Below, one piece after another: positions 1 through 64,000 of a stretch of 64,000 bases of DNA. Numbering within the stretch: the stretch's first letter is position 1; each line of letters starts with the position of its first letter. The stretch is from Pseudomonas brassicacearum (lineage in GTDB: Bacteria; Pseudomonadota; Gammaproteobacteria; Pseudomonadales; Pseudomonadaceae), in the NCBI RefSeq assembly GCF_009601685.2, contig NZ_CP045701.2, positions 1,426,001 through 1,490,000 of the forward strand, given 5' to 3'. A program made the translations under genes and the position numbers. Under the pieces are notes generated by a model. That model had not been told where the DNA came from, did no database searches, and was given only the letters and a program-made list of their open reading frames with translations.

Positions 1-26
1 TCCCACAAAGGCTCTCCCACAGGGGG
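1..26. repeat. partial REP-like sequence at window edge
   Basis: Contains two copies of CTCCCACA-type core (TCCCACAAAGG and CTCCCACAGGG), resembling the half-sites of the paired GCTCCCACA/GCTTGCTCGCGA elements found elsewhere in this window. The element is cut by the window start, so its full form is not visible. Confidence 0.4.
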
Positions 27-32
27 ACGGGG

Positions 33-1646
33 TCAGGCCTCGAGACCGAGGATATCCCGCGCCACCGCCTCGGCAATCCGGATCCCGTCCACGCCCGCCG
101 ACAGGATCCCGCCGGCATAACCGGCGCCTTCACCGGCCGGGAACAGGCCCTTGACGTTCAGGCTCTGCAGCGATTCGTTGCGGGTGATGCGCAGGGGCGA
201 TGAGGTGCGGGTTTCGATGCCGGTCAGCACGGCGTCGTGCAGCGAGTAACCGCGAATCTGTTTCTCGAACGCTGGCAGGGCCTCGCGGATCGCTTCGATG
301 GCGAAATCCGGCAGGGCCAAGGCCAAATCGCCCAAGGACACCCCAGGCTTGTAGGAAGGTTCGACGCTGCCCAGTGCCGTAGACGGCTTGCCGGCGATGA
401 AATCGCCCACCAGTTGCGCCGGGGCCTCGTAGTTGCTGCCACCGAGTACGTACGCGTGGGATTCCAGGCGTTCCTGCAACTCGATCCCGGCCAGCGGGCC
501 ACCGGGATAATCCACTTCCGGGGTGATGCCGACGACGATGCCGGAGTTGGCGTTACGCTCGTTGCGCGAATACTGGCTCATGCCGTTGGTCACGACGCGG
601 TTCGGCTCGGAGGTCGCGGCCACCACGGTGCCGCCCGGGCACATGCAGAAGCTGTACACCGAACGACCATTCTTGGCGTGGTGCACCAGTTTGTAGTCGG
701 CGGCGCCAAGTTTCGGGTGACCGGCGTACTTGCCCAGGCGCGCGCTGTCGATCAGCGATTGCGGGTGTTCGATACGGAAACCCACCGAGAACGGCTTGGC
801 TTCCATGTACACGCCGCGGCTGTGGAGCATGCGGAAGGTGTCTCGGGCGCTGTGGCCCAGGGCCAGGATCACATGTTTCGAATGAATCTGTTCGCCGCTG
901 GCCAGTTCGACGCCGACCAGTTGGCCGTCCTCGATCAGCACATCGGTGACCCGCTGCTGGAAGCGCACTTCACCGCCCAGGGCGCGAATCTGCTCACGCA
1001 TGGTTTCCACCACGCCTGTCAGGCGGAACGTACCGATGTGCGGCTTGCTGACGTAGAGAATTTCTTCCGGCGCCCCGGCCTTGACGAACTCGTGCAAAAC
1101 CTTGCGGCCAAGGAATTTCGGATCCTTGATCTGGCTGTAGAGCTTGCCGTCGGAAAACGTCCCGGCGCCGCCTTCACCGAACTGCACATTGGATTCGGGG
1201 TTGAGCACGCTTTTGCGCCACAGGCCCCAGGTGTCCTTGGTCCGTTGGCGTACTTCCGGGCCACGTTCGAGGATGATCGGCTTGAAGCCCATTTGCGCCA
1301 GCAACAGGGCGGCGAAGATCCCGCACGGGCCGAAGCCGACCACAATCGGGCGCTCGCTCAGGTCGGCCGGTGCCTGGCCCACCACTTTGTAGCTGACATC
1401 CGGCGCCTCGTTGACGTTACGGTCATCGGCGAACTTGCGCAGCAGGCTGGCTTCGTCGCGCACCGTCAAGTCGATGGTGTAGATGAAGCACAGTTCGGAG
1501 GATTTCTTGCGCGCGTCGTAGCTGCGCTTGAACAAGGTGAAGTCGAGCAGGTCATCGCTGGCGATGCCCAGGCGCTGCACGATGGCCGGGCGCAGGTCTT
1601 CTTCGGGGTGGTCGATCGGCAGCTTGAGTTCGGTGATTCGTAACAT
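33..1646 (-). CDS. FAD/NAD(P)-dependent dehydrogenase (BFD-like FAD-dependent oxidoreductase)
   Basis: A 537-residue flavoprotein of the widespread uncharacterised NAD(FAD)-utilising dehydrogenase family. Seen: a ~100-residue N-terminal domain typical of this family, then the dinucleotide-binding motif GFGPCG at about residues 104-109 followed by an acidic E about 20 residues later (LERG), a FGEGGAGTFSDGKL stretch, a second Rossmann-like GHSARDTF segment and the C-terminal FPAGEGAGYAGGI motif that binds the FAD pyrophosphate. I chose the ATG at 1646 (MLRITELK) rather than the more upstream in-frame start because family members begin here and the upstream extension has no homology-like character. 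The substrate is unknown. It is a single gene; the lipoprotein gene upstream is in the same orientation, 73 bp away. Confidence 0.85.
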   Translation of the reverse strand: MLRITELKLPIDHPEEDLRPAIVQRLGIASDDLLDFTLFKRSYDARKKSSELCFIYTIDLTVRDEASLLRKFADDRNVNEAPDVSYKVVGQAPADLSERPIVVGFGPCGIFAALLLAQMGFKPIILERGPEVRQRTKDTWGLWRKSVLNPESNVQFGEGGAGTFSDGKLYSQIKDPKFLGRKVLHEFVKAGAPEEILYVSKPHIGTFRLTGVVETMREQIRALGGEVRFQQRVTDVLIEDGQLVGVELASGEQIHSKHVILALGHSARDTFRMLHSRGVYMEAKPFSVGFRIEHPQSLIDSARLGKYAGHPKLGAADYKLVHHAKNGRSVYSFCMCPGGTVVAATSEPNRVVTNGMSQYSRNERNANSGIVVGITPEVDYPGGPLAGIELQERLESHAYVLGGSNYEAPAQLVGDFIAGKPSTALGSVEPSYKPGVSLGDLALALPDFAIEAIREALPAFEKQIRGYSLHDAVLTGIETRTSSPLRITRNESLQSLNVKGLFPAGEGAGYAGGILSAGVDGIRIAEAVARDILGLEA

Positions 1647-1719
1647 GGTGGGATCCGGTTCGCGGGATGCACAACTGCACCAGGGCGTGAACCGGCGATT
1701 ATAAGCCAAAACCGGCGAA

Positions 1720-2397
1720 TCAGTCGTTGCGCGCGCCACCGAAATAGGCGCAGCCACGCTGGACCTGGCCGTTGACCCGCAGTTCGGCGCTCATGTGTTG
1801 CACGCTACCGCTGACGTTGTCGACGCAGCGCTGGGGGGCGACCCAGAGCTCGACCTTCTGGCCATTGGCTTCGGTGCTAAGGTTGAAGCGCCCGTCACCC
1901 AGTTGCTCCTCCATGTAAGGCACCGCCAGGGGCGGCTGGCCCTCGCGTTCGAGCACCAGGCCCTTGCCGCTGGCCTTGAGGCTCCACTCGGGGCCATGGC
2001 CGGCGGCGCGCAGGATCAACAGTCTGAAGTTTCCATCATCACAAGCGGTGCCTGAGCGTTCCAGGCGATACAACTGCTCCAGGTCCAGCTGGCTGTCGGT
2101 GCCGGCCGCTGCGCTGGAGACGATACGGCCGCGCACATCGGCAAACAGCTTGCCCTGGTCATCGGCCAGGCTGGCAGCCTGCTGCAGCACACTGGTACCA
2201 CCGCTGTCGTTGACGATGTAGCGGCGCTGTTCCTGGCACGGCTGGAACACCAGCTTGCCATCGGCCGCCGTGAGCTCGCCCTGCATGCGCGTCTGGCCGG
2301 CGTGGGGGGCGCTCTGACGTGGGGCATCGAGCAATTGGCAGCCGGGCAAGAGCGGCAGGAGGGCGACAAACAGCAGGGAGCGGGTGGCACGCATCAT
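1720..2397 (-). CDS. putative outer-membrane lipoprotein (COG3650-like)
   Basis: A 225-residue protein with a clear lipoprotein signal: positively charged MMRATR, a hydrophobic stretch and the lipobox LLPGC, giving an acylated Cys at about residue 20. The residue after Cys is Q, so sorting to the outer membrane is expected rather than inner-membrane retention. The rest is soluble and has paired cysteines (PCQEQRRY, TACDDGNF, PQRCVD, RGCAYF), consistent with oxidised periplasmic domains. The C-terminal segment (QRGCAYFGG) is like the small lipoproteins of the COG3650/META-like group, but that assignment is from memory. ATG at 2397 is preceded by a GGAG ribosome-binding site. Function unknown; possible cell-envelope role. 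Confidence 0.7.
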   Translation of the reverse strand: MMRATRSLLFVALLPLLPGCQLLDAPRQSAPHAGQTRMQGELTAADGKLVFQPCQEQRRYIVNDSGGTSVLQQAASLADDQGKLFADVRGRIVSSAAAGTDSQLDLEQLYRLERSGTACDDGNFRLLILRAAGHGPEWSLKASGKGLVLEREGQPPLAVPYMEEQLGDGRFNLSTEANGQKVELWVAPQRCVDNVSGSVQHMSAELRVNGQVQRGCAYFGGARND

Positions 2398-2452
2398 TGG
2401 GTCTCCAGACAAGTGCCGCCACGTTACTCAGACTGATCCCACACCACAACCC

Positions 2453-2606
2453 GTAGGCGCTGTGCAGGAGCTGTGTAGGCGCTATGTCGGAGCTGTGTAG
2501 GAGCTGTCGAGTGCAACGAGGCTGCGATCTTTCCCCTGGCAATTGAGTCTCGAGTGAAAGATCAAAGATCAAAGATCAAAAGATCGCAGCCTGCGGCAGC
2601 TCCTAC
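2453..2606. repeat. long inverted repeat of the GTAGGAGCTG/GATCGCAGCC family (copy 1)
   Basis: Arms read GTAGGAGCTG ... GAGGCTGCGATCTTT and, inverted, AAAGATCGCAGCCTGCGGCAGCTCCTAC. Between the arms lies an AAAGATC/AAAGATCA short tandem stretch. Four more copies occur in this window (6855, 29098, 48248, 50598), all intergenic. Such paired imperfect palindromes fit REP doublets (REPINs) of fluorescent pseudomonads. Confidence 0.8.
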
Positions 2607-2620
2607 GGTTAGAACGTCGG

Positions 2621-3220
2621 TTAGCCCACGTGAAAGGTCTGACCGGTTTGCAGGCCTTCGACACTCTTGGCGTAGGCCAACGCGACATCGGCGGCCGGGA
2701 CGGGTTTGTAGCCGCGAAAGTATGGGGCGTACTTGTCCATGGCTTCGAGCAACACAGTCGGGCTCACCGAGTTGACCCGCAAGCCCCGTGGCAACTCGAT
2801 TGCCGCGGCGCGCACGAAACTGTCCAGGGCACCGTTGACCAGGGCCGCCGAAGCACTGCTCTTGATCGGGTCGTGGCTGAGCACGCCGGTGGTGAAGGTG
2901 AAGGACGCACCGTCGTTGGCGAATTCGCGGCCGATCAGCAGCAGGTTGACCTGGCCCATCAGCTTGTCTTTCAAGCCCAGGGCAAAGCTCTCTTCGCTCA
3001 TGTCGTCCAAGAGGGCAAAGGTGACGTTGCCAGCGGCGCAGACCAGGGCATCAAAACGGCCGGTCTTTGCGAACAGCGCGCGGATCGAGGCGCTGTCGCT
3101 GATATCCACCTGCAATTCGCCGCTGCGACGACCGATCCGAACGATTTCGTGGCGCGGCGACAGTTCGTTGTCAATGGCCGAACCGATGGTGCCGTTGGCG
3201 CCGATCAACAGGATTTTCAT
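2621..3220 (-). CDS. short-chain dehydrogenase/reductase, compact form
   Basis: A 199-residue Rossmann-fold protein. The nucleotide-binding glycine motif is GANGTIG at residues 7-13 in place of the classical TGxxxGxG, and R at 32-33 (IGRRSG) suggests NADPH preference. CAAGNV near residue 62 corresponds to the NNAG motif. The usual YxxxK is degenerate: there is SSASAALVNGALDSF where Y-x-x-x-K is expected, so catalysis by the standard triad is doubtful. The length is short for an SDR (usually about 250), matching the compact short-chain dehydrogenase group seen in pseudomonads. It is divergently transcribed from the LysR regulator at 3325, which probably controls it. The substrate is unknown. 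Confidence 0.8.
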   Translation of the reverse strand: MKILLIGANGTIGSAIDNELSPRHEIVRIGRRSGELQVDISDSASIRALFAKTGRFDALVCAAGNVTFALLDDMSEESFALGLKDKLMGQVNLLLIGREFANDGASFTFTTGVLSHDPIKSSASAALVNGALDSFVRAAAIELPRGLRVNSVSPTVLLEAMDKYAPYFRGYKPVPAADVALAYAKSVEGLQTGQTFHVG

Positions 3221-3302
3221 GAGCTGTTCCTCAAGGGGTTGAATGAGTTTTCAGTCTAGAGAGGTTCTTTCCATTGATAATCATGCTAATAGGCAACCTT
3301 TG

Positions 3303-3318
3303 GTTTTCAATTGGAAAC
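3303..3318. promoter_or_regulatory. 16-bp near-perfect inverted repeat in SDR/LysR intergenic region
   Basis: GTTTTCAATTGGAAAC has arms GTTTTCAA and TTGGAAAC with a single mismatch. It lies in the 104-bp divergent space between the dehydrogenase and the LysR gene and overlaps the likely ribosome-binding region of the latter, the usual position for autoregulation by a LysR-type protein. Binding is inferred, not shown. Confidence 0.45.
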
Positions 3319-3324
3319 AATCCA

Positions 3325-4239
3325 ATGAGTGAAATGGATGACCTGGCAGCGTTTGCCGTGTTGATGGAGGCCGGCAGCTTCACTCTGGCGGCCCAGCAGT
3401 TGGGGTGCAGCAAGGGTCAGTTGTCCAAGCGCATCAGTCTGTTGGAGAGGCGGTTTTCGGTGGTGTTGCTGCAACGCACCACGCGGCGCCTGAGCCTCAC
3501 GGCGGCAGGGGCGGCGTTGCTGCCCCAGGCCCAGGCGTTGCTGGTTCAGGTGCAAAGGGCGCGTCAGGCATTGGCCAGGTTGAAGGACGACATTTGCGGA
3601 CCGGTACGTATGACGGTTCCGGTTTCGTTGGGCGAAACGTTCTTCGAAGGCTTGCTGATGGAGTTCGCTGGCACGTATCCCAACGTGCAGATCGAACTGG
3701 AGCTCAACAACGGTTACCGTGACCTGACCCGCGATGGTTTCGACCTGGCGATCCGTTCCGACGCCGCCATCGATGAGCGGCTGGTGGCCCGGCCGTTGTT
3801 GGCGTGGCACGAAATGACCTGCGCCAGCCCGGCCTACCTCGATCAATACGGCGAACCCGAGACGCCCCTGGCCCTGGCCGAGCACCGTTGTCTGCTCAAC
3901 AGCCACTACAGCGGTCGGGAAGAATGGCTTTACCACCAGCGACACGAACTTCTACGAGTGCGAGTGTCGGGGCCGTTCGCCAGTAATCACTACAGCCTGC
4001 TGAAAAAAGCTGCCCTGGCCGGCGCCGGAATCGCCCGGCTGCCGTCGTACCTGCTGCATGAAGAATTGGCCGACGGACGCTTGCGCTGGCTGCTGCGCGA
4101 CTACCTGACCCGGCGCATGCCGATGTACCTGGTGCACCCGTACCAGGGTGGATTGCCCAAGCGCACCCAGGTGCTGGCTGACTATTTGATTGATTGGTTC
4201 AAGCGCAGTGGCGAGGCCCTGGATCGGCTGCAACGATAA
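3325..4239 (+). CDS. LysR-family transcriptional regulator
   Basis: A 304-residue LysR-type regulator. The N-terminal winged helix-turn-helix occupies about residues 5-62, with the signature FAVLMEAGSFTLAAQQLG and SKRISLLERRF; the family's LTAAG motif follows. The rest is the periplasmic-binding-like effector domain (VRMTVPVSLGE onward, residues ~95-295). The N-terminal domain resembles the group of LysR proteins that regulate adjacent oxidoreductases (DSVLR-type). I use ATG 3325 (MSEMDDLAAF) because the HTH starts at once and a GGAAAC element precedes it; an in-frame start at 3274 would add 17 unusual residues. It is divergent from the short-chain dehydrogenase gene, its probable target. Confidence 0.9.
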   Translation: MSEMDDLAAFAVLMEAGSFTLAAQQLGCSKGQLSKRISLLERRFSVVLLQRTTRRLSLTAAGAALLPQAQALLVQVQRARQALARLKDDICGPVRMTVPVSLGETFFEGLLMEFAGTYPNVQIELELNNGYRDLTRDGFDLAIRSDAAIDERLVARPLLAWHEMTCASPAYLDQYGEPETPLALAEHRCLLNSHYSGREEWLYHQRHELLRVRVSGPFASNHYSLLKKAALAGAGIARLPSYLLHEELADGRLRWLLRDYLTRRMPMYLVHPYQGGLPKRTQVLADYLIDWFKRSGEALDRLQR

Positions 4240-4276
4240 CCCCAGCCACTGGCTCCCACAGGCGTCCTGGGTTCTG

Positions 4277-4753
4277 TCAGCGGGCGTAGCGCTTGGCAAT
4301 CAGGTGATCGATCGACAACACCCCCGGCCCACGGGCCATCAGGTAGAGCAATACCGCCGCCCAAGTGCCATGGGTCGGGTAGGCGTCCGGGTAGACGAAC
4401 AGTTGAATGGTCAAGGTCATCCCCAGCAAGGCCAGCGCTGAAAAGCGTGTCGCCAGACCAAGCAGGATCAGGACCGGGAACACATGTTCGGCGGTAGCTG
4501 CCAGGTGCGCAGCCAGTTCTGGCGAGAGCAACGGCAGGGCGTATTCACTTTTGAACAGGGGAATGGTCGAGTCCGCCAGCCGCGGCAGGCCGATCTGGAA
4601 GGTGCCGTCGAACAGGTCGATGGCCAGGCCTTCGATTTTGGTCTGGCCGGATTTCCAGAACACTGCGGCAATCGAGAATCGTGCGATGAAGGCGATCAGG
4701 CTGTGGGGAATTTTCTCCAGCCATTGAATGGAGCCGGCAATCAGGGTGGTCAT
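4277..4753 (-). CDS. DoxX-family membrane protein of the bufferin operon
   Basis: A 158-residue integral membrane protein with four predicted hydrophobic segments (around residues 14-32, 70-90, 95-115 and 120-140) and the DoxX-family pattern FIARFSIAAVFWKSGQTKIEG near the N-terminus and EHVFPVLILLGLATRFSALALLG in the middle. It is the last gene of a four-gene operon and its start overlaps the stop of the DUF2063 gene by four bases (ATGA), so translation is coupled. Family knowledge: DoxX-like genes (named gigT in the gold-induced gig operon of Cupriavidus) accompany DUF2282-DUF692-DUF2063 clusters. Its role may be in membrane redox chemistry or metal export; this is not established. It converges on the LysR gene end. 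Confidence 0.85.
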   Translation of the reverse strand: MTTLIAGSIQWLEKIPHSLIAFIARFSIAAVFWKSGQTKIEGLAIDLFDGTFQIGLPRLADSTIPLFKSEYALPLLSPELAAHLAATAEHVFPVLILLGLATRFSALALLGMTLTIQLFVYPDAYPTHGTWAAVLLYLMARGPGVLSIDHLIAKRYAR

Positions 4754-5508
4754 TGGGATACCTGTTCAGCTAGGAGGTGAGTGATAGCCTGGTGGCGGAT
4801 GAGCCCCGCCAGGGTCTGTTCCAGGTCGAGGTCGATCGAGGCTTCAATGGCGGCGGTCAGGGTCAGCCCCTGTTGCAGGGCGGTGATGAACCCATGGGCT
4901 GCGTGATTGATCGCGAACACCTGCACGTCGAGGCCGTTGCGCAGCACCAAGGCGTTCTGTGCAGCAAATGCCTCGAACGGCACGGGTGTCTCGTGCTGAT
5001 GGGCGGCCCAGATCGTCACCACGGCGAAGGGCGATTGCAGCAGCCGCAGTGACGGGTGCAGGCCGATCTTCAGGTGCCTTGTCTGTGTGGGGGACGACAG
5101 CGCTTCGACGATCCGTTCTGCGGCCATGGGCTCGGCGTCGGCGGCATGCCAGGCTTGCACGTGCAGTCGCTCCAGCCGGGCGACATCCGCCAGGTACGGT
5201 ACGCAGGCGGCGGGTTCGAAGCGTTCGACGAACCCGGCAAAATCATCCCCATAGTCGCTCATCACCGGGTTTCGCGGCGGTGCAGACTGGATGTAGACCC
5301 CAGCCATGCCTCGGAAAAATTCCTCGCCCACCAGTTGCGCCACCACCGGGTAATTGTCGGCCAGGACGTTGATCAATGAGCTGAGCACGTTGTTGCGGTA
5401 AACCGCGAAGCGGCTCTGCGGGTCGGCGCCGTTGGCGCTGACCAGGCCGGGGGGGCACGCCTTGCGCGGGTCGAGCAGGGCGGCGGCGAATACGCGCTGG
5501 CCGCTCAT
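4750..5508 (-). CDS. bufC: DUF2063 (HvfC/BufC-type) partner protein of the MNIO enzyme
   Basis: A 252-residue soluble protein. The N-terminal ~95 residues form the DUF2063 putative DNA-binding-like domain ([19 protein letters not shown], then [40 protein letters not shown]), which in structurally studied relatives acts as the substrate-recognition partner of the iron oxidase rather than binding DNA. The C-terminal half is the usual alpha/beta extension. The start ATG at 5508 overlaps the stop of the DUF692 gene by four bases (ATGA), and the stop overlaps the doxX start, so the three genes are translationally coupled. It is probably required with BufB to modify cysteines of the DUF2282 peptide. 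An earlier in-frame start at 5574 lies inside bufB and is unlikely. Confidence 0.87.
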
Positions 5509-6374
5509 GACCGGGCTCCCACGGCATTTAAAAGTTGATCGGCCTGGCGCGCTTCGGCCAGCAGCACCTCCCATGGCGGGATGTGGTTGTCGCGCTCGAT
5601 CAAGGTGGCTACCGGCCCGGTCTGCGCCAGAACCCTGAGGTACAGTTGCCAGACTGCGTTGTCGATTGGCGCACCGTGGTCGTCTATCAACAGACGCTCG
5701 CCAAGGCTGTCGGTGTCTTCGGCAAAGCCGGCCAGGTGAATTTCACCGGTCGCTTGCAGGGGCAGGGCATCGAGGTAGGCCAGTGGATCGCGGCAGTGGT
5801 TGACGCATGAAACGTAGACGTTGTTTACATCCAGCAGCAGGCCGCAGCCAGTGCGACGAATGACTTCGCTAATGAAGTATGGCTCGTCGAGTGTCGAGGC
5901 TTCGAACGCCAGGTAGGTGGCCGGGTTTTCCAGCAACAGCGTACGTTTGAGGCTGGACTGCACCTGGTCGACGTGTTCGCAGACACGGTCGAGGGTCGCT
6001 TCGTCGTAGGCCAGGGGGAGCAGGTCATTGAGAAACACCGGGCCGTGGCTGGACCAGGCCAGGTGTTCGGAAAAGGACTGGGGCTGATAGCGTTCGATCA
6101 ATGCGGCCAGGCGCTGCAAATGCACGACATCCAGCGGCCCCTCCCCACCGATCGACAGGCCGACGCCGTGCAGCGACAGCGGGTACTGTTCGCGTACCCG
6201 CCCCAGGAAGTGATGAAGCGGCCCGCCGGCCACCATGTAGTTTTCCGCGTGCACTTCGAAAAAGCCCAGGTCCGGTCGGGTCTGGAGCACCTCACGAAAA
6301 TGCTCGCTCTTGAGCCCCAACCCTGCCCTTGGCGGCAGCCGGCTATCAGTGGCGAGGGATGGGGTGTTCAACAT
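5505..6374 (-). CDS. bufB: DUF692/MNIO-family multinuclear iron oxidase (BufB type)
   Basis: A 289-residue TIM-barrel protein of the MbnB/TglH/HvfB family, whose characterised members use two or three iron ions to oxidise peptidyl cysteines. Visible family motifs in order: [12 protein letters not shown] (start of barrel), [60 protein letters not shown] and [10 protein letters not shown]; their His, Glu, Asp and Asn residues are the expected metal ligands. The precursor is probably the DUF2282 peptide encoded 25 bp upstream. I chose ATG 6374 ([11 protein letters not shown]); the longer frame to 6581 runs through the peptide gene in another frame and is not used. It is followed by the overlapping DUF2063 gene. 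Confidence 0.92.
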
Positions 6375-6399
6375 GGTGACGGGCCTCAGGCAGATGCGA

Positions 6400-6705
6400 T
6401 CAGGACTTGGCTTTGAACGCTTCGAGCTGGCCGAAACCAGTCGGGGAGGTTTTGCTTTCCATGGTGGTGCAAGTGCCTTTTGGGACCGATTTCCAGGCGT
6501 TGCCCTGATAGTCCATTTTGGCCGTACCGGCGCAGGTGGTGCCGGCGCCGGCGGCGCAGTCGTTCTTGCCTTTGAGGGCAACGCCGAAGCATTTTTCCAT
6601 GGTGTCGTCGGCTGCGTGGACGGTCGAGACGGCTGTCATGCTCAGGGCAGAACCCAGGGCCAGGACCAGGGCGGTGGCGGACAGGGTGCGGGTCGAAGCA
6701 GTCAT
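6400..6705 (-). CDS. bufA1: DUF2282 bufferin-type secreted cysteine peptide precursor
   Basis: A 101-residue preprotein. Residues 1-31 are a Sec signal peptide ([19 protein letters not shown]..., cleavage expected after VHA). The mature ~70 residues contain exactly four cysteines at positions 39, 50, 58 and 79 in the family pattern EKCFGVA-KGKNDC-TTCAGTA-PKGTC. In bufferins, ribosomally made peptides reported to bind copper, the matching cysteines are converted or disulphide-linked by the DUF692/DUF2063 enzyme pair, which is encoded directly downstream here. Unlike most RiPP precursors, the leader doubles as a secretion signal. ATG 6705 is preceded by a GGAGAA ribosome-binding site. First gene of the operon. 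Copper or gold induction is likely by analogy but no CueR-like site was recognised. Confidence 0.9.
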
Positions 6706-6854
6706 GGTGATTCTCCAGTCATTAGGGAAATGAACCGGCGTTAGCGCCGGTCTGCTGAACTAGAGAGGGGAGGTGGGAAAGCGTTACAGCGTCTGCAGAT
6801 TTTTTTCGGTTATCCCCAAACCCGTGATGAGGGAGCAAGCTCGCGCTGAGACCT

Positions 6855-6970
6855 GTAGGCGCTGGCGAAGGCTCGGGCCGCGTTCGGACGATCTTTTGAT
6901 CTTGATTTTTTGCTTTAGACTCAATTGTCCGGGACAAGATCGCAGCCTCGCTTTGCTCGACAGCTCCTAC
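6855..6970. repeat. long inverted repeat of the GTAGGAGCTG/GATCGCAGCC family (copy 2)
   Basis: Reads GTAGGCGCTGGCGAAGGCTCGGGCCGCG on one side and ACAAGATCGCAGCCTCGC...ACAGCTCCTAC on the other, with ATCTTTTGATCTTG in the middle. It fills most of the 314-bp space between the bufferin precursor gene and braG. The remaining ~150 bp next to bufA1 hold the bufferin operon promoter region, in which I recognise no confident site. Confidence 0.75.
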
Positions 6971-6978
6971 ATTGGGCA

Positions 6979-7008
6979 AAAAAAAACGGCCCGAAGGCCG
7001 TTTTTTTA
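6979..7008 (-). terminator. rho-independent terminator of the bra operon
   Basis: Stem CGGCC/GGCCG with a CGAA-containing loop, extended by flanking A and T runs; on the minus strand it ends in a run of T residues. It begins 12 bp after the braG stop codon, so it terminates the braCDEFG transcript. Confidence 0.88.
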
Positions 7009-7019
7009 TTGCAGCAGAC

Positions 7020-7721
7020 TCAACCGCCCAGGTACGCCTCGCGCACTTTCGGGTCGGTCAGCAGGGCTTCACCGGTGCCTTGCATCACCACGCGACCGTT
7101 CTCCAACACGTAAGCCCGGTCGGCGATTTTCAGCGCCTGGTTGGCGTTCTGTTCCACCAGGAACACCGTCACGCCATCCTTGCGCAGTTGTTCGATGATG
7201 TCGAAGATCTGCTGGATGATGATCGGTGCCAGGCCCAGGGAGGGCTCGTCGAGCAGCAGCAGCTTGGGCTTGCTCATCAGCGCACGGCCGATGGCGAGCA
7301 TTTGCTGTTCACCGCCGGACATGGTGCCGCCGCGCTGGGTAAAGCGTTCTTTCAGGCGTGGGAAAAGGTGCAGGACCTTGTCCATTTGTTCCTGATAGTC
7401 GCCCTTGTCGGTGAAGAACCCGCCCATGGCGAGGTTCTCTTCCACGGTCAGCCGGGCAAATACCCGACGACCTTCCGGCACCACCGCGATGCTCTTGCGC
7501 ATGATCCGTGACGAGTCCTGGCCCACCAGTTCCTCACCCATGTAGCGGATGCTGCCGCTGTGGGCCTGGGGCGAACCGCAGAGCGTCATCAGCAGGGTGG
7601 ATTTGCCGGCGCCGTTGGCACCGATCAGCGTCACGATTTCGCCCTGGCGGACTTCGACGTTGACGCTGTGCAAGGCCTGGATCTTGCCGTAGAAGGTGGA
7701 AACGTTTTCGAATTGCAGCAT
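7020..7721 (-). CDS. braG: branched-chain amino-acid ABC transporter ATP-binding protein BraG/LivF
   Basis: A 233-residue ABC ATPase. Walker A GANGAGKST at about residues 33-41, ABC signature MSGGEQQMLAIGR, Walker B LLLLDEPSLGLAP and the H-loop-equivalent FLVEQN are intact. The size and the FLVEQNANQALKIADRAYVLENG segment are characteristic of the LivF/BraG subunit. It energises import of leucine, isoleucine, valine (and alanine in Pseudomonas) at the inner membrane as a heterodimer with BraF. It is the last gene of the operon; its start codon follows the braF stop directly with no gap, indicating coupled translation. A strong terminator follows. Confidence 0.96.
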   Translation of the reverse strand: MLQFENVSTFYGKIQALHSVNVEVRQGEIVTLIGANGAGKSTLLMTLCGSPQAHSGSIRYMGEELVGQDSSRIMRKSIAVVPEGRRVFARLTVEENLAMGGFFTDKGDYQEQMDKVLHLFPRLKERFTQRGGTMSGGEQQMLAIGRALMSKPKLLLLDEPSLGLAPIIIQQIFDIIEQLRKDGVTVFLVEQNANQALKIADRAYVLENGRVVMQGTGEALLTDPKVREAYLGG

Positions 7722-8485
7722 TTACGCTTCCCCCAGGTAGGCTTTGATCACTTCAGGATTGTCGCGGATCTGTTCCGGCGAACCGTCGGCCAGCGGCGTG
7801 CCCTGGTTGATCACGACGATATGGTCGGAAATGCTCATGACCAGCTTCATGTCGTGCTCGATCAGCAGCACGGTGACATCGTGCTCCTCGCGCAGCACGC
7901 CGATCAGCGCTTTGAGGTCTTCGGTTTCCTTCGGGTTCAGGCCGGCGGCCGGCTCGTCGAGCATGAGGATCCGCGGACGGGTCATCATGCAGCGGGCGAT
8001 TTCCAGGCGTCGTTGCTGACCGTAGGCCAGGGTCCCGGCGGTACGGTTGGCGAACTCCTTGAGGTTGACCTTGTCCAGCCAGTACTCGGCGTACTCCATG
8101 GCCTCGCGTTCGCTTTTGCGGAACGCCGGGGTCTTGAACAGGCCGGCAAAGAAGTTGGTGTTCAGGTGACGATGCTGGGCGATCAACAGGTTCTCGACCG
8201 CCGTCATGTCCTTGAACAGCCGCACGTTCTGGAAGGTACGCACCACACCCTTGCGGGCGATCTGGTGGCCGGGCAGGCCCTGGATCGGCTCGCCGTCCAG
8301 CAGGATGGTGCCGCCGGTGGGCTGGTAGAAGCCGGTCAGGCAGTTGAACACGGTGGTCTTGCCCGCGCCGTTGGGCCCAATCAGGGCAACCACCTGTTTT
8401 TCTTTTACGGTCAGGGCCACGCCGTTGACCGCCAGCAAGCCGCCGAAGCGCATGCTTAAATTTTCAACCTTGAGGATCTCGCGGC

Positions 8486-8489
<4 letters not shown>
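7722..8489 (-). CDS. braF: branched-chain amino-acid ABC transporter ATP-binding protein BraF/LivG
   Basis: A 255-residue ABC ATPase with Walker [10 protein letters not shown] near residue 38, signature-region [14 protein letters not shown] (the LivG-type variant lacking the canonical LSGGQ), Walker [14 protein letters not shown] and an H-loop histidine in [10 protein letters not shown]. LivG proteins have this slightly longer form with the [13 protein letters not shown] segment. It pairs with BraG to drive branched-chain amino-acid uptake. The start codon overlaps the end of braE by four bases, and braG starts immediately after its stop. Confidence 0.96.
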
Positions 8490-9738
<1,249 letters not shown>

Positions 9739-9742
<4 letters not shown>

Positions 9743-10662
9743 ACTTTCTCAACCTCCGGACGGCCCAGGATGCCGGTCGGCCGGAATAACAGAACCAGAA
9801 CCAACAAGCCGAATGCCACGACGTCCTTGTACTGGTCGCCGAAGATGTCGGCGCCAAAGGCTTCCGCCACGCCCAGCACCAACCCGCCGAGCATTGCGCC
9901 GGGAATGCTGCCGATGCCGCCCAGGACCGCGGCGGTGAAGGCTTTCAGCCCGACGAGGAAGCCGGCGTTGGGGTTGATCACACCGTATTGCATGCTCAAC
10001 AGCACCGCAGCGACGGCCGCCAGGGCCGCACCGATGACGAAGGTCAGGGCGATGATGTTGTTGGTGTTGATGCCCAGCAGGTTGGCCATCTTGATGTCCT
10101 CGGCGCAGGCGCGGCAGGCGCGGCCGAGGCGGGAACGGGAGATGAACAGCGTCAGGCCGAGCATGGCGACCAGGGTCACCACGAACACCACGATTTGCAT
10201 GTAGGAAATCAGCACTTCATGTGCCCCACCTGGCCCGAAGGCAATATTGCCGGGGATCAGGTTGGGAATGGATTTGTCCTTGGAGTCTTGCGAGAGCAGT
10301 ACCGTGTTCTGCAGGAAGATCGACATGCCGATGGCGGAAATCAGCGGGATCAGACGGTTGCTGCCGCGCAGGGGGCGGTAGGCGATCCGTTCGATGCTGT
10401 AGCCATAGGAGCTGGTGACGACGATGCTCGCGATGAAAGCCGCGGTCATCAACAGCGGGACACTGTCGAGTCCCATCATGCTCAGCCCGGCGATGGCGAT
10501 GAACGCCACGTAGGAGCCGATCATGTACACCTCGCCGTGGGCGAAGTTGATCATTCCAATGATGCCGTAAACCATCGTATAGCCGATGGCGATCAGGGCA
10601 TACGTGCTGCCAACGGTCAGGCCGTTAACCAGCTGCTGGAAGAAGTGATAGATGTCAGGCAT
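9739..10662 (-). CDS. braD: branched-chain amino-acid ABC transporter permease BraD/LivH
   Basis: A 307-residue integral membrane protein with about eight hydrophobic segments. Family motifs include [20 protein letters not shown] near the N-terminus, [16 protein letters not shown], and the EAA-like loop [16 protein letters not shown] that contacts the ATPases. It pairs with BraE. The gene is separated from braC by 230 bp containing a 12-bp perfect-stem hairpin, so its expression probably depends on read-through of that hairpin or on a weak internal promoter. A TAGGAGCGCTGTA sequence precedes the start and supplies the ribosome-binding site. Confidence 0.95.
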
Positions 10663-10842
10663 TACAGCGCTCCTAAAAACCTGATACGCATTTCACTGGT
10701 GGAGTCATTTTCCCGCCCGGGTCCCGTGGATCTGCATCCACTTCGAACACGAGGTTTGCCAGCGAACCGCTGATGACGGTTTTGAGATTTTCAGGTGGGG
10801 AGGCTGGCGGATCACGCCAGCGCGGCCCAATACATTTAAAAC

Positions 10843-10870
10843 AAAGCCCACGGCACGCCGTGGGCTTTAT
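10843..10870 (-). terminator. intra-operon hairpin/terminator between braC and braD
   Basis: AAAGCCCACGGC pairs perfectly with GCCGTGGGCTTT (12-bp stem, tiny loop), followed on the minus strand by a TTTAAATG stretch. It stands 23 bp after the braC stop. Such a partial terminator (or 3'-end-protecting hairpin) would give more braC mRNA than braDEFG mRNA, as binding proteins are usually needed in excess. Confidence 0.8.
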
Positions 10871-10892
10871 TGGCAGTCAGTCAGGCCAGGCC

Positions 10893-12020
10893 TTACTGAG
10901 GCGAAGCTTCGGTTTTAGGTTTGCCGAAATGCCACTCGTAGACCACGAACTTGAAGTCCTTCAGGTCGCCTTTTTCGTCGAAGCTCAGGTCGCCGGTTGG
11001 GGTCTTGAAGGTGCCTTTGTGGATGGCTTCAGCCACTTTGGTCGTGTCTTCGCTCTTGGCGGCTTCGATACCACCGGCAATCACCTGGACAGCGGAGTAG
11101 GACGGGAACACGAACGGACCGCTCGGGTCTTCTTTCTTGGCCTTGAAGGCATCGGCCAGGGCGATGTTGGCAGGGTCCTGGTCGAAGGATTTCGGCAGGG
11201 TCACCAGCAGGCCTTCGGAAGCTTCCTTGGCGATTTGCGAGATGGAGTCGTTACCCACGCCTTCCGGACCCATGAACTTGGCCTTCAGGCCTTTTTCCTG
11301 GGATTGACGCAGGATCAGGCCCAGCTCCGGGTGGTAGCCGCCGTAGTAGACGAAGTCGACGTTGGCTTGCTTGAGCTTGGCGATCATCGAGGAGAAGTCT
11401 TTGTCGCCAGCGTTCACGCCTTCGAAGACGGCCACTTTCACGCCTTTCTTCTCGAGGGTCGTTTTCACGGCGCTGGCGATGCCTTCACCGTACTGCTGCT
11501 TGTCGTGCAGGACCGCAACGATTTTCGGCTTGACGTAGTCGGCGATGTAGTTGCCGGCCGCCGGGCCCTGGGCGCTGTCCAGGCCGATGGTGCGGAAGAT
11601 CATCTTGTAGCCGCGAGTGGTGATGTCCGGGCTGGTAGCCGCCGGGGTGATCATGATCACGCCTTCGTCTTCGTAGATGTCCGAAGCCGGCTGGGTGGAG
11701 CTGGAGCACAGGTGGCCGATCACGAACTTGACGCCGTCATTGACGACCTTGTTCGCGACCGCGACCGCTTGTTTTGGATCACAGGCATCATCGTATTCAA
11801 CGGCTTCGAGTTTCTTGCCATCGACGCCGCCCTTGGCGTTGATTTGTTCAATGGCCATTTTCGCACCACTGAACTGCATGTCGCCGTATTGGGCTACAGG
11901 GCCGGTTTTTGGGCCGGCGATGCCGATCTTGATGGTGTCGGCGGCAAACGAATGGCTGGCAACCCCGGCCAGAACCATAGCGGCAAACAGTTTGGAAATC
12001 TGCTTAGTAGCCTTAGTCAT
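10893..12020 (-). CDS. braC: branched-chain amino-acid periplasmic binding protein BraC/LivK
   Basis: A 375-residue preprotein with a Sec signal peptide (MTKATKQISKLFAAMVLAG..., cleavage expected after SFA) and the Peripla_BP_6 leucine-binding fold. Recognisable stretches are GPKTGPVAQYGDMQFSGA, VNDGVKFVIGHLCSSSTQPA with the conserved disulphide cysteines (DDACDP and HLCSS), and the C-terminal VYEWHFGK. It closely resembles P. aeruginosa BraC, which binds Leu, Ile, Val, Ala and Thr. It leads the bra operon; the 340-bp upstream space holds its promoter and a 16-bp perfect palindrome about 100 bp before the start. Confidence 0.96.
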   Translation of the reverse strand: MTKATKQISKLFAAMVLAGVASHSFAADTIKIGIAGPKTGPVAQYGDMQFSGAKMAIEQINAKGGVDGKKLEAVEYDDACDPKQAVAVANKVVNDGVKFVIGHLCSSSTQPASDIYEDEGVIMITPAATSPDITTRGYKMIFRTIGLDSAQGPAAGNYIADYVKPKIVAVLHDKQQYGEGIASAVKTTLEKKGVKVAVFEGVNAGDKDFSSMIAKLKQANVDFVYYGGYHPELGLILRQSQEKGLKAKFMGPEGVGNDSISQIAKEASEGLLVTLPKSFDQDPANIALADAFKAKKEDPSGPFVFPSYSAVQVIAGGIEAAKSEDTTKVAEAIHKGTFKTPTGDLSFDEKGDLKDFKFVVYEWHFGKPKTEASPQ

Positions 12021-12360
12021 AGTGCTCCACTCATGCTGTTGTAGTTTTTATAGTCCTGGCGCCGTAGCAGCAGAACCGGGTCAGATATCTTGGATACCCT
12101 CGCGGAAAATGCCCCCGGCAACTGTACCGGTACAGTGTAGAGCGCCGATTGTTGGCAAGGGAAGCTGGCGCTTGGGGGCAAAACCTGAGGGTGTCGCTTA
12201 ATTGAAAGAAAAAGACAGAATGGCGGCGGTGGTTGTCCGGTCATGTCGGCAATCCTTGGCTTTCCTGCGCTTTTCAATCGGTACTGCAATTTGCTACCGG
12301 GTTTTTCTGCCAGACCACCGACGTTATCATTCGCGCCGATTTCTTTTCCGGACAGGTCCC
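12021..12360. other. divergent intergenic region braC / DUF2288 gene
   Basis: This 340-bp non-coding stretch contains the braC promoter on the minus strand and the DUF2288 promoter on the plus strand. The only strong structured signal I see is the perfect palindrome at 12121-12136. I found no small ORF with a convincing ribosome-binding site here. Confidence 0.6.
12121..12136. promoter_or_regulatory. 16-bp perfect palindrome ACTGTACCGGTACAGT
   Basis: Self-complementary over all 16 bases, 100-115 bp upstream of the braC start codon. TGTACCGGTACA-like palindromes are typical operators of GntR/MocR-type and some other dimeric regulators (family knowledge). The cognate regulator is not in this window. 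A role in braC control is inferred from position. Confidence 0.5.
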
Positions 12361-12666
12361 ATGAATCAAGAACCTAGCACCCTCTATGCCAAGCTGCTTG
12401 GTGAAACCGCATCCATCACCTGGAAAGAGCTGGAGCCGTTCTTTGCCAAGGGTGCCCTATTGTGGGTCGATCCGGCACTGGATTTGATCGCCGCCGCCGA
12501 GGCCGTCGCCCAGGACGAAGGTACCAAAGTCGCCGCCTGGCTGGCCGCCGAGCAGCTCGCCAAGCTGTCTGAAACGCGGGCGCTGGATTTTCTGGAACGC
12601 GATCCGCAGCTTTGGGCAGTGGTGGTTTCGCCCTGGATTATGATCCAGGAAAGGGCGTCGAACTGA
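12361..12666 (+). CDS. DUF2288 family protein
   Basis: A 101-residue cytoplasmic protein matching the small DUF2288 family by its pattern LYAKLLGETASITWKELEPFFAKGALLWVDP and the terminal PWIMIQ. The sequence is helical and acidic, with no signal peptide or cysteines. The start ATG 12361 is preceded by GGACAGGTCCC; a longer frame from 12202 would add 53 residues of non-coding character and is not supported. No function is known for the family. It stands alone between braC (divergent) and the FtsZ/tubulin-like gene (convergent). Confidence 0.85.
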   Translation: MNQEPSTLYAKLLGETASITWKELEPFFAKGALLWVDPALDLIAAAEAVAQDEGTKVAAWLAAEQLAKLSETRALDFLERDPQLWAVVVSPWIMIQERASN

Positions 12667-12794
12667 TCGGTGCACCAAGTTGGTTCGTGTTTGGGTGAGC
12701 AAGAAAGTGTGTAGGTGAGTAGCGTGATGGCGTCCTGCCGTGGCGAAACGCCACATGAAAGGGTGACGTATACGTAACGGGAACAGTTTATTGG

Positions 12795-12815
12795 GCAGCC
12801 TTTGGGCTGCTCAAT
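12795..12815 (+). terminator. putative terminator after the DUF2288 gene
   Basis: Short hairpin GCAGCC-TTTG-GGCTGC followed by TCAATTGTTT. It lies 130 bp after the stop codon and its T tract is weak, so termination is plausible but not certain. Confidence 0.45.
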
Positions 12816-12852
12816 TGTTTCTGGATGTTGTCTCGGTGGTGTATTCAGGCCG

Positions 12853-12940
12853 CCTTCGCGAGCAAGCCCGCTCCCACATGGAACCGCGTTTCTTCAGAAC
12901 GAATGCGGTCCACTGTGGGCGCGGGCTTGCTCGCGAAAGG
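12853..12940. repeat. paired REP-like element (GCGAGCAAGC/GCTTGCTCGC family)
   Basis: Two inverted copies of CCTTCGCGAGCAAGCCCGCTCCCACA face each other with about 35 bp between. The same family occurs at 24599, 33225, 35588, 38506, 53985 and 57512. It separates two convergent genes. Confidence 0.85.
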
Positions 12941-12963
12941 GGCGACGCGGTGTTGCGCCTGCA

Positions 12964-15141
12964 TCAATAAGTCTTGCCCGTATGGTTATTCAGCGAAATA
13001 ACCTTGGTCTTGCCAATGCGATGACGGTAGATCTCGCGCAGGTACTTGATGGATTTTTTCACGCAGTCGCGGGACAGGCGGATGTCGTTGATCGAGACGA
13101 ACTTGTCCTTGTCGTTGATCAGCTCGCGGTACTTCTTCTCGTACATCGGCTTGATCGCGTACCAGTTGGTGTCGAGGATCTTCGCCGGGTTTTCGAATTC
13201 GTTAAGCAGGTCGTCGATGCGTGCTTCGTCGAAGTCTTCATTGATGATGAAGTCCAGGATCGAGTTGTCCAGGGTGTCGTCGAAGCGGTACGGGGTGCGG
13301 GCGAAGCAGCGTTTGATGAAGGCCACGATCAGGGTCAGGAAGTCGTCCGACAGGCACGGGCTCTTGGCGATCAGGGTGGTCAGCGACAGGTTGGCCGACG
13401 CGCCGATCACCAACGCGTACCGCTTGAGGGTGGTGTTGGGGAACAGGCTGTTGAGGTGGGTCTTGAGCCGGTTCAGGTCCATGTAGGACAGCTTGTAGTC
13501 CTTGGGCAAGGAGACGATGGACACCACCGACGAGCAGTTCTTGAAGAAGTGCAGGTCATGCAGGGCCGCGGCGTCGTAGCCGGAGTTCTTGTACTGCTCA
13601 AGCGACGCTCGGTAGCGCTTGGATTCGATCGGCAGCAGGCTGATGCCTTCGATGGCCTGGGTGACTTTGTTGAAGTGCGGCAGGTCGATGGAGCGGAAGA
13701 ACAGGTCATCGATGTTCAGGCGCGGCGGTTCTTTCTCGAACACCTTGAACTTGTCGCCGCTGGGTGCCGGGGTTTCCGGGACGACGGACTCGGCGTAGGC
13801 AATCGCCACCGGGCCGGCCAGGCTCATGAACAGGTCGTTGGCGTCCAGGCGAATGGTTTCGCCAATGTCGATGCCGGCACGGCGGAAGTAGTTCTGGTCG
13901 TAGTCGGTGGTGACCGCCTGGGCCGTCAGGATGTTGAAGATCTGTTGGGAGATGTACTGGTTGGCGTGCTTCTCCATGGCATTGACATCGATGTTCTGGA
14001 TGTTGCCGTCATCGCTTTCTTCGGCGTAGCGCATGATGTCGTTGGAGATCAGCATCATCGCGTTCCAGGGGCGGATACGGCCCATCACGCTGGCTTCGCT
14101 GCTGTCTTCGTTGGCGAAGTTGTACGAGAAATCCCATTCTTCCGACAGGTACTTGCACAACAGGCGTCCGGCGTTGATGTGCAACGCCTCGGACATTTCG
14201 CTGCGGTGGTCGGAAATGTTCGGCAGCACGCAGATACCGCTGGTGAAAATCGGCTCGAAGACGAAGGAATGACCGCTCTTGCTGTCGTGTTCGTCCATCG
14301 GCTTGGTGTCGAACGTCTTGTTCATGTACGAGTATTGCTGGGCCAGGCCGAATTCCGAGGCCATGCCCGAACCAGTACCACCGCCGGCGCTGAAGATCGA
14401 GAAGTACAGGCGCGACTGGTTGGCCTTGATGCCGCAGCTGTCGATCAGGTACGAGTGGATCATTTTCCAGTCGGGGCTGGAGAAGCGCTGGGTGTCCTTG
14501 TTCAGGATGATCTTGGCCAGGTACTGGCCCAGGATCGGCGCGTTACCGGCGCCCCCGGCATGGACTTCCGAGAGGTCCATGATTTTCATCTTGCTGTAGT
14601 CGCGCAAAAAGCCGCTTTTCTCGCCCTTGCGCGAGAAACGGATGCGCCCGGCGATGTCCTTGTCCAAGTCACCCAGCATCACCAGCGGTTCCACCAGGAA
14701 CACCGGTTTGCTGGCCTTGCTGGTGCCCAGGCGCAGGTTGTTGCGGATCCACTGCGCGGGGCTGTAGCCCTTGTCGCTGTAGGCCTTGTCTTCGGCGTTG
14801 AATTCGTTGAGGTAGAACTTGCGGGCGTTGTACACCAGCTCTGCCACGTCCAGGGCGATGTTGGAGCCGCAGCGCCCGAGGCCGATCAGGCACACCGACG
14901 GGAATTCCTGCTGGGCGCGGTCGCTCTCGTCTTCCACCAGATGGGGCGGTCGCGGGAACACCGCGTCGCGCAGGCCATCGAGGTTGTCGAGGATCCGGTC
15001 GGTGTTGGTTTCGGTGAAATACAGATACTGCTGAGTCGAAAGGGGACGCGAGCTGCTCGATGGTTTCGAGGCTTCAGGGCCATTGGCGGCCGGGCTCAGG
15101 GTCAGATCGGATACCGCAGTGGCTGTTTTTTTGGAAGTCAT
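12964..15141 (-). CDS. large FtsZ/tubulin-like GTPase-fold protein (orphan)
   Basis: A 725-residue protein with an FtsZ/tubulin-type nucleotide-binding domain. Seen in order: a Ser-rich, probably disordered N-terminal ~45 residues; loop T1 GLGRCGSN (~87-94, compare GVGGGGGN in FtsZ); AGGAGNAPILGQ (~196-207, compare GLGAGGNPEVG); the tubulin signature SAGGGTGSG (~251-259); and RLDANDL (~431-437) where FtsZ has its catalytic T7 loop NxDFADV, keeping both acidic residues but with Arg for the first Asn. About 290 further residues have no motif I recognise. No transmembrane segment is evident. Length is far above FtsZ (~390), recalling the Tubulin_2/FtsZ-like families proposed to act in membrane remodelling. 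ATG 15141 (MTSKK) is chosen over 15186; neither has a strong ribosome-binding site. Not in an operon. Function unknown. Confidence 0.8.
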   Translation of the reverse strand: MTSKKTATAVSDLTLSPAANGPEASKPSSSSRPLSTQQYLYFTETNTDRILDNLDGLRDAVFPRPPHLVEDESDRAQQEFPSVCLIGLGRCGSNIALDVAELVYNARKFYLNEFNAEDKAYSDKGYSPAQWIRNNLRLGTSKASKPVFLVEPLVMLGDLDKDIAGRIRFSRKGEKSGFLRDYSKMKIMDLSEVHAGGAGNAPILGQYLAKIILNKDTQRFSSPDWKMIHSYLIDSCGIKANQSRLYFSIFSAGGGTGSGMASEFGLAQQYSYMNKTFDTKPMDEHDSKSGHSFVFEPIFTSGICVLPNISDHRSEMSEALHINAGRLLCKYLSEEWDFSYNFANEDSSEASVMGRIRPWNAMMLISNDIMRYAEESDDGNIQNIDVNAMEKHANQYISQQIFNILTAQAVTTDYDQNYFRRAGIDIGETIRLDANDLFMSLAGPVAIAYAESVVPETPAPSGDKFKVFEKEPPRLNIDDLFFRSIDLPHFNKVTQAIEGISLLPIESKRYRASLEQYKNSGYDAAALHDLHFFKNCSSVVSIVSLPKDYKLSYMDLNRLKTHLNSLFPNTTLKRYALVIGASANLSLTTLIAKSPCLSDDFLTLIVAFIKRCFARTPYRFDDTLDNSILDFIINEDFDEARIDDLLNEFENPAKILDTNWYAIKPMYEKKYRELINDKDKFVSINDIRLSRDCVKKSIKYLREIYRHRIGKTKVISLNNHTGKTY

Positions 15142-15500
15142 TGTGCGCCATATGCCTGAACTGGTTGGTTCGACGAGCGCTGTCATCGAACCATCGCGGA
15201 TGGGAGCTCGCGTCCTGGGATGGCGCGAAGGTCGGCCCGAGCGTCCAGGGCTACAGCCTGGGCGCCGCTCGAGAGATTCTTTCCTGATAGGTTGAATCGG
15301 CCACCGGGAGACGATCTTTAATCACGAATGGGCGAAATGATGGCAATTGTTACAGGGAGTTGACCGTTATCAAGAAACGCGCTGCTCGCCATGGTCGGGT
15401 ATCAGCCTTGCGAATGATTGGAGACAGCGCCCGTGCCGCTGTCTAGATTGCATATCCAGGCCACGGATCGTTGGCCCATAACAATAAAAGAGACGGACCC
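15142..15500. other. divergent intergenic region, FtsZ/tubulin-like gene and MFS gene
   Basis: This 359-bp space must hold both promoters. The stretch 15142-15290 is GC-rich and could encode the alternative N-terminus of the tubulin-like protein up to 15186; 15300-15480 is more AT-rich. Apart from an AANAANAA motif just before the MFS start I see no palindrome or RNA hairpin of note. Confidence 0.5.
15480..15487 (+). promoter_or_regulatory. AANAANAA motif (possible Crc/Hfq target) before MFS gene
   Basis: AACAATAA lies 13 bp before the start codon at 15501 and overlaps the ribosome-binding region (AAAAGAGACGG). In Pseudomonas such A-rich motifs at translation starts are bound by Hfq with Crc for carbon catabolite repression. 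Match is by eye only. Confidence 0.45.
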
Positions 15501-16850
15501 ATGCAGAACTCGACCCAAGCGGCGAATGCCTGGCGCATTCTGTTCCTGTTGTTCCTGGCCAATCTGTTCAACTTCTTCGACCGCACCATCCCGGCGATCA
15601 TCATCGAGCCGATCCGTATGGAGTGGAGCCTCAGCGACTTCCAGATCGGCATCATCGGCACCGCCTTCACCATCGTCTACGCCATTGCCGGCTTGCCATT
15701 GGGACGCATGGCCGATACCGGTTCGCGCAGCAAGTTGATGGGCTGGGGCCTGGCGACCTGGAGCGCGCTGACGGCGGTCAACGGCCTGGTGGGCAGTTTC
15801 TGGGCGTTCCTGGTGGTGCGCATGGGCATCGGGATAGGCGAAGCCAGCTACGCGCCGGCAGCCAACTCGCTGATCGGCGATCTGTTCCCGGCTCATCGCC
15901 GGGCGCGGGCGATGGGTATCTTCATGCTAGGCCTGCCGATCGGCCTGTTGCTGGCGTTCTTCACCATCGGGGCGATGGTCAAGGCCTTCGACAGCTGGCG
16001 CGCGCCATTCTTTATCGCGGCGGTGCCAGGCTTGGTGCTGGCGTTGTTCATGTTCTTCATCAAGGAGCCCAAGCGCGGGGCGGCGGAAACCGTGCAGGTT
16101 TCCCAGGAAAAGGTCGACCGGCCGATTCGTCGGGTGTTGGCGATTCCTACCTTCCTGTGGCTGGTGCTGGCCGGGTTGTGCTTCAACTTCGCGACCTATG
16201 CTTGCAACTCCTTCCTGGTGCCGATGCTGCAACGCTACTTCCTGATGCCGTTGCACGAGGCGGCGGTTGCCACCGGGATCATGGTGGGCGTGACCGGGTT
16301 GTTCGGCTTGACCCTCGGCGGCTGGATCGCCGACAAGATTCATCAGCGCGTGCCCAGTGGCCGCTTGCTGTTCGCCGCGTTCAGCCTGGTGATCTCGACG
16401 CTCACCACCGCCTGGGCATTGCATGCCGGGCGGATTGAAATCGGCGTGTTCGTCGCGGTGTTCAGTGTCGGCTGGTTGTTCGCCTATACCTTTTATACCT
16501 GCGTGTACACGGCGATCCAGGACGTGGTCGAGCCGCGCTTGCGGGCCACGGCGATGGCGCTGTTCTTCGCCGGCCTGTACTTGCTCGGCGGTGGCCTGGG
16601 GCCGGTGGTGGTGGGCGGCTTGTCCGACTACTTCGCCCGCACGGCCATGGCGGCCGCGGGTGTCGAGCAAATGAGCGAAGCGTTCAAGGCCATCGGCTTG
16701 CACGACGCCATGTACCTGATCCCGGTCGCGTTGTTCCTGACCATGGTGTTCCTGTTCCTGGCGTCACGTTGCTTCGTGCGCGACGCCAAGCGGATGAAGG
16801 ATGGGATGAGCGCCGTGGTGGTGCCCGAAGGTGTCGTGGCGACGGCCTGA
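15501..16850 (+). CDS. MFS transporter, spinster/GudP-like
   Basis: A 449-residue major facilitator with 12 predicted transmembrane helices. N-terminal FLANLFNFFDRTIPAIIIEPI is the typical first helix and loop of the spinster-like subgroup (FxDRx), followed by the loop 2-3 signature GRMADTGSRSKLM and RMGIGIGEASYAPAANSLIGDLFP of helix 4-5. The central loop (PKRGAAETVQVSQEKVDRPIRR) separates the two six-helix halves. Substrates of bacterial relatives are poorly known and include organic acids and lipids, so I do not assign one. ATG 15501 (MQNSTQ) has GAGACGG upstream; the alternative at 15471 is less likely. It is monocistronic. Confidence 0.85.
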   Translation: MQNSTQAANAWRILFLLFLANLFNFFDRTIPAIIIEPIRMEWSLSDFQIGIIGTAFTIVYAIAGLPLGRMADTGSRSKLMGWGLATWSALTAVNGLVGSFWAFLVVRMGIGIGEASYAPAANSLIGDLFPAHRRARAMGIFMLGLPIGLLLAFFTIGAMVKAFDSWRAPFFIAAVPGLVLALFMFFIKEPKRGAAETVQVSQEKVDRPIRRVLAIPTFLWLVLAGLCFNFATYACNSFLVPMLQRYFLMPLHEAAVATGIMVGVTGLFGLTLGGWIADKIHQRVPSGRLLFAAFSLVISTLTTAWALHAGRIEIGVFVAVFSVGWLFAYTFYTCVYTAIQDVVEPRLRATAMALFFAGLYLLGGGLGPVVVGGLSDYFARTAMAAAGVEQMSEAFKAIGLHDAMYLIPVALFLTMVFLFLASRCFVRDAKRMKDGMSAVVVPEGVVATA

Positions 16851-16885
16851 CAACGCCATATTCAAGTCCGTGACGAGCGAGCTTT

Positions 16886-17016
16886 TGTGGCGAGGGGATT
16901 TATCCCCGCTGGGCTGCGCAGCAGCCCTAAAGCTGACGCCACGGTGTGTCAGATTAAATGGAGTGCTTTTATGAGGGGCTGCTGCGCAGCCCAGCGGGGA
17001 TAAATCCCCTCGCCAC
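16886..17016. repeat. long inverted repeat of the TGTGGCGAGGGGATTTATCCCC family (copy 1)
   Basis: The arm TGTGGCGAGGGGATTTATCC plus CCGCTGGGCTGCGCAGCAGCCC is repeated in inverted orientation, ending at GGGATAAATCCCCTCGCCACA, with ~35 bp between. Each arm is itself a hairpin (GGGGATTTATCCCC; GGGCTGCGCAGCAGCCC). A second copy is at 43131-43250. It separates convergent MFS genes. Confidence 0.88.
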
Positions 17017-17034
17017 AAGGGCTAGGCATAAGAT

Positions 17035-18570
17035 CTACCGAGCCTTCTCATCCCGCCCACGCAGCAAGCGATTGGGCATCGCCAGCGCCGCGGCCAACCC
17101 CAGCAGCGACACCGCCGCGCTGATCAACAGCAAATGCCGGAATGTCGCCTGCAATTCCTGGCGCAAGGCATTCTGCGTCTCGCCCGGGGCGGCGTTCAGG
17201 CCGTCCAGCAAGACGCTGCCGGAGTGCCCTTCACCGATCAGCGATGAGCTGGCGAGTCGGGCGAAACTTGAATCCTGCAGCAAGGCCAGCAGCAACGCTG
17301 ACATCAGTGCCACGCCCACCGCGCCGCCGAGGGAGCGGAACAGGTTGGTGGTGCTGGTGGCGACGCCGATGTCCTGTTGGTGTACGGAGTTTTGCGATCC
17401 CACAAGCGAGGTGGGGAACTGCATGCCGGAGGCGATGCCGCTGAGCAGCATGAACAGGCTGCTGAGCCAGAACGCGGCGGGTGGAGTGAAGGCCATGCCG
17501 AGGATGGCGAACGGGAAGAGCAGGGCACCGCTCAGGATCATCGGCTTGTAGCGCCCCGTGACTGAAGTCCGGCGCCCGGCGAAATACGCGCCGATCGGCA
17601 ACCCCATCGCCAGCGGCAACAAGTGCAACGCCGCGCTATCGGCGCCCGCGCCGGTCACGCTCTGGAAGCGCAACGGTACCAGCACCGTCAGGGAAATCGC
17701 CTGGAAGCTGGTGAAGAACACCGTGCACCAACACAGCACCGCGTCGCGGTTGGCGAACAGGTGCATCGGTAGCAATGGCTCCCGCGCCCGGCGCTCGTGC
17801 CAGGCGAACATCCCCAGCGCTGCTCCTGCGCAACCCAGCAATCCCAGCACTTCACGGCTGTGCCAGGCATGGCCCTGGCCGACCTGGGTGACCCCCAGCA
17901 GCAGCGTCGTCAGGCCGATGATCAGCAACACGGTGCCCAGGTAATCGATGATCGGCGTGCGTTGCGGCACCGGCAGCCCGACCAGGCTGCGTCGGGCCAC
18001 CCACCAGGCCGCCAGGCCCAGCGGCAGGTTGATCCAGAACACCCAGCGCCATGACAGGTACTCGGTCATGTAGCCGCCGAGCACCGGCCCGGCCACGCTG
18101 GCCACCGCGTACATGCTGCTGAAATAACCCTGGTAGCGACCGCGTTCACGGGGCGCGATGATGTCGCCGATGATCGCCTGGCTCACCGAAATCATCCCGC
18201 CGGCGCCGATGCCCTGGAGAATCCGCGCCAGCACCAGTTGCTCCATGTTTTGTGCCAGGCCACAAAACAGCGAGGCCAGGGTGAACAGGCCCATGCCGAA
18301 CAGCATCAGCGGCCGGCGACCGTAGAGGTCACCGAGCTTGCCGTAGATCGGCACCGCTACGGTCATGGCGACCATGTAGCCGGAAATCACCCAGGCCAGC
18401 AGGCTGACGTCGGCAAATTGTGCGGAGATGGCCGGCATCGAGACGGCGACGATGGTCTGGTCCAGCGCACCCAGGAAAATCGCCAGCATCAGGGCCACCA
18501 GCACGCTGCGGATGGCCGGTTTTGGGGCTTGGAGCGTGTTGAACTGAGTCACGACAGAACCTGCGGGCAT
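17035..18570 (-). CDS. MFS drug/proton antiporter, DHA2 (EmrB/QacA) family
   Basis: A 511-residue transporter with 14 predicted helices. Motif C of the DHA2 family is recognisable in helix 5 (SVAGPVLGGYMTEYLSWRWVFWINLP), motif A as GKLGDLYGRRPLM after helix 2 and motif D1 as GALDQTIVAVSMPAI in helix 1. It exports toxic or aromatic compounds by proton exchange in this family. It lies 52 bp downstream of pobA in the same direction, so co-transcription with 4-hydroxybenzoate hydroxylase is possible; export or import of aromatic acids is an inference from context only. No membrane-fusion partner is adjacent. Confidence 0.9.
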   Translation of the reverse strand: MPAGSVVTQFNTLQAPKPAIRSVLVALMLAIFLGALDQTIVAVSMPAISAQFADVSLLAWVISGYMVAMTVAVPIYGKLGDLYGRRPLMLFGMGLFTLASLFCGLAQNMEQLVLARILQGIGAGGMISVSQAIIGDIIAPRERGRYQGYFSSMYAVASVAGPVLGGYMTEYLSWRWVFWINLPLGLAAWWVARRSLVGLPVPQRTPIIDYLGTVLLIIGLTTLLLGVTQVGQGHAWHSREVLGLLGCAGAALGMFAWHERRAREPLLPMHLFANRDAVLCWCTVFFTSFQAISLTVLVPLRFQSVTGAGADSAALHLLPLAMGLPIGAYFAGRRTSVTGRYKPMILSGALLFPFAILGMAFTPPAAFWLSSLFMLLSGIASGMQFPTSLVGSQNSVHQQDIGVATSTTNLFRSLGGAVGVALMSALLLALLQDSSFARLASSSLIGEGHSGSVLLDGLNAAPGETQNALRQELQATFRHLLLISAAVSLLGLAAALAMPNRLLRGRDEKAR

Positions 18571-18622
18571 TACGCCGGAGAGGCAAAATGAGACGAAGCC
18601 CGCAGTTTAAGTCGATAGGCCG

Positions 18623-19858
<1,236 letters not shown>

Positions 19859-19988
19859 TTATTAGAAATCGAGTGCCTACATTTTTCGCTTGCGGACCTG
19901 TCAGTTGAAGGGGAAAACTGAGCCGATACCTGTTCTTTTTGCCAATTGGTGCGATTATCGCCCGCAACCCCTGGCCCGGATCCACGTT

Positions 19989-20882
19989 ATGAAAAAACCC
20001 GACCTGCCTTCGATTCCGGTGTTCAAGCTCTACGGCGAGAGCCAGGAATGGCCAACACCGGACCTGTTGCACTGCGAGACCATTTCCAAGCGCAGCCGCG
20101 AGCATCAGTGGGAAATCAAACCCCACCGGCATGCCGATCTGTGCCAGTTGCTGTTTGTGTTCAAGGGCCAGGCGGAATTGGAAATCGAAGGCCGACGCAC
20201 GCTACTCACCGAGCCGGCCGTGCAGATCCTGCCGCCGCTGTCGGTCCATGGCTTTCGTTTTTCCGAGGATGTGGAAGGTTACGTGGTGACTCTGGCGGCG
20301 CCGCTGGTTACGCACCTGCAAGCGCAACTGGGGCATTCGGTCAACGTCCTGGCCCAGGCCGAAAGCTACCCCGCCCTTGAGAATGCCGAGTACCTCAATA
20401 GCCTGTTCAGCGCCTTGCAGAATGAGTACGTGGGGCATCAACCAGCCCGGGAAATGCTGATGCATGCGCTGGTCAGCGTGATCATGGTCTGGGTCAGCCG
20501 CCAGGTGATGCAGCGCCATACCCAGGCCCAGCGCCCGCAACGGGCCCGGGAATACCTCAACGGCTTCATTCAGTTGGTGGAAGAAACCTATCGCGAGCAC
20601 GTCAAGGTCGAGGACCTGGCCCACCGCCTGGGCATTTCCGTGTCGCACCTCAACGGCACCTGTCGGGAACTGGCCGGGCAACCGGCGTTGCAGATCATGC
20701 ATGAGCGCCAGTTGCTGGAAGCCAAGCGCCTGCTGACCTACACCGGCATGACCATCTACGAGATTTCCGAAATGCTCGGGTTTTCCGACCCGACCAACTT
20801 CACCCGGCTGTTCCGCCGGCGTGTCGGCATTTCACCCAAGGCGTTCCGGGACCGGCTCAAGACCGATCAGCAGGACGACTGA
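19989..20882 (+). CDS. pobR: AraC-family activator of pobA
   Basis: A 297-residue AraC/XylS-type regulator. The N-terminal cupin-like effector domain (WEIKPHRHADLCQLLFVFKGQAELEIEG, then PAVQILPPLSVHGFRFSED) is typical of proteins sensing aromatic acids. The C-terminal two helix-turn-helix motifs cover about residues 200-290: VEDLAHRLGISVSHLNGTCRE and IYEISEMLGFSDPTNFTRLFRR. It sits divergently 175 bp from pobA, the standard arrangement for PobR, which activates pobA in response to 4-hydroxybenzoate. I place the start at ATG 19989 (MKKPDLPSIPVFKLYG), where homologues begin. Confidence 0.92.
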   Translation: MKKPDLPSIPVFKLYGESQEWPTPDLLHCETISKRSREHQWEIKPHRHADLCQLLFVFKGQAELEIEGRRTLLTEPAVQILPPLSVHGFRFSEDVEGYVVTLAAPLVTHLQAQLGHSVNVLAQAESYPALENAEYLNSLFSALQNEYVGHQPAREMLMHALVSVIMVWVSRQVMQRHTQAQRPQRAREYLNGFIQLVEETYREHVKVEDLAHRLGISVSHLNGTCRELAGQPALQIMHERQLLEAKRLLTYTGMTIYEISEMLGFSDPTNFTRLFRRRVGISPKAFRDRLKTDQQDD

Positions 20883-20889
20883 CCACGCC

Positions 20890-21066
20890 TCAGCGCAGGG
20901 CGTTCAGGGTTGCGCTGTGGGGGATGCACCGTTCGAAGTTGCAACTGGCGTATTCACGGGGCAGTTGCCTGGCCTGCTCGACCCGATAGGCCGCAGTGCC
21001 ATACAACGCAAGCGTGGCGGTGCAGGTGACGAAAATGGCGAGGCGTCTTCTTGTTTTGATGTTCAT
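20890..21066 (-). CDS. small single-pass membrane or exported protein, 58 aa
   Basis: This frame is short but has good coding signs: ATG at 21066 with an AGAGGT ribosome-binding site 8 bp upstream, and a stop 8 bp from the convergent pobR end. The translation begins MNIKTRRRLAIFVTCTATLA, giving a positively charged start then a hydrophobic segment (residues ~9-26), as in a membrane anchor or signal peptide. The C-terminal part (REYASCNFERCIPH) holds a C-x4-C pair. I do not recognise the family. Expression is unproven. Confidence 0.55.
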   Translation of the reverse strand: MNIKTRRRLAIFVTCTATLALYGTAAYRVEQARQLPREYASCNFERCIPHSATLNALR

Positions 21067-21196
21067 GGCGGTGACCTCTGAACGAATACCCGGGGGTACT
21101 CCTTTCAGAATAGGTCAGCTGTAGCGAGTTGCCAGCCAGGCAGACCTTGCTCCCACAGGTCTGCTCCCACAAACAGGGGGTGGGGCTTTCGGGGGG

Positions 21197-21556
21197 TTAT
21201 GCCAGGTGTTCCGGCTTCATCGGGTCCCCCGGCTTGACGTCCAGTTGCTTGCGCACGTCTTCGAACATTTCATCGTAGTACTTGTGCATCGAGCCGATGC
21301 TGGCGGTCTTGGGCAAGCCATATTTCTGGGCGATGCGCGTGGCATGGCGGGCGAAGTCGAAGGCCTGGTCCTTGGCCAGGAAGAACGTCTCGTCCAGGGG
21401 CTTTTCTTCGACGGTGCCATGCACCCGGAACGACATGCCCGTGCCTTCCTTGCCGTCCTGGTCGACCTTGTAGTCGATGCACAGGTTGTAGCTGAAATCT
21501 TCCTTGTTCAGCGCGTGGCGCTCCATGTGCAGGTGCCCGGGTTCGAATTTGGCCAT
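21197..21556 (-). CDS. DUF5064 family protein
   Basis: A 119-residue soluble protein beginning MAKFEPGHLHMERHALN and containing YNLCIDYKVDQDGKEG and GMSFRVHGTVEEK, the pattern of the Pseudomonas-specific DUF5064 family. No signal peptide or membrane segment. The start is fixed by a strong AAGGAG ribosome-binding site before ATG 21556. It follows the arcC remnant by 65 bp in the same orientation. The family has no known function. Confidence 0.85.
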   Translation of the reverse strand: MAKFEPGHLHMERHALNKEDFSYNLCIDYKVDQDGKEGTGMSFRVHGTVEEKPLDETFFLAKDQAFDFARHATRIAQKYGLPKTASIGSMHKYYDEMFEDVRKQLDVKPGDPMKPEHLA

Positions 21557-21621
21557 AAGCAACTCTCCTTTGACGGCATGGGGAGTAGGGCAGACCCTGG
21601 ATCCGCCCCGCAAGTTTCCTG

Positions 21622-22107
21622 TTATCGATAAGCGATGCCAGGTGTCGCCGTGCTGATGCGGGTGCCGGCGATGCCCTGGACGATGGCCTCGATGTCCGAG
21701 AGTGAACCGATCACCGCGACCTTGCCAGTGTTGCGCGCGAACTCGCAGGCCGCCTGGACCTTCGGCCCCATGGAACCGGCGACGAAGCCGAGCTTTTCCA
21801 TTTCGTCGGGGTGGGCCTGGGCGACGGCTTTCTGGGTCGGCTTGCCGAAGTCGATGAACGTGGCGTTGACGTCGGTGGCGATCACCAGCAGGTCGCTTTC
21901 CAGCTGTTCGGCCAGCAACGCCGAGCACAGGTCCTTGTCGATCACCGCTTCCACGCCTTGCAGCTTGCCGTTGGCGTCGTACATCGTCGGGATGCCGCCA
22001 CCGCCGGCACAGATCACGATGCTGCCTTTTTCCAGCAGCCATTTGATCGGGCGGATTTCAAAGATGCGCTTGGGCCTGGGGCTTGCGACCACGCGGCGGA
22101 ACCACAA
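21622..22107 (-). pseudogene. arcC: arcC remnant: carbamate kinase C-terminal half only
   Basis: About 161 codons that match the C-terminal half of carbamate kinase: [72 protein letters not shown] and [15 protein letters not shown] are all family blocks. A complete enzyme is ~310 residues; the N-terminal ~150, including the GGNAL-type substrate and ATP-binding motifs, is absent. Immediately upstream (11 bp) is the stop codon of a CoA-transferase gene on the same strand, so the missing part is deleted rather than frameshifted. No arcD, arcA or arcB is nearby. The frame itself is open with no internal stops, and the first possible start is TTG, so the loss may be recent or the stub may be translated, but it cannot make a normal kinase. 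Confidence 0.85.
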
Positions 22108-22117
22108 TGGACGGCCG

Positions 22118-23464
22118 TCACCACCGTGCCCGATGCGCGCCCAGTTCCGCCGCCGGCAAGGTCCATTGCAGCGGCGTCCCGGTGATTTTCAAGGGTACAT
22201 GCAGGCGATGGGCCGGTCCCCACGGCGTCTGTTCGACCACCAGTCCCTGATCATCCTCAGCCTCGGCTCGCAATGGGCTCGGGTCCCCGGCGCCACGTTC
22301 GATCAATAGCTTCGCCGTACGTGCCAGTGACAAGCGTGCCGAGCCGCCGTGACCGCTTGCCAGGCGTCGGGACAACAACACCAGGGCGCTGGCCGCCAGC
22401 AGGTAGCCGGTGCCGTGATCCAGCGCTTGCACCGGCAGCGGTGTCGGTTTGTCGGTGCGTTTGCAGCCCATGCCGGCTTCGGCAATGCCGCTGCTCATCT
22501 GCACCAGGCTGTCGAAGCCGCGCCGGTTCTGCCACGGGCCGCTCCAGCCGTAGGCATTGAGGCTGACGTCGATCAGGCCCGGGGCCATCTGCCGGCGCTG
22601 CTCGGCGCCGTAGCCCAGGTGTTCCAGGGCGTCGGCACGGTAGCCGTGCAGGAGGATGTCGGTGTCCTGGAGCAGCGCCTCGAACGCGGCGCGATCTTCG
22701 GCCCGATGCAGGTCGAGGCGGGCGCAGCGTTTGCCCAGGGTGACTTCCGGCACCACGCCGGGTTCGTTCCAGGTGGGTGGGTCGATACGCAGCACGTCGG
22801 CCCCCAGGCCGGCGAGAAAGCGGCTGGCGACCGGGCCGGCCAGTACGCGGGTCAGGTCCAGCACCTTGAGGCCCGCCAATGGCTGGGTCACGGAGCCGAG
22901 CCAGGGTTTGCGCTGCTCTGCAGTCGTTTGACTCAGGTGCACCAGCGGCTCGGCATTCACCGCCAGGCCTTGGGGGTGGGCCTGCCACGCTTGCCACGAG
23001 CGCATCTCGGCGGCGCAACCGCCTGCGTCGACCACGGCCTGCTCCAGCTCGGCCTTGTTCCATCGGGCCACCCTGGCCGCCATGTCGGAGCGGTCGGTGC
23101 AGGTGCCGAGGACTTTTTCCGCTGCCAGGCGATGATGCGGTGCGTTGGTGTGCAGGCGAATCCAGCCGTCGGCGCTGGCGTAGTCGCCGGCCACCGGGTC
23201 CCACATCGGCGGCACGCTCCAGCCGATAGGGCGCAGGGAGGTGGAGAACCAGAACGACGCCAGGCGTCGGTCGACCTCGACAGGCGGCAGGCGACCGGTT
23301 TGTTGCTGGATGAGTTCGGCGATCGCCTGGCCGGCCACGGCGATGCTGGCGCTGGCCAACTCCGTGACGGCGAAGGCCGAGGGCAGGGCACCGTCGCCGG
23401 TGAAGGTGATCGGGGTCGTGGGCAAGCCGAGCGCGGTTTGCATGGACGTGAGCAGATCTGACAT
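22118..23464 (-). CDS. CaiB/BaiF-type (family III) CoA transferase
   Basis: A 448-residue protein of the formyl-CoA transferase family. The core block is [35 protein letters not shown] at about residues 190-225, followed by [28 protein letters not shown] and [16 protein letters not shown]. The [20 protein letters not shown] block supplies a conserved Asp near the active site. The N-terminal ~190 residues form a divergent, partly degenerate second copy of the fold, as in the longer fused members of this family. The acyl donor and acceptor are unknown. Its 3' end abuts the truncated arcC, so its own last residues may have been set by the same rearrangement. A short 34-bp gap separates it from the DUF454 gene upstream. 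Confidence 0.85.
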
Positions 23465-23498
23465 CGAAAGCCCTCCAGTACGAGAAGGCGATCATAGA

Positions 23499-23924
23499 TC
23501 AAAAATCCGTTGGGGGCCGCTGCGCGTTCCAGCGGGAGCAAGCACCTTGCACCTGTTCCGGGCGCGACCAGATCCACAGGTTGCCCAGGCCCATGCCCGC
23601 GAGCGCCAGGTAAACCGGCCAGCTGTGGTCGAGCAGCACCAGCATCAAGCCTGCGCAGAGCAGCATGCTGGCGGTGGCACCGACCTTGGCCCGGCGCCGG
23701 ATAACTTTGCCGTTGCGCCAGTTGTGCAGCATCGGGCCGAACAGTCGATGGTTCTCCAACCAGGCGCTCAGGCGCGGCGAACTGCGGGTCGCGGCCCAGG
23801 CGGCCAGCAGGATGAACTCAGTGGTCGGCAGGCCGGGCACGACGATGGCGACCAGGCCGATGCCCAGGCTGGTGTAGGCGAGCAGGGCGAAGAGCAGTTG
23901 GGTGAGTTTTGAGGGGCGGTTCAT
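23499..23924 (-). CDS. DUF454 (YbaN-like) membrane protein
   Basis: A 141-residue inner-membrane protein of the YbaN/DUF454 family. Seen: hydrophobic N-terminal segment LLFALLAYTSLGIGLVAIVVPG, the family signature PGLPTTEFILLAAW, then ATRSSPRLSAWLENHRLFGPML and a C-terminal helix pair (ASMLLCAGLMLVLLDHSW). In several bacteria DUF454 genes sit beside heme or hydroxamate genes; here it lies 46 bp downstream of hemO in the same direction, so it may be the last gene of the heme operon. The last ~20 residues overlap DNA resembling a REP half-site (CAGCGGGAGCAAG), so the C-terminus may be strain-specific. Confidence 0.85.
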   Translation of the reverse strand: MNRPSKLTQLLFALLAYTSLGIGLVAIVVPGLPTTEFILLAAWAATRSSPRLSAWLENHRLFGPMLHNWRNGKVIRRRAKVGATASMLLCAGLMLVLLDHSWPVYLALAGMGLGNLWIWSRPEQVQGACSRWNAQRPPTDF

Positions 23925-23970
23925 CAGCGTTTTTCAGTCATGCACCATCCCTGTGGGATGGCGGTGATTT

Positions 23971-24561
23971 TCAGGCCAACTCGGCCGCATAGGCCTGTTC
24001 CAGCAGCACCGTAAAGCGGTTGAAGGCGTCCAGTGCGCCTTGGTCTGCCTCGGCTTCCTGTTGTTCGGTGAAGGCCAGGCCGTCGAGGGTGCGGGTGAAG
24101 GTTTTCCAGCCTTCGGCGCGCCCGCCGGCAGGTTCTGCCAGGTGCCGGGCGCCGAAGGTTTCGCTCAGTCCCAAGCCCACGGCACGCTTGATCAAGAACG
24201 CGGCGCCGAGCTTGGAGCCCTCGGAGACGAACAGCCAGCCCAAGGCCTCAGCCTGGGTCGGGTTTTTCACCGCACCGGCCACTGGCGCGGGTACTTCGGT
24301 GTCCAGGTCGGCCAGGTCCGCCTTGGCCGCTTCTGCCCGGCACCGGGCCGGCAGGTCGGGGATCAGGTTGGACAGTTCGGCGTCGTTGTACAGCGCCACC
24401 AGTTCCGACTGGAACAGATACTGGGCGACGACGAAACGGGCAAAGCTGGCCGGGGTTTCGAACGGGGCGTGGGCCTTGACCAGCGCGTCGAGCTTGCTAT
24501 GGGGCTCGTGGGTGATCTGGTTCAGGCGTTGGGAGCGTGAAGCGGGGCGTTGTGTGGTCAT
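23971..24561 (-). CDS. hemO: biliverdin-producing heme oxygenase
   Basis: A 196-residue bacterial heme oxygenase close in sequence to P. aeruginosa HemO (PigA). It cleaves heme to biliverdin, CO and iron in the cytoplasm. The axial ligand is His21 in THEPHSKLD, the distal helix is GWLFVSEGSKLGAAFL with the flexible glycines and serines, and FGARHLAEPAGGRAEGWK follows as in HemO. These features place it with the HemO type rather than the phytochrome-linked BphO. ATG 24561 (MTTQRPASRS) is used; the frame extending to 24684 runs into a REP-like repeat. It follows the TonB-dependent heme receptor gene (168 bp gap containing the repeat) and is likely iron-regulated with it. Confidence 0.95.
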   Translation of the reverse strand: MTTQRPASRSQRLNQITHEPHSKLDALVKAHAPFETPASFARFVVAQYLFQSELVALYNDAELSNLIPDLPARCRAEAAKADLADLDTEVPAPVAGAVKNPTQAEALGWLFVSEGSKLGAAFLIKRAVGLGLSETFGARHLAEPAGGRAEGWKTFTRTLDGLAFTEQQEAEADQGALDAFNRFTVLLEQAYAAELA

Positions 24562-24586
24562 ATGAATTCCTTCGAATGTAAGCATT

Positions 24587-24701
24587 GTGGCGAGGGGCTG
24601 TGGGAGCAAAGCTTGCTCGCGAAACAGGCGCCTCGATCTCTGAAAGACCGCATCGCCTTCATCGCGGGCAAGCCTTGCTCCCACATGACTCTCCTCGCCA
24701 C
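24587..24701. repeat. paired REP-like element, nested in GTGGCGAGG flanks
   Basis: Inner arms CTGTGGGAGCAAAGCTTGCTCGCGA and TCGCGGGCAAGCCTTGCTCCCACA are inverted copies. An outer pair, GTGGCGAGG and CCTCGCCAC, flanks them, giving a two-layer inverted repeat between hemO and the receptor gene. It could form a hairpin in the operon mRNA. Confidence 0.8.
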
Positions 24702-24729
24702 GGGTATTTGTTTTGCCAGGGCAACCGAG

Positions 24730-27324
24730 TCAGATATCCCAGATCAGGTTCACCCCGAAGTTACGCCCTGGCGCCGTCAGGCGATCGAGGTTGGCAGGGT
24801 TCAGCACCGCCGCTTCGCCGACGCTGTCGTAGCCGCGCACGTCGTCCCACAGCCAGTACTTCTTGTCGGTGAGGTTGTAGAGGCCGCCACTGACGGTGAC
24901 GTCGTCGGTCACCTTGTAGAAACCGCTCAGGTCGAGGATGCCGAAGCCCGGCGTCTTGAACTGGCTGTTCACGCCATCGGGCGAGTTGAAGTTGCTGTCG
25001 TCGACGCGGTCCTTTTTCTTGACCAAGGTCCAACTGAGCAAAGTGCCGTAGCGGTCCTGGTCGTAGCCCAGGCCGAATACGCCGGTCAGCGGATTGATGC
25101 TGTTGAGCGGCTCGCCCGTGTCGTTGTTGCGACCATAGAGGTAGGCCACCGAGCCTTGGGTGTAGAGGCCCTTTGGCGCGCCAAACACCTCCAGCTCCAG
25201 GCGTCCCCTGGCCTCGGCGCCCTTGATGGTGGCGTGCTTGATGTTGTTGCTCTGGAAGGTCAACTGATCGGCGCCAGGGGTGATGGCATCCTCGTTGATG
25301 AAGTCGCGGTACTTGTTGTAGAACACCGCCACGTCGAACGAGCCGGAATCGAAACGGCCACGCAGGCCAGTCTCGTAGCTCTTGCTTTTTTCCGGTTCCA
25401 GGTCGGGGTTGGGTTCCACGCTGTAGCCGGCATCGGGGTTGTCGAAACGACCGTACAGGGCCTTGGCGGTCGGGGTGCGGAAGCCTTCGGCGTACTGGCC
25501 GTACCAGGTGTATTCATCGCTCAGGGCATAGGTCACGCCGAACTTGGGCGAGACGCGATGCCAGGTCTTGTTCTTGTCGTTGACTGCACCGCCGCCGGTA
25601 GGGTCCACGGCGTTGAGGAATTGCTCGGTCAGATGCGGTTTGAGCCGGGTGTAGTCGTAGCGCAGGCCCGGCGTGAAGGTCCAGCGGTCCCAACCGATCT
25701 GGTCCTGGGCGAACAGGCTGTAGGTGTTGATGGTCGGGTCAGGGAAATCACTGACCTTTGCCAGCACGTCCCGGGTGCTGATGGCGCCCACGGCGGAGCA
25801 ACCGACGCCAACCGCCAGGCACACGCCATTGCCGCTGCGCGAGCCAGTGACTTTCTGCTGCTTGAGGGTGGTGCCGTACGTCAGCGCGTGATCGGTGTCG
25901 GCGACGCTGAAGGCCTTGTCCAGTTGCGCGTCGAAGACCCACTGTTTCTCTTCGTAGAGGGTCTCCCGGGTGCGCAGGACCTGGCGGGTGATGGGGAAGT
26001 AGAATTCGGCGGTGCTCTGGTCGGTCTTGGCGACCTGGTGATTCAGGCTCCACTTCATGTGATCGGCCAGCAGGCTGTCCAGGGCGAAGCTGTGCTCCAG
26101 GCCGAAACGCTCGCGGGTGATGGTGTCGTTGCCAGTGCGCCACTGGTACATGCCGCCGGGCAGCACAGAGGCGGGAATGGCCGGCTGGCCGTTGGCGTAG
26201 GGACCGCCGTAGGCGCTTTTCAGGTCGCTGTCGCGGTCGTCCTTGTATTTTTCGTAGACCAGGCCAAGGCGTCCGTCATCGCTGTAGTTCCAGCCGAGCT
26301 TGGCCAGCACGTTGTTGGCGCGCACATCTGCGGGGTTGGCGGAGGTGCGGTCCAGGCCGGTGCCGTTGTGGCTGCCGTAGGATTCGGTTTCGTGACCGTC
26401 GCGCTGGCTGTAGTGCAACAGGCCGTCGAACGGCCCGCTGCGGCCGGCGACCGTGGCGGACTTGAGCCAGCTCTCGTCGGCGGAGCTGTAGCCGGTCTTC
26501 AGGCGGGCGCCAACGTCCTGGCCCGGCTTGATGATGTCGTCCGGATCGAGGGTGAAGTAGCTGACGGCACCGCCTATGGCATTGCTGCCGTACAGCACCG
26601 AGGCCGGGCCGCGAAGGATTTCCACGCGCTTGATGATTTCCGGGTCGACGTAGTTGCGCTGGGTCTTGGCGTAGGGGCCGTTGAAGAAGCCGCCGGGGAT
26701 CTCTACGCCGTCGACCTGGGTCAGGATCCGGTTACCGTCGATGCCACGGATGTTGTAGCCGCTGATACCGCCGCGCTGGCCCGCGCCACCCACCGATACG
26801 CCCGGCTCATAGCGCACCAGGTCCTTGAGGGTATTGATGTTGTTGCGGTCCAGTTCCTGGCGGTCGTGGACGGTGACCGTGCTTGGCACGCTGGTGATGT
26901 CCTGTTCCTGGCGGGTGGCGCTGATGGTCACCTGTTGCAACTCCAGCGCGCTGCCGGCACTGCGTTTTTCCAGGATGATGCTGTTGTCGCCCAGCTTGCG
27001 GTAGCTCAGGTTGGTCCCCACCAACAGGCGCGCCAGGGCCTTTTCGGGTGACAGCGAGCCGTTCACCCCTGGCGATGCGACGCCTGCGGCCAGTTCCGCC
27101 GGCATCCCGACTTGCCAGCCGGTGACCGCAGTGAATGCATTCAGGGCCGAGACCAGGGGCTGTCGGGCAATGGCAAAGGTGTAGTCGCCCATGTTGCGTG
27201 CAGGAGGGGGCACGGTGGTGGCGGCCAGGGCGAGCGGCGCGGTGCCGGCCATCAAGAGGGCGGCGGTGAGCAGTGACAGCGTGCAGGAGGGGGCAAGAAA
27301 CCGGCAAGTAAGGCGAGAGGACAT
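24730..27324 (-). CDS. hxuA: TonB-dependent heme/hemoglobin receptor with signalling (STN) domain
   Basis: An 864-residue outer-membrane transducer. Order: Sec signal peptide (~30 residues), STN/secretin-like signalling domain (~residues 40-100, ARQPLVSALNAFTAVTGWQ), a linker, the TonB plug (~130-245, with LKDLVRYEPGVSV and EILRGPASVLYGSNAIGGAV), then the 22-strand barrel ending ..RNFGVNLIWDI with the usual terminal aromatic-rich strand. Heme-receptor signatures are visible as GFRTPTAKALYG (FRAP-like) and VEPNPDLEPEKS (NPNL-like). The STN domain with the adjacent sigma and anti-sigma genes marks a cell-surface signalling system as in P. aeruginosa hxuIRA (symbol given by that analogy). ATG 27324 has GGAGCG upstream and is preferred to 27345. 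Confidence 0.92.
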   Translation of the reverse strand: MSSRLTCRFLAPSCTLSLLTAALLMAGTAPLALAATTVPPPARNMGDYTFAIARQPLVSALNAFTAVTGWQVGMPAELAAGVASPGVNGSLSPEKALARLLVGTNLSYRKLGDNSIILEKRSAGSALELQQVTISATRQEQDITSVPSTVTVHDRQELDRNNINTLKDLVRYEPGVSVGGAGQRGGISGYNIRGIDGNRILTQVDGVEIPGGFFNGPYAKTQRNYVDPEIIKRVEILRGPASVLYGSNAIGGAVSYFTLDPDDIIKPGQDVGARLKTGYSSADESWLKSATVAGRSGPFDGLLHYSQRDGHETESYGSHNGTGLDRTSANPADVRANNVLAKLGWNYSDDGRLGLVYEKYKDDRDSDLKSAYGGPYANGQPAIPASVLPGGMYQWRTGNDTITRERFGLEHSFALDSLLADHMKWSLNHQVAKTDQSTAEFYFPITRQVLRTRETLYEEKQWVFDAQLDKAFSVADTDHALTYGTTLKQQKVTGSRSGNGVCLAVGVGCSAVGAISTRDVLAKVSDFPDPTINTYSLFAQDQIGWDRWTFTPGLRYDYTRLKPHLTEQFLNAVDPTGGGAVNDKNKTWHRVSPKFGVTYALSDEYTWYGQYAEGFRTPTAKALYGRFDNPDAGYSVEPNPDLEPEKSKSYETGLRGRFDSGSFDVAVFYNKYRDFINEDAITPGADQLTFQSNNIKHATIKGAEARGRLELEVFGAPKGLYTQGSVAYLYGRNNDTGEPLNSINPLTGVFGLGYDQDRYGTLLSWTLVKKKDRVDDSNFNSPDGVNSQFKTPGFGILDLSGFYKVTDDVTVSGGLYNLTDKKYWLWDDVRGYDSVGEAAVLNPANLDRLTAPGRNFGVNLIWDI

Positions 27325-27431
27325 CGATAGCGCTCCGTGTCGCATCTGTTATAGGTGCAGATTCACATCGATGGATGCGAATCAATTGCATTGGCTATAA
27401 CGAGACGAATCAGCAGAGCCTATCGAGTAAA

Positions 27432-27446
27432 AATAATTCTCATTTA
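27432..27446. promoter_or_regulatory. possible second Fur box between anti-sigma and receptor genes
   Basis: AATAATTCTCATTTA resembles half of the Fur consensus (GATAATGATTATC and its ATTCTCATT variants) but overlaps the stop codon of the anti-sigma gene. It is about 110 bp upstream of the receptor start, where a receptor promoter is expected. Weak match, low confidence. Confidence 0.35.
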
Positions 27447-28406
27447 GTTCAAGATCACCAGCGCCGGGAACTCCTGGAGCTGCGCCGAGGTGATATGGGC
27501 CAGCGAACGGACCACGTCCAGCGGTTGGTCGAGGCGATAATTGCCGGTCACGGCAACATTGGCCAACTGTTCGTTACCGTTGATGATCCAGCCAGGGTAG
27601 TAGCGTTGCAGCTCGGCCAGTACCTGGCTCAGTGGGCGGTTTTCGAACACCAGCCGACCCTGGACCCAGGCCAGGTCCGTGTTGGCATCGAGCCGGGCCG
27701 GGCGGTCGAAGCCGTTGGGGCCGATGCGGATGCTTTCGCCGGCTGACAGCCGCACATGGGTGTCGTTGCGAGTGGCCCGCAGGTCCACGTCACCGCGCTG
27801 CACCTGGACCTGGGCCACGCCGTCGAGGTAACGCACGGCGAACGTGGTGTCGCTGACGCTGGCCGTGACCGGGCCGGCGTCGATTTCCAGCGGTAGGTTG
27901 CGGTTGCCCGGGATTTCGAAAAACGCCTCGCCCTTGTACAGGCGGGCCACATGTCGCTGTTCGTTGAACGTGCTGGAGAAGGCCGAATCGGTGTTGAGCA
28001 GGACCTTGGAGCCGTCCTCCAACTGCAGGCGCTGGCGCTCACCGACCACGGTCAGGTGATCGGCCTGCAAGCGCAGGGGCAGGTCGCTGAAGTTGAACAG
28101 GCCGAGCAACAGCACGGCGGCGGTGGCCAGGGGTTTCCAATGGGCACGCAGGCGCGACAGCGCGGTGACCTTGGGCGTGGCTTCAAGTCGGCGGGCGCTT
28201 TCCATCACCTGCGGGCCGTTCCAGATCGCCTGGGCCCGGGCGAACGCCTCGCCGTGGCGTGGATCGGCCGCCAGCCAGGCGTGGAACTGCCGTGTCTGTT
28301 CCTCGCTAGGGTTGTCCAGCAGGATCAGCCAGTCCAGCGCTTGCTCCATCGCATGGGCGGTTTCCGGCGTCGCAGTGGGCTCGGCAGAGCGGTGATTGTC
28401 CGTCAC
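27444..28406 (-). CDS. hxuR: FecR-type anti-sigma factor / surface-signalling regulator
   Basis: A 320-residue inner-membrane regulator. The cytoplasmic N-terminal DUF4880-type domain (EQALDWLILLDNPSEEQTRQFHAWLAADPRHGEAF) at ~20-58 binds the sigma factor; a transmembrane segment is at ~93-110 (ATAAVLLLGLFNF); the periplasmic FecR domain follows (GERQRLQLEDGSKVLLNTDS, then ...GEAFFEI) and a C-terminal STN-like domain (RPLSQVLAELQRYYPGW) that receives the signal from the receptor. The tandem LARLYKGEAFFEI and AGESIRI motifs are characteristic. It holds the adjacent sigma factor inactive until heme binding by the receptor. Confidence 0.92.
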   Translation of the reverse strand: MTDNHRSAEPTATPETAHAMEQALDWLILLDNPSEEQTRQFHAWLAADPRHGEAFARAQAIWNGPQVMESARRLEATPKVTALSRLRAHWKPLATAAVLLLGLFNFSDLPLRLQADHLTVVGERQRLQLEDGSKVLLNTDSAFSSTFNEQRHVARLYKGEAFFEIPGNRNLPLEIDAGPVTASVSDTTFAVRYLDGVAQVQVQRGDVDLRATRNDTHVRLSAGESIRIGPNGFDRPARLDANTDLAWVQGRLVFENRPLSQVLAELQRYYPGWIINGNEQLANVAVTGNYRLDQPLDVVRSLAHITSAQLQEFPALVILN

Positions 28407-28504
28407 AGTGGGTTCCCGGTATTTAGCGGCACGGGCTCAAGCTACAAGCTGTACGCAGCAAGTGGCAAGCGTGTACGCAGCTTTTGGCCTGAGGCGTGGG
28501 CGAG

Positions 28505-29026
28505 TCACTGCTCGCCGTGGCTACGTTCAGCCACACCCACACAGATCGCCATGATCAGTTTCAGTTCCTTCTGCACAGTGCTCAGCGACACGTCCAGGCG
28601 TTCGGCGATTTGCTGGTAACTATGGCCATGCAGGCGGCTGAGGATGAAGATCTGCTGCTGTCGCCAGCTCAGGGCCTGGAGGCTGACGTTCAGGCGCTCG
28701 AGCAGTTGTTGGGCATGGGCGGCGTCCTCGGCACTGCTCTGGGGGGCGACGACGTTGTGGACGACCTCCGACGGTATGTCATCCAGCAAGGTCCGCGACT
28801 GAATACGCCGGGCACGCAGATGGTCCCGCGCCAGGTTGCGGGCGGTCTGGAAGACAAAGGGTTCGAGGTGCTCGACCGTGCGTTCGCCCAGCGCGCGGGT
28901 GACGCGCAGGTAGGTTTCTTGAAGCAGGTCTTCGGCGGTACTGGGGTTGCTGACCATGCGCTCGAGGGTGCGCAGCAGCGGCGTGCGCTGGGCGAGGAAA
29001 ACGTGATGAAAGCGCGATTGACTCAC
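28505..29026 (-). CDS. hxuI: ECF sigma factor of FecI/HxuI type
   Basis: A 173-residue iron-starvation sigma factor. Region 2 covers ~15-80 (FLAQRTPLLRTLERMVSNPSTAEDLLQETYLRV, with FQTARNLARDHLRARR), region 4 ~110-165 (SWRQQQIFILSRLHGHSYQQIAERLDVSLSTVQ). It is expected to transcribe the downstream receptor gene and perhaps hemO when the receptor signals. A Fur box sits 26-44 bp before its start, so it is made only under iron limitation. The gap of about 100 bp to the anti-sigma gene contains no terminator that I can see, so both are probably one transcript. Confidence 0.92.
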   Translation of the reverse strand: MSQSRFHHVFLAQRTPLLRTLERMVSNPSTAEDLLQETYLRVTRALGERTVEHLEPFVFQTARNLARDHLRARRIQSRTLLDDIPSEVVHNVVAPQSSAEDAAHAQQLLERLNVSLQALSWRQQQIFILSRLHGHSYQQIAERLDVSLSTVQKELKLIMAICVGVAERSHGEQ

Positions 29027-29051
29027 GGTAGGGCCCGATCCGGTTCGAGTA

Positions 29052-29070
29052 GATGATAATGCTTATCATC
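29052..29070. promoter_or_regulatory. Fur box upstream of the ECF sigma gene
   Basis: GATGATAATGCTTATCATC is a perfect 8-3-8 inverted repeat (GATGATAA-TGC-TTATCATC) and matches the GATAATGATAATC-type 19-bp Fur operator closely. Located just upstream of the hxuI-type gene on the minus strand. Confidence 0.85.
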
Positions 29071-29097
29071 TACTCTTTTGGTCAAGCGCTGATTCTC

Positions 29098-29191
29098 GTA
29101 GGCGCTGCCGCAGGCTGCGATCTTTTGATCTTGATGTCTGGCTCGCGATTCAATTGAGCCGGAAAAGATCGCAGCCTGCGGCAGCTCCTAC
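29098..29191. repeat. long inverted repeat of the GTAGGAGCTG/GATCGCAGCC family (copy 3)
   Basis: GTAGGCGCTGCCGCAGGCTGCGATC faces AAAGATCGCAGCCTGCGGCAGCTCCTAC, a nearly perfect long palindrome with ~35 bp between the arms. It is immediately downstream of gap and may protect or end its transcript. Confidence 0.85.
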
Positions 29192-29202
29192 GGTGCCGAA
29201 CA

Positions 29203-30204
29203 TTATTCGGCGTTACACAACGCCAGGCAGTTATCCAGCATGCGGTTGGAGAAGCCCCATTCGTTGTCATACCAGGCCAGTACCTTGAGCAGCTTGCCGC
29301 TGGCCTTGGTGTGGTTGGCGTCGAAGATCGACGACAGCGGATTGTGGTTGAAGTCACTGGAGACCAGCGGCAGGGTGTTGTAGCCGAGGATCTTCGAATG
29401 CTGGCTGGCATGGCGCAGCAGTTCGTTGACTTCTTCGGCCGACGCCTCGCGCTTGAGCTGCACGGTCAGGTCCACCAGGGACACGTTGATCACCGGTACA
29501 CGCACCGCCATGCCGGTCAACTTGCCCGCCAGTTCCGGCAGCACCAGGCCCACCGCTTCGGCGGCGCCGGTCTTGCTCGGGATCATGTTCTGGGTGGCTG
29601 AGCGGGCGCGGTACGGGTCGCTGTGGTAGACGTCGGTCAGGTTCTGGTCGTTGGTGTAGGCATGGATGGTGGTCATCAGGCCACTTTCGATGCCCAGCTC
29701 GCGGTGCAGCACCTGGGCCACCGGGGCCAGGCAGTTGGTGGTGCACGAAGCGTTGGAGATGATCTGGTGGGACTGGCGCAGGATGTCGTGGTTCACGCCA
29801 TACACGACGGTGGCATCGGCACCCTTGGCCGGGGCCGAGATGATCACCTTGCGGGCACCGGCGCTGATATGCGCGGCAGCCTTGGCACGGTCGGTAAACA
29901 GGCCAGTGCATTCGAACACGACGTCGATCTTCTCGGCTGCCCAGGGCAGTTCGGCCGGGTTGCGAATGGCGCTGACCGAGATGCGGTCGCCATTGACCGT
30001 CAGGCTTTCGTGATCATGCTGCACATCAGCATCGAACGTGCCGTGCACGGTGTCGAACTTGAGCAGATGGGCATTGATGGCACTGTCACCCAGGTCGTTG
30101 ATGGCGACGATCTGCAGGTCGCGACGATAGCCTTGGGTATACAGTGCACGGAGGACGTTGCGGCCGATGCGGCCAAAACCATTGATTGCGATTCGAAGAG
30201 TCAT
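29203..30204 (-). CDS. gap: glyceraldehyde-3-phosphate dehydrogenase, type I
   Basis: A 333-residue enzyme catalysing NAD-dependent oxidative phosphorylation of glyceraldehyde-3-P. NAD-binding [10 protein letters not shown] at residues 7-16; active-site Cys154 in [12 protein letters not shown]; conserved His in [14 protein letters not shown]; phosphate site RAAQN-type [19 protein letters not shown]-terminal [13 protein letters not shown]. It is divergent from edd, as in P. putida and P. aeruginosa where this copy is under HexR control and serves the Entner-Doudoroff flow. A TTGT-N7-ACAA site is just upstream of its start. Downstream is a REP-like hairpin. Confidence 0.97.
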
Positions 30205-30226
30205 TAACTGCGCCGCCGTCGATTTG

Positions 30227-30241
30227 TTGTTGGAATTACAA
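30227..30241. promoter_or_regulatory. putative HexR operator for gap (site 1 in gap-edd region)
   Basis: TTGTTGGAATTACAA fits the HexR consensus TTGT-N7/8-ACAA exactly, 23-37 bp upstream of the gap start codon on the minus strand. Confidence 0.75.
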
Positions 30242-30288
30242 GATTATTCGCATAAAAATAGAAAACAAGCCTTTTTAGTGGCAATATT

Positions 30289-30303
30289 TTGTTTTATCTA
30301 CAA
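30289..30303. promoter_or_regulatory. putative HexR operator for edd (site 2 in gap-edd region)
   Basis: TTGTTTTATCTACAA is a second exact TTGT-N7-ACAA match in the same 230-bp divergent space, 132 bp upstream of the edd start. Two sites agree with separate control of gap and edd. Confidence 0.75.
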
Positions 30304-30434
30304 CGAGTGACCTGAATCAACTGGTCCGAATGGTCAGAAACCGTCTGTCGCCTCGCCCTTCACACAGCGTGCAGCGGGCTTTTGACCAGCATAGACAATC
30401 AGGTCGCCACACCCGTTAGCCTGGAGTTCTACAC

Positions 30435-32261
30435 ATGCATCCCCGCGTCCTTGAGGTCACCGAACGGCTTATCGCCCGCAGCCGCGCCACGCGTCAGGCT
30501 TACCTTGCATTGATCCACGGTGCAGCCAGCGACGGTCCGATGCGCGGCAAGCTGCAGTGCGCCAACTTCGCGCACGGCGTAGCTGGTTGCGGCACCGAAG
30601 ACAAGCATCACCTGCGGATGATGAACGCCGCCAACATCGCCATCGTGTCGTCCTATAACGACATGCTTTCGGCCCACCAGCCCTACGAAACCTTCCCGGA
30701 ACAGATCAAGAAAGCCCTGCGCGAGATCGGCTCGGTCGGTCAGTTCGCCGGTGGCACGCCCGCGATGTGCGACGGGGTGACCCAGGGCGAGGCGGGGATG
30801 GAACTGAGCCTGCCGAGCCGTGAAGTGATCGCGCTCTCCACGGCGGTGGCGCTGTCCCACAACATGTTCGACGGCGCACTGATGCTCGGCATCTGCGACA
30901 AGATCGTGCCGGGCCTGATGATGGGCGCGCTACGTTTCGGCCACTTGCCGACGATCTTCGTGCCGGGCGGGCCGATGGTCTCGGGCATTTCCAACAAGGA
31001 AAAAGCCGACGTGCGTCAGCGCTATGCCGAAGGCAAGGCCACCCGCGAAGAGTTGCTGGAATCGGAGATGAAGTCCTACCACAGCCCCGGCACCTGTACC
31101 TTCTACGGCACCGCCAACACCAACCAGTTGTTGATGGAAGTGATGGGCCTGCACTTGCCGGGCGCCTCGTTTGTCAATCCGAACACGCCGTTGCGCGATG
31201 CCCTGACCCGTGAGGCGGCGTTCCAGGTCACGCGCATGACCAAGCAAAGCGGCAACTTCATGCCCATCGGCGAAATCGTCGATGAGCGCTCGCTGGTCAA
31301 TTCCATCGTCGCGTTGCATGCCACTGGCGGCTCCACCAATCACACCCTGCACATGCCGGCCATCGCCATGGCGGCGGGTATCCAGTTGACCTGGCAGGAC
31401 ATGGCCGACCTCTCCGAGGTGGTGCCGACCCTGAGTCACGTCTACCCGAACGGCAAGGCCGACATCAACCACTTCCAGGCGGCGGGCGGCATGTCGTTCC
31501 TGATTCGCGAGTTGTTGGAAGCCGGTTTGCTTCACGAAAACGTCAACACCGTGCTCGGCCACGGCCTGAGCCGCTACACCCAGGAACCGTTCCTCGAGGA
31601 CGGCGAGCTGGTATGGCGGGACGGCCCGATCGAAAGCCTCGACGAAAATATCCTGCGCCCGGTGGCTCGTGCGTTCTCGTCTGAAGGCGGCCTGCGGGTG
31701 ATGGAAGGCAACCTGGGCCGTGGGGTGATGAAGGTCTCCGCCGTGGCCTTGGAAAACCAGGTTGTCGAAGCCCCGGCCATGGTCTTCCAGGATCAGCAGG
31801 ATTTGGCGGACGCGTTCAAGGCCGGCCTGCTGGAAAAAGATTTTGTCGCGGTGATGCGCTTCCAGGGGCCGCGCTCCAATGGCATGCCCGAGCTGCACAA
31901 GATGACGCCGTTCCTCGGCGTATTGCAGGACCGTGGCTTCAAAGTGGCGCTGGTGACTGACGGGCGCATGTCCGGCGCGTCAGGGAAAATCCCGGCGGCC
32001 ATTCATGTCAGCCCCGAGGCTTATGTCGGCGGTGCGTTGGCCCGGGTGCAGGAGGGCGATATCATCCGTGTCGATGGCGTCAAAGGCACCTTGGAATTGA
32101 AGGTGGACGCCGAGGAATTCGCCGCGCGCGAGCCTGCCAAGGGCCTGTTGGGCAACAACATCGGCACCGGTCGCGAGCTGTTCGGTTTCATGCGCATGGC
32201 CTTCAGCTCGGCGGAGCAGGGCGCCAGCGCCTTCACTTCTGCCCTGGAGACGATTAATTGA
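30435..32261 (+). CDS. edd: phosphogluconate dehydratase
   Basis: A 608-residue iron-sulphur dehydratase that converts 6-phosphogluconate to KDPG. Both IlvD/Edd signatures are present: [11 protein letters not shown] at ~154-164 and [17 protein letters not shown] near residue 505. [18 protein letters not shown] is also typical of Edd. The length matches Pseudomonas Edd. The start ATG 30435 has GGAGTTC upstream. Its end overlaps the glk start codon, so edd and glk are coupled. The promoter region is shared with gap and carries two HexR-like sites. Confidence 0.97.
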
Positions 32262-33208
32262 AACTGGCTTTGGTCGGTGACATCGGTGGGACCAACGCAC
32301 GCTTTGCGTTGTGGAAAAACCACACCCCGGAAAACATCCAGGTGCTGGCAACGGCGGATTATGCCTGCCCGGAAGATGCCATTCAGGTGTACCTGAGCGG
32401 CCTGGGCCTGAAGCCGGGCGCCATCGGTTCGGTGTGCCTGTCGGTGGCCGGTCCCGTGAGTGGCGATGAGTTTCGCTTCACCAACAATCACTGGCGCCTG
32501 AGCAACCTGGCGTTCTGCCAGACCTTGCAGGTGGAAAAGCTGTTGCTGGTCAACGATTTCTCGGCCATGGCCCTGGGCATGACCCGTCTGCGTCCCGATG
32601 AATACCGGGTCGTGTGCGAAGGCACCCCGGAGCCGTTGCGTCCGGCGGTGGTGATAGGGCCGGGCACCGGGCTGGGCGTCGGTACGCTTTTGGATTTGGG
32701 CGAAGGCCGTTTCGCGGCATTGCCGGGGGAGGGCGGTCATGTCGACCTGCCTATGAGCAGCCCGCGGGAAACCCAGTTGTGGCAGCACATCTACAACGAA
32801 ATCGGCCACGTCAGCGCCGAAACCGCCCTGAGCGGCAGCGGTTTGCCTCGAGTGTACCGGGCCATTTGCGCGGTGGACGGCCATGTGCCGGTGCTCGACA
32901 CCCCCGAATCCATCACCGCCGCTGGCCTGGCTGGCGACCCGATTGCCCTGGAAGTGCTCGAGCAGTTCTGCCGCTGGCTGGGACGCGTGGCCGGCAACAA
33001 TGTGTTGACGCTGGGCGCGCGCGGCGGTGTCTACATCGTCGGTGGCGTGGTCCCGCGGTTTGCCGACTTCTTCCTCGAAAGTGGTTTTGCCCGCTGCTTC
33101 GCCGACAAGGGCTGCATGAGCGATTACTTCAAGGGCATTCCGGTCTGGCTGGTGACCGCGCCGTACTCGGGCCTGATGGGCGCGGGTGTGGCGTTGGAGC
33201 AAAGTTAA
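32258..33208 (+). CDS. glk: glucokinase
   Basis: A 316-residue ROK-unrelated (bacterial glucokinase family, Glk/COG0837) kinase. ATP-binding [12 protein letters not shown] at residues 7-18, the [11 protein letters not shown] segment and GPGTGLGVG are in place, with EGGHVDLP of the substrate site. It phosphorylates glucose imported by GtsABCD. The start codon is TTG at 32258 and overlaps the edd stop (TTGA), an uncommon but consistent arrangement for this gene pair; no ATG fits. It precedes gltR by about 170 bp that hold a REP pair. Confidence 0.96.
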
Positions 33209-33224
33209 GACCGCGTCGCTTGCA

Positions 33225-33300
33225 TCGCGGGCAAGCCTTGCTCCCACAAGATCTGTTTGATCTTGTGGGGAGTACTGTGGGAGCAAAGCTTGCTCGCGAT
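33225..33300. repeat. paired REP-like element (TCGCGGGCAAGC.../GCTTGCTCGCGA)
   Basis: TCGCGGGCAAGCCTTGCTCCCACAAG and CTGTGGGAGCAAAGCTTGCTCGCGAT are inverted copies with a further self-complementary AAGATC-TGTTT-GATCTT centre. Lies in the glk-gltR gap. Confidence 0.85.
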
Positions 33301-33358
33301 AAGGTCCGAACAGGCGATAAAAAACTCGATGCCCATCAGGCATAATCGCTCCCATTCA

Positions 33359-33366
33359 AACAACAA
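33359..33366 (+). promoter_or_regulatory. AANAANAA motif (possible Crc/Hfq target) before gltR
   Basis: AACAACAA lies next to the AAGGACGAGG ribosome-binding region of gltR, whose start is the GTG at 33378. Position and match fit a catabolite-activity motif. Confidence 0.5.
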
Positions 33367-33377
33367 GGACGAGGCCC

Positions 33378-34109
33378 GTGAGTTCAGTGAACAAATCGAT
33401 TTTGTTGGTCGACGACGACCAGGAGATTCGCGAACTGCTGGACACTTACCTCAGCCGTGCGGGTTTCCAGGTGCGGACCACGCCCGACGGCGCGGGCTTT
33501 CGTCAGGCACTGAACGATGCGCCGAGCGACCTGGTGATCCTTGATGTGATGTTGCCCGACGAAGACGGCTTCAGTCTTTGCCGCTGGGTTCGCCAGCACC
33601 CGCGCCAGGCTCATGTGCCGATCATCATGCTCACCGCCAGTTCCGACGAGGCCGACCGGGTCATTGGTCTTGAGCTGGGCGCCGATGATTATCTGGGCAA
33701 GCCGTTCAGCCCGCGTGAATTACAGGCGCGCATCAAGGCACTGCTGCGTCGGGCGCAATTCGGCCAGGAACGCGCCGGCGGCGAAGTTCTGGCTTTCGAT
33801 GAATGGCGGCTGGACATGGTCAGCCATCGGCTGTTTCACACCGACGGTGAAGAAGTGATTCTCTCCGGTGCCGACTTCGCCTTGCTCAAGTTGTTTCTCG
33901 ACCATCCCCAGGAAATCCTCGACCGCGACACCATCGGCAATGCGACCCGTGGTCGTGAGTTGATGCCCCTGGACCGGATCGTCGACATGGCGGTCAGTCG
34001 TCTGCGCCAGCGCCTGCGCGACACCGAGAAGCCGCCGCGGCTGATTCGAACGGTGCGCGGCAGCGGGTATCAACTGGCGGCCAGTGTGGTTGCCAGCAAT
34101 GGTCATTGA
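33378..34109 (+). CDS. gltR: OmpR-family response regulator of glucose uptake
   Basis: A 243-residue response regulator. Receiver domain ~1-120 with acidic pocket VDDDQEI, phospho-acceptor Asp56 in VILDVMLPDEDGF, and Lys108 in YLGKPFSPREL; the C-terminal winged-helix (Trans_reg_C) spans ~140-240, ending LIRTVRGSGYQLAAS. In P. putida and P. aeruginosa GltR with its kinase GtrS controls the glucose porin and transporter genes in response to 2-ketogluconate/6-phosphogluconate-type signals. Start GTG 33378. It overlaps the gtrS start by about 11 bp. Confidence 0.95.
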   Translation: MSSVNKSILLVDDDQEIRELLDTYLSRAGFQVRTTPDGAGFRQALNDAPSDLVILDVMLPDEDGFSLCRWVRQHPRQAHVPIIMLTASSDEADRVIGLELGADDYLGKPFSPRELQARIKALLRRAQFGQERAGGEVLAFDEWRLDMVSHRLFHTDGEEVILSGADFALLKLFLDHPQEILDRDTIGNATRGRELMPLDRIVDMAVSRLRQRLRDTEKPPRLIRTVRGSGYQLAASVVASNGH

Positions 34110-35568
34110 CTGGATCAAGCGAGTAGCCCGACGGGTGCCGGTACCGCGCTCGTTGCTCGGGCGGATGCTGTTGCTGACCTTGCTGGTGGTGCTATTCGCC
34201 CAGACTCTCTCCAGCCTGATCTGGGTCGCGCAACTGCGCGCCACCCAGCTCGAAGGCCTGGTCACCAGCGCCCGCAGCCTGGCCCATTCGATGACCGCCA
34301 GCGTCAGTTATTTGCGTTCGCTGCCGGTGGCGTACCGGCCATTGGTGCTGGACCAGTTGCGCAGCATGGGCGGTACGCGGTTTGTCGTCACCCTCAACGA
34401 TAAGCCCCTGGGCATGGACGTGCTGCCAGTCACGCCGCGCAAGCTGGCGGTGCTCAAGGCAGTGGACGATGTGCTGCGCCGTTCGTTGGGCAATAGCGCC
34501 GATATCTCGGTGAATTTTGTCAGCCCCGACGACCTGCGAATTTTCAACGCCGGGCTCAAGCTCGATGAGTTGCCCCGTTCATGGGCTCACTACGCCTTGA
34601 CCCTGGAGCCGGTGAACCCGCCGGTGCTGGTCACGCAGATCCAGATGGCGCCGGGAGAATGGCTGTACATCGCCTCGTTGCTGCCCGAACCCTACACCAG
34701 CCTTGAAGAGCAAGACCTGCCCAAGCAACAGGTCGGTTTCATCGTGCTCACCAGCAGCCTGTTGCTGCTGTTCATCGGCTTGCTGGTGCACTGGCAGAGC
34801 CGGCCTCTCAAGCGTTTGGCCCGGGCCGCGCGGGACATGTCCCTGGGCGCCGAAGTGGAGCCGGTGGCCGAGGGCGGCGGCAGCGAAGTGGTGGAGGTGG
34901 GGCGGGCGTTCAATGCCATGCGCGAACGCATCAGCCGTTACCTGACTGAACGCAGCCAGTTGTTCAGCGCGATCTCCCACGACTTGCGCACGCCGATCAC
35001 CCGCTTGCGGTTGCGGGTCGAGCTGCTGGAGGACGAAAACCTGCAGGCCAAGTTCGGCCGCGACCTGGATGAACTGGAGCTGCTGGTCAAAGGCGCGCTG
35101 CAATGCGTCAAGGACACCGACATCCACGAAAACATCGAGCCGGTGGACCTCAACCATGTACTCGATTGCCTGGTCGAACCTTACCTGGCGCCCAACGGCA
35201 ACGGCCGTGTGACCCAGGATGGCCGGGCGCTGGCGCCGTATCCCGGCAAGCCGCTGGCCCTCAAGCGCTGCATCGGCAACCTGATCGACAACGCCTTGAA
35301 ATACGGACAGAACGCCCACCTGCACATCGATGACGATGAAACCGCGTTCATCCTGCACGTCGACGATGAAGGCCCCGGCGTGCCGGAACAGCGCCTGGAG
35401 CAAGTCTTCGAACCACACTTCCGCCTCGCCGGGCAGCAGCAAGGCTATGGCCTGGGCCTGGGCATCGCCCGCAACATCGCCCACAGCCATGGCGGGGAAG
35501 TGAGCCTGCAGAACCTGCGTGAAGGGGGGTTGCGGGTGACATTGCAGTTGCCGCGCAGTGTGGATTGA
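34099..35568 (+). CDS. gtrS: sensor histidine kinase of the GltR system
   Basis: A 489-residue membrane histidine kinase. Two transmembrane segments (about residues 20-45 and 210-230) flank a ~165-residue periplasmic sensor domain; a HAMP domain follows (~232-285), then the phosphoacceptor H-box AISHDLRTPITRLR with His294, N-box NLIDNALKYG, and G-boxes VDDEGPGVP and GYGLGLGIARN. It overlaps gltR, so the two are coupled. The start is uncertain between ATG 34099 and an upstream in-frame codon at 34084; MVIDWIKRV is chosen as it matches homologues. Confidence 0.95.
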   Translation: MVIDWIKRVARRVPVPRSLLGRMLLLTLLVVLFAQTLSSLIWVAQLRATQLEGLVTSARSLAHSMTASVSYLRSLPVAYRPLVLDQLRSMGGTRFVVTLNDKPLGMDVLPVTPRKLAVLKAVDDVLRRSLGNSADISVNFVSPDDLRIFNAGLKLDELPRSWAHYALTLEPVNPPVLVTQIQMAPGEWLYIASLLPEPYTSLEEQDLPKQQVGFIVLTSSLLLLFIGLLVHWQSRPLKRLARAARDMSLGAEVEPVAEGGGSEVVEVGRAFNAMRERISRYLTERSQLFSAISHDLRTPITRLRLRVELLEDENLQAKFGRDLDELELLVKGALQCVKDTDIHENIEPVDLNHVLDCLVEPYLAPNGNGRVTQDGRALAPYPGKPLALKRCIGNLIDNALKYGQNAHLHIDDDETAFILHVDDEGPGVPEQRLEQVFEPHFRLAGQQQGYGLGLGIARNIAHSHGGEVSLQNLREGGLRVTLQLPRSVD

Positions 35569-35587
35569 TCAGACCGCGTTATCGTTC

Positions 35588-35661
35588 TTCGCGAGCAAGC
35601 CCGCTCCCACACTGGATCTTCGGCGCCTCACGACACCCTGTGGGAGCGAGCTTGCTCGCGA
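35588..35661. repeat. paired REP-like element (TTCGCGAGCAAGC.../GCTTGCTCGCGA)
   Basis: TTCGCGAGCAAGCCCGCTCCCACA and TGTGGGAGCGAGCTTGCTCGCGA face each other around a ~25-bp centre, immediately after gtrS. Confidence 0.85.
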
Positions 35662-35708
35662 TGGCGCCAGTAGCCTCAACGCCTCCCTCAGGTAAATGTC
35701 ACAACTCG

Positions 35709-35738
35709 GTGACATAACTCGCCCCTTTCGTTACCTGC
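35709..35738 (+). promoter_or_regulatory. shared bipartite promoter motif, copy 1 (before AGE gene)
   Basis: GTGACAT-N11-TTCGTTACCTGC, 59-88 bp upstream of the AGE start. The same two blocks at the same spacing are found before gtsA (37064-37093). Candidate operator of a glucose-responsive regulator such as GltR; the match is visual. Confidence 0.55.
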
Positions 35739-35773
35739 CCCTCGCCATCCCTTGTTTAGACTCCCTGCGTCAA

Positions 35774-35781
35774 AACAACAA
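35774..35781 (+). promoter_or_regulatory. AANAANAA motif (possible Crc/Hfq target) before AGE gene
   Basis: AACAACAA within CAAAACAACAAAAAAGG, overlapping the ribosome-binding site (AAAGGT) of the ATG at 35797. Three or more overlapping AANAA units make it one of the stronger candidates here. Confidence 0.55.
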
Positions 35782-35796
35782 AAAAGGTACCACCCA

Positions 35797-37056
35797 ATGG
35801 ACACCTTCCAACCGGCCTTCAGCAGTTGGCTGAACGCCCCTGCCCACCAGCAATGGCTTGCCGATGAAGGCTTGCGGTTGCTGGCGTTCGCCAAGGCGTC
35901 GAAGCTGGCGGACGGCTTTGGCAACCTGGACGAGTGCGGCCACCTGCCGGCCGATGCTCGGGCCGAGACCATGAACACTGCGCGCATGACGCACAGCTTT
36001 GCCATGGCCCACATCCAGGGCCTGCCGGGGTTTGCCGAGCTGGTGGACCACGGCGTCCAGGCGCTGAGCGGTCCCTTGCGCGACGCCGAGCACGGTGGCT
36101 GGTTTGCCACGACGCGGCCTGATGAAGACGGCGCGGGCAAGGCGGCCTACCTGCATGCATTCGTTGCCCTGGCGGCCAGTTCCGCAGTAGTGGCCCAGCG
36201 CCCCGGCGCCCAGGCATTGCTGGACGAAGCGGTGCGGATCATCGATGAGCATTTCTGGAGCGAAGAAGAGGGTGCGCTACGCGAATCCTTCAACCGCGAC
36301 TGGAGCGAGGAAGAGGCCTATCGCGGCGCCAACAGCAACATGCACGCCACCGAAGCCTTCCTCGCCCTGGCCGATGCCACCAACGACCCACGCTGGCTGG
36401 CCCGCGCCCTGCACATCGTCGAACGGGTGATCCATCACCATGCCGCCGCCAACGACTACCTGGTGGTGGAGCATTTTGACCGTCACTGGCAGCCGTTGCG
36501 CGAATACAACCAGGACAATCCTGCCGATGGTTTTCGCCCCTATGGCACCACCCCTGGCCACGGCTTCGAATGGGCGCGGCTGCTGCTGCACCTCGAAGCC
36601 GCACGGGTCCAGATCGGCATGCTGACCCCAGGTTGGCTGGCCCAGGACGCGCAAAAACTCTTCGACCAGAACTGCCGCCACGGCTGGGACGTCGATGGTG
36701 CGCCGGGCATTGTCTACACCCTGGATTGGGACAACCGCGCCGTGGTTCGCCATCGCCTGCATTGGGTCCACGCCGAAGCGGCGGCCGCTGCCAGCGCCTT
36801 GCTCAAGCGCACCGACGAGGCGAAGTACGAAGCTTGGTACCGGCGATTCTGGGAGTTCTGTGACAAGCATTTCATCGACCGCTGCAACGGCAGCTGGCAT
36901 CACGAACTCGATCCGCAAAATTGCCCCAGCGCCGACATCTGGCCGGGCAAGCCGGACCTGTATCACGCCTGGCAGGCGGTCTTGATTCCGCGCCTGCCCC
37001 TGGCACCGAGCATGGCGTCAGCCCTGGCGCGGTTATCCAGTCCTTCACCTGTGTAA
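35797..37056 (+). CDS. AGE-family epimerase/isomerase, D-mannose isomerase-like
   Basis: A 419-residue (alpha/alpha)6-barrel enzyme of the N-acylglucosamine 2-epimerase family. Conserved blocks visible: TARMTHSFAMAH, HGGWFATTRP, AYLHAFVALA, RGANSNMHATEAFLALADAT, PYGTTPGHGFEWARLLLHLE, GIVYTLDWD and RLHWVHAEAAAAA, including the catalytic His and Arg typical of YihS/D-mannose isomerase. These convert mannose to fructose. The gene sits between gtrS and gtsA and has the same promoter motif as gtsA, suggesting co-regulation with glucose uptake. It is not present in the classical P. aeruginosa hex cluster as I recall. ATG 35797 has AAAGGT upstream. Confidence 0.85.
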   Translation: MDTFQPAFSSWLNAPAHQQWLADEGLRLLAFAKASKLADGFGNLDECGHLPADARAETMNTARMTHSFAMAHIQGLPGFAELVDHGVQALSGPLRDAEHGGWFATTRPDEDGAGKAAYLHAFVALAASSAVVAQRPGAQALLDEAVRIIDEHFWSEEEGALRESFNRDWSEEEAYRGANSNMHATEAFLALADATNDPRWLARALHIVERVIHHHAAANDYLVVEHFDRHWQPLREYNQDNPADGFRPYGTTPGHGFEWARLLLHLEAARVQIGMLTPGWLAQDAQKLFDQNCRHGWDVDGAPGIVYTLDWDNRAVVRHRLHWVHAEAAAAASALLKRTDEAKYEAWYRRFWEFCDKHFIDRCNGSWHHELDPQNCPSADIWPGKPDLYHAWQAVLIPRLPLAPSMASALARLSSPSPV

Positions 37057-37063
37057 CCATGTC

Positions 37064-37093
37064 GTGACATTTGCACGTCCCTTCGTTACCTGC
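37064..37093 (+). promoter_or_regulatory. shared bipartite promoter motif, copy 2 (before gtsA)
   Basis: GTGACAT-N11-TTCGTTACCTGC, identical in both blocks and in spacing to the copy at 35709, and 80-109 bp upstream of gtsA. Also contains a CCCTTCG/CGAAGGG inverted repeat around the second block. Confidence 0.55.
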
Positions 37094-37149
37094 GAAGGGA
37101 TTCCCTCTGATTAGAATCCATGCAGCGCAAGCACCAGACTTGCATGCAT

Positions 37150-37157
37150 AACAACAA
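37150..37157 (+). promoter_or_regulatory. AANAANAA motif (possible Crc/Hfq target) before gtsA
   Basis: AACAACAA, followed by AGAAAGGTAC, lies 16 bp before the gtsA start codon and next to its ribosome-binding site. Same form as before the AGE gene and gltR. Confidence 0.5.
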
Positions 37158-37172
37158 GAAAGGTACTTCTAG

Positions 37173-38474
37173 ATGAATGCGATTTCTCGCCTCGCTACTG
37201 TCATTTCTCTTGCTTCCCTGCTTCCCGTCGCAGCATTCCCTGTCACCACCTTGGCCGCTGAATCCAAAGGTTCCGTGGAAGTCGTCCACTGGTGGACGTC
37301 GGGTGGCGAAAAAGCCGCGGTCGATGTGCTCAAGGCCCAGGTAGAAAAAGACGGCTTTACCTGGAAGGACGGCGCTGTTGCCGGTGGCGGCGGTTCCACT
37401 GCCATGACCGTACTCAAGAGCCGTGCCGTGGCCGGCAACCCACCGGGCGTCGCCCAGATCAAGGGCCCGGACATCCAGGAATGGGCGTCCACCGGGCTGC
37501 TCGACACCGACATCCTCAAAGACGTTGCCAAGGCCGAGAAGTGGGACAGCCTGCTCGACAAGAAAGTCTCCGATACCGTGAAGTACGAAGGTGACTACGT
37601 CGCCGTGCCGGTGAACATCCACCGCGTCAACTGGCTGTGGATCAACCCGGAAGTCTTCAAGAAAGCCGGCATCACCAAGAACCCGACCACCCTCGAAGAA
37701 TTCTACGCAGCCGGCGACAAGCTCAAGGCCGCGGGCTTTATTGCGCTCGCCCACGGTGGCCAGCCTTGGCAGGACAGCACCGTGTTCGAAGCCGTGGTGC
37801 TCTCGGTCATGGGCGCTGATGGCTACAAGAAAGCCCTGGTCGACCTGGACAACAAGGCCCTGACCGGTCCGGAAATGGTCAAGGCGCTGACCGAGCTGAA
37901 GAAAGTCGCGACCTACATGGACGTCGACGGCAAGGGCCAGGACTGGAACCTGGAAGCAGCCAAGGTCATCAACGGCAAGGCCGGCATGCAGATCATGGGT
38001 GACTGGGCCAAGAGCGAGTGGACCGCGGCGAAGAAAGTCGCCGGCAAGGACTACGAGTGCGTTGCCTTCCCGGGCACCGACAAGGCCTTCACCTACAACA
38101 TCGACTCCCTGGCGGTGTTCAAGCAGAAAGACAAGGGCACTGCGGCTGGCCAGCAGGACATCGCCAAGGTCGTGTTGGGCGAGAACTTCCAGAAAGTCTT
38201 CAGCATCAACAAGGGCTCGATCCCGGTGCGTAACGACATGCTCGGCGACATGGCCAAGTACGGCTTCGATTCCTGCGCCCAGACCGCTGCCAAGGACTTC
38301 CTGGCGGACGCCAAGTCCGGCGGCCTGCAGCCAAGCATGGCGCACAACATGGCGACCACGCTGGCGGTACAGGGGGCGTTCTTCGATGTGGTGACCAACT
38401 ACATCAACGACCCGAAAGCCGACCCTGCCGATGCTGCCAAGAAACTGGGCGCAGCGGTCCAGTCAGCGAAGTAA
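37173..38474 (+). CDS. gtsA: glucose ABC transporter periplasmic binding protein
   Basis: A 433-residue preprotein with a Sec signal ([20 protein letters not shown], cleavage expected after LAA) and a family-1 solute-binding fold. [19 protein letters not shown] is the typical sugar-binding start, [26 protein letters not shown] and AVFKQKD the hinge region, with one disulphide pair expected. In Pseudomonas it is the glucose-binding protein (GltB in P. aeruginosa). ATG 37173 has AAAGGTA upstream. gtsB follows after 181 bp with a REP pair, so the binding protein may be made in excess over the permeases. Confidence 0.95.
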
Positions 38475-38505
38475 CTGTTAGCTGCGCAGGCCCCTGTGGG
38501 TAAGC

Positions 38506-38595
38506 CTGTGGGAGCAAGGCTCGCTCGCGATGAACGATAACGCGGTCACTCGAAAGACCGAGGCGCCTTCATCGCGAGCAAGCTCAGCTCCCACA
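38506..38595. repeat. paired REP-like element between gtsA and gtsB
   Basis: CTGTGGGAGCAAGGCTCGCTCGCGATGAA and TTCATCGCGAGCAAGCTCAGCTCCCACA are inverted copies. An extra GCTCGCTCCCACAC half-site follows at 38599-38612. In mRNA it could form a stabilising or attenuating hairpin between the binding protein and permease genes. Confidence 0.82.
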
Positions 38596-38655
38596 CAAGC
38601 TCGCTCCCACACAGGGAATGTTTTGTAGTCTTTTTCTCTTGTACTGGATCTTCCC

Positions 38656-39564
38656 ATGAGTTCTGTTGCTGTGTTCAGCAAGGCCTCGCCGTTCGATGCG
38701 TTGCAGCGCTGGCTACCAAAGTTGGTGCTGGCGCCGAGCATGTTCATCGTTCTGGTGGGCTTCTATGGCTATATCTTGTGGACGTTCGTCCTGTCGTTCA
38801 CCACTTCGACGTTCTTGCCCAACTACAAATGGGCAGGCCTGGCGCAATACGCCCGGCTATGGGACAACGACCGCTGGTGGGTGGCAAGCAAGAACCTGGC
38901 GCTGTTCGGCGGCCTGTTCATCGGTATTACCCTGGTGATCGGCGTGTTGCTGGCGGTGTTCCTCGACCAGCGCATTCGTCGCGAAGGTTTCATCCGCACC
39001 GTTTACCTGTACCCGATGGCGCTCTCGATGATCGTCACCGGTACGGCCTGGAAATGGCTGCTCAACCCGGGCATGGGCCTGGACAAATTGTTGCGTGACT
39101 GGGGGTGGGAAGGCTTCCGACTGGATTGGCTGATCGACCCGGATCGCGTGGTGTACTGCCTGGTGATCGCGGCCGTGTGGCAGGCCTCGGGCTTCATCAT
39201 GGCGATGTTCCTGGCCGGCCTGCGGGGTGTTGATCAATCGATCATTCGTGCCGCGCAGATCGACGGCGCAAGCATGCCGCGCATCTACTGGAAAGTGGTG
39301 CTGCCGAGCCTGCGTCCGGTGTTCTTCAGCGCCGTGATGATCCTGGCGCACATCGCGATCAAGAGCTTCGACCTGGTGGCCGCGATGACGGCCGGCGGCC
39401 CGGGTTATTCCTCCGACCTGCCTGCCATGTTCATGTATTCCTTCACGTTCAGTCGCGGCCAGATGGGCATGGGCTCGGCCAGTGCAATCCTGATGCTCGG
39501 TGCGATTCTCGCAATCATCGTGCCTTACCTGTACTCCGAGCTGAGGACCAAGCGTCATGACTAG
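38656..39564 (+). CDS. gtsB: glucose ABC transporter permease
   Basis: A 302-residue inner-membrane permease of the MalF-like type with six predicted helices and the EAA loop IIRAAQIDGASMPRIYWKVVLPSLRPVFF (GltF in P. aeruginosa). It partners GtsC to form the glucose channel. The stop overlaps the gtsC start by eight bases. A cluster of short T-rich sequence and TGTACTGGATC precedes ATG 38656. Confidence 0.94.
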   Translation: MSSVAVFSKASPFDALQRWLPKLVLAPSMFIVLVGFYGYILWTFVLSFTTSTFLPNYKWAGLAQYARLWDNDRWWVASKNLALFGGLFIGITLVIGVLLAVFLDQRIRREGFIRTVYLYPMALSMIVTGTAWKWLLNPGMGLDKLLRDWGWEGFRLDWLIDPDRVVYCLVIAAVWQASGFIMAMFLAGLRGVDQSIIRAAQIDGASMPRIYWKVVLPSLRPVFFSAVMILAHIAIKSFDLVAAMTAGGPGYSSDLPAMFMYSFTFSRGQMGMGSASAILMLGAILAIIVPYLYSELRTKRHD

Positions 39565-40402
39565 TCTCGCTGCCAAACCTTCCATCAGCCTGAGTCGTAT
39601 CGCGATCTACGCGGTGCTGATCCTCGCCGTATTGCTTTACCTGGTGCCGTTGGTGGTCATGCTGTTGACCAGCTTCAAGACGCCGGAAGACATCAGCACC
39701 GGCAACCTGCTGAGCTGGCCGACCGTGGTCAGCGGCATCGGCTGGGTCAAGGCCTGGGCCACCGTCGACGGCTACTTCTGGAACTCGATCAAGATCACCG
39801 TCCCGGCGGTGCTGATCTCTACCGCCATCGGTGCCTTGAACGGCTACGTGTTGTCGATGTGGCGTTTTCGCGGTTCGCAGTTGTTCTTCGGCCTGTTGCT
39901 GTTCGGTTGCTTCCTGCCGTTCCAGACCGTCCTGCTGCCGGCCTCGTTCACCCTCGGCAAGATGGGCCTGGCCAGTACCACCACGGGCCTGGTGTTCGTG
40001 CACGTGGTCTACGGCCTGGCATTCACCACGCTGTTCTTTCGCAACTACTACGTCAGCATTCCCGATGCACTGGTGAAAGCTGCGCGACTGGACGGTGCAG
40101 GGTTCTTCACCATCTTCCGGCGGATCATCCTGCCGATGTCCACCCCGATCATCATGGTCTGCCTGATCTGGCAGTTCACGCAGATCTGGAACGACTTCCT
40201 GTTCGGCGTGGTGTTCTCCAGCGGTGATTCGCAGCCTATCACGGTGGCGCTGAACAACTTGGTCAACACCAGTACCGGGGCCAAGGAATACAACGTGGAC
40301 ATGGCGGCGGCGATGATCGCCGGACTGCCGACCCTGCTGGTCTATGTGGTCGCAGGCAAGTATTTCGTGCGCGGTCTGACGGCCGGCGCAGTCAAGGGGT
40401 AA
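39557..40402 (+). CDS. gtsC: glucose ABC transporter permease
   Basis: A 281-residue MalG-like permease with six predicted helices and the EAA loop ALVKAARLDGAGFFTIFRRIILPMSTPIIM. It overlaps gtsB at its start and is followed after two bases by gtsD, so the three genes are coupled. Forms the heterodimeric channel with GtsB (GltG in P. aeruginosa). Confidence 0.94.
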   Translation: MTSLAAKPSISLSRIAIYAVLILAVLLYLVPLVVMLLTSFKTPEDISTGNLLSWPTVVSGIGWVKAWATVDGYFWNSIKITVPAVLISTAIGALNGYVLSMWRFRGSQLFFGLLLFGCFLPFQTVLLPASFTLGKMGLASTTTGLVFVHVVYGLAFTTLFFRNYYVSIPDALVKAARLDGAGFFTIFRRIILPMSTPIIMVCLIWQFTQIWNDFLFGVVFSSGDSQPITVALNNLVNTSTGAKEYNVDMAAAMIAGLPTLLVYVVAGKYFVRGLTAGAVKG

Positions 40403-40404
40403 TC

Positions 40405-41565
40405 ATGGCAACGCTCGAACTTCGCAACGTAAACAAGACCTATGGTGCCGGCCTGCCGGACACCCTGAAGAACATTGAGTTGTCGATCAAGGACGGTGAG
40501 TTCCTGATCCTCGTCGGGCCTTCGGGCTGCGGCAAGTCGACGCTGATGAACTGCATCGCGGGCCTTGAGACCATCACCGGTGGCGCGATCATGATCGGCG
40601 ACCAGGATGTCAGCGGCATGAGCCCGAAGGATCGCGACATCGCCATGGTGTTCCAGTCCTACGCGCTGTACCCGACCATGAGCGTGCGCGAGAACATCGA
40701 GTTCGGCCTGAAAATCCGCAAGATGAACCAGGCCGCCATCGACGAAGAAGTCACCCGCGTGGCCAAGCTGCTGCAAATCGAACACCTGCTCAATCGCAAG
40801 CCCGGCCAGCTTTCCGGTGGCCAGCAACAGCGCGTGGCCATGGGTCGGGCACTGGCGCGGCGGCCGAAGATCTACCTGTTCGACGAACCGCTGTCCAACC
40901 TCGACGCCAAACTGCGGGTCGAGATGCGTACCGAAATGAAACTGATGCACCAGCGCCTGAAGACCACCACGGTCTACGTGACCCACGACCAGATCGAAGC
41001 CATGACCCTGGGCGACAAAGTGGCGGTGATGAAGGACGGGATCATCCAGCAGTTCGGTACGCCGAAAGACATCTACACCAACCCGGCCAACCTGTTCGTG
41101 GCGAGCTTCATCGGTTCGCCACCGATGAACTTCATCCCGCTGCGCCTGCAACGCAAGGATGGTCGCCTGCTGGCACTGCTCGACAGCGGCCAGGCCCGTT
41201 GCGAACTGCCGATGGACATGCAGGACGCCGGCCTGGAAGACCGCGAAGTGATCCTGGGCATGCGCCCGGAGCAGATCATGCTGGCGGGCAGCGAGCCCAA
41301 TGGCTTGCCGACCATTCGCGCCGAAGTCCAGGTCACCGAACCCACCGGGCCGGACACCCTGGTGTTCGTCAACCTCAATGACACCAAGGTCTGCTGCCGC
41401 CTGGCGCCGGACTTGGCGCCGCAAGTCGGGGAGACCCTGACGTTGCAATTCGATCCATCGAAAGTGCTGTTGTTCGACGCCAAGTCCGGCGAACGCCTGG
41501 GCGTGGCCGGCCAGCCGCAAACAGATGCCCGGACGGCCAACGTGGCGCAGTTCAAAGGCCGGTGA
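40405..41565 (+). CDS. gtsD: glucose ABC transporter ATP-binding protein
   Basis: A 386-residue MalK/UgpC-type ATPase. Walker [10 protein letters not shown] at ~36-44, signature [15 protein letters not shown], Walker [14 protein letters not shown] and H-loop [10 protein letters not shown] are intact. The C-terminal ~145 residues form the regulatory OB-fold (TOBE) domain, ending [14 protein letters not shown]. GltK in P. aeruginosa. It ends the transport operon; oprB follows after 128 bp with its own leader. Confidence 0.95.
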
Positions 41566-41669
41566 AGAACAGGTGTGGGAGAGGGCTTTGCTCCCCCCAA
41601 AAAGAGTATGCGGTGGATGGGGACATCCGCCGCAATCGTTGTAAACCGCGTTAGATAAAAACAGTTAAT

Positions 41670-41677
41670 AACAATAA
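41670..41677 (+). promoter_or_regulatory. AANAANAA motif (possible Crc/Hfq target) before oprB
   Basis: AACAATAA, within GTTAATAACAATAAAGACGAGG, lies 16 bp before the oprB start codon at 41694 and beside the ribosome-binding region. Confidence 0.5.
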
Positions 41678-41693
41678 AGACGAGGATGTAGGG

Positions 41694-43040
41694 ATGAAGA
41701 AGAAAAACAACGCCCAGCTTATCTGCCAGTTGTCAGCCGTTGCGGCGATGATGCTGGCCGGTAGCGCACACGCTGCCGACGCGTTCAGCGCCGATTCGCA
41801 GTGGATGACGGGTGACTGGGGCGGCGAGCGGACCAAACTGATCGAACAAGGTATCGATATCAAGGCTGACTACGTCGGTGAGGTGGGCGGCAACCTGCAC
41901 GGTGGCTACAACAACGATAAGACGGCGCGTTACGCCGACCAGTTCGGTCTGGGCGTCGCGCTGGACCTGGAAAAACTGTGGGGCTGGGATAACACCCAGG
42001 CCAAGATCCAGCTCACCAATCGTAACGGTGAAAACATTTCCAATGACCGTGTGGGCGACCCGCGTGCGGGTACCTTGAGTTCCTCCCAGGAAGTCTACGG
42101 CCGTGGCCACATGGTCCGTCTGACCCAGTTGTGGATCAAGCACCAGTTCCTCGACGGCAAGCTGGACGTCAAGGCCGGTTATTTCGGTGAAGGCGAAGAC
42201 TTCAACACCTTCCCTTGCGAGTTCCAGAATCTGGCGTTCTGCGGTTCCCAGGTGGGTAACTGGGCAACCAACATCTGGTACAACTGGCCGGTCATGCAGG
42301 CCGCGATCCGTGTGAAGTACAACCTCACGCCTGAGTTCTACGCGCAGATCGGTGCGTACAACCAGAACCCATCGCAACTCGAGCATGGCAATGGCTTCAA
42401 GCTCAGCGGCAGTGGTACCAAGGGTACTGTCATTCCAGTCGAGTTGGTCTGGTCGCCGAAGGTCAACAACCTGCCGGGCGAATACCGTGTCGGTTACTAC
42501 AAGAGCACGGCCGATGCCAATGACGTCCGTGAAGACGACAATGGCGATGACGCCGCGACCACCCGCAACGCCTATCGCAGTCACAACAGCAAGCACGGCT
42601 ACTGGTTCGTCGCGCAACAACAACTCACCACTCACAACGGTGACGCTTCCCGTGGCCTGAACATCGCGGCGAATGCGACCTTCCACGACAAGGACACCAA
42701 CGTCGTCGACAACTACCAGTCGCTGATGTTCGTGTACAAGGGGCCGTTCGATGCGCGTCCGAAGGATGACATCGGGATCGGTTTCTCCCGTATCCACGTC
42801 AACGAAGACGTGAAGAAAAACGCCGAGCTGACCAACGCTGCCAATGGTGTTTCCGACTACAACGATCCGCTGTTCGCGCCGTTGCGGGACACTGAGTACA
42901 ACTACGAACTCAACTACGGGATCCATGTAACCAACTGGCTGACCGTACGTCCCAACCTGCAATACATCACTCACCCTGGTGGTGTGGATGAAGTCGACAA
43001 CGCGCTGGTGGCCGGCCTGAAAATTCAGTCGGTGTTCTAA
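41694..43040 (+). CDS. oprB: carbohydrate-selective porin OprB
   Basis: A 448-residue outer-membrane porin with a Sec signal peptide (MKKKNNAQLICQLSAVAAMM, cleavage expected after AHA) and a beta-barrel pattern throughout, ending in an aromatic-containing final strand (GLKIQSVF, terminal Phe). Recognisable OprB blocks include TGDWGGERTKLIEQGIDIKADYVGEVGGNLHGG near the mature N-terminus and TVRPNLQYITHPGG. It lets glucose and related sugars pass the outer membrane, feeding GtsA. A Rho-independent terminator follows. Confidence 0.95.
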   Translation: MKKKNNAQLICQLSAVAAMMLAGSAHAADAFSADSQWMTGDWGGERTKLIEQGIDIKADYVGEVGGNLHGGYNNDKTARYADQFGLGVALDLEKLWGWDNTQAKIQLTNRNGENISNDRVGDPRAGTLSSSQEVYGRGHMVRLTQLWIKHQFLDGKLDVKAGYFGEGEDFNTFPCEFQNLAFCGSQVGNWATNIWYNWPVMQAAIRVKYNLTPEFYAQIGAYNQNPSQLEHGNGFKLSGSGTKGTVIPVELVWSPKVNNLPGEYRVGYYKSTADANDVREDDNGDDAATTRNAYRSHNSKHGYWFVAQQQLTTHNGDASRGLNIAANATFHDKDTNVVDNYQSLMFVYKGPFDARPKDDIGIGFSRIHVNEDVKKNAELTNAANGVSDYNDPLFAPLRDTEYNYELNYGIHVTNWLTVRPNLQYITHPGGVDEVDNALVAGLKIQSVF

Positions 43041-43078
43041 CGCTGTTGCGATAAGCTCCTCTCTATGTGCGCATATTT

Positions 43079-43108
43079 GCGGACGGCCAAGGCTGTCCGC
43101 TTTTTTTT
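43079..43108 (+). terminator. rho-independent terminator of oprB
   Basis: Stem GCGGACGGCC/GGCTGTCCGC (10 bp, one wobble pair, AA loop) followed by eight T. It lies 38 bp after the oprB stop. Confidence 0.92.
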
Positions 43109-43130
43109 GCAAGGTGGCTGGCACAGAACC

Positions 43131-43250
43131 TGTGGCGAGGGGATTTATCCCCGCTGGGCCGCGCAGCGGCCCTAAAACAGGCGCCTGGGTGTTTCAGTCA
43201 CTGCTTTGGGACTGCTTCGCAGTCCAGCGGGGATAAATCCCCTCGCCACA
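43131..43250. repeat. long inverted repeat of the TGTGGCGAGGGGATTTATCCCC family (copy 2)
   Basis: TGTGGCGAGGGGATTTATCC...CCGCTGGGCCGCGCAGCGGCCC and its inverted counterpart ending GGGGATAAATCCCCTCGCCACA. Same family as 16886-17016; the inner hairpins differ by compensating changes. Confidence 0.88.
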
Positions 43251-43301
43251 ATCAGTGTCGCAGACAGATCGGTAACTCAGTGATTTCCAGGACCGCGGCC
43301 C

Positions 43302-44156
43302 ATGCATGAGCATCCGCTACAACGCTTTTTCAGATCCTTGCGCGAACGCCCGGTGTTCGCGTGGGAGCGCTATCAGCAGCGCGACGTGTTGGTGATCGAT
43401 CACCCGTTGTGCCAAGCGGTGTTCAGTCGTCAGGGCGCACAGTTGCTGCATTTTCAACCCAAAGGCCAGAAGCCCTGGTTGTGGTGCGCGGCCAAGTGGC
43501 CGCAAGTCGGTGCGATACGCGGCGGGGTGCCGGTGTGCTGGCCTTGGTATGGCCGTCATCCCAGTGAAAACGCCTGGCCGTCCCACGGTTGGGCGCGGTT
43601 GATCGACTGGAAACTGCTCGACAGCCGCAGCGATGAAGACGGTGTGCATTTGCACTGGCAACTGCAGTTGTGCGACTGGCAAGTGGACCTGCATGCAGAC
43701 CTGGGTGAGCGCATGGAGCTGCGCTTGAGCACCGAGCATCAGGACAGCCTGCCGTGCCAGTTGAGCCAGGCCTTGCACGCCTATTGGCGCATTGGTGATG
43801 TTGGTGAGGTAGCGCTGTCTGGGCTCGAAGGCGCTCAAGGTTACGACCAGTTGAGCCGTGCGGTTTGCCAGCAGGAAGGCGAATTGCGGGTCGAGGGTGG
43901 CTGTCAGCGGGTGTTCCAGCATGAGGGGGAGTTGCAGCTCAAGGACCACGCCTGGAAGCGCGAGTTGTGCATCGACACCGGCGACAGCGCCGACACTGTG
44001 GTCTGGCATCCCGGCGCACGGCCTTTGTTAGGTGTGAGTTGGGATGAAGTCAGCGAATTCGTCTGCGTCGAAGCGGCCAGTGGCGGCACCGACAGCCTGT
44101 GCCTGGCGCCGGGGGAGCGGGCGCATCTGAGTTTGCAGGCGTGGGTGGGGGGTTAG
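43302..44156 (+). CDS. D-hexose-6-phosphate mutarotase (aldose-1-epimerase family)
   Basis: A 284-residue YeaD-type mutarotase of the galactose-mutarotase-like superfamily. Seen: RQGAQLLHFQPKGQKPWLWCA, IRGGVPVCWPWYGRHP, the conserved acidic/His blocks in HPLSVSW-type segment WHPGARPLLGVSW and FVCVEAA near the end. It interconverts alpha and beta glucose-6-phosphate, supplying the beta anomer to Zwf. It is placed between oprB and hexR as in other pseudomonads. The ATG at 43302 is supported by overlap with no other gene; the ribosome-binding region (GGACCGCGGCC) is weak. Confidence 0.9.
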   Translation: MHEHPLQRFFRSLRERPVFAWERYQQRDVLVIDHPLCQAVFSRQGAQLLHFQPKGQKPWLWCAAKWPQVGAIRGGVPVCWPWYGRHPSENAWPSHGWARLIDWKLLDSRSDEDGVHLHWQLQLCDWQVDLHADLGERMELRLSTEHQDSLPCQLSQALHAYWRIGDVGEVALSGLEGAQGYDQLSRAVCQQEGELRVEGGCQRVFQHEGELQLKDHAWKRELCIDTGDSADTVVWHPGARPLLGVSWDEVSEFVCVEAASGGTDSLCLAPGERAHLSLQAWVGG

Positions 44157-44203
44157 CTCTGGATGATCGTTCCCACGCAGAGCGTGGGAGCGATCAGGAT
44201 GGA

Positions 44204-45073
44204 TCAGTTGAACTCATCCCCCACCGGATACCGGCTGGCATTCAAGCTTTCCTTGATCTTGCGCAGATGCGGCTGGAAATCCACGCCCCGACGCAGGGTC
44301 ATGCCGGTGGCGAGTACGTCCAGCACGGTGAGCTGGATGATCCGCGAGGTCATCGGCATATAGATATCAGTGTCTTCGGGCAGTGGAATGTTCAGGCTCA
44401 GGGTGCTGGCCTTGGCCAGTGGCGAGTTTTCGGCAGTCAAGCCCAGCACCGATGCGCCGTTTTCCCGGGCGATGCGCGCCACTTCCACCAGTTCACGGGT
44501 GCGGCCGGTGTAGGAAATGATCACGAACAGCTCACCGGTATGGGCCACCGACGCGATCATGCGCTGCATCAGCACGTCGGCGTGCGCGGTCACCGCCAGG
44601 TTGAAGCGGAAAAACTTGTGCTGGGCATCCAGGGCCACCGGGGCGGAGGCGCCGAGGCCGAAGAAGTGGATCTGCCGGGCCTGGATCAGCAGGTCCACGG
44701 CGCGACTGATCAAATTGGGATCAAGGGCTTGGCAGGCGCTGTCCAATGAGGCAATGGCACTGCCAAAGATCTTCCGGGTATAGGCTTCCGGGTTGTCGTC
44801 GGCTTCTACCGCACGGCTGACATAAGCAGCGCCACTGGCCAGGCTTTGGGCCAGTTGCAGCTTTAGTTCCGGGTAACCGCTGACGCCGAACGAGCGGCAG
44901 AAACGGTTGACGGTCGGTTCGCTGACCGAAGCCGCCTGGGCGAGGGCGGCGATGCTGAAGCGGGTCGCCTGCTGTGGGTTTTGCAGGATGATCTCGGCCA
45001 CCTTGCGTTCTGCCTTGTTCAGGTCTTCAAGGCGACTCTGGATCTGTTCCAGTAAATTTCGCACGCGGTCCAT
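44204..45073 (-). CDS. hexR: HexR, RpiR/MurR-family repressor of hexose metabolism
   Basis: A 289-residue regulator with N-terminal HTH_6 domain ([29 protein letters not shown], then [36 protein letters not shown]) at ~1-75 and a C-terminal SIS sugar-phosphate domain ([52 protein letters not shown]) at ~125-260. In Pseudomonas HexR releases DNA upon binding KDPG and controls zwf-pgl-eda, edd-glk and gap. It is divergent from zwf and shares its operator region. Start ATG 45073. Confidence 0.96.
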
Positions 45074-45175
45074 ACAAGATTCCTAGAAAGACGGGTCTTT
45101 GATACGACCCTTTGCGGTGGCCTATCCTACTGATGGCTCCAGCGGACCACCACTCGGAATCGGTATTTTCGAAAA

Positions 45176-45196
45176 ATGTTGTGGTTATTACTACAT
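45176..45196. promoter_or_regulatory. putative HexR operator for zwf/hexR
   Basis: ATGTTGTGGTTATTACTACAT is an imperfect palindrome containing TTGT-N7-ACTA, one base off the TTGT-N7-ACAA half-site pattern seen before gap and edd, at the same N7 spacing. Located in the 187-bp hexR-zwf divergent space. Confidence 0.7.
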
Positions 45197-45209
45197 TTTT
45201 CCTTGAGTG

Positions 45210-45228
45210 ATACCTTGAAAAAAGGTAT
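45210..45228. promoter_or_regulatory. short inverted repeat in the zwf leader
   Basis: ATACCTT-GAAAA-AAGGTAT is a 7-bp perfect inverted repeat 33-51 bp before the zwf start. It may be a further regulator site or a 5'-leader hairpin; the sequence alone cannot decide. Confidence 0.4.
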
Positions 45229-45247
45229 TTGTAGCTTAACTTGATAA

Positions 45248-45255
45248 AAGAACAA
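45248..45255 (+). promoter_or_regulatory. AANAANAA motif (possible Crc/Hfq target) before zwf
   Basis: AAGAACAA lies five bases before the zwf ATG at 45261, replacing a normal strong Shine-Dalgarno, a typical position for Crc/Hfq control. Confidence 0.5.
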
Positions 45256-45260
45256 ACATC

Positions 45261-46730
45261 ATGCCTTCGATTACGGTTGAACCGTGCACCTTTGCCTTGT
45301 TCGGCGCGTTGGGCGATCTGGCCTTGCGCAAGCTCTTTCCTGCCCTGTATCAGCTCGATGGCGCCCAATTGTTGCACGAGGACACGCGAATCATTGCGCT
45401 GGCCCGTGAACCCGGCAGCGAGCAGCAGCACCTGGCATTCATCGCCGCCGAGTTGCGTCGCTACGTCGGTGAAAAAGACCTGGACCAAGCCGTGCTCGAG
45501 CGCTTCCTGGCACGCTTGACCTACCTGCACGTGGATTTCCTCAAGGCCGACGATTACGTCGCCTTGGCCGAAGCGGCCGGTTCGACCCAGCAGGTCATTG
45601 CCTATTTCGCCACCCCAGCGGCGGTGTATGGGGCAATCTGTGAAAACCTGGCGAAGGTTGGCCTGAGCGAAAACACCCGTGTCGTGCTGGAGAAGCCCAT
45701 CGGCTCGGACCTGGAGTCTTCGCGCAAGGTCAACGACGCCGTGGCGCAGTTCTTCCCGGAAAACCGTACCTATCGCATCGACCATTACCTGGGCAAAGAG
45801 ACGGTACAGAACCTGATCGCGCTGCGGTTCGCCAACAGCCTGTTCGAAACCCAGTGGAACCAGAACTACATTTCCCATGTGGAAATCACCGTGGCCGAGA
45901 AGGTCGGTATCGAAGGCCGCTGGGGCTATTTCGACAAGGCCGGGCAACTGCGGGACATGATCCAGAACCACCTGTTGCAGCTGCTGTGCCTGATCGCCAT
46001 GGACCCACCGGCCGACTTGTCCGCCGACAGCATCCGTGACGAGAAGGTCAAGGTGCTCAAGGCCCTGGCGCCGATCAGCCCGGAAGGCCTGACGACCCAG
46101 GTGGTGCGTGGCCAGTACATTGCCGGCCACAGCGAGGGCAAGGCGGTGCCGGGCTACCTCGAAGAACCCAATTCCAACACCCAGAGCGACACCGAGACCT
46201 TCGTTGCCCTGCGTGCCGACATCCGCAACTGGCGTTGGGCCGGGGTGCCGTTTTACCTGCGTACCGGCAAGCGCATGCCGCAGAAGCTGTCGCAGATCGT
46301 CATCCACTTCAAGGAACCGTCCCACTACATCTTCGCGCCCGAGCAGCGTTTGCAGATCAGCAACAAGCTGATCATCCGCCTGCAGCCGGACGAAGGGATT
46401 TCCTTGCGGGTGATGACCAAGGAGCAGGGCCTGGACAAGGGCATGCAACTGCGCAGCGGTCCGTTGCAACTCAACTTCTCCGACACCTATCGCAGCGCAC
46501 GGATTCCCGATGCCTACGAGCGGTTGTTGCTGGAAGTCATGAACGGCAATCAGAACCTGTTTGTCCGTAAAGATGAAATTGAAGCCGCGTGGACGTGGTG
46601 TGACCAGTTGATCGCCGGGTGGAAGAAATCCGGTGATGCGCCCAAGCCGTATGCGGCCGGGTCCTGGGGGCCGATGAGCTCCATTGCACTGATCACGCGG
46701 GATGGGAGGTCATGGTATGGCGATATCTGA
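45261..46730 (+). CDS. zwf: glucose-6-phosphate dehydrogenase
   Basis: A 489-residue enzyme catalysing the NADP-dependent oxidation of glucose-6-P to 6-phosphogluconolactone. Rossmann [18 protein letters not shown] at ~15-32 and the active-site signature [13 protein letters not shown] near 171-183 are clear, with the Glu-rich [20 protein letters not shown] substrate segment. Length is normal for Pseudomonas Zwf. It begins the zwf-pgl-eda operon and overlaps pgl by 14 bp. HexR and possibly Crc/Hfq sites are in its leader. Confidence 0.97.
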
Positions 46731-47430
46731 ATTGAAACTGCCGCAGGGCGTTAGCGCCCATGAATTCAAGAACCCGGTGGTGCTGGCCGAAGGCCTGGCG
46801 CTGAAGGTGGCCGAGCAGTTGCGCAGCGCGATCGACGCGCGCGGTGCGGCGACCCTGGTGGTTTCCGGCGGTCGCAGCCCGGTGGCGTTTTTCCAGCACC
46901 TGGCCAAGCAGGCGCTGGATTGGTCCAACGTGGTGGTCAGCCTGGCCGACGAGCGCTGGGTACCGGTTGAACACGCCGACAGCAATGCCGGCCTGCTCAA
47001 GCGTTACCTGCTGCAAGGCGCGGCGGCCAAGGCCCAGTTCCTGAGCCTCTACAGCGCCAGCACCAACCTGGAAGCGGCTGCCGAGCAGGCCGATCGTCTG
47101 CTGGCCGAGCTGCCGCCGATCGACGTGCTGGTATTGGGCATGGGCGATGACGGGCACACCGCCTCGCTGTTCCCCGGCAGTCCGAACCTGGCCCAGGCCC
47201 TGGACGCCAATGGCACACGCCGCTGCTGGCCGATGCTGGCGCCAACCGTGCCGCACCAGCGCTTGACCATGAGCCGCGCCTTGCTGGCTTCGGCCCAACA
47301 CAAAGTGCTGTCGATTTCCGGTCAGTCGAAATTGACCACCCTGAACGCTGCGGTAGCGGGTGACGATGTCGCCGAAATGCCGATCCGCGCGTTTTTGCAA
47401 CCTACGTTAGAGATTTACTGGTGCCCATGA
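46717..47430 (+). CDS. pgl: 6-phosphogluconolactonase
   Basis: A 237-residue hydrolase of the SOL/DevB family that opens 6-phosphogluconolactone. Motifs: [19 protein letters not shown] near residue 43, SLADERWVP, and [19 protein letters not shown] with the catalytic His. ATG 46717 is preceded by GGGAGGT (spacing six), which decides it over the in-frame ATG at 46702. It overlaps the zwf stop and is followed by eda after 17 bp. Confidence 0.95.
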
Positions 47431-47447
47431 ACCAAGGATCAGCCGCT

Positions 47448-48113
47448 ATGACAAACCCATCCCCGACCGTTTCCATGGCGGACAAAGTTGCCCTGATCGA
47501 CAGCCTCTGCGCCAAGGCGCGGATCCTGCCGGTGATCACCATCGCCCGTGAACAGGACATCCTGCCGCTGGCCGATGCCCTGGCGGCCGGTGGCCTGACG
47601 GCGCTGGAAGTGACGCTGCGTTCCCAATACGGCCTCAAGGCCATCCAGGTGCTGCGCGAGCAGCGTCCGGAACTGGTGACCGGTGCCGGTACGGTGCTCG
47701 ACCGCCACATGCTGGCCGCCGCCGAGGCTGCCGGTTCGCAGTTCATCGTCACTCCGGGCATCACCCGTGATCTGCTCGAGGCCAGCGTCTACAGCCCTGT
47801 GCCCTTATTGCCAGGCATCAGCAACGCCTCGGGCATCATGGAAGGCTACAGCCTGGGTTATCGCCGTTTCAAACTGTTCCCGGCCGAAGTCAGCGGTGGC
47901 GTTGCGGCCATCAAGGCCTTGGGTGGCCCGTTCGGCGAAGTGAAATTCTGCCCGACCGGCGGTGTGAGCCCGGCCAACATCAAGAGCTACATGGCGTTGA
48001 AAAACGTGATGTGCGTGGGCGGTAGCTGGATGCTTGATCCTGAGTGGATCAAGAACGGCGACTGGGCCCGCATCCAGGAATGTACCGCCGAGGCCTTGGC
48101 GCTGCTGGACTGA
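47448..48113 (+). CDS. eda: KDPG aldolase (bifunctional 4-hydroxy-2-oxoglutarate / KDPG aldolase)
   Basis: A 221-residue class I aldolase cleaving 2-keto-3-deoxy-6-phosphogluconate to pyruvate and glyceraldehyde-3-P. The Schiff-base lysine is Lys142 in YRRFKLFPAE, with ITIAREQDILPLADALAAGG, RGEL-type ALEVTLRS and TGGVSPANIKSYM as other signatures. ATG 47448 (MTNPSP) is chosen with AAGGA ten bases upstream; codons at 47421 and 47427 are possible alternatives. Last gene of the operon; a terminator follows. Confidence 0.96.
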   Translation: MTNPSPTVSMADKVALIDSLCAKARILPVITIAREQDILPLADALAAGGLTALEVTLRSQYGLKAIQVLREQRPELVTGAGTVLDRHMLAAAEAAGSQFIVTPGITRDLLEASVYSPVPLLPGISNASGIMEGYSLGYRRFKLFPAEVSGGVAAIKALGGPFGEVKFCPTGGVSPANIKSYMALKNVMCVGGSWMLDPEWIKNGDWARIQECTAEALALLD

Positions 48114-48150
48114 TTGTTTTACCGAACCTCGTTGGGTGTTCTACGGTTTT

Positions 48151-48183
48151 ACGGTGCGCTTGGTCGGCGCGCCGTTTTTTTTT
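48151..48183 (+). terminator. rho-independent terminator of zwf-pgl-eda
   Basis: ACGGTGCGC pairs with GCGCGCCGT (one G-T wobble) across a short loop, followed by nine T. It starts 37 bp after the eda stop. Confidence 0.85.
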
Positions 48184-48247
48184 GCCTGGTTTTTTATGGC
48201 AGCACAAATTTCCTGTGGCGAGGGAGCTTGCTCCCGCTGGGCTGCGT

Positions 48248-48384
48248 GTAGGAGCTGTGTAGGAGCTGACGAGTGCAACGAGGCTGCGATCTTTCCACTG
48301 ACAATTGAGTCGAGAGCGAAAGATCAAGATCAAGATCAAGATCAAGATCAAAATCAAAAGATCGCAGGCTTCGCCAGCTCCTAC
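48248..48384. repeat. long inverted repeat of the GTAGGAGCTG/GATCGCAGCC family (copy 4)
   Basis: GTAGGAGCTGTGTAGGAGCTG...GAGGCTGCGATCTTT and the inverted AAAAGATCGCAGGCTTCGCCAGCTCCTAC. The centre holds the AGATCA tandem repeat at 48321-48350. Confidence 0.85.
48321..48350. repeat. hexanucleotide tandem repeat (AGATCA)x5
   Basis: Five perfect tandem copies of AGATCA, followed by degenerate AAATCAAAAG. Related shorter runs (AAAGATC units) lie in copies 1 and 5, at 2559 and 50710, so the copy number varies between elements. Confidence 0.9.
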
Positions 48385-48407
48385 AGGGTCCAGCGGGAGC
48401 AAGGGGG

Positions 48408-49595
48408 CTAGGTACCGCTCAGTTCGGTCAGCGCTCGGGTCAACCGCTGAATGTCGCTCGCCAGGGTGACCAGGCCGGGTGTGATGCGGATGCATGGCCC
48501 AACGCTCGTGTTGCGTACCACGGTGAAGATCCCATAGTCATTGAGCAATCGATCGGCCATTGCCTGCTGGTCTGTATGGGCGGTGAAGCGCATCGCGGTG
48601 ATCCCGCAATAGAGGCGCCGGTCATCCGGGGTCATGACTTCGATGCCCGGCACATCGCGCACGGCGCTCACCCATAGATCACGCAGGTAACAGAGTCGCG
48701 CGCCTTTGGCTGAAGCGCCACCCAGGGCCTGGTGTTCTTCGAAGACCAGCGGCAGGGTGAGCAAGGCAGGGATGTTGGGCGTGCTGTGAGGCGTGCGTGA
48801 GCGGACGTCGGTGGCGGGGTAGCTGTCTTCGTCCATGTCCGGGTCGATGTCGGCCAACCGCTGCGGGGCGATGTACAGGAAGCCCTGGGAGAGGGGCCCG
48901 CCGATCCACTTCTGCAGGTTGAAACCGGCGAATTCGATCCCGAGCTTCTTCAGGTCGAAATCGATCTGGCCCAGGGCGTGGGCACCGTCGAGGATGATAT
49001 CGACGGCAAATTCCTGGGCACTCTCGGCAATGGCCTGGACCGGCATCACCAGCCCGGTGAGGTGGTTGACGTAGGTCAGCGCCATCACCTTGAGGCGCGG
49101 GTAGCGAATGAACGCTTGGCGATAAGTGCCCACCAGGCTTTCGAAACTGGCGGGGTGCTGGTGGACGATTTCGATCACCTCCACGCCACGCTGGCGGGCC
49201 AGCCAGCGCATGGCGCTTTTGACCGAGGCATATTCCAGATCACAGATCAGCACTTGATCGCCAGGCTTGAGGCCGTTGTAGTTGCGAATCAGCGTCTGCA
49301 AGGCATCCACGGCGCTGCCGGCCAACCCCACGCTCTGGGGTGAAGCGTGGATCAGCCGGGCCACCTGCCGCCGAATGGCTTCGCCGTGTTCACGGTCGAA
49401 ATGCTGGCGCACGTACACCGAGTTGCCCCGGTTGATGAATTCGATGTTGCGCTGGTACTCCTCCACCACGGTACGGGACATGCGCCCGAAGTAACCGTTT
49501 TCCAGATTGAGTGGCCCGGCGGGATCGACGTCGTAGCGGCCGACAAACGTCTGCCAGAAAGCTTCATCGTGGGCGCGTAGCGTGTTTTCGGGCAT
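48408..49595 (-). CDS. aminotransferase class V-fold PLP-dependent enzyme
   Basis: A 395-residue PLP enzyme of the isopenicillin N epimerase / cysteine-desulphurase-like fold. The PLP lysine is Lys229 in GFNLQKWIGGP, with the cofactor-binding DGAHALGQ (Asp203, His206) upstream and the N-terminal LNLENGYFGRMS motif characteristic of the epimerase subgroup. Substrate is unknown. Single gene; 17 bp from the DUF3820 gene in the same orientation and facing a REP-filled gap on the other side. Confidence 0.88.
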   Translation of the reverse strand: MPENTLRAHDEAFWQTFVGRYDVDPAGPLNLENGYFGRMSRTVVEEYQRNIEFINRGNSVYVRQHFDREHGEAIRRQVARLIHASPQSVGLAGSAVDALQTLIRNYNGLKPGDQVLICDLEYASVKSAMRWLARQRGVEVIEIVHQHPASFESLVGTYRQAFIRYPRLKVMALTYVNHLTGLVMPVQAIAESAQEFAVDIILDGAHALGQIDFDLKKLGIEFAGFNLQKWIGGPLSQGFLYIAPQRLADIDPDMDEDSYPATDVRSRTPHSTPNIPALLTLPLVFEEHQALGGASAKGARLCYLRDLWVSAVRDVPGIEVMTPDDRRLYCGITAMRFTAHTDQQAMADRLLNDYGIFTVVRNTSVGPCIRITPGLVTLASDIQRLTRALTELSGT

Positions 49596-49612
49596 GACGG
49601 GGGCTCAACTGG

Positions 49613-49849
49613 TCAGGGGCGAGGCTTGGGCTTGCCGTGTTTGGCGCGCAATGGATCGAGCAGGTCCGACAGCCCGTTATGATCGATTTCCTGCATCAGT
49701 GCCAGCAAACCACCCAGTTCACCGTGAGGAAAACCCTCGCGGGCGAACCAGTTCAGGTACTGACCGGGCAGGTCAGCGAGGATTCGACCCTTGTATTTGC
49801 CGAACGGCATTTGACGCGTGATGAGCAATTCGAGCTTTTGCGGGTTCAT
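49613..49849 (-). CDS. DUF3820 family protein (QSregVF-like)
   Basis: A 78-residue protein: MNPQKLELLITRQMPFGKYK followed by GRILADLPGQYLNWFAREGF and a short helical, charged C-terminus (KHGKPKPRP). This matches the DUF3820/QSregVF_b family (a small domain first noted as quorum-regulated in P. aeruginosa). The longer frame through 50584 crosses another gene and is not coding. ATG at 49849. It precedes the PLP enzyme by 17 bp and may be co-transcribed with it. No mechanism is known. Confidence 0.85.
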   Translation of the reverse strand: MNPQKLELLITRQMPFGKYKGRILADLPGQYLNWFAREGFPHGELGGLLALMQEIDHNGLSDLLDPLRAKHGKPKPRP

Positions 49850-50053
49850 GGCGATCGTCTGATTCAAATCTGCCTCGAAAATACAGGCATTCTGCATGCA
49901 GGCCAAATGACAGATCATGCAAATAGCGCGGATACAGATTTTAGCGTTATTGTTAACTAATTGATTTTTAAATGATTTATTGAAATTGGTGGCTGGCATG
50001 GCCGATGCAATATCCCTTGCAGGTTTTTTATTCACCAGCAAAGGAACTGAAAA

Positions 50054-50521
50054 ATGACTGACATCAATAAAGAATCCATCTCTGTCTTGAACGACCTGAT
50101 CGAGACCAGCAAGGATGGCCAGGAAGGCTTCAAGACCTGCGCTGAAGACATCAAGCACCCAGAACTCAAGGCGCTGTTCGTCAAGCGCGCCGCCGATTGC
50201 GCGACCGCTGCGGCCGAACTTCAAGCGGCGGTTCGCTCCCTGGGCGGCGATCCTGAAACCTCCACCAGCGTCGCAGGTGACCTGCACCGTCGTTGGGTGG
50301 ACGTGAAATCCATGTTCACCGGCAAGGATGAAGAAGCGGTGCTCAACGAAGCCGAGCGTGGCGAAGACCATGCGCTCAAGGCCTACAGGGAAGCGATCGA
50401 GAAAATCAACAAGCACAACCTGGTCGGTATCCGTGACCTGGTCGAGCGTCAGTACCACGGCGTGCAACGCAACCATGACCAGGTCAAGGCACTGCGTAAC
50501 CAGGCGCGCGCCAACAGTTAA
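50054..50521 (+). CDS. PA2169-family four-helix-bundle protein (DUF2383)
   Basis: A 155-residue all-helical protein with a ferritin-like four-helix bundle: ISVLNDLIETSKDGQEGFKTCAEDI, LKALFVKRAADCATAAAELQAAVRSLGG, and ALKAYREAIEKI. Such PA2169/DUF2383 proteins are stress-associated and often near general-stress genes; no metal-binding residues are obvious to me. The 204-bp upstream gap (49850-50053) is AT-rich (TTAGCGTTATTGTTAACTAATTG...), consistent with a strong stress promoter. A strong terminator follows. Confidence 0.88.
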   Translation: MTDINKESISVLNDLIETSKDGQEGFKTCAEDIKHPELKALFVKRAADCATAAAELQAAVRSLGGDPETSTSVAGDLHRRWVDVKSMFTGKDEEAVLNEAERGEDHALKAYREAIEKINKHNLVGIRDLVERQYHGVQRNHDQVKALRNQARANS

Positions 50522-50540
50522 ACACGCGGTCAACGCCAAA

Positions 50541-50569
50541 AAAACGCCAGCATGCCTGGCGTTTTTTTT
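50541..50569 (+). terminator. rho-independent terminator after the PA2169-like gene
   Basis: AAAACGCCAG-CATGC-CTGGCGTTTT, a 10-bp stem, followed by a T run. It starts 20 bp after the stop. Confidence 0.92.
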
Positions 50570-50597
50570 GTCGACAGCGATCACCTCACTGGGCCCA

Positions 50598-50762
50598 TAG
50601 GCGCTGTGTAGGACTGTGGACGAGCTACGTAGGAGCTATGTAGGAGCGGTGTAGGAGCTGTCGAGTGCAACGAGGCTGCGATCTTTCCCCAGACACTTGA
50701 ATCTCAAGCGAAAGATCAAAAGACCAAAAGATCAAAAGATCGCAGGCTTCGCCAGCTCCTAC
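50598..50762. repeat. long inverted repeat of the GTAGGAGCTG/GATCGCAGCC family (copy 5)
   Basis: Multiple TAGGAGCTG units (TAGGCGCTG, TAGGAGCTATG, TAGGAGCGGTG, TAGGAGCTG) at the left end, GAGGCTGCGATCTTT, an A-rich AAAGATC/AAAGACC tandem, and GATCGCAGGCTTCGCCAGCTCCTAC at the right. The left arm is multiplied compared with copies 2 and 3. GGCGGGAGCAA follows at 50770, like the outer flank of copy 4. Confidence 0.82.
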
Positions 50763-50839
50763 AGGTCCTGGCGGGAGCAATCTGCGACCGCCAAAGCGTT
50801 TGCATGATTGGGCGACAAACAACTCTGGACTAGAATAGA

Positions 50840-50849
50840 TAGCTAGCTA
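50840..50849. promoter_or_regulatory. palindrome TAGCTAGCTA before the efflux operon
   Basis: A perfect 10-bp palindrome inside GAATAGATAGCTAGCTAATAATTG, 68-77 bp before the FUSC gene start. TAGCTAGCTA cores are common in MarR-family operators (family knowledge); no such regulator gene is in the window. The rest of the 50763-50916 gap shows nothing else. Confidence 0.4.
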
Positions 50850-50916
50850 ATAATTGCGTCGCCTATCCCCTTGCATTGCATCTATCGTTACTGGCGTCCC
50901 CCAAAGAGTTTTTCGC

Positions 50917-52917
50917 GTGCCCATAACCTTCCAGGCCTTGTTTGCCCCCGACCGCCTCGCTTTGCAGTTCGCCATCAAGACCGTGCTTGGCGCTGGGCTG
51001 GCGTTGTGGCTGGCGCTGCGCTGGGGGCTGGAGCAACCGTCATGGGCGCTGATGACCGCGATCATCGTCGCCCAGCCCCTGTCCGGGATGGTGGTGCAGA
51101 AGGGGTTGGCGCGATTGGTTGGCACGCTGGTGGGCACCGTCATGTCGGTGGTGTTCATGGGCCTGTTCGCCCAGGCGCCCTGGTTGTTCCTGCTGGCCTT
51201 GGCGCTCTGGCTGGGGTTGTGCACGGCCTGTTCGACGCTGCTGCGCAGTGCCTGGTCGTATTCATTCGTTCTGGCCGGTTACACGGTGGCGATCATTGCC
51301 CTGCCGACCATTTCCCATCCGCTGAGTGTGTTCGATCAGGCGGTGGCCCGTTGCACCGAGATCAGCCTGGGCATCGTCTGCGCCACGGCGGCCAGTGCCT
51401 TGCTCTGGCCGTTGCGGGTCGAGCGGCAACTGGCCGGTCAGGCCCTTGCGGCGTGGCAGAGCGGCATGCAGGCCGCCCGTGCGACCCTGGCTGGCGATGT
51501 CCAGGCCCGAAAAGGGTTGCTGGAAATTCTGGGCAGGATCGTCGCGGTGGATGCCCAGCGCGAACATGCCTGGTTCGAGGGCCGCCGTGGCCGACAGCGA
51601 GCCCGGGCCATCAGCGGCTTGAGCCAGAAATTGCTGATGCTGCTGCGCCTTTCGCGCTCGGTGCGACGGCAGTGGAAACAGCTCGATCCCGAGGAGGCCG
51701 AGGCCCTTCAGCCGTGGATGGACGAGGTACAGCAGGCCCTCGACGCCGACAGCGCGACCCTGCAAGCCTTGCGCCCTCGGGTATGGGATGCGTCTCACGA
51801 TCCGCAGATCAGCTCGGCGCAGAGCTACTGCCTGGCGCGGTTCGCCTTGTTGCTCGATACCGCCCTGGCCGCCTGCGCTGCCTTGGCGGCGGTACAGGAG
51901 GGCAGGGAGGCGGCGGATCCACCGCGAACCCTGGCGCCTCATCGTGATTTGTCCCTGGCCATGGTCTTTGGTGCGCGCAGCGCCTTGGCATTCCTGACGG
52001 TTGCCTGTTTCTGGCTGGCGACCGCCTGGCCCGCCGCATCGGGGGCAATGCTGCTGACGTGCGTGGTGTGCAGCCTGTTCGCCAGTCGCGAAAATGGCGC
52101 GCAGATCGGCATGAGTTTTCTGCGGGGCATCCTGTTGGCCGTGCCGACGGCGTTCGTGATCGGTGAGCTCGTTCTCCCGCAATGGAGCAGTTTTGCGATG
52201 CTGTGCATGGCCATGGGCGTGCCGTTGTTTTTCGGCGCGCTGGGTATGGCCAAGCCGCAGATTTTTGCCACGGCGACGTCGTTCTGCCTGCATTTCGTGG
52301 TGTTGATTTCACCACTCAATGCCATGAAGTACGACGTCGCGGCGTTCTTCAATAACGCCCAGGCCATGATGATTGGTGTGGGCGCGGCGGTGCTGGCCTT
52401 CAATCTGCTGATTTTGCGCAACCCGGCCTGGCACAGCCGCCGTCTGCTGGCCGCGACCCTCCACGACCTGGTGCGCCTGACCCATCGCAGCCTGCGTGGC
52501 GCCGAGAGCTGGTTCGGCGGGCGCATGGCTGACCGGCTGTTGCAGTTGGCGCGGCATTACCCTGAGTTGCCGGTGCAGGCGCGCAGCCGTTGGGATGATG
52601 GTTTGCTTGGCCTGGACATTGGCGATGAATTGTTGCATTTGCGTCTTAGCCTGGCCGTCGCCCAAGTGCCTGATAGCCGGGCGCAGCGTCGCTATTTCGA
52701 AGCGCTGGAGCAGGTGCTCGAACATGGCCCGGCCGGTGACAAGGCCGATGCGCTGGCCTCGGCAAGCGCCGAGTTCCTGAACGTGTTGTCGACCCAGCCG
52801 CCCGGTGACGCATTGAAGCTGGCCCAGGGCGCGGTGGTGCAATTGCAAAACAGCTGGCGCGCCTGGTGCCACCAGCACGAACCTGAACGACGGGAGCACA
52901 GCCATGGGCTTGCGTGA
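50917..52917 (+). CDS. FUSC-family aromatic acid exporter subunit (AaeB-like)
   Basis: A 666-residue inner-membrane protein with two groups of ~5-6 hydrophobic helices (residues ~15-160 and ~350-500) and a soluble domain after each, the FUSC/AaeB layout. The start of the transport domain reads LQFAIKTVLGAGLALWLALRWGLEQPSWALMTAIIVAQP, and the second copy SLAMVFGARSALAFLTVACFWLATAWPAASGAML. With the two genes downstream it forms an AaeAXB-type pump for hydroxybenzoates and other aromatic acids. I place the start at the GTG 50917 (PITFQALFAPDRLALQF follows), with AAAGAG upstream; uncertain within ~60 bp. Confidence 0.88.
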   Translation: MPITFQALFAPDRLALQFAIKTVLGAGLALWLALRWGLEQPSWALMTAIIVAQPLSGMVVQKGLARLVGTLVGTVMSVVFMGLFAQAPWLFLLALALWLGLCTACSTLLRSAWSYSFVLAGYTVAIIALPTISHPLSVFDQAVARCTEISLGIVCATAASALLWPLRVERQLAGQALAAWQSGMQAARATLAGDVQARKGLLEILGRIVAVDAQREHAWFEGRRGRQRARAISGLSQKLLMLLRLSRSVRRQWKQLDPEEAEALQPWMDEVQQALDADSATLQALRPRVWDASHDPQISSAQSYCLARFALLLDTALAACAALAAVQEGREAADPPRTLAPHRDLSLAMVFGARSALAFLTVACFWLATAWPAASGAMLLTCVVCSLFASRENGAQIGMSFLRGILLAVPTAFVIGELVLPQWSSFAMLCMAMGVPLFFGALGMAKPQIFATATSFCLHFVVLISPLNAMKYDVAAFFNNAQAMMIGVGAAVLAFNLLILRNPAWHSRRLLAATLHDLVRLTHRSLRGAESWFGGRMADRLLQLARHYPELPVQARSRWDDGLLGLDIGDELLHLRLSLAVAQVPDSRAQRRYFEALEQVLEHGPAGDKADALASASAEFLNVLSTQPPGDALKLAQGAVVQLQNSWRAWCHQHEPERREHSHGLA

Positions 52918-53110
52918 GTGGTCGATTGGCGGGGTGTTGCTCAGCCCGTTCCTGATTTATGTGGTGCTGGCGTTGCTGGTGACCGGTGCGTTGCGCCTGC
53001 TGCTCAGCCTGGTGCCGGCCGGGCGTTGGATATGGCATGAAGCCTTGTTCGACTGCGCCCTGTATGTCTGTGTCCTGACCGTTATTACCGTGGTCCTCGG
53101 GCCGCTATAG
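52904..53110 (+). CDS. DUF1656 small membrane protein (AaeX-like)
   Basis: A 68-residue protein with two predicted helices (ISGGVLLSPF...-type ~10-35 and ~45-65), MGLREWSIGGVLLSPFLIYV at the start. Members always sit between the FUSC and HlyD-like genes, as here. It overlaps the end of the FUSC gene by 14 bp and precedes the HlyD-type gene by nine bp. Confidence 0.9.
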   Translation: MGLREWSIGGVLLSPFLIYVVLALLVTGALRLLLSLVPAGRWIWHEALFDCALYVCVLTVITVVLGPL

Positions 53111-53119
53111 GAGTTGAAC

Positions 53120-53983
53120 ATGCGTACATCCGTACGTGTCGCCGTCACGCTGTGCATGGTGGCCGTGGCGATTTTCGCCGGGTTTCACTTGTGGCAGTAC
53201 TACATGCTCACACCTTGGACCCGCGATGCGCGGATTCGCGCCGACGTGGTGGTGATTGCACCCGACGTGTCGGGTTGGGTGCGCGAGCTCAAGGCGGTGG
53301 ATAACCAGCAGGTCAAGGCCGGCGATGTGCTGCTGAGTATCGACCGTGAGCGGTTCGAGGCGGCGCTGGAGAAGGCCCGGGCCGTGGTCCAGACGCGCCA
53401 GCAGCAACTGAGCCTGCGCGAACACGAAGCCAGCCGCCGCGCGGCTCTTGGGCCCCAGGCCATCAGCGCCGAACTGCGGGAAAATGCCCAGATCAACGCC
53501 GGCATCGCCCGAGGCGAACTGCGCGAAGCCCAGGCAGAGGCCAAGGTGGCCGAGCTCAACCTGGCCCGCAGCCAGGTCCTGGCCCCGCGTAACGGCCACA
53601 TCACCAACCTGCGCCTGGCCGAAGGCAACTACGTGAATGCCGGGCAGCCGGTGATGGCGCTGATCGATGACTCGACGTTCTATGTGCAGGCCTATTTCGA
53701 AGAGACCAAGTTGCCGAGGATCCGCGTGGGCGATCCGGTCAAGATCTGGCTGATGAGCGCCGGCCATGCGCTGGAGGGCCATGTCGAGAGCATCAGCCGT
53801 GGCATTACCGACCGCAACACCAACCCCGATGCGCAGTTGCTGGCGGAGGTCGAGCCGACCTTCAACTGGGTGCGCCTGGCCCAGCGGATACCGGTGCGGA
53901 TCAAGTTGGACAAGGTGCCGGAGGGGGTGAACCTGAGCGCCGGGATGACGGCGAGCGTGCAGGTGCGCGAAGACTTGCCTTGA
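53120..53983 (+). CDS. HlyD/MFP-family efflux adaptor (AaeA-like)
   Basis: A 287-residue periplasmic adaptor anchored by an N-terminal helix (VAVTLCMVAVAIFAGFHLWQ). Then the lipoyl/beta-barrel segments RADVVVIAPDVSGWVRELKAVDNQQVKAGDVLLSID, a ~85-residue coiled-coil hairpin (ALEKARAVVQTRQQQLSLREHEASRR...) and NGHITNLRLAEGNYVNAGQPVMALID, which is the second half of the lipoyl domain. It links the FUSC subunit to an outer-membrane factor, which is not encoded here. ATG 53120 with TAGGAG upstream; the TTG at 53114 would add two residues. Confidence 0.92.
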   Translation: MRTSVRVAVTLCMVAVAIFAGFHLWQYYMLTPWTRDARIRADVVVIAPDVSGWVRELKAVDNQQVKAGDVLLSIDRERFEAALEKARAVVQTRQQQLSLREHEASRRAALGPQAISAELRENAQINAGIARGELREAQAEAKVAELNLARSQVLAPRNGHITNLRLAEGNYVNAGQPVMALIDDSTFYVQAYFEETKLPRIRVGDPVKIWLMSAGHALEGHVESISRGITDRNTNPDAQLLAEVEPTFNWVRLAQRIPVRIKLDKVPEGVNLSAGMTASVQVREDLP

Positions 53984-53984
53984 A

Positions 53985-54072
53985 TGTGGGAGCAAGGCTT
54001 GCCCGCGATGAAGATAACTCGGTCTCTCAGGGAACCGAGGCGCCTGCATCGCGAGCAAGCTTTGCTCCCACA
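53985..54072. repeat. paired REP-like element after the efflux operon
   Basis: TGTGGGAGCAAGGCTTGCCCGCGATGAAG and CGCCTGCATCGCGAGCAAGCTTTGCTCCCACA, with a TCGGT-TCTCAGGGA-ACCGA inner hairpin. It lies between convergent genes. Confidence 0.85.
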
Positions 54073-54114
54073 CAATGGCTTGCCACAAAGTCACTCACAG
54101 TAGGCGCCTGTGAG

Positions 54115-54585
54115 TCAGCCCACAGTGATCGCCGGCAACGTCGGCAAGGTCACGGTCTGCTGCTTGCGCGGTGCGAGGATTTCGGCCTCGCCGTCCACCA
54201 CCAGCTCTTCGCGTTGGTTGAACACGCGCGTGGCGATGCGCACACGGAACTTCGGCAGTTTCTCCAGGATTTCCAGGCGCACGGTCAGGGTGTCGCCGAT
54301 TTTCACCGGTTTCTGGAAACTCATCTGCTGGCCGATATAGATGGTGCCCGGCCCCGGCAACTCGCAGGCCACTGCCGCGCTGATCAGCGCACCGCTGAAC
54401 ATGCCATGGGCGATGCGCTCTTTGAACATGCTCGCGGCGGCGAACTCGGCATCCAGGTGCACCGGGTTGTGATCGCCGGACATCGCCGCGAACAGCTGGA
54501 TATCACGCTCTTCGACGGTCTTGCTGTAGCTGGCGGTCTGGCCGATTTCGAGGGCTTCGTAAGGGGTGTTGGTAACCTGGGTCAT
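54115..54585 (-). CDS. phaJ1: MaoC-type (R)-specific enoyl-CoA hydratase, PhaJ-like
   Basis: A 156-residue hot-dog-fold hydratase. The catalytic dyad is Asp38 and His43 in AAMSGDHNPVHLD, followed by RIAHGMFSGALISA. It hydrates trans-2-enoyl-CoA to (R)-3-hydroxyacyl-CoA, linking beta-oxidation to medium-chain polyhydroxyalkanoates. In P. aeruginosa a PhaJ (PA3302) is in the same order before a hydrolase and fadD2-fadD1; the symbol is by synteny and is less sure than the family. ATG 54585 (MTQVTNTPYE) is the expected start; the frame to 54627 is longer by 14 residues. Confidence 0.88.
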   Translation of the reverse strand: MTQVTNTPYEALEIGQTASYSKTVEERDIQLFAAMSGDHNPVHLDAEFAAASMFKERIAHGMFSGALISAAVACELPGPGTIYIGQQMSFQKPVKIGDTLTVRLEILEKLPKFRVRIATRVFNQREELVVDGEAEILAPRKQQTVTLPTLPAITVG

Positions 54586-54629
54586 CTGTTTCAAATCCTG
54601 TGAAGGAGTAAAGGAAAAACGCTGCAAGC

Positions 54630-55574
54630 CTACTCGCTGCGTGGCGGCCGCTTGTGGCTCAAGGCTTGGGCAATCCAGGCCAGCACGTCGGCGGTCACTT
54701 CATCGCGGTTGGTTTCATTGAACAGTTCGTGACGGGCCTGCGGGTAAATCGTCAATTGCAGGTGCCGGATGCCGGCGTCACGCAGGGTGTCGGCCAGATC
54801 CTTCAGACGCTTGCCTTCGCTCACCGGATCACATTCACCACCGATCACCAGCAGGGGCAGGCCCGGATCGATCTGGGCGAGATTGGACGCTTTGCTGATT
54901 TGCTGCAAGCCACCGAGCAGGTCGACCCACAGTTGATTGGTGCAGCGAAAGCCACACAGCGGGTCTTGGGCGTACTTGTCGACTTCGGCCGGGTCGCGGC
55001 TGAGCCAGTCGAAAGGGGTACGCGTGGGTTTGAATTTCTTGTTGAAACTGCCGAACGACAGCCACTCGATCAACGCGCTGCGCCCGGTGGCTCCCTGGCG
55101 CCAGCGTTCGAAGCGGGCGATCAGGCGAGCGCAGCGGTAGAGCGTCACCGGCTGAAAGTTCGAGCCGCTGAGAATCGCCCCGTGCAGGCTGGCGCTGTGA
55201 TGCAACAAATAACCCTGGGCGATGTAGCTGCCCATGCTGTGGCCTAGCAACACGATGGGGGTTTCGGGATGTTGTTGACCGATGTGCTGGTTGAGGCTGG
55301 CCAGGTCGCCCACGACCTTGGTCCAGCCGTCCTCGTCGGCAAAGTGGCCGAGAATCGCTTCCTCGCCGGTCTTGCCATGGCCGCGCAAGTCCATGGCGCA
55401 GACACCGTAGCCTTCGTCGCACAACGCCTGGGCCAGGCGTGCGTAGCGGCCGCTGTGTTCGGCCATGCCATGGGCCAGCATGATCACCGCCAAAGGGGCG
55501 GTTTCGGGCAGCCATTGGTTGACGAACAGGCGGCTATGGTCGGTCGCGGTCAGCCAGAACGTTTGGTGGATCAT
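54630..55574 (-). CDS. alpha/beta hydrolase, monoacylglycerol-lipase-like
   Basis: A 314-residue serine hydrolase. Oxyanion-side HGMAEHSGRYARLA at ~35-48 (monoacylglycerol-lipase type), CAMDLRGHGKT, nucleophile Ser113 in LLGHSMGSYIAQ, and the catalytic His near the end in YPQARHELFNE. No signal peptide. ATG 55574 has AAGGA upstream; the frame extends to 55664 without good signals. It is divergent from fadD2 and co-directional with the MaoC gene, so it fits lipid or acyl-ester use. Confidence 0.9.
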   Translation of the reverse strand: MIHQTFWLTATDHSRLFVNQWLPETAPLAVIMLAHGMAEHSGRYARLAQALCDEGYGVCAMDLRGHGKTGEEAILGHFADEDGWTKVVGDLASLNQHIGQQHPETPIVLLGHSMGSYIAQGYLLHHSASLHGAILSGSNFQPVTLYRCARLIARFERWRQGATGRSALIEWLSFGSFNKKFKPTRTPFDWLSRDPAEVDKYAQDPLCGFRCTNQLWVDLLGGLQQISKASNLAQIDPGLPLLVIGGECDPVSEGKRLKDLADTLRDAGIRHLQLTIYPQARHELFNETNRDEVTADVLAWIAQALSHKRPPRSE

Positions 55575-55791
55575 GGCGATTCCTTTGCACAAAGTCAGAC
55601 GCAGCCTCGCTGCATTGTATAGCGCATCCGTTGCGTCTCGCCTGATCAGCCTTCGTCGTGGCAAGAAGATTCACACAATCTATGACGCAGGTTGCCATAT
55701 TTGCCTGATTGGCCATAGCTGCTAGTGTCCCAAGAGCTCCGCGTCTGCAAGCGATGCAGACGCGGCCCGGACATGCTCAGGTAAAGAGGAC

Positions 55792-55799
55792 AAAAACAA
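55792..55799 (+). promoter_or_regulatory. AANAANAA motif (possible Crc/Hfq target) at the fadD2 start
   Basis: AAAAACAA directly abuts the ATG at 55799 (CAAAAACAATG), after the AAAGAGG ribosome-binding site. Fits Crc/Hfq control of fatty-acid use. Confidence 0.45.
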
Positions 55800-57487
55800 T
55801 GCAGCCTGATTTCTGGAATGACAAACGCCCGGCCGGCGTGCCCCTGGATGTTGATCTGGGGGCCTACAAGTCGGTAATCGAGGTGTTCGAGCGTTCCTGC
55901 AAGAAATTTGCCGACCGTCCGGCGTTCAGCAACATGGGGGTGACCCTCACCTATGCCGAGCTCGAGCGCTACAGCGCGGCTTTCGCCGGCTACCTGCAAG
56001 CCCATACCGACCTGGCACCGGGCGATCGTATCGCAGTACAGATGCCTAACATCCTGCAGTACCCGATCGCCGTGTTCGGTGCCTTGCGCGCCGGGCTGAT
56101 CGTGGTCAACACCAACCCGCTGTACACCGCGCGGGAAATGCGTCATCAGTTCAAGGACTCCGGTGCCCGGGCGCTGGTGTACCTGAATATGTTCGGGCAA
56201 AAAGTCCAGGAGGTGTTGCCCGATACGGACCTGCAGTACCTGATCGAAGCGAAGATGGGTGACCTGATGCCCACCGCCAAGGGCTGGCTGGTCAATACCA
56301 TGGTGAGCAAGGTCAAGAAAATGGTGCCGGCCTATTCGCTGCCCCAGGCCATCGCCTTCAAGAGCGCCTTGCGCCTGGGACGTGGCCAGGGCATCAAGCC
56401 GCTGAAAGTCAGCCTCGACGACATTGCGGTGTTGCAATACACCGGCGGCACCACCGGGTTGGCGAAGGGCGCAATGCTGACCCACGGCAACCTGGTGGCC
56501 AACATGCAACAGGCCCGGGCCTGCCTGGGGCAGCTCGGTGATGACGGTCATCCACTGTTGCGCGAAGGCCAGGAGGTCATGATCGCGCCGTTGCCGCTCT
56601 ACCATATCTATGCGTTCACGGCGAACTGCATGTGCATGATGGTGACCGGCAACCACAACGTGCTGATCACCAACCCGCGGGACATCGGTGGTTTCATCAA
56701 GGAACTGAAGAACTGGCGTTTCTCGCTGCTGCTGGGGCTCAACACATTGTTCGTGGCATTGATGGACCATCCGGATTTCAAGACCCTGGATTTTTCCAAC
56801 CTCAAGGTCACCAATTCGGGCGGCACGGCGCTGATCAAGGCCACCGCCGAGCGCTGGGAACAGATCACCGGTTGCGGCATCACCGAAGGATATGGCCTGA
56901 CCGAGACCTCGCCAGTGGCCAGTGCCAATCCTTATGGGGGCAAGTCCCGGTTGGGCACGGTGGGGATGCCGGTGCCGGGCACGCTGATGAAAGTGATCAA
57001 CGACGATGGCGTCGAGCAGTCCCTGGGCGAGCGCGGCGAGCTGTGCATCAAGGGTCCGCAGATCATGAAAGGCTACTGGAACAAGCCTGAGGCCACGGCC
57101 GAAGTGCTGGACCACGAGGGCTGGTTCAAATCCGGCGATATCGCGGTAATCGATCCGGACGGTTTCGTGCGCATCGTCGACCGCAAGAAGGACATGATCA
57201 TCGTCTCGGGCTTCAATGTGTACCCCAACGAGATCGAAGACGTGGTGATGGCCCATCCCAAGGTGGCCAACTGCGCGGTCATCGGCGTGCCGGACGAACG
57301 TTCGGGGGAGGCGGTGAAGCTGTTTGTGGTGGCACGCGAAGCCGGGGTCAGCCTTGAAGAACTCAAGGCCTACTGCAAGGAGAACTTCACCGGCTACAAG
57401 GTACCCAAGCACATCGTGCTGCGGGAATCGTTGCCAATGACTCCGGTGGGCAAGATCTTGCGGCGGGAGCTGCGGGATATCGCCTGA
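55799..57487 (+). CDS. fadD2: long-chain-fatty-acid-CoA ligase
   Basis: A 562-residue AMP-forming acyl-CoA synthetase. The AMP-binding P-loop-like motif YTGGTTGLAKGAM is at ~213-225, motif YGLTETSP near 365, and the FadD-specific GWFKSGDIAVIDPDGFVRIVDRKKDMIIVSGFNVYPNEIE at ~440-480. The C-terminal PMTPVGKILRRELR contains the catalytic Lys. It activates imported fatty acids and, in Pseudomonas, is paired with a second ligase, fadD1, next to it. ATG 55799 (MQPDFWN). Confidence 0.95.
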   Translation: MQPDFWNDKRPAGVPLDVDLGAYKSVIEVFERSCKKFADRPAFSNMGVTLTYAELERYSAAFAGYLQAHTDLAPGDRIAVQMPNILQYPIAVFGALRAGLIVVNTNPLYTAREMRHQFKDSGARALVYLNMFGQKVQEVLPDTDLQYLIEAKMGDLMPTAKGWLVNTMVSKVKKMVPAYSLPQAIAFKSALRLGRGQGIKPLKVSLDDIAVLQYTGGTTGLAKGAMLTHGNLVANMQQARACLGQLGDDGHPLLREGQEVMIAPLPLYHIYAFTANCMCMMVTGNHNVLITNPRDIGGFIKELKNWRFSLLLGLNTLFVALMDHPDFKTLDFSNLKVTNSGGTALIKATAERWEQITGCGITEGYGLTETSPVASANPYGGKSRLGTVGMPVPGTLMKVINDDGVEQSLGERGELCIKGPQIMKGYWNKPEATAEVLDHEGWFKSGDIAVIDPDGFVRIVDRKKDMIIVSGFNVYPNEIEDVVMAHPKVANCAVIGVPDERSGEAVKLFVVAREAGVSLEELKAYCKENFTGYKVPKHIVLRESLPMTPVGKILRRELRDIA

Positions 57488-57511
57488 GGCCAGAGAAGTC
57501 CAGTAGAAACC

Positions 57512-57601
57512 CTGTGGGAGCGAGTTTGCTCGCGATGGCGGTGTATCAGCTAAATCCAATTCAGCTGGTCCACCGCCATCGCGAGCAAGCTCGCTCCCTC
57601 A
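57512..57601. repeat. paired REP-like element between fadD2 and fadD1
   Basis: CTGTGGGAGCGAGTTTGCTCGCGATGGCGG and CCGCCATCGCGAGCAAGCTCGCTCCCTCA, inverted, with an inner CAGCT-AAATCCAATTC-AGCTG hairpin. Lies 24 bp after the fadD2 stop. Confidence 0.87.
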
Positions 57602-57856
57602 GTTTTTTGGCTATTCAGAGCGATTTAAACGAGGCTTAGAATTTTTACTCTAAAAGTGACCATAAAATATTCATGAGTCATGTTTGTGACTGTAGGGGCT
57701 GCTTTTGGCTCTAGGCGGCCCTTGGCAAAGCTGCTACTCTCGGCGCGCTTTTGTGACTTCTCGGCCTTGATTCAAGCCAGATTCACCAATAAACACACAC
57801 CAATAATAATCGCATCAAATGCGGTGAGAATTCGCGTTGCTGAGGAGTGGGCTTCC
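57602..57856. other. fadD1 upstream region
   Basis: A 255-bp AT-richer stretch (ATTTTTACTCTAAAAGTGACCATAAAATATTC, then ACCAATAATAATCGC) with an AATAATAA at 57802-57809, about 48 bp before the fadD1 start. It probably contains a separate fadD1 promoter. I see no PsrA- or FadR-type operator that I would defend. Confidence 0.45.
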
Positions 57857-59548
57857 ATGATCGAAGACTTTTGGAAGGATAAGTACCCAGCTGGGATTGC
57901 TGCCGACATCAATCCAGACGAGTATCCGAATATTCAGGCGGTGTTGAAGCAGTCCTGCCAACGCTTTGCCAACAAGCCGGCATTCAGCAACCTCGGCAAG
58001 ACGATCACCTACGGTGAACTCTACGAGTTGTCCGGTGCCTTTGCCGCGTACCTGCAACAGCATACCGATTTACAGCCGGGCGATCGAATCGCCGTGCAGC
58101 TGCCCAACGTTCTCCAGTACCCGGTGGCTGTGTTCGGTGCGATCCGCGCCGGGCTGATCGTGGTCAACACCAACCCGCTGTACACCGCGCGGGAAATGGA
58201 ACACCAGTTCAACGACTCCGGGGCCAAGGCACTGGTATGCCTGGCGAACATGGCACACCTGGCCGAGACCGTGGTACCCAAGACAGGCGTCAAGCACGTC
58301 ATCGTCACCGAAGTTGCCGATCTGCTGCCGCCGCTCAAGCGCCTGTTGATCAACAGCGTGATCAAGTACGTCAAGAAGATGGTCCCGGCCTATCACTTGC
58401 CCAAGGCCGTCAAGTTCAACGACGTGCTGAGCAAAGGCCACGGCCAACCCGTGAACGAAGCCAACCCCACCAGCGACGATGTGGCCGTGCTGCAATACAC
58501 CGGCGGCACCACTGGCGTGGCCAAGGGCGCGATGCTCACTCATCGCAACCTGGTGGCGAACATGTTGCAGTGCAAGGCGCTGATGGGCTCCAACCTCAAT
58601 GAAGGTTGCGAGATTCTGATCACGCCGCTGCCGCTGTACCACATCTATGCCTTCACCTTCCATTGCATGGCGATGATGCTGATCGGCAACCACAACATCC
58701 TGATCAGCAACCCGCGTGACCTGCCGGCGATGGTCAAGGAGTTGTCGAAGTGGAAGTTCAGCGGCTTCGTCGGCCTCAATACGCTGTTCGTGGCCCTGTG
58801 CAACAACGAAGCCTTCCGCAAGCTCGATTTCTCTGCCCTCAAAGTCACCCTGTCCGGCGGCATGGCCTTGCAACTGGCAGCAGCCGAGCGCTGGAAAGCG
58901 GTGACCGGCTGCCCGATCTGCGAAGGCTATGGCATGACCGAGACCAGCCCGGTGGCTACCGTCAACCCGATCCAGAAGATCCAGGTCGGTACCATCGGCA
59001 TTCCGGTGCCATCGACGCTGTGCAAGGTGATCAATGACGCGGGCGTCGAACAGCCATTGGGTGAAATCGGCGAATTGTGTGTGAAAGGTCCGCAGGTCAT
59101 GAAGGGTTACTGGCAGCGTCAGGAAGCCACTGACGAGATCCTCGACAGCGAAGGCTGGCTCAAGACCGGTGACATTGCGCTGATCCAGCCGGACGGCTAC
59201 ATGCGCATCGTCGATCGCAAGAAAGACATGATCCTGATCTCCGGTTTCAACGTGTACCCCAACGAACTGGAAGATGTGCTGGCAACCCTGCCGGGCGTGC
59301 TGCAATGCGCGGCCATCGGCATACCGGACGAGAAGTCTGGTGAGGCGATCAAGATCTTCATCGTCGCTCGACCGGGTGTCACGTTGACCAAGGAACAGGT
59401 GATGGAACACATGCGTGCCAACGTCACCGGCTACAAGGTGCCCAAGGCCGTGGAGTTCCGCGATGCCTTGCCGACGACCAACGTGGGCAAGATTCTGCGG
59501 CGCGAGTTGCGGGATGAAGAGCTCAGGAAGTTGGGGCTGAAGAAATAA
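57857..59548 (+). CDS. fadD1: long-chain-fatty-acid-CoA ligase (principal FadD)
   Basis: A 563-residue acyl-CoA synthetase close to P. aeruginosa FadD1. Motifs: YTGGTTGVAKGAM, GYGMTETSP, GWLKTGDIALIQPDGYMRIVDRKKDMILISGFNVYPNELE (wide ligase signature) and PTTNVGKILRRELRDEE with the catalytic Lys. The paralogue fadD2 lies just upstream (same strand, 370 bp). ATG 57857 (MIEDFWKDKYPAG) has GAGGAG upstream; the frame starting at 57680 would add 59 residues of poor character. A strong terminator follows. Confidence 0.96.
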   Translation: MIEDFWKDKYPAGIAADINPDEYPNIQAVLKQSCQRFANKPAFSNLGKTITYGELYELSGAFAAYLQQHTDLQPGDRIAVQLPNVLQYPVAVFGAIRAGLIVVNTNPLYTAREMEHQFNDSGAKALVCLANMAHLAETVVPKTGVKHVIVTEVADLLPPLKRLLINSVIKYVKKMVPAYHLPKAVKFNDVLSKGHGQPVNEANPTSDDVAVLQYTGGTTGVAKGAMLTHRNLVANMLQCKALMGSNLNEGCEILITPLPLYHIYAFTFHCMAMMLIGNHNILISNPRDLPAMVKELSKWKFSGFVGLNTLFVALCNNEAFRKLDFSALKVTLSGGMALQLAAAERWKAVTGCPICEGYGMTETSPVATVNPIQKIQVGTIGIPVPSTLCKVINDAGVEQPLGEIGELCVKGPQVMKGYWQRQEATDEILDSEGWLKTGDIALIQPDGYMRIVDRKKDMILISGFNVYPNELEDVLATLPGVLQCAAIGIPDEKSGEAIKIFIVARPGVTLTKEQVMEHMRANVTGYKVPKAVEFRDALPTTNVGKILRRELRDEELRKLGLKK

Positions 59549-59600
59549 TACCGTTGCCAATAAAAAGCCCCGTTGATGCGGTGATGCTCTTCACTTAAAG

Positions 59601-59640
59601 AAACGGCGCTTTTCCGAAGGAGGGAAAGCGCCGTTTTCTT
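59601..59640 (+). terminator. rho-independent terminator of fadD1
   Basis: AAACGGCGCTTT pairs perfectly with AAAGCGCCGTTT (12-bp stem, loop TCCGAAGGAGGG) followed by TTCTTTT. Located 52 bp after the stop. Confidence 0.9.
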
Positions 59641-59656
59641 TTGGGCTTGGTTTTGG

Positions 59657-59789
59657 GTGTATATCCGTTTTTTTTATAACGGCGGCTTATGGTTCCGCTC
59701 TTACAGCGGCTCACTTTTGAAGAGCGCAAAAGTGAGCCGCTGTCAGGGCGGAACCCTAAGTGGCTGTTACCGCAGCAACGGATATACAC
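59657..59789. repeat. 133-bp nested palindromic element with 13-bp terminal inverted repeats
   Basis: GTGTATATCCGTT at the left end and AACGGATATACAC at the right end are perfect terminal repeats. Inside are further inverted segments: GGTTCCGC/GCGGAACC and ACAGCGGCTCACTTTTG/CAAAAGTGAGCCGCTGT around a small loop, so nearly the whole element folds into one hairpin. No gene is encoded; both strands carry only short frames. Confidence 0.88.
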
Positions 59790-59809
59790 ACCAAAGCTAG
59801 GAAATCGCG

Positions 59810-60187
59810 TTACAACCTGAACTGCGCAAAATCCAGATTGGTGCCACCCGGCCGCATGTCCTGAAGATAGGAATCCTTGTCAGCGCTCAGTTCCAGGCTC
59901 AGGGCCGCCTTGCGCTTGCCCTGGTTGCGCACTTCCAAGCCTTCCATTTTCTCGCGCAGGAACACGGTCGGCACCTTCAGGTGCAGCAGCTCATCGGTCG
60001 CTGGCGTGTGCAGCAGCAGGTGAATCCATTCGTATTGACCGATGGCCAGGCGCGCCACCGGGATATCGAACCAGAAGATGTTGCGGTTACGGTTCAATTC
60101 GCTGAAGTGGCAGTTGTTGACGCCCAGTACGGCGCCGCCCAGTTCCTGGTTTCTGCGGGCGATGGCCTGCTTTTTATCGAGTTTCAT
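59810..60187 (-). CDS. conserved hypothetical protein
   Basis: A 125-residue soluble protein starting MKLDKKQAIARRNQELGGAV, with mixed alpha/beta pattern (IFWFDIPVARL, YEWIHLLLHT, VPTVFLREKMEGLEVR). No signal peptide, metal motif or domain that I recognise. ATG 60187 has TAGGA upstream, which fits; the frame open to 60862 is an artefact running over the CsbD region. Function unknown; family appears to be common in pseudomonads. Confidence 0.75.
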   Translation of the reverse strand: MKLDKKQAIARRNQELGGAVLGVNNCHFSELNRNRNIFWFDIPVARLAIGQYEWIHLLLHTPATDELLHLKVPTVFLREKMEGLEVRNQGKRKAALSLELSADKDSYLQDMRPGGTNLDFAQFRL

Positions 60188-60383
60188 AACGTTCCTACGA
60201 GATTGAAGCTTCAGGCCGCAGCCTGAATACGTGGGGCATTCTCGGGTGTGGATCGGCAAACATAAAGCGCAACCTGCATCTGACGATGAAATGCGCTGCT
60301 GAAAAAATGAAACTCCCCGCAAACGGACTCGGTCAACCCTTATGTAATGACTTTTCGTACAGTTGTTAACAGGGAGAGACATC

Positions 60384-60575
60384 ATGGGTAGCACGAGCGA
60401 TAAAGTGAAGGGCGTTGCCAACGAAGCCGTCGGCAACATCAAACAAGGCGTCGGCAAGGCCACCGACAATGACCGCATGCGCGCCGAGGGCGTGGTCCAG
60501 GAGAAAAAAGGTGAGGCCCAGCAAACCGTGGGCAAGGCCAAGGATGCAGTCAAGAAAGGCGTTGACGAGGCATAA
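60384..60575 (+). CDS. CsbD-like stress protein
   Basis: A 63-residue hydrophilic protein: [20 protein letters not shown] with the internal repeat [11 protein letters not shown] and [13 protein letters not shown], the CsbD (YjbJ) pattern. Such proteins rise in general stress and stationary phase. ATG 60384 with AGGGAGA upstream; a frame from 60363 adds seven residues. It is followed, 176 bp downstream, by the BrkB gene. Confidence 0.9.
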
Positions 60576-60751
60576 CCGGTGTGTTGAAAAAGCGATTGGA
60601 ACGGCCATCCGCGGGTGGCCGTTTTCGTGTCGGCTCGAACTTGCTCCGGGGAAATTGTTCCAAAGTCGCCAAACAGGTTACTTTTGTCTTGGATAGCAAC
60701 CCCGTGAGTCGCCAAGCGACCAGCCTTTATTTGCGGCGAAAGGAGACGCAC

Positions 60752-61702
60752 ATGATGTTCCCGGCCTTGAAAGGCTTGCCTTTGCATCGTGTGATGATGC
60801 GCACCGTGACTGAGTTTCTCGACGACGAGATGTCGACCTATGCCTCGGCATTGGCGTACCAAATGCTGTTTTCGCTATTTCCTTTCATTCTCTTTTTGAT
60901 CGCGTTGATCGGCTTCCTGCACCTGCCGGACTTTTTCTCCTGGCTGCGCCTGCAATCGGAGCTGGTGCTGCCGCCCCAGGCCCTGGAGCAGGTCAATCCG
61001 GTGATCGACCAGCTCCAGCAATCCAAGGGCGGATTGTTGTCGGTGGGTATCGTCATTGCGTTGTGGACCGCCTCGGCGGGCGTGCGGCTGATGATGAGCG
61101 CGATGAATGCCGCCTATGATGTGGTGGAAGGCCGCCCGGCCTGGAAGCGCTTTCCGCTGTCGATCTTCTACACCATCGGCATCGCGGGCATGTTGCTGGC
61201 CGCTGCGGCGCTGATGGTGCTCGGACCGCAGGTGATGGGCTGGATTGCGGCCCAGGTCGGCCTGGAGGCGTTCATCGTCACGCTCTGGACGATCGTGCGC
61301 TGGCCGGTGATCGTGATCTTGCTGATGGTGGCTGTGGCGCTGATCTATTACGTGATGCCCGACGTCAAGCAGGAGTTTCGCTTCATCACCCCGGGGTCGG
61401 TGCTGGCGGTGGTGGTGTGGATCATCGCCTCCCTGGGCTTCGCGTTTTACGTCAAGACCTTTGCCAACTACAACGCCATGTATGGCAGCATCGGTGCGAT
61501 CATCGTGTTGTTGCTGTATTTCTATATTTCTTCGGCGGTGCTGTTGCTCGGTGCGGAGATGAATGCGGTGATCGAGCACATGTCCACCGAGGGCAAGAAC
61601 CCGGGCGAAAAGAGCGCGGGCGAGCACGAAAAACAGCATGTGTCGGGCCTGGGCCGCGACCATTCCATCCCTCACCCCCACCCTGACGAAGCCCGACCAT
61701 GA
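60752..61702 (+). CDS. YihY/BrkB-family inner-membrane protein
   Basis: A 316-residue membrane protein with six to seven hydrophobic segments. Typical blocks: [64 protein letters not shown] and [33 protein letters not shown]. The C-terminal ~45 residues are His/Pro-rich and cytosolic ([10 protein letters not shown]). ATG 60752 is supported by AAAGGAG; codon 60581 would add 57 residues. The stop overlaps the deformylase start by four bases (ATGA). Confidence 0.92.
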
Positions 61703-62238
61703 TCCGTGACATCCTGAAAATGGGCGACGAACGCCTGCTGCGCATCGCCCCGCCGGTGCCCGCCGACATGTTCGACAGCCCAGAATTGTGGCAATTGATC
61801 GACGACATGTTCCAGACCATGGAAAGCGTCGGTGGTGTCGGCCTGGCGGCGCCACAGATCGGCGTGGACCTGCAACTGGTGATCTTCGGCTTCGAGCACA
61901 GCGAGCGTTACCCCGACGCCGAGGCAGTGCCCCAGACCATCCTGATCAACCCGCTGATCACCCCGCTGGGCCCGCAGAGGGAAGAGGGCTTCGAAGGTTG
62001 CCTGTCGGTGCCGGGCCTGCGCGGGGCGGTCGAGCGCTACCAGCACATCCGCTACGAAGGCTTCGATCCCAAGGGTGAGCCGATCGTGCGTTACGCGTCG
62101 GGCTTTCATGCGCGGGTGGTGCAGCATGAATGCGATCACCTGATCGGGCGTTTGTACCCGTCGCGCATCAGTGATTTCAGCAAGTTCGGGTTTACCGAGG
62201 TGATGTTCCCGGATCTGGACCCGGCTGCAGACGATTGA
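61699..62238 (+). CDS. def: peptide deformylase
   Basis: A 179-residue metallohydrolase removing the N-terminal formyl group from nascent proteins. Three family motifs are intact: [10 protein letters not shown] (~46-55), EGCLSVPG with metal ligand Cys101, and QHECDHLIG with metal ligands His143 and His147 and catalytic Glu144. It overlaps the BrkB gene stop (ATGA). The gene is separate from the usual fmt-def locus, so it may be an additional copy; that I cannot check here. Confidence 0.95.
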
Positions 62239-62277
62239 TCCCCCACCCCCGCTCCCACATTGGATCTGTAGTGCACT

Positions 62278-62697
62278 TCAGGATTTTGCAGGCGCAAGCC
62301 CCATCGCAATCATCGGCTTGCTGCGCGCATACCGGCTCAGGCGTTCGGCCATCGCATAGGGCAGTTCGGGGTCGAAGCTGAAACCACGCCGCTCATAAAA
62401 CCCGCGCAAATCCGGGTGGCAGAACAGCCACACCGGCTCATTCACACCGTTCAACGCTTCGGCGATCAACCGTGCGGCGATGCCTTGTCCGCGGTACGCC
62501 GAGTCGACGAACAACCCTGTCAACCAATGCCCGCCCGACACTGGTCGCAGGCACAGGGCGGCGACGATCTCATCGCGTCGCGCCACCCAAAGCTGCGCGT
62601 CACGCACGGCTTTCATGGAGGATTGGTGGGCGCGATAGAACTTGTTCATCAGCGGCCAAAGCGATGCTTCGAGCGCTGCGTAATGGATTTCGGACAT
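62278..62697 (-). CDS. GNAT-family N-acetyltransferase
   Basis: A 139-residue acetyltransferase with the acetyl-CoA pocket motif LFVDSAYRGQGIAARLIAEAL (R/Q-x-x-G-x-G/A) and ERRGFSF near the end. Motif A and B are clear; the substrate is not predictable. It is convergent with def and sits 40 bp from it. Confidence 0.88.
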   Translation of the reverse strand: MSEIHYAALEASLWPLMNKFYRAHQSSMKAVRDAQLWVARRDEIVAALCLRPVSGGHWLTGLFVDSAYRGQGIAARLIAEALNGVNEPVWLFCHPDLRGFYERRGFSFDPELPYAMAERLSRYARSKPMIAMGLAPAKS

Positions 62698-62799
62698 GGC
62701 AGGGTCGTGGGCGATAAGGGGAGGGCGATTATAAAAGAACGCAGGTGCGGCGATAGGTGTATACCTGACTTCACATCCCGTATGAGTGGAGTACGTATC

Positions 62800-62910
62800 A
62801 TGGCCAAAGGCATGGATTCAAAAAAAGCGGCAAAGAAAAAACCGGCGAAGACTGCCGATGAAAAACGCGCCGACAAAAAAACCAAGAAGGTGAACCTGTT
62901 CGGTCATTGA
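62800..62910 (+). CDS. small lysine-rich protein, 36 aa
   Basis: MAKGMDSKKAAKKKPAKTAD followed by EKRADKKTKKVNLFGH; highly basic (Lys/Ala-rich), possibly nucleic-acid binding. The ATG at 62800 follows TGGAGTACGTATC; an in-frame ATG at 62782 is also possible. Similar short Lys-rich proteins occur in other pseudomonads but I cannot assign a family, and the length is below most annotation limits. Confidence 0.6.
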   Translation: MAKGMDSKKAAKKKPAKTADEKRADKKTKKVNLFGH

Positions 62911-62989
62911 ACCGATAACGCTTCGGTTGGCCTCAGGATTGAGCTGGGGCGCCAACCCCCAGCTCAACCGCTGCGCCATGTGCCGAGGC

Positions 62990-63544
62990 TTAAAGCGAGG
63001 CGAGAAACATGTCCGTGGCCGAGGTTTTGTCGTCGGTGCGGCTCTCCTGGGCCTTTTCCACTTGTGCCATCGCCGACTTGTCCTGCATGCGCTGGGCAAT
63101 CTCCTGGCTGACCGCCATCTGCTTCTCGGGCGGCATCGCCTCGAACTCTTCCTCAGAAATGCCCATCTCTTCGAGAATGCTGTCGCGCAGGCGCTCTTCG
63201 GGCGTCTTGCTCATGTAGTCCTTGAATTCTGCCGTCGCGGAGCCGCCAAGCGCCGTGGTTTCTTCCGACGCTGGTGAAGCGGCGGTCTGCAATTGCACGC
63301 GGGTCTTGGCGAACGCCTCGTCCACCTTGTCGCTGATGGCGGTGGCGGCGTTGACCTGTTGCGTGGCTTGTCGGGTGAAGGAATCCTGGACTTGGGCGGC
63401 GCCCTGGCTGGCCTGGGTCTGGACGTTATCGCGCAAGGCCTGCAACGCGGCGCTTTGCAGGCCGCTGGCGGCTTCGGCGGTGGGATCTTCGCCCGGGCGT
63501 TTGAGCGGCAAGACCATCGATTGCTGTTTTGCACTGACCAACAT
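62990..63544 (-). CDS. hypothetical alpha-helical protein
   Basis: A 184-residue protein from ATG 63544 (MLVSAKQQSMVLPLKRPGEDP). Gln/Ala/Ser-rich and helical, with coiled-coil-like AALQALRDNVQTQASQGAAQ and a C-terminal helical pair SKTPEERLRDSILEEMGISEEEF. No signal peptide, transmembrane helix or cysteine. The SILEEMGISEEEF pattern occurs in other uncharacterised Pseudomonas proteins. I do not recognise the function. Confidence 0.7.
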   Translation of the reverse strand: MLVSAKQQSMVLPLKRPGEDPTAEAASGLQSAALQALRDNVQTQASQGAAQVQDSFTRQATQQVNAATAISDKVDEAFAKTRVQLQTAASPASEETTALGGSATAEFKDYMSKTPEERLRDSILEEMGISEEEFEAMPPEKQMAVSQEIAQRMQDKSAMAQVEKAQESRTDDKTSATDMFLASL

Positions 63545-63706
63545 GATGAGCACCTGGAGGTAATGACTGAGCGATGGGCAGGAGCAATTCCCATGCCGTC
63601 GTCCCAAGGCCTCTATTCCAAGGGTTGTGGGCAGGCGCGGCGAGCGGGGCGGCCAACCCTTGCCGGTGGACGGCATGGATCGACCGCACCAGTGCAGAGG
63701 ATCGGC

Positions 63707-64000
63707 TCAGGTGCTTTCGCGGACCTTGAGCTCAAAGCCCATGTCCACCACCGGCTGTGCGATGCGGTTGCCGGCCATCAACGTCAGCATCTGTTCGGCG
63801 GCGCGTCGGCCGATGGCTTCCCGTGGGGTGCTGATGCTGCTCAGGCGCGGCACCATGTGGGCCGAGGCGGGCAGGTCGTTGAAACCCAGGACCGAGACCT
63901 GCTCGGGGATCTTGATACCGCAGCGCAGCGCCTCCAACAAGGCGCCGTGGGCCAGGTCGTCGTTGCCGAAGAAGATCGCATCGACATCCGGGTGGTTGTC
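63707..64000 (-). CDS. LacI-family regulator, 3' part (GntR-like), cut by window end
   Basis: The visible C-terminal 97 residues (from the window edge to the stop at 63707) read DNHPDVDAIFFGNDDLAHGA, LEALRCGIKIPEQVSVLGFND, PRLSSISTPREAIGRRAAEQ, which is the effector-binding half of a LacI/GalR repressor. FFGNDDLAHGALLEALR and the STPREAIGRRA ending are like the gluconate repressor GntR of Pseudomonas, but the DNA-binding half is outside the window and the exact effector is unknown. Confidence 0.85.
   Translation of the reverse strand, partial: DNHPDVDAIFFGNDDLAHGALLEALRCGIKIPEQVSVLGFNDLPASAHMVPRLSSISTPREAIGRRAAEQMLTLMAGNRIAQPVVDMGFELKVREST

Follow-up and report, generated by a model that had tools for sequence, protein, structure and literature searches.

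An FtsZl2-family tubulin homologue of Pseudomonas with a FliA-type promoter element and recurring cyclic-di-GMP neighbours: a candidate protein of motile cells

What does a tubulin-like protein do in a bacterium that has a separate, true FtsZ? The question is raised by a gene of Pseudomonas brassicacearum lying in the window, by which we mean the whole 64-kb stretch of chromosome that was analysed, and whose 725-residue product carries the GTPase loops of FtsZ and tubulin. The protein appears to belong to FtsZl2, a family of the tubulin superfamily that has been without a functional clue since 2010 and for which a promoter element and cyclic-di-GMP (c-di-GMP) neighbours now provide a concrete lead. 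The most economical reading of the sequences is that FtsZl2 would be a GTP-binding tubulin homologue of motile cells, linked to the switch between motile and sessile life. If this is true, motility would join the known jobs of bacterial tubulins, which are division and the positioning of plasmids and phages.

A sequence-only reading of the locus had pointed to four FtsZ/tubulin loops, in order, in this protein. All the strings that it quoted are present, and a T6-like SND can be added to them, as can the strand, minus, which that reading did not give (Table 1). Its description of the spacing as roughly right holds only in a loose sense, since T1 and T4 are separated by ~165 residues here as compared with ~85 in FtsZ. 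An alternative in-frame ATG at 15186 would yield a product of 740 aa. However, when 25 relatives were compared, the frame ahead of MTSKK/MTSKN varied in length and sequence while MTSKK/MTSKN itself was kept, which makes the ATG at 15141 the likelier start.

Table 1. Features of the FtsZl2 locus, with positions counted from the first nucleotide of the window.
Feature	Position	Strand	Basis or remark
DUF2288 protein, neighbour	12358..12666	plus	conserved locale marker, outside the system
FtsZl2 protein, 725 aa	12964..15141	minus	ORF; ATG at 15141, stop ends at 12964
C-terminal region, residues 438-725 (288 aa)	12967..13830	minus	ORF
T7-like RLDANDL, residues 431-437	13831..13851	minus	string in 252/252
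T6-like SND, residues 366-368, between T4 and T7	14038..14046	minus	N367 in 251/252, D368 in 252/252
T4 tubulin signature SAGGGTGSG, residues 251-259	14365..14391	minus	GGGTGSG in 251/252
T3 loop HAGGAGNAPILGQ, residues 194-206	14524..14562	minus	positions counted (194-200, 205) invariant except A198
T1 loop GLGRCGSN, residues 87-94	14860..14883	minus	positions 87 and 89-94 invariant in 252/252; position 88 uncounted
Sigma-28 (FliA)-type promoter element TAAAGATC-N11-GCCGATTC	15294..15320	minus	upstream alignment; 152 nt upstream of the ATG
MFS transporter, divergent neighbour	15501..16850	plus	conserved locale marker, outside the system

Conservation was scored over 252 proteins, that is, the window's protein and 251 relatives drawn from lists each holding the best 120 of about 650-670 matches. 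GRCGSN occurs in every one of them, and A198 of the T3 loop is Ala in 231 and Ser in 21. At T7, Arg replaces the leading Asn of FtsZ in 252/252 proteins and both acidic residues are retained, just as the sequence-only reading had seen in this one protein; the replacement is therefore, to judge from these alignments, a trait of the whole FtsZl2 family and no local defect. The large extra C-terminal part that had also been remarked upon is likewise real and without known relatives: it has no Pfam or PADLOC match, its sole PHROG match has an E of 0.33, and an insignificant NCBIfam match (E 0.088) falls outside it, on residues 317-404.

Profile searches touched the superfamily weakly. PF00091 (Tubulin) was matched with 18 bits (E 0.0037, cut-off 33) and PF13809 (Tubulin_2) with 14.2 bits (E 0.027, cut-off 27), so that the HMM comparison proposed by the earlier reading returned both families, each under its cut-off. 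The 725-aa protein gave zero matches in PADLOC and none up to E 10 when phmmer was run against PDB sequences. Structure prediction, the check that the earlier reading called decisive, gave AlphaFold models of too low a confidence to be usable (mean pLDDT 40.3 and pTM 0.30 at full length with a 44-row alignment; mean pLDDT 44.1 and pTM 0.34 for residues 36-725 with 97 rows), probably because the relatives that went into the alignments all share about 57% identity or more. A likeness seen by eye between the C-terminal part and the C-terminal domain of FtsZ is unsupported by these low-pLDDT models and was set aside. Against a profile of 24 FtsZ sequences, local hhalign aligned the T4 loop alone (E 0.035-0.037, with a probability of about 1.4%); the global alignment scored 5.39, inside the range given by 30 column shuffles (best 5.65). 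T1, T3, T4, T6 and T7 are nevertheless all present in the order in which FtsZ has them and, in our judgement, such an ordered set of invariant motifs would lie far beyond chance. Membership of the tubulin/FtsZ superfamily is thus read from these motifs and from a reported HHpred search in which the type protein of the family matched PF00091 (E 0.0033; PMC2875224), not from a model. The window's protein differs from FtsZ in that it is nearly twice as long, has Arg for Asn in T7, scores under the Pfam Tubulin cut-off and is encoded outside a division cluster.

The protein fits the published description of FtsZl2, a family named in 2010 by Makarova and Koonin, who found it via the motif GGGTG(S/T)G and whose type protein is PFL_1302 of Pseudomonas fluorescens Pf-5 (PMC2875224). 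The sequence-only reading was right to mention the FtsZ-like families of these authors, and the system that it took for undescribed had been described by them from the same motifs. According to the text of that paper, FtsZl2 proteins have the full set of nucleotide-binding motifs, T6 and T7 among them, and a C-terminal region of ~300 aa without detected relatives, are proteobacterial and typically coexist with FtsZ; it reports no associated genes and no functional clue for them (PMC2875224). Membrane remodelling, also suggested for the present protein, is argued there from the gene context of FtsZl1 (PMC2875224). The window's protein has GGGTG(S/T)G together with T1, T6 and T7, ends in such a region of ~300 aa and coexists with FtsZ, and we saw no essential difference from the type in the protein itself. 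The copy of P. protegens FD6 (L085), the species to which Pf-5 presumably belongs, is 93% identical to it. Two features go beyond the published family, a FliA-type element in the upstream DNA and c-di-GMP genes that recur nearby; the stated lack of associated genes, which is an observation and no sequence criterion, does not hold for the family, as c-di-GMP genes recur next to FtsZl2 in several lineages, the window not being one of them. FtsZl1 and Tubulin_2 (PF13809), taken as one group in PMC9871819, likewise comprise divergent FtsZ-like proteins with a big C-terminal part, and the window's protein stays under the PF13809 cut-off, as given above. FtsZl1 differs in that it contains a coiled coil, lacks a recognisable T6-H7 and is encoded in operons that include vWA genes (PMC2875224). 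A full-text search for later literature on FtsZl2 found none, the other match to its names being a paper on ClpP and FtsZ.

FtsZl2 was found in 99 of 149 sampled Pseudomonas genomes; the term 'orphan' that had been applied to it therefore suits the locus and not the family. It occupies a single place in 98 of the 99, the remaining genome (G076) having two matches that sit close together on one contig and correspond to separate parts of the protein. One third of the sampled Pseudomonas (50/149) are without it, and it must hence be dispensable for any general Pseudomonas function. Elsewhere in the gammaproteobacteria its distribution is patchy, with sources including Rheinheimera, Arsukibacterium, Alkalimonas and Cellvibrio, and the most distant relatives among the matches listed are about 57-60% identical. 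Two class-wide samples contained it in 2/274 and 2/369 genomes (each time the window's genome and one other), a phylum sample in 5/299, an order sample in 13/244, the small order of G184 in 1/3 and family f172 in 9/163. True FtsZ was present in 26/26 genomes searched, including 18 that carry FtsZl2 and thus have both, and in the window's genome it lies apart at 5.39 Mb, which bears out the earlier remark that the gene is not linked to division. Division as the main role was rejected on these grounds.

The FtsZl2 gene is a discrete unit, present or absent at one chromosomal site. Seven Pseudomonas loci lacking it were chosen for possessing an orthologue of the MHYT-GGDEF-EAL gene discussed below; the genes for DUF2288 and LivK flank the site in 7/7 of them, the MFS gene in 5/7 and a HIBADH-type gene in 3/7, and no FtsZl2 remnant was detected there at E 1e-3. 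A defence system was also considered and rejected, given the lack of a PADLOC match and the conserved chromosomal locale.

When the DNA upstream of FtsZl2 was aligned for 19 Pseudomonas loci, two conserved blocks became apparent, with the core TAAAG-N14-GCCGAT. The element fits the FliA consensus TAAAGTTT-N11-GCCGATAA at 12/16 bases, counted by eye, with the exact spacing; in the -35 the mismatches fall on bases 6 and 8, in the -10 on bases 7 and 8. FtsZl2 is thus preceded by a site of the type that is expected upstream of genes in the FliA regulon. The same consensus is cited for P. aeruginosa and applied to P. fluorescens MFE01, where expression of flgM, flaA, fliS and motA is lost from a fliA mutant by qRT-PCR (PMC7286023), while PMC4866697, which gives Salmonella as its source, reports that it was not found upstream of one P. 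aeruginosa gene affected by FliA. Among 117 loci (120 FtsZl2 loci minus three with too little upstream DNA), 86 have the strict pattern TAAAGN3-N11-GCCGATN2, and the spacer is of 11 bases in 86/86 of these, 10-12 being permitted. The other 31 consist of two near matches (L090 and L124), 12 deep-branch Pseudomonas and 17 loci from outside Pseudomonas. Since the element is missing from these last two groups, FliA control, if real, would not be ancestral to the family.

Within the window's clade, conservation was assessed on 87 loci selected blind to the element, namely the 89 of the clade set (the window, L015-L094, L124, L125 and L164-L169) minus L062 and L168, in which no start was found. Deep-branch Pseudomonas, already known to be without the element, were omitted from this set, and L015-L094, being the top 80 among 445 or more confirmed loci, are tilted to close relatives. 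The element is present in 85 of the 87, or 30 of the 32 non-redundant upstreams. Across the latter, the -35 and -10 octamers carry 1.81 and 1.83 bits per column, compared with 0.74 for the spacer and 0.98 for all other columns, and the second most conserved block of the upstream alignment is the start region. No other 5+14+6 pattern from the window's 260-nt upstream is shared as widely as the element, which recurs in 29 of 31 others. It is the sole copy in the 64-kb window, where 0.018 would be expected (4e-5 per 300 nt of one strand). In a 400-kb stretch of the same genome, picked for the flagellar cluster expected there from related strain F113 (1.78-1.85 Mb), 16 sites match at least 12 of the 16 consensus bases with a CGA core. 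Six of them lie ahead of flagellar or chemotaxis genes, which Pfam scans assigned to FliS, FlgK and flagellin on the one hand and to a CheA-type kinase, a CheW-receiver (CheV-type) protein and a chemoreceptor MCP on the other; the remaining ten are followed by no obvious motility gene. Taken together, the upstream sequences suggest that many Pseudomonas make FtsZl2 together with flagella.

An MHYT-GGDEF-EAL gene lies upstream of FtsZl2, on the same strand and within 1.3 kb, in 75 of the 99 FtsZl2-bearing Pseudomonas, the gap being <500 bp in 24 and 500-1300 bp in 51; L085 and L124, two of the wider cases that were checked by BLAST, have an opposite-strand gene in between. The MHYT gene is directly downstream in one genome (G063), on another contig in three and absent as an orthologue from 20, including the window's genome, when orthology is set at ≥56% identity and, among the matches listed, those at 51%, 47% and about 40% are set aside as paralogues. 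No c-di-GMP gene was found near FtsZl2 in the window. The MHYT gene is also present in 27 of 50 Pseudomonas lacking FtsZl2, and the main-clade loci that were read have no FliA-type site just upstream of it.

Other c-di-GMP enzymes came to light in 32 FtsZl2 loci with flanks of up to about 9 kb, which were chosen for depth and for absence of an MHYT orthologue and are not a random sample. In thirteen of them the flanks contain one or more c-di-GMP genes, in every case on the FtsZl2 strand, and eight have one within 220 bp. An ammonium-transporter-like GGDEF-EAL protein is encoded downstream in L108, L110, L113 and L115 and upstream in L114; of these proteins, those of L108 and L114 were scanned with Pfam. 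L121 and L173 have a gene for an NMT1-GGDEF protein, the former upstream and the latter downstream, and in L163 an MHYT-GGDEF-EAL protein is encoded downstream. Three types of enzyme have thus each settled on either side of FtsZl2 in different genomes, always on the same strand. GGDEF/EAL calls were made by regular expressions, with eight proteins checked by Pfam. In family f172 none of the nine loci has an adjacent c-di-GMP gene, L193 being without upstream DNA; in one locus a GGDEF gene lies upstream at a distance of 4.2 kb, on the opposite strand. A GGDEF-EAL query gave 26-69 first-look candidates per Pseudomonas genome among the matches listed, which is roughly 1% of genes, and same-strand adjacency would therefore be expected in about 1-2% of contexts. 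The association was spotted after the neighbourhoods had been viewed; by a rough, after-the-fact estimate, the five to six independent adjacencies in roughly twenty contexts look far above chance. The literature searched, supplements excluded, holds no link that we could find between FtsZl2 or tubulin and FliA or c-di-GMP, the main text of a FleQ ChIP-seq paper mentioning neither tubulin nor FtsZ; relative to that literature, both the FliA-type element and the c-di-GMP adjacency are new.

We consider it quite possible, if still short of probable, that FtsZl2 is a GTP-binding, probably GTP-hydrolysing and self-assembling tubulin homologue that is transcribed by FliA in the window's clade and serves motile cells in a manner tied to c-di-GMP. 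Belonging to the tubulin/FtsZ superfamily and carrying large inserts and a C-terminal region of its own, it would bind and probably hydrolyse GTP and assemble with itself. In the Pseudomonas clade that includes the window's genome its gene would most likely be transcribed by FliA, the flagellar sigma factor, so that the protein would be made once the hook-basal body is finished, alongside flagellin and the chemotaxis proteins. Its GTP-dependent polymers or oligomers could then organise part of the motile cell, the candidate targets being the flagellated pole, the chemotaxis arrays and the re-formation of these in the daughter cell, and its activity may be tied to c-di-GMP, through which cells switch between motile and sessile states. 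We infer GTP binding and hydrolysis, polymerisation, FliA dependence and any role in motility, and polar or chemosensory organisation would be our best guess as to the job. It is tempting to go further and to imagine a dedicated tubulin-type cytoskeleton of swimming bacteria. This would be a GTP-driven polymer that is produced late in flagellar synthesis, works in connection with c-di-GMP enzymes close by, and is turned off upon surface attachment; its task would be to organise, or to inherit, the flagellated pole or the chemosensory machinery. In this complete form the proposal seems doubtful to us.

Alternatively, FtsZl2 could be a non-polymerising GTP switch or nucleotide sensor, in which the Arg of T7 and the big inserts block the head-to-tail growth of filaments. 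The Arg common to all 252 proteins, the long inserts and the large C-terminal region would suit such a protein. In FtsZ, however, the T7 of one subunit completes the active site of the next, and in FtsZl2 the acidic residues of T7 and the T4 loop show little or no variation, as expected if T7 served the same purpose, which makes a simple switch rather unlikely. Filaments are also what Makarova and Koonin predict for FtsZl2 (PMC2875224). A membrane-remodelling or envelope scaffold of the sort proposed for FtsZl1, acting apart from motility, could be suggested by analogy within the superfamily; we regard it as improbable, for a conserved neighbour of the vWA, OmpA or protein-kinase type was not apparent in neighbourhoods viewed mostly as ORF translations, and no match to any of these appeared in the 15 neighbouring proteins, a part of the total, that were scanned with Pfam.

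The discrete presence or absence of the gene at one chromosomal site might recall a segregation tubulin that has moved into the chromosome. TubZ and PhuZ, which belong to the same superfamily, are plasmid- or phage-borne, whereas a search of 72,556 plasmid records, 50,697 phage records and a set of viral contigs turned up no relative of the window's protein, and FtsZl2 keeps to a single place in all positive Pseudomonas but G076, with its two neighbouring partial matches. A plasmid or phage segregation role was rejected for want of such matches and appears highly improbable. Finally, the promoter element and the c-di-GMP neighbours could be accidents of local synteny around a protein with some unrelated housekeeping role. 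The main-clade Pseudomonas locale does hold the MHYT gene with or without FtsZl2, as such an accident would have it, but the element stands out from its flanks across the 32 non-redundant upstreams, and neighbours as different as the MHYT, ammonium-transporter-like and NMT1 enzymes change sides without ever changing strand. We therefore place coincidence on the unlikely side and retain a tubulin homologue of motile cells as the working proposal.

As a check on horizontal transfer, the FtsZl2 and FtsZ of five genomes were each compared with their counterparts in the window's genome. FtsZl2 was the more similar of the two proteins in three pairs (G549, 71 vs 62%; G184, 76 vs 67%; G829, 74 vs 70%) and the less similar in the other two (G714, 60 vs 69%; G665, 83 vs 88%).

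In the deep-branch Pseudomonas loci L121, L170, L171 and L174, FtsZl2 is preceded by a shared conserved block (CTCGAAC ... GCTGTATATAGTGCT) that differs from the FliA-type element of the window's clade. Judging from this difference in sequence, the gene may be served by another promoter type in these lineages.

The FtsZl2 gene is adjoined in 5 of the 7 f174 loci by a gene with an open frame of 1023-1040 codons (L108, L110, L113, L114 and L115), in which PAS-GGDEF-EAL is fused to an ammonium-transporter-like domain (Pfam scan of the L108 and L114 proteins). At L118, from a small order represented by three genomes in our sample, the 640-aa protein encoded downstream of FtsZl2 had no Pfam match, and the next gene encodes a PAS-GGDEF-EAL protein.

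The divergent second FtsZ/TubZ-like frame at L155 is open over 403 codons, carries SAGGGTGSG and scores 54 bits against PF00091; its fragmented source genome (G800) also contains FtsZ and FtsZl2.

Features in the window and at other loci
Feature	Position	Strand	Remark
640-aa protein	L118:5001-6923	FtsZl2 strand	~80 bp downstream of FtsZl2
Second FtsZ/TubZ-like ORF (L155)	G800:C166:6891-7397	minus	
Branched-chain amino-acid ABC transporter-type genes	window 7722-12020	minus	read from translations
785-codon open frame	window 12802-15159	plus	antisense to entire FtsZl2 gene

The likeliest explanation of the antisense frame is a side effect of codon use. The transporter-type genes of the window (ATPase, two permeases and binding protein) adjoin DUF2288, in a locale conserved in Pseudomonas.
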